A DNA stretch of 11,751 nt from a bacterium (GTDB lineage: Bacteria > CSSED10-310 > JAJRTK01), in NCBI GenBank assembly GCA_024278345.1, contig JAJRTK010000434.1, positions 1-11,751 on the forward strand, written 5' to 3'. The position numbers and the translations under genes were made by a program. Each line of letters opens with the position of its first letter. Position 1 is the first letter of the stretch. Below, in pieces: positions 1-11,751 of this stretch. The notes under the pieces were generated by a model. That model searched no databases and was not told where the DNA came from. It was given only the letters and a program-made list of their open reading frames with translations.

Positions 1-2
1 AC

Positions 3-266
3 GATGTTAAGAAATTTGCCTGGGCAGTAAGAGGGCATTGGGGCATAGAAACTTCTCTGCATTGGGTACTAGACGTGGCATTCCAAGAAGACCAATGTCG
101 CATCCGCAAGGGAAACGGCGCAGAAAATTTTGCCGTACTGAGGCACATCGCACTGAACACGTTGCGGCAAGACAAAAGTTCTCGTCTTGGGATCAAAAAC
201 AGACGGCTCAAGGCCGGATGGGACCATAGATATCTCGGTAATCTCTTGAAACAAATGATTATTTGA
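3..266 (+). CDS. ISAs1-family transposase, C-terminal fragment (cut by window edge)
   Basis: The reading frame enters from the left edge and ends at TGA 264-266, giving 87 residues of the C-terminal part of an ISAs1-family (DDE) transposase. The family signature is clear: VRGHWGIETSLHWVLDVAF followed by ED.CRIRKGNGAENFAVLRHIALN, close to the usual 'R.HWGIENSLHWVLDV.F.ED..R.R...G.EN....R..ALN' block, in which the E of GIE is part of the catalytic core. The protein would catalyse cut-and-paste style transposition of its own element. Only the C-terminus is visible, so whether the element is intact cannot be judged here. The stop overlaps the probable right inverted repeat, as is common in this family. 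The element lies 65 bases beyond the 3' end of the exosortase/EpsI gene, on the opposite strand. Confidence 0.9.
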   Translation, partial: DVKKFAWAVRGHWGIETSLHWVLDVAFQEDQCRIRKGNGAENFAVLRHIALNTLRQDKSSRLGIKNRRLKAGWDHRYLGNLLKQMII

Positions 267-279
267 TGCGATTGCCATG
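262..279. repeat. Probable right terminal inverted repeat of the ISAs1-type element
   Basis: Read on the minus strand, the sequence begins CATGGCAATCGCATCAAA. This resembles the ISAs1-family ends I recall, which start CAGGGCAATCGCATGAAA. It directly overlaps the transposase stop codon, the usual spacing. The left end lies outside the window, so neither the inverted-repeat pair nor the target-site duplication can be tested here. The identity of the end rests on memory of the family. Confidence 0.5.
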
Positions 280-343
280 GGTAGGTGCTCGACTTTTTTT
301 GTCGCCGCCGCCGGAAGTTGTCCGCCATGGTGGTCACTCACGT

Positions 344-2200
344 TCAAGGAGGTTCTTTCCTCAAGCCGGAAGGCCCCGGCCCGCTGGCGAGAATTGGTAC
401 GATGACCCGGATGCTCGCCTTCAACGGTTTTTTCCATTCCCGCGGACTGGCCCACTTGTATAGCATTGCCCGCCAACGGTTCCGGAAGTGGCGGTCACCC
501 ATCTGGTAATCCGCGGCCAGACGGATGGTCTGGCCCAGGCGGTTGAACCGGGTACGGGTTCTTTCCAGGTTCCAGCCTCGGAGGGCGAGGCAGCTTTCCA
601 AGGGGTGCTCCAACAAAATCCAACCTCCGCCCCCCCATTCCTCCACGAACTGGTTGGAATGGACCCGTTCCAGGAGCAAAGTGGGCCACACTTCGTAGCT
701 GTGGCTCATTCTTTTGGCCACCGGAAGAAGAGGAGATGCCCAGGCCGCAACCAAGACCAGACCCGCCAGGCCGGCAAGAGCCCATATTGGAGCCTGCCGG
801 TCGGTCGAGCAAGGGCTGACCTCGGGATCCGCCGCCGACGTTGTCCCGGCCGCCGGGTCTGCGTTTCCGGGTATCCACGCCCACTTAAGCCGGGACAGAA
901 CAGAAAAAAAAGGAAAATGTGGTGCCGAGCGCAGCGAGATGCCGAGCATAAGCGAGGCCCACCGTACAAAAATGTGGGCTGCGATCCCGTTGCCATTTGT
1001 TGCAACGGGAAGTTGAGCTGGCTCCCTGGTGGGGGCGGGGCAAAGCCCTGCCAGGGGACGGGGGACGGAGTCCCCAGACGACCGCCAAGCGGAGCGAGGC
1101 GTTGCCCGGACGATTGGATTTTCCACAATCCTTGAAGTGTCCCGCCTTGCGTGGATGGCCAAAAAACTTAGCCTCGGAGACCGCCGCGTGCGTTTTCCCT
1201 TTTCGGCACGGGTCATCGTCTCGGCCACCTGATGGGGCCCAGCCGTCCTCGGCTGCGCAAAAGGCCATTTCATCGCAGTCGAGGGCGACTGCGCCACATC
1301 CTTGCCTGGTTCCTGGCCAGAACGATGACCAAGGCCTCCCTTTTCTTTTCCTGGTCTGTCCCGCTTTACGTGGATGCCCGCGTCGGGGCTAGCCCGCCCC
1401 ACAAGCCAGGGAACCACCGGGAGCATGGCCAGAAAGAACGCAATGCCAAGGGCTTCGTGGATCGCGGGTCCCAGGGCCTGGCCCTTCCAGGCGCTTCCCT
1501 GCAAGTGTGCCACGATCCGGAGTGTGTTACAGCCGATTCCAAGGAGCAATGCCTGGATGGGAGCCACGAGCCAGATCCGGTCGAACCGGCCCCTGTAGAG
1601 GTAACCAGCGGCGAGTAAAATAAAAAAAACCCTGATCGTGCTGGAGCCGCTACATTTTTGCCAGACAGGGAATTGGTCCTGTCCGATGAAATAAGAGATT
1701 CCCACCCGCCGCCACGAAACCTTCAGGAACGTCAGGATCCGGTCCACGAACCAGAATGACAGTTCCCGCGACCAGGAGATCAATTCCAGGTTGACCGAAG
1801 GGATCAACAAGATTCCCAGGACCAGGGCAATGGACAAGCAGCGTGTTGCCCGTGGCCGGTAGGCGCAGGCCTCATTCCAGAGGGCCCAGCCCGAGAACCC
1901 GAAGAAGAGTGCCCAAGCGGAAAAGCCGGCCCCTTGCGTCCAGACGGCCAGAGCCAGGAGGCCCAATCCGCCCGCCAGGGACGGCCAATGGCGCGGAAGC
2001 ATTCCAGGTGCGCTCCAGCCCAAGGCCAGGACGCTTCCCATGACCAGAAGCTTGTGGGTTCCGTAGGTGGTGAAGCCCAGGTGCTGGCTCCAAAGGTAGG
2101 CCAGGAGAGCCGGGAAAATCGGAAGGAGCGGCAGGAAAGCCAACAGAAGCTGGCATGGGGGGTTCTTTCGTCCCGGCTTGTCTGAAGGCTTGTGCCACAT
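344..2200 (-). CDS. Exosortase with in-frame C-terminal EpsI-like domain (repeat-interrupted linker)
   Basis: Membrane transpeptidase-like enzyme predicted to cleave PEP-CTERM-type C-terminal sorting signals. The 618 residues from ATG 2200 show a multi-pass N-terminal half (about 15-268) with the exosortase triad: Cys183 in QKCSGSSTIR, Arg228 in CNTLRIVAH and His249 in AIHEALGIAFF. Residues about 274-444 are encoded by palindromic repeat DNA. Residues 471-495 form one membrane span, followed by an EpsI-like soluble domain (DUF3485 type) with EHPLESCLALRGW at 531-543 matching the EpsI 'H.PE.CL...GW' motif. Exosortase-EpsI fusions are known. The frame stays open upstream to 2509, but that part is repeat DNA and the membrane protein begins at MWHKPSDK, so I chose 2200; its ribosome site is weak. 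Alternatively these were two genes whose boundary was overwritten: no Met precedes the EpsI span except one inside the repeat (ATG 949). The natural substrate is probably the VIT protein next upstream. Confidence 0.7.
   Translation of the reverse strand: MWHKPSDKPGRKNPPCQLLLAFLPLLPIFPALLAYLWSQHLGFTTYGTHKLLVMGSVLALGWSAPGMLPRHWPSLAGGLGLLALAVWTQGAGFSAWALFFGFSGWALWNEACAYRPRATRCLSIALVLGILLIPSVNLELISWSRELSFWFVDRILTFLKVSWRRVGISYFIGQDQFPVWQKCSGSSTIRVFFILLAAGYLYRGRFDRIWLVAPIQALLLGIGCNTLRIVAHLQGSAWKGQALGPAIHEALGIAFFLAMLPVVPWLVGRASPDAGIHVKRDRPGKEKGGLGHRSGQEPGKDVAQSPSTAMKWPFAQPRTAGPHQVAETMTRAEKGKRTRRSPRLSFLAIHARRDTSRIVENPIVRATPRSAWRSSGDSVPRPLAGLCPAPTREPAQLPVATNGNGIAAHIFVRWASLMLGISLRSAPHFPFFSVLSRLKWAWIPGNADPAAGTTSAADPEVSPCSTDRQAPIWALAGLAGLVLVAAWASPLLPVAKRMSHSYEVWPTLLLERVHSNQFVEEWGGGGWILLEHPLESCLALRGWNLERTRTRFNRLGQTIRLAADYQMGDRHFRNRWRAMLYKWASPREWKKPLKASIRVIVPILASGPGPSGLRKEPP
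870..1160. repeat. Composite palindromic repeat element with inverted ends, inside the exosortase/EpsI frame
   Basis: The left end (870-897, GGTATCCACGC then GCCGGGACA) and the right end (1138-1160, TGTCCCGCC then TTGCGTGGATGGCC) are inverted copies of one short repeat, giving a MITE-like unit of 291 bases. Inside are an AGCGCAGCGAG/AGCATAAGCGAGG stretch, then at 963-1086 a copy of the hairpin-array repeat beginning CGTACAAAAATGTGGG. Visible stems are 986-993/1002-1009 (CCCGTTGC/GCAACGGG), GCGGGGC-AAA-GCCCTGC and GGGGAC-GGA-GTCCCC. The same two modules in the same order occur after the tryptophanase gene (11612-11751). Confidence 0.75.
1161..1379. repeat. Second palindromic repeat block in the exosortase/EpsI linker
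   Basis: It ends at 1357-1379 with another inverted copy of the short repeat (TGTCCCGC then TTTACGTGGATGCCC), in the same orientation as 1138-1160. Two clean hairpins lie inside: CAGCCG-TCCT-CGGCTG (1240-1255) and CGCAGTCG-AGGG-CGACTGCG (1274-1293). On the coding strand, recognisable exosortase sequence stops just before this block, around residue 273. That makes 1379 the likely repeat/gene boundary. Confidence 0.6.
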
Positions 2201-2205
2201 CTTTG

Positions 2206-2246
2206 GGAGCTGCTTTTCGAGGGTTGGCGGGTGGGAAGTTCTCTTG
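2206..2246. repeat. 41-base direct repeat, copy A
   Basis: It starts GGAGCTGCTTTTCGAGGG and ends GGGAAGTTCTCTTG, and is identical over 41 bases to 2794-2834. Weaker similarity continues a few bases to the left, to the exosortase start codon. On the minus strand this is the sequence immediately upstream of the exosortase ATG, so any native ribosome site or promoter for that gene probably lay in this unit. Confidence 0.9.
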
Positions 2247-2250
2247 AGGG

Positions 2251-2300
2251 GGCCCGCGCCTTGCGTTGCTCGGCAGGCCCGCGCCTTGCGTTGCTCAGCG
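2251..2300. repeat. Tandem repeat, two 25-base units
   Basis: Two adjacent units (2251-2275 and 2276-2300) both begin GGCCCGCGCCTTGCGTTGCT and differ at two positions near their ends. The pair lies between direct-repeat copy A and a hairpin-array repeat, in the non-coding region upstream of the exosortase. Confidence 0.85.
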
Positions 2301-2399
2301 GTCGTCCGAGAATTGTAGCGTGCGGGCCTTCCGGCCCGCACGCATCGGGCTTTGCACCGCACCCACCAGGGGTTTCCTCCCTGAACCCAATTTTTGCAC
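2301..2399 (-). repeat. Hairpin-array repeat copy (minus orientation) with an 11-bp perfect stem
   Basis: Read on the minus strand it begins GTGCAAAAATTGGGTTCAGG, continues with CCCCTGGTGGGTGCGG, and ends in GGACGAC. This is the order seen in the copies at 963-1086 and 11664-11751. It contains a perfect hairpin at 2318-2343: stem GCGTGCGGGCC, loop TTCC, stem GGCCCGCACGC. No protein coding was recognised in it. Confidence 0.7.
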
Positions 2400-2460
2400 G
2401 CTTGATTTGCAGGCAGGCCTTCCGGCCTTGCCCGGCGTCTTTTTTCTTTATTCCGGCCTC

Positions 2461-2711
2461 GGTCATCGGTGGTGCCTTCGGCAGCTCTCGCTCGGACCCG
2501 GCCACCCAATGATTTTTGGAACGCCTCCAGGGCCTCCGGCCCTGGAACCCGGCGGAGGCTCCGCCTCCGAACCTCCGCCAGGAGCGCTGCTCCTGAACCT
2601 CGCCAGGGAGCGCGCTCCCTGGACCCACATCTTTTTGTACGCTACGCCTCTTTTGGACGGGTGGCCGGGTCCGAGCGACAGCGAGAGCTGCCGAAGGCAC
2701 CACCGATGACC
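2461..2711. mobile_element. MITE-like element with ~50-base terminal inverted repeats enclosing a hairpin array
   Basis: Positions 2461-2507 and 2659-2711 are inverted copies. All 47 bases of the left end match the right end, which carries one extra 6-base block (GTCGCT, a short tandem duplication). The ends start GGTCATCGGTGGTGCC and finish CGGCCACCC. Between them lie four hairpins separated by AACC-type linkers: 2527-2545 (CCAGGGCC-TCC-GGCCCTGG), 2553-2569 (CGGAGGC-TCC-GCCTCCG), 2579-2595 (CAGGAGC-GCT-GCTCCTG) and 2603-2622 (perfect palindrome CCAGGGAGCGCGCTCCCTGG). On the minus strand the array is preceded by GTACAAAAAGATGTGGG, so it is a variant of the hairpin-array family. It holds no recognisable gene and would need a transposase in trans if it is mobile. 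Confidence 0.8.
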
Positions 2712-2793
2712 ACCTCCTTGATTCTCCTGCCTTTCCGTTGTTTCATGGGACGCTTTGGGAATGAGGGGATGCTTCAGGGGGAACACAACTTTT

Positions 2794-2834
2794 GGAGCTG
2801 CTTTTCGAGGGTTGGCGGGTGGGAAGTTCTCTTG
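2794..2834. repeat. 41-base direct repeat, copy B
   Basis: Identical to 2206-2246 and 588 bases away in the same orientation. The two copies bracket the tandem repeat, a hairpin-array copy and the MITE-like element. Copy B faces the end of the VIT gene and probably marks the original upstream flank of the exosortase gene before the intervening DNA was inserted or duplicated. Confidence 0.9.
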
Positions 2835-2917
2835 GGGCCGTGGAGTGGAAACGCGGTGGTGAGGGGGGAGGGGCGGCGGACGGACTGCCGGCGACCCGAC
2901 CGGACCCCAACCAAAAG

Positions 2918-2947
2918 AAAAAAATTAGTTTTCAGGGATCTTTCCCT
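2918..2947 (-). terminator. Possible weak intrinsic terminator after the VIT gene
   Basis: Downstream of the VIT stop on the minus strand, a short hairpin AGGGA-AAGA-TCCCT (2947-2934) is followed by GAAAACTAA and a run of seven T. The stem is only 5 bp and the T run begins about nine bases after it, so termination would be partial at best. The rest of 2835-2974 holds nothing I recognise. Confidence 0.3.
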
Positions 2948-2974
2948 TCAGGCCTCCGACGATCCAAGGGAGAG

Positions 2975-5263
2975 CTAGTGTGGCCGAGGAAGATTCGCCC
3001 TTGCGGTGACTTTCCTTCGGCGCATGGCCAGAAAGATGAGGGTCGCGCTTCCAAGCAAAAGGAGAAGCCACTCTTCGGGTTCGGGGATTCCGCCCTTGCT
3101 CATGCCCTTGAGATCGTACATCTGGGCGGTCCCGAACTGTTGGGGTGTGAAGCCGTACCGTTTCTGGAGATCCTTGGGGAGGGCGATAAATGCGGTTTCA
3201 GAGCTGATGAAGCTGAATCTTTTGGAGAGTTTGACGACCTTGGCGCGAAGCCCGGCGAGCTCGGTCAATGTTTCTGAAGTTGCGTCTTCGCTCTTTCCTT
3301 GCCGCCTACTGGTCCCATCGAGCCAAGCAATGCGGCTATTCAGCATCTCCACTTGGGGGCGGGCATGAAGGGCGCCCACGAACCGAGAAGCGCGGTTTCC
3401 CGGCTCCAGCTTCAGGTCGGCCTTCAACGTGGTGACCGTAGGCGTTCCCATCAGGGCGGCGGGAGTCCAATCTTGTTGTTCGTTGAACGGATTGACGATT
3501 TCGACGCTGGCCGTGCCGCTTCCGGAGAAGGTGCCCGACAGCCAGAGGATCCCCATTTGGCCGGGCTTTGGTTTTTGTCCCGACCACCAGCGGTTGCCGG
3601 TATCGACGGCAACCTGTATCAGATCGACGGGTCCGGAGACGCGGACTTGGGGGACGGCGGGGCTGAGGTTCGGGAGCTTCGACCAGAGCTCCGCCAGACG
3701 GCGGGGGCTGAGCTTGGCCAACCCGAGCTCCGCCATGATTCGGGATTGAAGAACATTGATCCGGCCAGTATAGGAGTGCCGAATCCTCTGCCATCCCGTG
3801 TCAATGGCATAGGAGCTGACGTTTGGAAGTTCGAGGATCTCGGGGATTTCTAGCGCTTTGCGGCCCAGCAGGATGAAGTGGATTTTGGGTCTTTGCCGGA
3901 TCAGCTCGGTGAGTTTTTTCCATTGGGAGGCATCGATCTTGCCCAGGATGAGGTAAACCAGGTCGCAGCCGCCCTTCCCGGTAGCGCCCCGAAGGTGCCC
4001 GACCAGATCGATATCCTCCGTGGCATCCTTGCCACCGGAGGCCCGCTGTCGTTGAAAGCTCTGGCTGATCTCCTTGAAGAGATCTTGGAAAGGGAGGGGC
4101 TGCGAGGTGGCGACGGGCGGGAAGAAGTCGTTCATCTTTCCACTGTCGCTCAGCCGCAGTGGCCGCCACGAGATCTGGAAGCGATTGCTCTTGTCCATCT
4201 GAAGAAAGGTGAGCATTCCAAGGAACTCCTCCAAAAGCTGCTCCGGCCTGTTTTGCTTCTTGTGGATGAGCTCGCTTTTGGCGCGCCAGACACCCAGGTA
4301 GACGGATCGCTGGCCAGTAGTGGGCTTCTGGATGGTCTTCGAATCGGGAGCTTGAAAGAGGATCCGCGTATTGAAGAAGTTTTCGGCGCCTTCAGAAAAG
4401 GTCAAGGATGAAGCAGAGATGGGGGAGTCGAGCTCGAGTCCATATCGGAGGACCAGTTTTTCCGGGACTTTCTGGTTGAATCGCACGCGGATGAGCCTTC
4501 GCCGATCATCCAACTTCCGGATTTCCGCCCGGCCATGGGAAACCTCGAGATCCACAAGGCGCAACCGGTCCTTGACATAGATGGAGACCTCCGTCACCTG
4601 GCTTCGAACAGCGCCGTGCCGGTCGTCCCAGGGGCCGGTTAATCGGGCAATAGGCAGCGTGAGCTCGAATTTACCGTTGACAAGGGGCAGCCGCCGGTGG
4701 CTTACCAGCTCGATCTGTTTGTTTTCTCCAGGGGTGATGGGAAAAACCCTGAGCTCGAAGCGATTTTGCGTTTGCCGGACAAGGCCGGGATCGCGCCTCA
4801 TTTCCGGTGCTTCGTCGCCGGTGACCTCTTTGTAGGCTTGCTCGGCCCGGGTTCGTTCCTCGATGCTTCCCACCAGCCGCCGGCCGCGGTCCCAGAGAGT
4901 GAACCCCGTGATCTGCCTGTCCTGCTCCAGCGGCATGGTGAAGGCGTAGCCCTGATTCGACGTGTCGTGGTTGTGGTAAACTTGGAGGAGTCGCGTGAAG
5001 GCGATGCCATCCACCAGGGCGACATCGATCCGTGTGTAGGGGATGGAGACAGCCCCGTCGGTGGGTTGGATGGGTGGAATTTTCGACCTGACGACGCTCT
5101 GGATCGGCTCGAAAAAAGTGCCCCGCCTCGGAATGTCGGGATCGGGGGGCGGAGCCATGCCGGTGGCCATGGCCAGGCTGCCTTCCAGGAGAAGGGCGAC
5201 CATCAACGAGACGCCCGAGACAATGCGGCGGTGATTTCGAGGATCAGGCCAGGAGGTAGACAT
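2975..5263 (-). CDS. Secreted VIT-domain protein with C-terminal PEP-CTERM sorting signal
   Basis: 762 residues. An N-terminal signal peptide (RR, then hydrophobic IVSGVSLMVALLLEGSLAMA) is followed by a vault/inter-alpha-trypsin (VIT) domain at about 70-205, with the usual GSIEERTRAEQAYKEV and NRFELRVFPITPGE segments. The middle (320-490) sits where VIT proteins carry a VWA domain, but no DxSxS metal-binding motif is visible. Residues 672-694 (KVVKLSKRFSFISSETAFIAL) match the conserved C-terminal 'Y.L.T.YTSF.A' block of VIT/VWA proteins. The end is a textbook PEP-CTERM signal: PEP at 727-729, hydrophobic 732-747, RRRK at 748-751, then 11 extra residues. It is therefore predicted to cross the inner membrane and be cut and anchored or released by the neighbouring exosortase. 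ATG 5263 was chosen because AAGGAAAGG sits 8 bases upstream and a signal peptide follows; the frame is open to ATG 5392, but that start would bury the signal. Confidence 0.88.
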   Translation of the reverse strand: MSTSWPDPRNHRRIVSGVSLMVALLLEGSLAMATGMAPPPDPDIPRRGTFFEPIQSVVRSKIPPIQPTDGAVSIPYTRIDVALVDGIAFTRLLQVYHNHDTSNQGYAFTMPLEQDRQITGFTLWDRGRRLVGSIEERTRAEQAYKEVTGDEAPEMRRDPGLVRQTQNRFELRVFPITPGENKQIELVSHRRLPLVNGKFELTLPIARLTGPWDDRHGAVRSQVTEVSIYVKDRLRLVDLEVSHGRAEIRKLDDRRRLIRVRFNQKVPEKLVLRYGLELDSPISASSLTFSEGAENFFNTRILFQAPDSKTIQKPTTGQRSVYLGVWRAKSELIHKKQNRPEQLLEEFLGMLTFLQMDKSNRFQISWRPLRLSDSGKMNDFFPPVATSQPLPFQDLFKEISQSFQRQRASGGKDATEDIDLVGHLRGATGKGGCDLVYLILGKIDASQWKKLTELIRQRPKIHFILLGRKALEIPEILELPNVSSYAIDTGWQRIRHSYTGRINVLQSRIMAELGLAKLSPRRLAELWSKLPNLSPAVPQVRVSGPVDLIQVAVDTGNRWWSGQKPKPGQMGILWLSGTFSGSGTASVEIVNPFNEQQDWTPAALMGTPTVTTLKADLKLEPGNRASRFVGALHARPQVEMLNSRIAWLDGTSRRQGKSEDATSETLTELAGLRAKVVKLSKRFSFISSETAFIALPKDLQKRYGFTPQQFGTAQMYDLKGMSKGGIPEPEEWLLLLLGSATLIFLAMRRRKVTARANLPRPH

Positions 5264-5271
5264 GGCGTGGG

Positions 5272-5280
5272 CCTTTCCTT
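5272..5280 (-). promoter_or_regulatory. Ribosome binding site that sets the VIT protein start
   Basis: On the minus strand AAGGAAAGG lies 8 bases before ATG 5263. The upstream alternatives in the same frame (ATG 5392 and ATG 5371) lack a comparable site and would place about 40 extra residues before the signal peptide. Confidence 0.65.
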
Positions 5281-5330
5281 GCAAAGAAGGTTGCGTGCCT
5301 GAAAACACTAACCCGGAGCGTCGGGAATTG

Positions 5331-5411
5331 TTTCTGAACGGGGGATCACTTTCGCCGGGAAGGATTTTCATGGTTTCTGAACGGGGGATCATTTTCGCCG
5401 TGAAGAGTTTT
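5331..5411. repeat. Tandem duplication across the transglutaminase stop / VIT upstream junction
   Basis: Two 38-base units, 5331-5368 and 5374-5411 (period 43), both begin TTTCTGAACGGGGGATCA and differ at 4 positions. On the minus strand the unit at 5374-5411 contains the transglutaminase stop overlapping an ATG (ATGA). The other unit contains the same junction as GTGA. The gene junction itself was therefore duplicated, which explains the roughly 125-base spacer before the VIT start in an otherwise overlapping operon. Confidence 0.9.
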
Positions 5412-7506
5412 CTTTCTGCTGCGTTCCGCTCTCATCGGGCGCCGTCCGGCGACCGCTGTTCGCCATTCGTGCCCCTCTTGCCATCAACGACCCAAGGTCT
5501 TGGGCGCCCCCGGGAGGCCTCCTGTATCGGGTCACTCTACCGAGAGCCTCCTGGACCGCGTGAAGATCGGCTGGCGATAACCGGATTTCGCCATATCGGG
5601 CGTCGCAAAAGGCATGGGTGACCAGCCTTGCCTCCCCCACGAGAGGAAAACCGGTGCGCTGGAGCTCCGCCAAGAGCTCCAGCGGTGTTTGACTGGGCCT
5701 CAGCCGGTAGCCCCAGCGTGCCAATTCATGGAGGAGTCGTCCATAGAAATGGGAGATCCGTTCCCTGGCCGTGGAAGTCGGTTTTTTCCGGCTCCAGCGC
5801 CAGTTCGGGATGCCCCTGCCAAGGCGCTGGAAGAGGATTCCTGTTCCCAGGGCCAAAAAGGCCAGAAGGAGAGGGTAGAGCCCCGCTCCCAGGGCGGCGA
5901 GCGACCATTTTGCCAAAGTGAAGATAGAGCCCAGAACCTGTTTGTGCTCCTCTGATCGGTAGAAAACCACGTACTGGTACCAGCTATCCACCACCCAGTC
6001 ATAGAGATTGGTATAGAGCGATTTCGGGGCGCCACGGATCTCTTCGCCATAGGGAGTGGCGTCGAAGGTGACCCAACCTTTCTTCTCCAGATAGGCTTCC
6101 ACCCAGGCGTGCCCCTGGCGAGGCGTGATCCTGTATCCTTCACCCCGGCGCGACTCTTCCGTGGGCAGGTAGCCCAACACCACGCGTGCCGGGATCGATT
6201 TCAGCCGGAGCAATGTGGCGAGGGCCGAAGCGAACCTTTCGCAGTGGCCTGTCTGGACCTCGAAGATGAACTCCTCCACGGGATTCAAGCGGGAGAGATC
6301 CGGGGCACCCAGCTCGTAGGTGAAGTTCCTGTAGAGCCGTTCTTCCAGCTTTTTCGCCACGGTTTCGGGATCGGTGGCATTCCCCGTCCCCCGGTCGATC
6401 CAGTCCAGCAGTCTCTTGGAGCGCCAGGGCAGATCGATGAGGCGCCGCCGTTCCGCACGGGTCAGGGGCTCCGGGTTGGGAGTTGAGTTCACCCAGTAAC
6501 GGTATTCCGGGCGTTCCGGGTTCAGAACCGCGGCGATTTTGTAGCTTCCTTGCCGAAGCAGCTTGACTCGTTCAAAATAATCGCCCTGGATCGCGGCCGC
6601 CAGCCCATCGATGGGAACCTGTAGCCTCACGGCATCCAGATCGAGGATTCGAACTGTACGTAGCTTCATGCCGGCGGGAGGCTCGGTGGGCATCCACCGT
6701 TTGCGCTCCAAGCCTTCCACCGAAGGTCTCCAGGTGTCGCCGTTGAACTGATCGAGACGGTGGGTGGCGAGATAGCCGATCTCTTCGCCTTCTATCTCGA
6801 ACAGGGGCCGGTTTCCGGAACGCTGGCCCCCTCTGGCGGCGTCCAACATGGGCGAAACGAGGCCCATGGAGAGCCCGCCTCCCCTGAATTCGGCCCGGGG
6901 GCAGAGAACGAAGAAAAGCAGCGTGAAAGCAACGGCGAACAGCCAGGGCATCAGGCCCAGCGGCGCGTTTTCCTCCGCCCGGTCCCAGTCCCAAGTGGTG
7001 GCGGCCTCTTTCGGAGCCTGCCCTCTCCTTTTCTCCCGGTTGTCCCCGGTTTTCGGGCGCTCCCTTGTGGCCGTCTCATACCGCATCGCTTCGAGCTCGA
7101 AGAAGGCTCGGGGAAGGAGCGCTACCGCTCCAGCGAACAAAAGGCCGAACTTGTAGTCGAAGATTGCCAGGCTTCCAATGGCCACGTGGGTCATGGCAAT
7201 GAGAAGAGAGAAGAGCGCCTCCCGCTGCTCGTTGGGCCGGAGCAACCGCAAGAACTGGAGGGCCAGGAGCGGGTACCCCAAGGCGACAAAAACAGGGATT
7301 TCCGTCTTTTTGGCCACGATATAGGAAGCGGGCAAGAGAAAGAGGAGCAAGAGAGCCTCGAATTCCTGGCCGATGACGCGTCGATCACGTCTCAGCCGGT
7401 CGCCCAGCAACCAAATACCGACGAAGAAGGCCAGGAGAAGAAGGTTGGCGCTGGCAAGCCCCTGGCTGACGAAACCCAGCAGGATGAGTCTTCGCGTGGC
7501 AATCAT
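5389..7506 (-). CDS. TgpA-like membrane transglutaminase (DUF3488-transglutaminase-DUF4129 type)
   Basis: 705 residues. The N-terminal part has about six membrane spans (8-35, 51-64, 70-89, 97-116, 120-136, 185-203), as in DUF3488 proteins. A transglutaminase core facing outside follows at about 380-490, with a complete Cys-His-Asp triad: Cys422 in QTGHCERFASALATLLR, His466 in RQGHAWVEAYL and Asp482 in WVTFDATP. One further span lies at 525-559, then a cytoplasmic DUF4129-like tail (585-660). Such proteins cross-link or hydrolyse proteins or peptides in the periplasm; the substrate is unknown. ATG 7506 overlaps the DUF58 stop as ATGA, implying translational coupling, and membrane spans begin there. 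The frame is open upstream to 8544 but only as a shadow of the DUF58 gene. The last residues (KENSSRRK) are encoded by the tandem-duplicated junction, so the native C-terminus may have differed slightly. Confidence 0.92.
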   Translation of the reverse strand: MIATRRLILLGFVSQGLASANLLLLAFFVGIWLLGDRLRRDRRVIGQEFEALLLLFLLPASYIVAKKTEIPVFVALGYPLLALQFLRLLRPNEQREALFSLLIAMTHVAIGSLAIFDYKFGLLFAGAVALLPRAFFELEAMRYETATRERPKTGDNREKRRGQAPKEAATTWDWDRAEENAPLGLMPWLFAVAFTLLFFVLCPRAEFRGGGLSMGLVSPMLDAARGGQRSGNRPLFEIEGEEIGYLATHRLDQFNGDTWRPSVEGLERKRWMPTEPPAGMKLRTVRILDLDAVRLQVPIDGLAAAIQGDYFERVKLLRQGSYKIAAVLNPERPEYRYWVNSTPNPEPLTRAERRRLIDLPWRSKRLLDWIDRGTGNATDPETVAKKLEERLYRNFTYELGAPDLSRLNPVEEFIFEVQTGHCERFASALATLLRLKSIPARVVLGYLPTEESRRGEGYRITPRQGHAWVEAYLEKKGWVTFDATPYGEEIRGAPKSLYTNLYDWVVDSWYQYVVFYRSEEHKQVLGSIFTLAKWSLAALGAGLYPLLLAFLALGTGILFQRLGRGIPNWRWSRKKPTSTARERISHFYGRLLHELARWGYRLRPSQTPLELLAELQRTGFPLVGEARLVTHAFCDARYGEIRLSPADLHAVQEALGRVTRYRRPPGGAQDLGSLMARGARMANSGRRTAPDESGTQQKENSSRRK

Positions 7507-8765
7507 AGCCGGGGTTGTCCCACAGGCGGAGCGCCACCCACGGAATGCGGGCCATAGCGGTGGAGAGTCAAGCCCGGGCTGATGGCCTCCACTCTTGCCG
7601 GGGCCGGAAGATAGATCTCCACGGGGCGCCGGCCAACCCGACCTTCCCGGAAGAACCGGGCCACCTCCGGATCGAGCTTCCAAAGAACAAAGCAAAGGCT
7701 TGATCTTTTGGGCAACAGGCTGACGGCTTCTTCCAACCGCCTGGCAGTCAGGTTCGCTCCGTCGTTCCCGATCCGGGCCAGGGCTTCCAGGAGCTCGTCG
7801 CCGTGGGAGAAGGGAGGAATTGACATGGGAGTCAGCCCAGAGAGATCGATGAAGCTCAGATGGTGCCCCGCATCCAGAGCCGCGAAAGCCAGGGAGGCCA
7901 CGGCCCGGGCCGCCCAGTCCAGGGTTGATTCTTCTTTCCCTGTTTTCACCACTCGTCCCCCGAAGGCTTTCCAGCGGAAGAAGGTTTCCCGGGCCTGGGA
8001 GGAGTGGCCCAGTGCCATGGCCAGAGCGCCCGCCTCTCCCCCGTCTTTCATGGTACGCATCGTCCTTGGATCGAGGAGAATGGAAACCCGGCCCGCCAGC
8101 TCCCGCTGGAACTCCTTCACCTGGAGGCCCTGGCCCTTGGCGCTGGACCGCCAATGGATGAGCCGTGGCGGGTCGCCGGGCTGGATGGGCCGGACCCCCA
8201 CGAACTCGCCGCCGCTCCGGGATTTGTGGGCTCCGGTGAAGGAGCCGCCCAAAAGCGGCTCGAACCCGGCTGCGCGGGGAGGAAGGCAGCCATAAACCCG
8301 TGGAAGCACAACGATCTCTCCGCGAAGGCCCAGTTTCCGGCTGGCCTTGACGAGGCCGAAGGGATAGCTCGATTCCAGGACGAGATCCCGAACCTCGTAA
8401 ACTCCGCGCCTTGGAAGCAGGAGTTCGGGGGTTTTGTGGAGGAGCTGGCCCGGGGCCAGGGGCCCGATCCGAAGAGCGGTACCCCAGGGCGCCTGGACGG
8501 TGGCCAGGCCCGCGCCGCGGAGGGACCGGTTGGCGATGCCCCATTGCCCATCCAGCCGGTCGCCTTCCGTGGCCGTCATCTTCGAAGGCAGCTCGATCTC
8601 CAGCGCTCGGACGCTCCAGCGGGCCGCCACGGCGTTCAGGATAAAACAGCTCAAAAGGAGGCCCACCACCAAGAAAAGGAGCGACGTCTCCGACCGCTGT
8701 GCGCCAAGATAGAAGAGGAGAGTCAGGGCGGCGAAAGCGCCGCCGGTCTTCGTGGGCCGGATCAT
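7503..8765 (-). CDS. DUF58-domain protein
   Basis: 420 residues. Two N-terminal membrane spans (about 9-25 and 29-48) precede a beta-rich region with SSYPFGL (132-138). Then comes the DUF58 hallmark at about 185-219: GGEFVGVRPIQPGDPPRLIH, followed by WRSSAKGQGLQVKEF. The C-terminal part (VSILLDPRTM onward) has the VWA-like fold typical of the family. DUF58 proteins are nearly always encoded next to MoxR ATPases and transglutaminases and are thought to act with them in envelope assembly or chaperoning; the biochemical role is not established. Start ATG 8765 overlaps the moxR stop (ATGA), and its own stop overlaps the next start the same way, so the three genes are almost certainly one translationally coupled unit. 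Confidence 0.93.
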   Translation of the reverse strand: MIRPTKTGGAFAALTLLFYLGAQRSETSLLFLVVGLLLSCFILNAVAARWSVRALEIELPSKMTATEGDRLDGQWGIANRSLRGAGLATVQAPWGTALRIGPLAPGQLLHKTPELLLPRRGVYEVRDLVLESSYPFGLVKASRKLGLRGEIVVLPRVYGCLPPRAAGFEPLLGGSFTGAHKSRSGGEFVGVRPIQPGDPPRLIHWRSSAKGQGLQVKEFQRELAGRVSILLDPRTMRTMKDGGEAGALAMALGHSSQARETFFRWKAFGGRVVKTGKEESTLDWAARAVASLAFAALDAGHHLSFIDLSGLTPMSIPPFSHGDELLEALARIGNDGANLTARRLEEAVSLLPKRSSLCFVLWKLDPEVARFFREGRVGRRPVEIYLPAPARVEAISPGLTLHRYGPHSVGGAPPVGQPRL

Positions 8766-9712
8766 ACGGGAACCTTCACCTGCTCCACGAGCTCTTCCAC
8801 AAGGAAGCCGCCCGAAACCGTGGCGAAACGCGAGCCCTTTTTTTGGATCACGCGGTGCTGGAGGACGATAGGTGCGCTCGATTTCACGTCGTCGGGCAAG
8901 ACATAGTCGCGACCGTCGATGAGAGCTAGCGCTTGGGCGTAACGCATCAGATCGAGGGAACCCCGCGGGCTTGCCCCAAACTCCAGCGCTTCGGCCCCCC
9001 GCGTTGCCCGGACGATCTGGACCACGTAGGAAACCAGATCGTCGGCGATTTTTGTTTCCCGCACCCGCCGCTGGATTTTCCGAAGCTCGACCGTATCGAG
9101 GACGGGTTCCAGGTCAATTAACGGGTCTTCCAGCCGTTGGCGCCGGAGCATCTCTTCTTCTTCGGCAGCCTCCAGATAGCCGATGCTCAGGCGAATCATG
9201 AAGCGGTCCATCTGGGAAAAGGGCAAGGGATAGGTACCTTCCAGCTCGATGGGATTTTGTGTGGCGATGACAAAGAAAGGAGGCTGCAAGATGTGGCGTT
9301 CGCCGTCGATGGTCACCTGCCCCTCCTCCATGGCTTCCAGGAGGCTCGATTGGGTTCTGGGGGTGGCCCGATTGATTTCATCGGCTAGAAGGACATTGGC
9401 GAAGATGGGTCCTTCTTGGAAGAGAAACTCACCCGACTGTTGCTGGTAGACGTTGAGGCCGGTGATATCGGACGGGAGCAGGTCGGCGGTGAACTGGATC
9501 CGCCGGAACTCGCCGGCCACGGACCGTGCGATGGCCTTGGCCAAAAGGGTCTTGCCCACGCCGGGAACATCTTCTAGAAGGACGTGGCCATCCGAGATCA
9601 GAGCGGCCACGCTTTCGAGGATCACCCGGCGCTTACCGACGATGGCCTTCTGGACGTTTCCGATGAGCCCATGGAGCTTCTGGGCAATGGCTTCGTGGTT
9701 CTTCGCCGGCAT
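8762..9712 (-). CDS. MoxR-family AAA+ ATPase
   Basis: 316 residues, the normal length for MoxR proteins. Seen directly: Walker A GVGKT (51-55, within LLEDVPGVGKTLLAKA), Walker B VLLADEIN (Asp111, Glu112), sensor-1 region ATQNP (Asn153), QMDRF (167-171) and the sensor-2 region ASPRG (247-251). MoxR ATPases act as chaperone-like assembly factors, usually with a DUF58 or VWA protein encoded beside them, as here. ATG 9712 (MPAKNHEAIAQKLHG) was chosen because family homology starts there; the frame is open 30 codons further up, but that stretch does not look like MoxR. A GGGAG lies 12 bases upstream, a rather long spacing. It is the first gene of the minus-strand operon, divergent from the tryptophanase gene. 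Confidence 0.93.
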   Translation of the reverse strand: MPAKNHEAIAQKLHGLIGNVQKAIVGKRRVILESVAALISDGHVLLEDVPGVGKTLLAKAIARSVAGEFRRIQFTADLLPSDITGLNVYQQQSGEFLFQEGPIFANVLLADEINRATPRTQSSLLEAMEEGQVTIDGERHILQPPFFVIATQNPIELEGTYPLPFSQMDRFMIRLSIGYLEAAEEEEMLRRQRLEDPLIDLEPVLDTVELRKIQRRVRETKIADDLVSYVVQIVRATRGAEALEFGASPRGSLDLMRYAQALALIDGRDYVLPDDVKSSAPIVLQHRVIQKKGSRFATVSGGFLVEELVEQVKVPV

Positions 9713-10126
9713 GGTATAGAAGTTCTCCCGTAATGGATGTCGGAGGGGGAGATGGCTTTTCAAGGCACGATCCAACGGCAGAGGGTCGGGTCCCATCACC
9801 ACCGTGTCAAACAGATATCCAGGTTTGGCTTGCCGTGTTGGGAATCCGGCACGGGCTAGCTGTAGCCTGCTCCCTCACGACCCGTGACCGGTATCCAGGC
9901 CCGCCGCCCGCAGGCTGGCCTGTGAGTAGCGCCAGCGGAGGCAGGCGATGGGAACGGAAGGTGAGCATAAAAGAAACAAACCCATGGAGCAATTGGGTTC
10001 CCTTTTGGACCAAGGCCCGCTTCGAAAACCCGGTCCTGGTTGCTTCCAGGGAAGATGGTCCTGGTGAAGGGCGATGAGGGAGATGGCGCTCTTGGAGCGA
10101 GAGGCAAAAAAGCGTGCCAGCGGTTC

Positions 10127-10155
10127 TTGAAAAGTTGGCCCCGGAGGAATAGAGT
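10127..10155 (+). promoter_or_regulatory. Candidate sigma70-type promoter for the tryptophanase gene
   Basis: TTGAAA at 10127-10132 (5 of 6 to consensus), 17-base spacer, TAGAGT at 10150-10155 (4 of 6), about 60 bases before the ribosome site. It is the best match I saw by eye in the spacer; chance matches of this quality are common. Confidence 0.25.
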
Positions 10156-10213
10156 CGGGGAGATTTTTCTGGTTTGCCGCCAGAGGGAGCGGCGTGTTTG
10201 GGCCCCTTGCGTT

Positions 10214-10218
10214 GGAGG
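10214..10218 (+). promoter_or_regulatory. Ribosome binding site that sets the tryptophanase start
   Basis: GGAGG lies 7 bases before ATG 10226 but only one base before the in-frame ATG 10220. That spacing excludes the earlier codon and selects MFKTIIEPFR as the N-terminus. Confidence 0.75.
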
Positions 10219-10225
10219 TATGTCC

Positions 10226-11605
10226 ATGTTCAAGACCATTATCGAGCCGTTCCGCATCAAGAGTGTCGAAGCGATCCGCATGACCACCGGGGAAGAGAGG
10301 CGCCGCTTGATCCGGGATGTCGATTTCAACGTCTTTCTCTTGCAGTCTCGGGACGTGATTATCGACCTTCTCACCGACAGCGGAACCGGGGCCATGAGCG
10401 CGGAACAATGGGCCGCCGTCATGCGTGGCGACGAATCCTATGCCGGAAGTCCGTCGTTCTATCGCTTCGAGCGCGCTGTGCAAGATCTCATGGGGTTTCC
10501 TCACGTGATCCCGGTCCACCAGGGCAGAGCGGCGGAGCGGATCCTTTTTTCCGTCATGTGCCGCCCTGGCGATGTCGTGCCCAATAACACCCACTTCGAT
10601 ACGACCCGCGCCAATGTCGAATTTCAGGGGGCCACGGCTCTGGACTTGCCCTGCGCTGAGTCCAGGGAATTCGACTCGGATTTCCCGTTCAAGGGGAACA
10701 TGGATATCGAGGGGTTGCGAAGGGCTTTCGAGACCCACGACCGCGAGAAGATTCCCTTGGTCATGGTCACCGTCACCAACAACTCGGGCGGCGGTCAACC
10801 GGTTTCCCTGGAAAATCTTCGGCAGGTGGCCGAGGTCTGCCGGGAATACGCTCGCCCGCTCTACCTCGATGCCTGCCGCTTCGCCGAAAATGCCTATCTC
10901 ATCAAGCTCAACGAGAAGGGACACGAGGATCGCGGCGTCAAGGAAATCGTGGCCGAAATGTTTGCTCTGGCCGACGGTTGCACCATGTCCGCGAAGAAGG
11001 ACGCCATCGTCAATATCGGGGGCTTCCTGGCCACCCGCGATCCCGACCTCGCACGGCAGGAGAAGGACCTCTTGATCCTCACCGAGGGTTTTCCCACTTA
11101 CGGCGGTTTGGCGGGTCGCGACCTCGAAGCCATGGCCGTGGGGCTCAAGGAAGTCGTGGAGGAAGACTATCTCCGCTACCGCATCATGTCCACCCGGTAC
11201 CTGGGCAGGCACCTCGTGGAGATGGGCGTGCCCATCATCCAGCCTCCCGGGGGGCACGCTATCTACATCGATGCCGCCAGGTTCGCGCCTCAGATCCCAC
11301 CGCTCCGGCTTCCGGGGATTTCGCTGACCGTGGAGCTTTACGTTCTTGGTGGCATTCGGGGCGTGGAAATCGGGACCGCCATGTTCGGCCGGCGCGATCC
11401 CGAAACCGGAGAAGAAATGCCGGCACGCAAGGAGCTGGTCCGGCTGGCGATTCCCAGAAGGACCTACACCCAAAGCCACATCGATTACGTTGTAGAGGTC
11501 GTCGGGGAGCTTTACAAGACCCGCGACACCATGCCTGGCTACCGGATTACGCACCAGGCCAACTTTCTCCGTCACTTCACGGCTCGGTACGCGCAGGTGG
11601 AGTAG
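10226..11605 (+). CDS. tnaA: Tryptophanase (beta-eliminating lyase; tyrosine phenol-lyase relative)
   Basis: PLP-dependent enzyme of the TnaA/tyrosine phenol-lyase family, 459 residues, full length. Tryptophanase converts L-tryptophan to indole, pyruvate and ammonia in the cytoplasm. Visible: EPFRIKSVE start, IDLLTDSGTGAMS (46-58), HQGR (98-101), NNSGGGQPVS (185-194), the PLP site MSAKKDA (254-260; Lys258 as Schiff-base lysine by alignment), EGFPTYGGLAGRD (287-299) and LRHFTAR at the end. The backbone reads closer to tyrosine phenol-lyase, but three positions are of tryptophanase type. Asp125 stands where the phenol-lyase has Thr124, Ile382 where it has Arg381, and His450 where it has Phe448 (His463 in E. 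coli TnaA). I therefore favour tryptophanase; activity on other beta-substituted amino acids is possible. It is a single gene, with no permease visible in the window. Start at 10226 because GGAGG is 7 bases upstream. Confidence 0.88.
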   Translation: MFKTIIEPFRIKSVEAIRMTTGEERRRLIRDVDFNVFLLQSRDVIIDLLTDSGTGAMSAEQWAAVMRGDESYAGSPSFYRFERAVQDLMGFPHVIPVHQGRAAERILFSVMCRPGDVVPNNTHFDTTRANVEFQGATALDLPCAESREFDSDFPFKGNMDIEGLRRAFETHDREKIPLVMVTVTNNSGGGQPVSLENLRQVAEVCREYARPLYLDACRFAENAYLIKLNEKGHEDRGVKEIVAEMFALADGCTMSAKKDAIVNIGGFLATRDPDLARQEKDLLILTEGFPTYGGLAGRDLEAMAVGLKEVVEEDYLRYRIMSTRYLGRHLVEMGVPIIQPPGGHAIYIDAARFAPQIPPLRLPGISLTVELYVLGGIRGVEIGTAMFGRRDPETGEEMPARKELVRLAIPRRTYTQSHIDYVVEVVGELYKTRDTMPGYRITHQANFLRHFTARYAQVE

Positions 11606-11611
11606 ACTGGG

Positions 11612-11751
11612 GGGTATCCACGCAAGGCGGGACAAAGATTGGAAATAAAAGGAAAACGCGCAGCGCACAAAAATGTGGGTCCAGGGAGCGAGCTCCCTGG
11701 TGGGTGCAGGGCGAAGTCCTGCCAGGGGACGGGGGACAGCGTCCCCGGACG
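11612..11751 (+). repeat. Composite palindromic repeat (short repeat + hairpin array), runs off the window
   Basis: It begins 7 bases after the tryptophanase stop with the short repeat (11612-11634: GGGTATCCACGC then AAGGCGGGACA). An A-rich stretch follows, then from 11664 the hairpin array GCGCACAAAAATGTGGG. Hairpins are CCAGGGAGC-GA-GCTCCCTGG, an imperfect GCAGG...CCTGC and GGGGAC-AGC-GTCCCC. It matches the module order of 870-1086. Its position directly behind a gene suggests it could also work as a transcription terminator or mRNA 3' end, but no T run is visible. Confidence 0.75.

Follow-up and report, generated by a model that had tools for sequence, protein, structure and literature searches.

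Sorting enzymes paired with a single target per genome have been described as dedicated systems; VIT/VWA-type proteins with LPXTG tails adjoin a dedicated sortase, and members of this type with PEP-CTERM or GlyGly-CTERM tails also exist (PMC3237569). In EpsH-family proteins, absolute conservation is noted for Cys, Arg, and His, an EpsI region is often carried by the same protein or comes next, and the genes are nearly always found among exopolysaccharide (EPS) genes; as of 2006, EpsI was described as having no known function (PMC1569441). NCBIfam contains XrtN together with its VIT protein, as well as VIT-bearing MSEP-CTERM proteins encoded beside XrtK. Searches of the literature on exosortases combined with a VIT domain, and on XrtN, XrtK, XrtQ, XrtO, and MSEP-CTERM, returned nothing relevant.

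The DNA analyzed here (the window, 11,751 nt) is the entire contig C373 of a 6.06-Mb genome assembled in 550 contigs and 87.9% complete, from a phylum represented by 8 genomes in the comparison set. It carries genes for a VIT protein ending in a PEP-CTERM tail and for an exosortase, preceded by genes for a MoxR-family ATPase, a DUF58 protein, and a transglutaminase (hereafter, the trio). This locus is best regarded as a divergent representative of an established type of system, located next to a generic module.

Comparison with the described families gave the following results. XrtK/MSEP-CTERM (TIGR04287/TIGR04286) resembles the window in that a VIT-domain substrate is encoded beside its exosortase, but it has another sorting tail, and the VIT protein of the window is without the N-terminal multi-helix membrane part; the scores were 23.7 bits for TIGR04287 (cut-off 55) and 24.7 for TIGR04286 (cut-off 150). 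XrtN, likewise an exosortase with a named VIT substrate, was rejected with no match to TIGR04476 (cut-off 200) and 46.5 bits to TIGR04477 (cut-off 250), although the latter was the best NCBIfam match of the VIT protein. XrtO and TIGR02921 gave 18.1 and 24.4 bits against cut-offs of 250 and 200, and XrtQ (NF012182, cut-off 270) was not matched from the window. Since none of these curated cut-offs was reached, the pair in the window is regarded as a diverged member of this kind outside those families. An XrtQ-like cassette, near NF012182, has the same order of VIT/PEP-CTERM, exosortase, and EpsI-like protein, the last two sometimes fused as in the window; however, its exosortase profile scored only 12.5 bits with the window exosortase, its VIT protein has a long N-terminal membrane part that is absent from the window protein, and it lacks the trio. 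Unlike the EpsH/EpsI arrangement, the window has neither EPS genes nor a match to an EpsI model. The families of the trio occur in the same order and beside a surface protein in the bifidobacterial PFNA cluster (fn3, aaa-atp, duf58, tgm; PMC8430577), which differs in having a kinase and an FN3 protein and in lacking VIT, PEP-CTERM, and exosortase.

Organization of the locus

The first-pass annotation described five co-oriented genes with ATGA overlaps among the first three, and both points were borne out by domain matches and by reading the sequence. All five genes are on the minus strand, in the order MoxR, DUF58, TgpA-like transglutaminase, VIT/PEP-CTERM, and exosortase ORF (Table 1), with ATGA overlaps at the MoxR/DUF58 and DUF58/transglutaminase junctions. 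Both the Walker A (GVGKT) and the Walker B (LADEIN) motifs are present in the MoxR protein. The DUF58 match was barely above the PF01882 threshold (24.7 bits, cut-off 23.4). Assignment to the TgpA-like transglutaminases was based on TgpA_N, a Transglut_core with an intact C-H-D triad (Cys422/His466/Asp482), and DUF4129.

Table 1. Features of the locus, in window coordinates
Feature	Position	Strand	Evidence or remarks
MoxR-family AAA+ ATPase, 316 aa	8762..9712	-	AAA_3 E 1.1e-62; AAA_lid_2 E 3.6e-21
DUF58 protein, 420 aa	7503..8765	-	PF01882 E 1.5e-5
TgpA-like membrane transglutaminase with DUF4129, 705 aa	5389..7506	-	PF01841 (Transglut_core) E 4.3e-21; PF13559; PF11992 (TgpA_N)
VIT protein, 762 aa, the putative sole substrate; signal peptide, and PEP-CTERM sorting signal at the C-terminus	2975..5263	-	PF08487 E 8.9e-15; TIGR02595
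PEP-CTERM tail (IPEPEEW, hydrophobic helix, RRRK)	3011..3088	-	Matched stretch and sequence reading
Repeat-rich spacer between VIT and exosortase genes	2277..2924	.	32-bp perfect inverted repeat, 2461-2492/2680-2711
Exosortase ORF, 618 aa	344..2200	-	TIGR04178; PF09721
Exosortase domain	1343..2200	-	TIGR04178 33.5 bits (cut-off 23); PF09721 E 3.8e-10, 40 bits (cut-off 25.7)
Predicted catalytic residues of the exosortase	Cys183 (1652-1654), Arg228 (1517-1519), His248 (1457-1459)	-	
Dispersed genomic repeat inside the exosortase/EpsI-like frame, ~290 bp	869..1160	antisense	72-94% identical copies at several loci of the same genome
EpsI-like C-terminal domain	344..868	-	HPxxxC...GW ... W...W motif, in the same order as in the third proteins of the related cassettes

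Position 5263 is the most likely start of the VIT gene, and it comes with a signal peptide and the sequence GGAAAGG; an alternative upstream start at 5392 would overlap the transglutaminase gene. From the transglutaminase stop to this start there are 125 nt, and the end of the transglutaminase ORF falls within a dispersed repeat (5407-5475). The VIT stop is separated from the start of the exosortase gene by 770 nt spanning dispersed repeats. Because of this repeat-rich gap and the repeat within the exosortase-EpsI frame, the operon-like part is considered to end at the VIT gene. Promoter and terminator scans gave results no better than those with shuffled sequences, and no match was obtained in Rfam and tRNA searches. 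A transposase fragment is located at the contig edge.

The VIT/PEP-CTERM protein and the adjoining exosortase

Assignment of the VIT protein as a PEP-CTERM substrate was based on a signal peptide, a PEP motif (GIPEPEEW), a transmembrane helix, a basic end, and a TIGR02595 score above the cut-off of 16 (16.9 bits; 21.7 bits when the whole genome was searched). The signal peptide was recognized by visual inspection, and the predicted structure has an N-terminal helix at residues 8-34. In this model, the mean pLDDT was 54, with good values confined to the VIT domain (mostly >80) and the C-terminal helices.

The exosortase belongs to the EpsH superfamily, with model cut-offs passed and Cys183, Arg228, and His248 aligning with the same residues in other VIT-linked exosortases. 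Its structure model had a mean pLDDT of 55, with good values confined to the helical core (block pLDDT up to 96) and a low-confidence region at the dispersed repeat, which lies between the exosortase and C-terminal parts. The exosortase/EpsI label given in the first-pass annotation held for the exosortase, by model matches; for EpsI, no Pfam or NCBIfam model was matched (TIGR02914 and PF11984 gave no match from the window at E 0.01 and 0.05) and the label is retained through motif collinearity. When compared with a profile of the related third proteins, this part scored 5.3 bits (E 0.8), and no shuffled copy was reported; as this score is not significant by itself, "EpsI-like" denotes a reading of motif order and not a family match.

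Counting PEP-CTERM proteins across the genome, as the first-pass annotation had proposed, gave one above the cut-off, namely the VIT protein, and its gene adjoins that of the exosortase. That the VIT substrate has its own exosortase is well supported, since it is the sole protein above the PEP-CTERM cut-off in the genome and the Cys, Arg, and His of the exosortase are kept. Two further short exosortases are encoded on contigs C202 and C517. Proteins tested around the former include a TPR protein, an alanine racemase, and a protein of BNR/PSII type that ends in a VPDPEP tail; those tested around the latter include MMPL and UbiA-like proteins and an alpha/beta hydrolase. No evident EPS gene was found among the 10 proteins tested around the two. 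Thus, the combination of many PEP-CTERM proteins and another EPS-linked exosortase, named beforehand as evidence against a dedicated system, was not what this genome displayed. With the genome 87.9% complete and containing three exosortases, enzyme and substrate were paired by adjacency, and the other two exosortases could also act on the VIT tail.

Based on these sequence comparisons, the locus probably encodes a dedicated VIT-exosortase sorting pair, a strongly diverged member of the known one-enzyme/one-VIT-substrate class, with the trio as an independent neighbor. The VIT protein would be exported by Sec, and its PEP-CTERM helix would stop in the inner membrane; the adjoining exosortase, with the attached EpsI-like domain as a putative accessory, would then cut at the PEP motif and pass the protein towards the outer surface, with a presumed one-to-one specificity. 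The trio would have been placed upstream by lineage-specific gene order, and is perhaps co-transcribed with the VIT gene. A system with a single substrate is a convenient test case for the roles of exosortases and EpsI.

VIT-exosortase cassettes and the trio in other genomes

Among 372 genomes, an exosortase was detected in 74 and a VIT domain in 88. When VIT and exosortase genes no more than 3 kb apart were counted as pairs, these were found in the source genome and in 5 of the 73 other exosortase-bearing genomes: G001 (same phylum), G167, G370, G270, and G134. The pairs in G270 and G134, two genomes of one genus, were XrtK/MSEP-CTERM (L072 and L073). The exosortases of G001, G167, and G370 were XrtQ-like, below the XrtQ cut-off, and the VIT proteins had IPEP-type tails, e.g., VPTIPEPETW.

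Close relatives were found for neither the VIT protein nor the exosortase of the window, so conservation was judged on distant cousins. A scan of genome contigs with the VIT protein detected no relative, and an exosortase protein search of 386 genomes recovered the window alone. An alignment of the VIT proteins of G001, G167, and G370 was used to search genome contigs, yielding 80 named loci. Nearly all complete VIT genes among these encode a PEP-CTERM-like tail at the end. An exosortase was present in 37 of the 80 loci, nearly always directly downstream of VIT, and in 33 of the 64 whose downstream sequence exceeded 1.5 kb; 33 of the 80 also had an EpsI-like domain, separate or fused. Other VIT proteins of relatives (L032-L036) were set aside as ordinary VIT proteins without PEP tails. 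The related cassette exosortases scored 95-176 with XrtQ NF012182 (cut-off 270) and stayed under the threshold of each exosortase subfamily model that they matched, and the sole NCBIfam match of the third protein was the XrtT C-terminus.

Judged from record titles, the cassette loci include members of Gammaproteobacteria, Hyphomicrobium, Desulfomonile, Planctomycetes, Sumerlaeaceae/BRC1, Verrucomicrobia/Kiritimatiellae, Armatimonadetes, Acidobacteria, Hydrogenedentota, and Bacillota; one culturable carrier is Alteromonadaceae bacterium Bs31 (L126). The order of a PEP-CTERM protein followed by its likely processing enzyme, as pointed out in the first-pass annotation for the window, thus recurs in other phyla. 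The five-gene system is removed as a lead, and the cleaner lead is the compact VIT/PEP-CTERM-exosortase-EpsI-like cassette of diverged relatives, which spans about nine phyla.

MoxR, DUF58, and transglutaminase genes were searched for in the sequence around the same 80 VIT/PEP-CTERM loci, 42 of which had flanks of 5 kb or more on each side of VIT, and were found at none. Nor was the trio present at the 5 other VIT-exosortase pairs, two of which were on contigs short on one or both sides. A weak MoxR match in L073 (E 4e-4), located in a 1,258-aa ORF, was rejected as a MoxR gene.

The search from the trio side gave transglutaminase matches in 84 of 358 genomes, the source genome included, with up to 3 candidates scored per genome. 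At 18 foreign transglutaminase loci, DUF58 was present in 16 and MoxR in 12, indicating that the method detects the trio where it is present; a cassette-type VIT protein or exosortase was found at none of the 18. Homologous loci lacking one or the other part, the outcome that the first-pass annotation had set against its own proposal, were therefore what both searches returned. The source genome itself contains five MoxR loci including that of the window, and those on C140 and C3 also have a transglutaminase gene on the same contig, without VIT. As trio genes were absent from the VIT loci and occurred without VIT or exosortase at the foreign loci and without VIT elsewhere in the source genome, the trio is, judged by gene neighborhood, a common independent module that lies outside the conserved cassette. 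There may nevertheless be a close lineage that invariably carries the trio.

Alternative explanations

The first-pass annotation had joined the trio, the VIT protein, and the exosortase-EpsI protein into one functional system, with the transglutaminase possibly cross-linking the exported VIT protein, for which adjacency is the sole argument. In such a system, MoxR and DUF58 would help to fold the complex or insert it. Consistent with this are the compact arrangement on one strand, in which ATGA overlaps link the genes as far as the transglutaminase and 125 nt then lead to the VIT gene, the intact transglutaminase triad, and the position of the trio beside a surface protein in the PFNA cluster (PMC8430577). 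It is nonetheless quite unlikely in view of the absence of conserved co-location in both directions (0/80 VIT loci, 0/5 other pairs, and 0/18 trio loci), the multiple copies of MoxR and transglutaminase genes in the source genome, and the repeats separating the exosortase gene from the rest; the trio was accordingly rejected as part of the sorting machinery. A related version, to which we give a similarly low probability, is that the trio was recruited in a poorly sampled lineage, where the AAA+ module and the transglutaminase would act on the exosortase-released VIT protein to yield an anchored, cross-linked product.

The repeat within the frame could mean that the exosortase gene is decaying. 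If the exosortase-EpsI gene were a repeat-invaded pseudogene, the VIT protein would be held by its PEP-CTERM helix or be served by the other two exosortases. More repeats upstream, a scarcely recognizable EpsI part, and the transposase fragment fit this explanation, but the reading frame continues uninterrupted across the repeat, the three catalytic residues are all retained, and the repeat lies at the joint of two domains that are encoded separately in many relatives; decay is therefore considered unlikely, if somewhat less so than the five-gene system. An ordinary PEP-CTERM system, in which the window exosortase serves weaker-tailed proteins besides VIT, is very unlikely. Candidate substrates for it are three proteins with hydrophobic helical tails and basic ends but no PEP (on C263, C312, and C494) and the protein with the VPDPEP-type tail near the C202 exosortase; all four tails scored below the PEP-CTERM cut-off, and the genome has two other exosortases that could serve these proteins. 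Within the dedicated VIT-exosortase pairing, which remains the preferred explanation, the two short exosortases may act on the hydrophobic-tail proteins.

VIT/PEP-CTERM cassettes and their exosortases

Among the 80 named loci (L076–L155), drawn by alignment of three related VIT proteins, the order VIT/PEP-CTERM protein, XrtQ-like exosortase and a third protein resembling EpsI and the C-terminus of XrtT was observed in approximately nine phyla. The cassette exosortases scored 95–176 bits with the XrtQ model, for which the cut-off is 270. Neither Pfam nor NCBIfam contains a dedicated family for the third protein. At 43 of the 80 loci, mostly from Verrucomicrobia and including L076, L079, L081, L083 and L084, an exosortase was not found near the same type of VIT/PEP-CTERM protein; presumably, an exosortase encoded at another site of that genome serves the protein, or the contig stops too early.

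In the genome of the window, a short exosortase on another contig (C202) lies a few kb from a BNR/PSII_BNR-type protein, which is a candidate substrate of this enzyme.

Features located in this analysis
Feature	Position	Strand	Remark
Cassette example	L126:9959-13673		
Cassette example	L133:9872-13622		
BNR/PSII_BNR-type protein	L029:3741-5834 (G000:C202)		hydrophobic tail with VPDPEPVVPG
Tryptophanase/tyrosine phenol-lyase family gene	window 10223-11605	+	subfamily cut-off passed
DDE transposase C-terminal fragment	window 3-263	+	PF01609; truncated by contig end
Perfect 32-bp inverted pair	window 2461-2492/2680-2711		

Other genes and repeats in the window

The tryptophanase/tyrosine phenol-lyase family gene scored under the equivalog cut-offs.

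GC-rich dispersed repeats (869-1160, 2277-2924, 5407-5475 and 11609-11751), with copies at many other loci of the same genome, reach in some cases into ORFs, namely the exosortase ORF and the end of the transglutaminase ORF. The transglutaminase/VIT junction carries two 43-nt tandem copies (5327-5412), 88% identical, which create a second possible VIT start at 5392.
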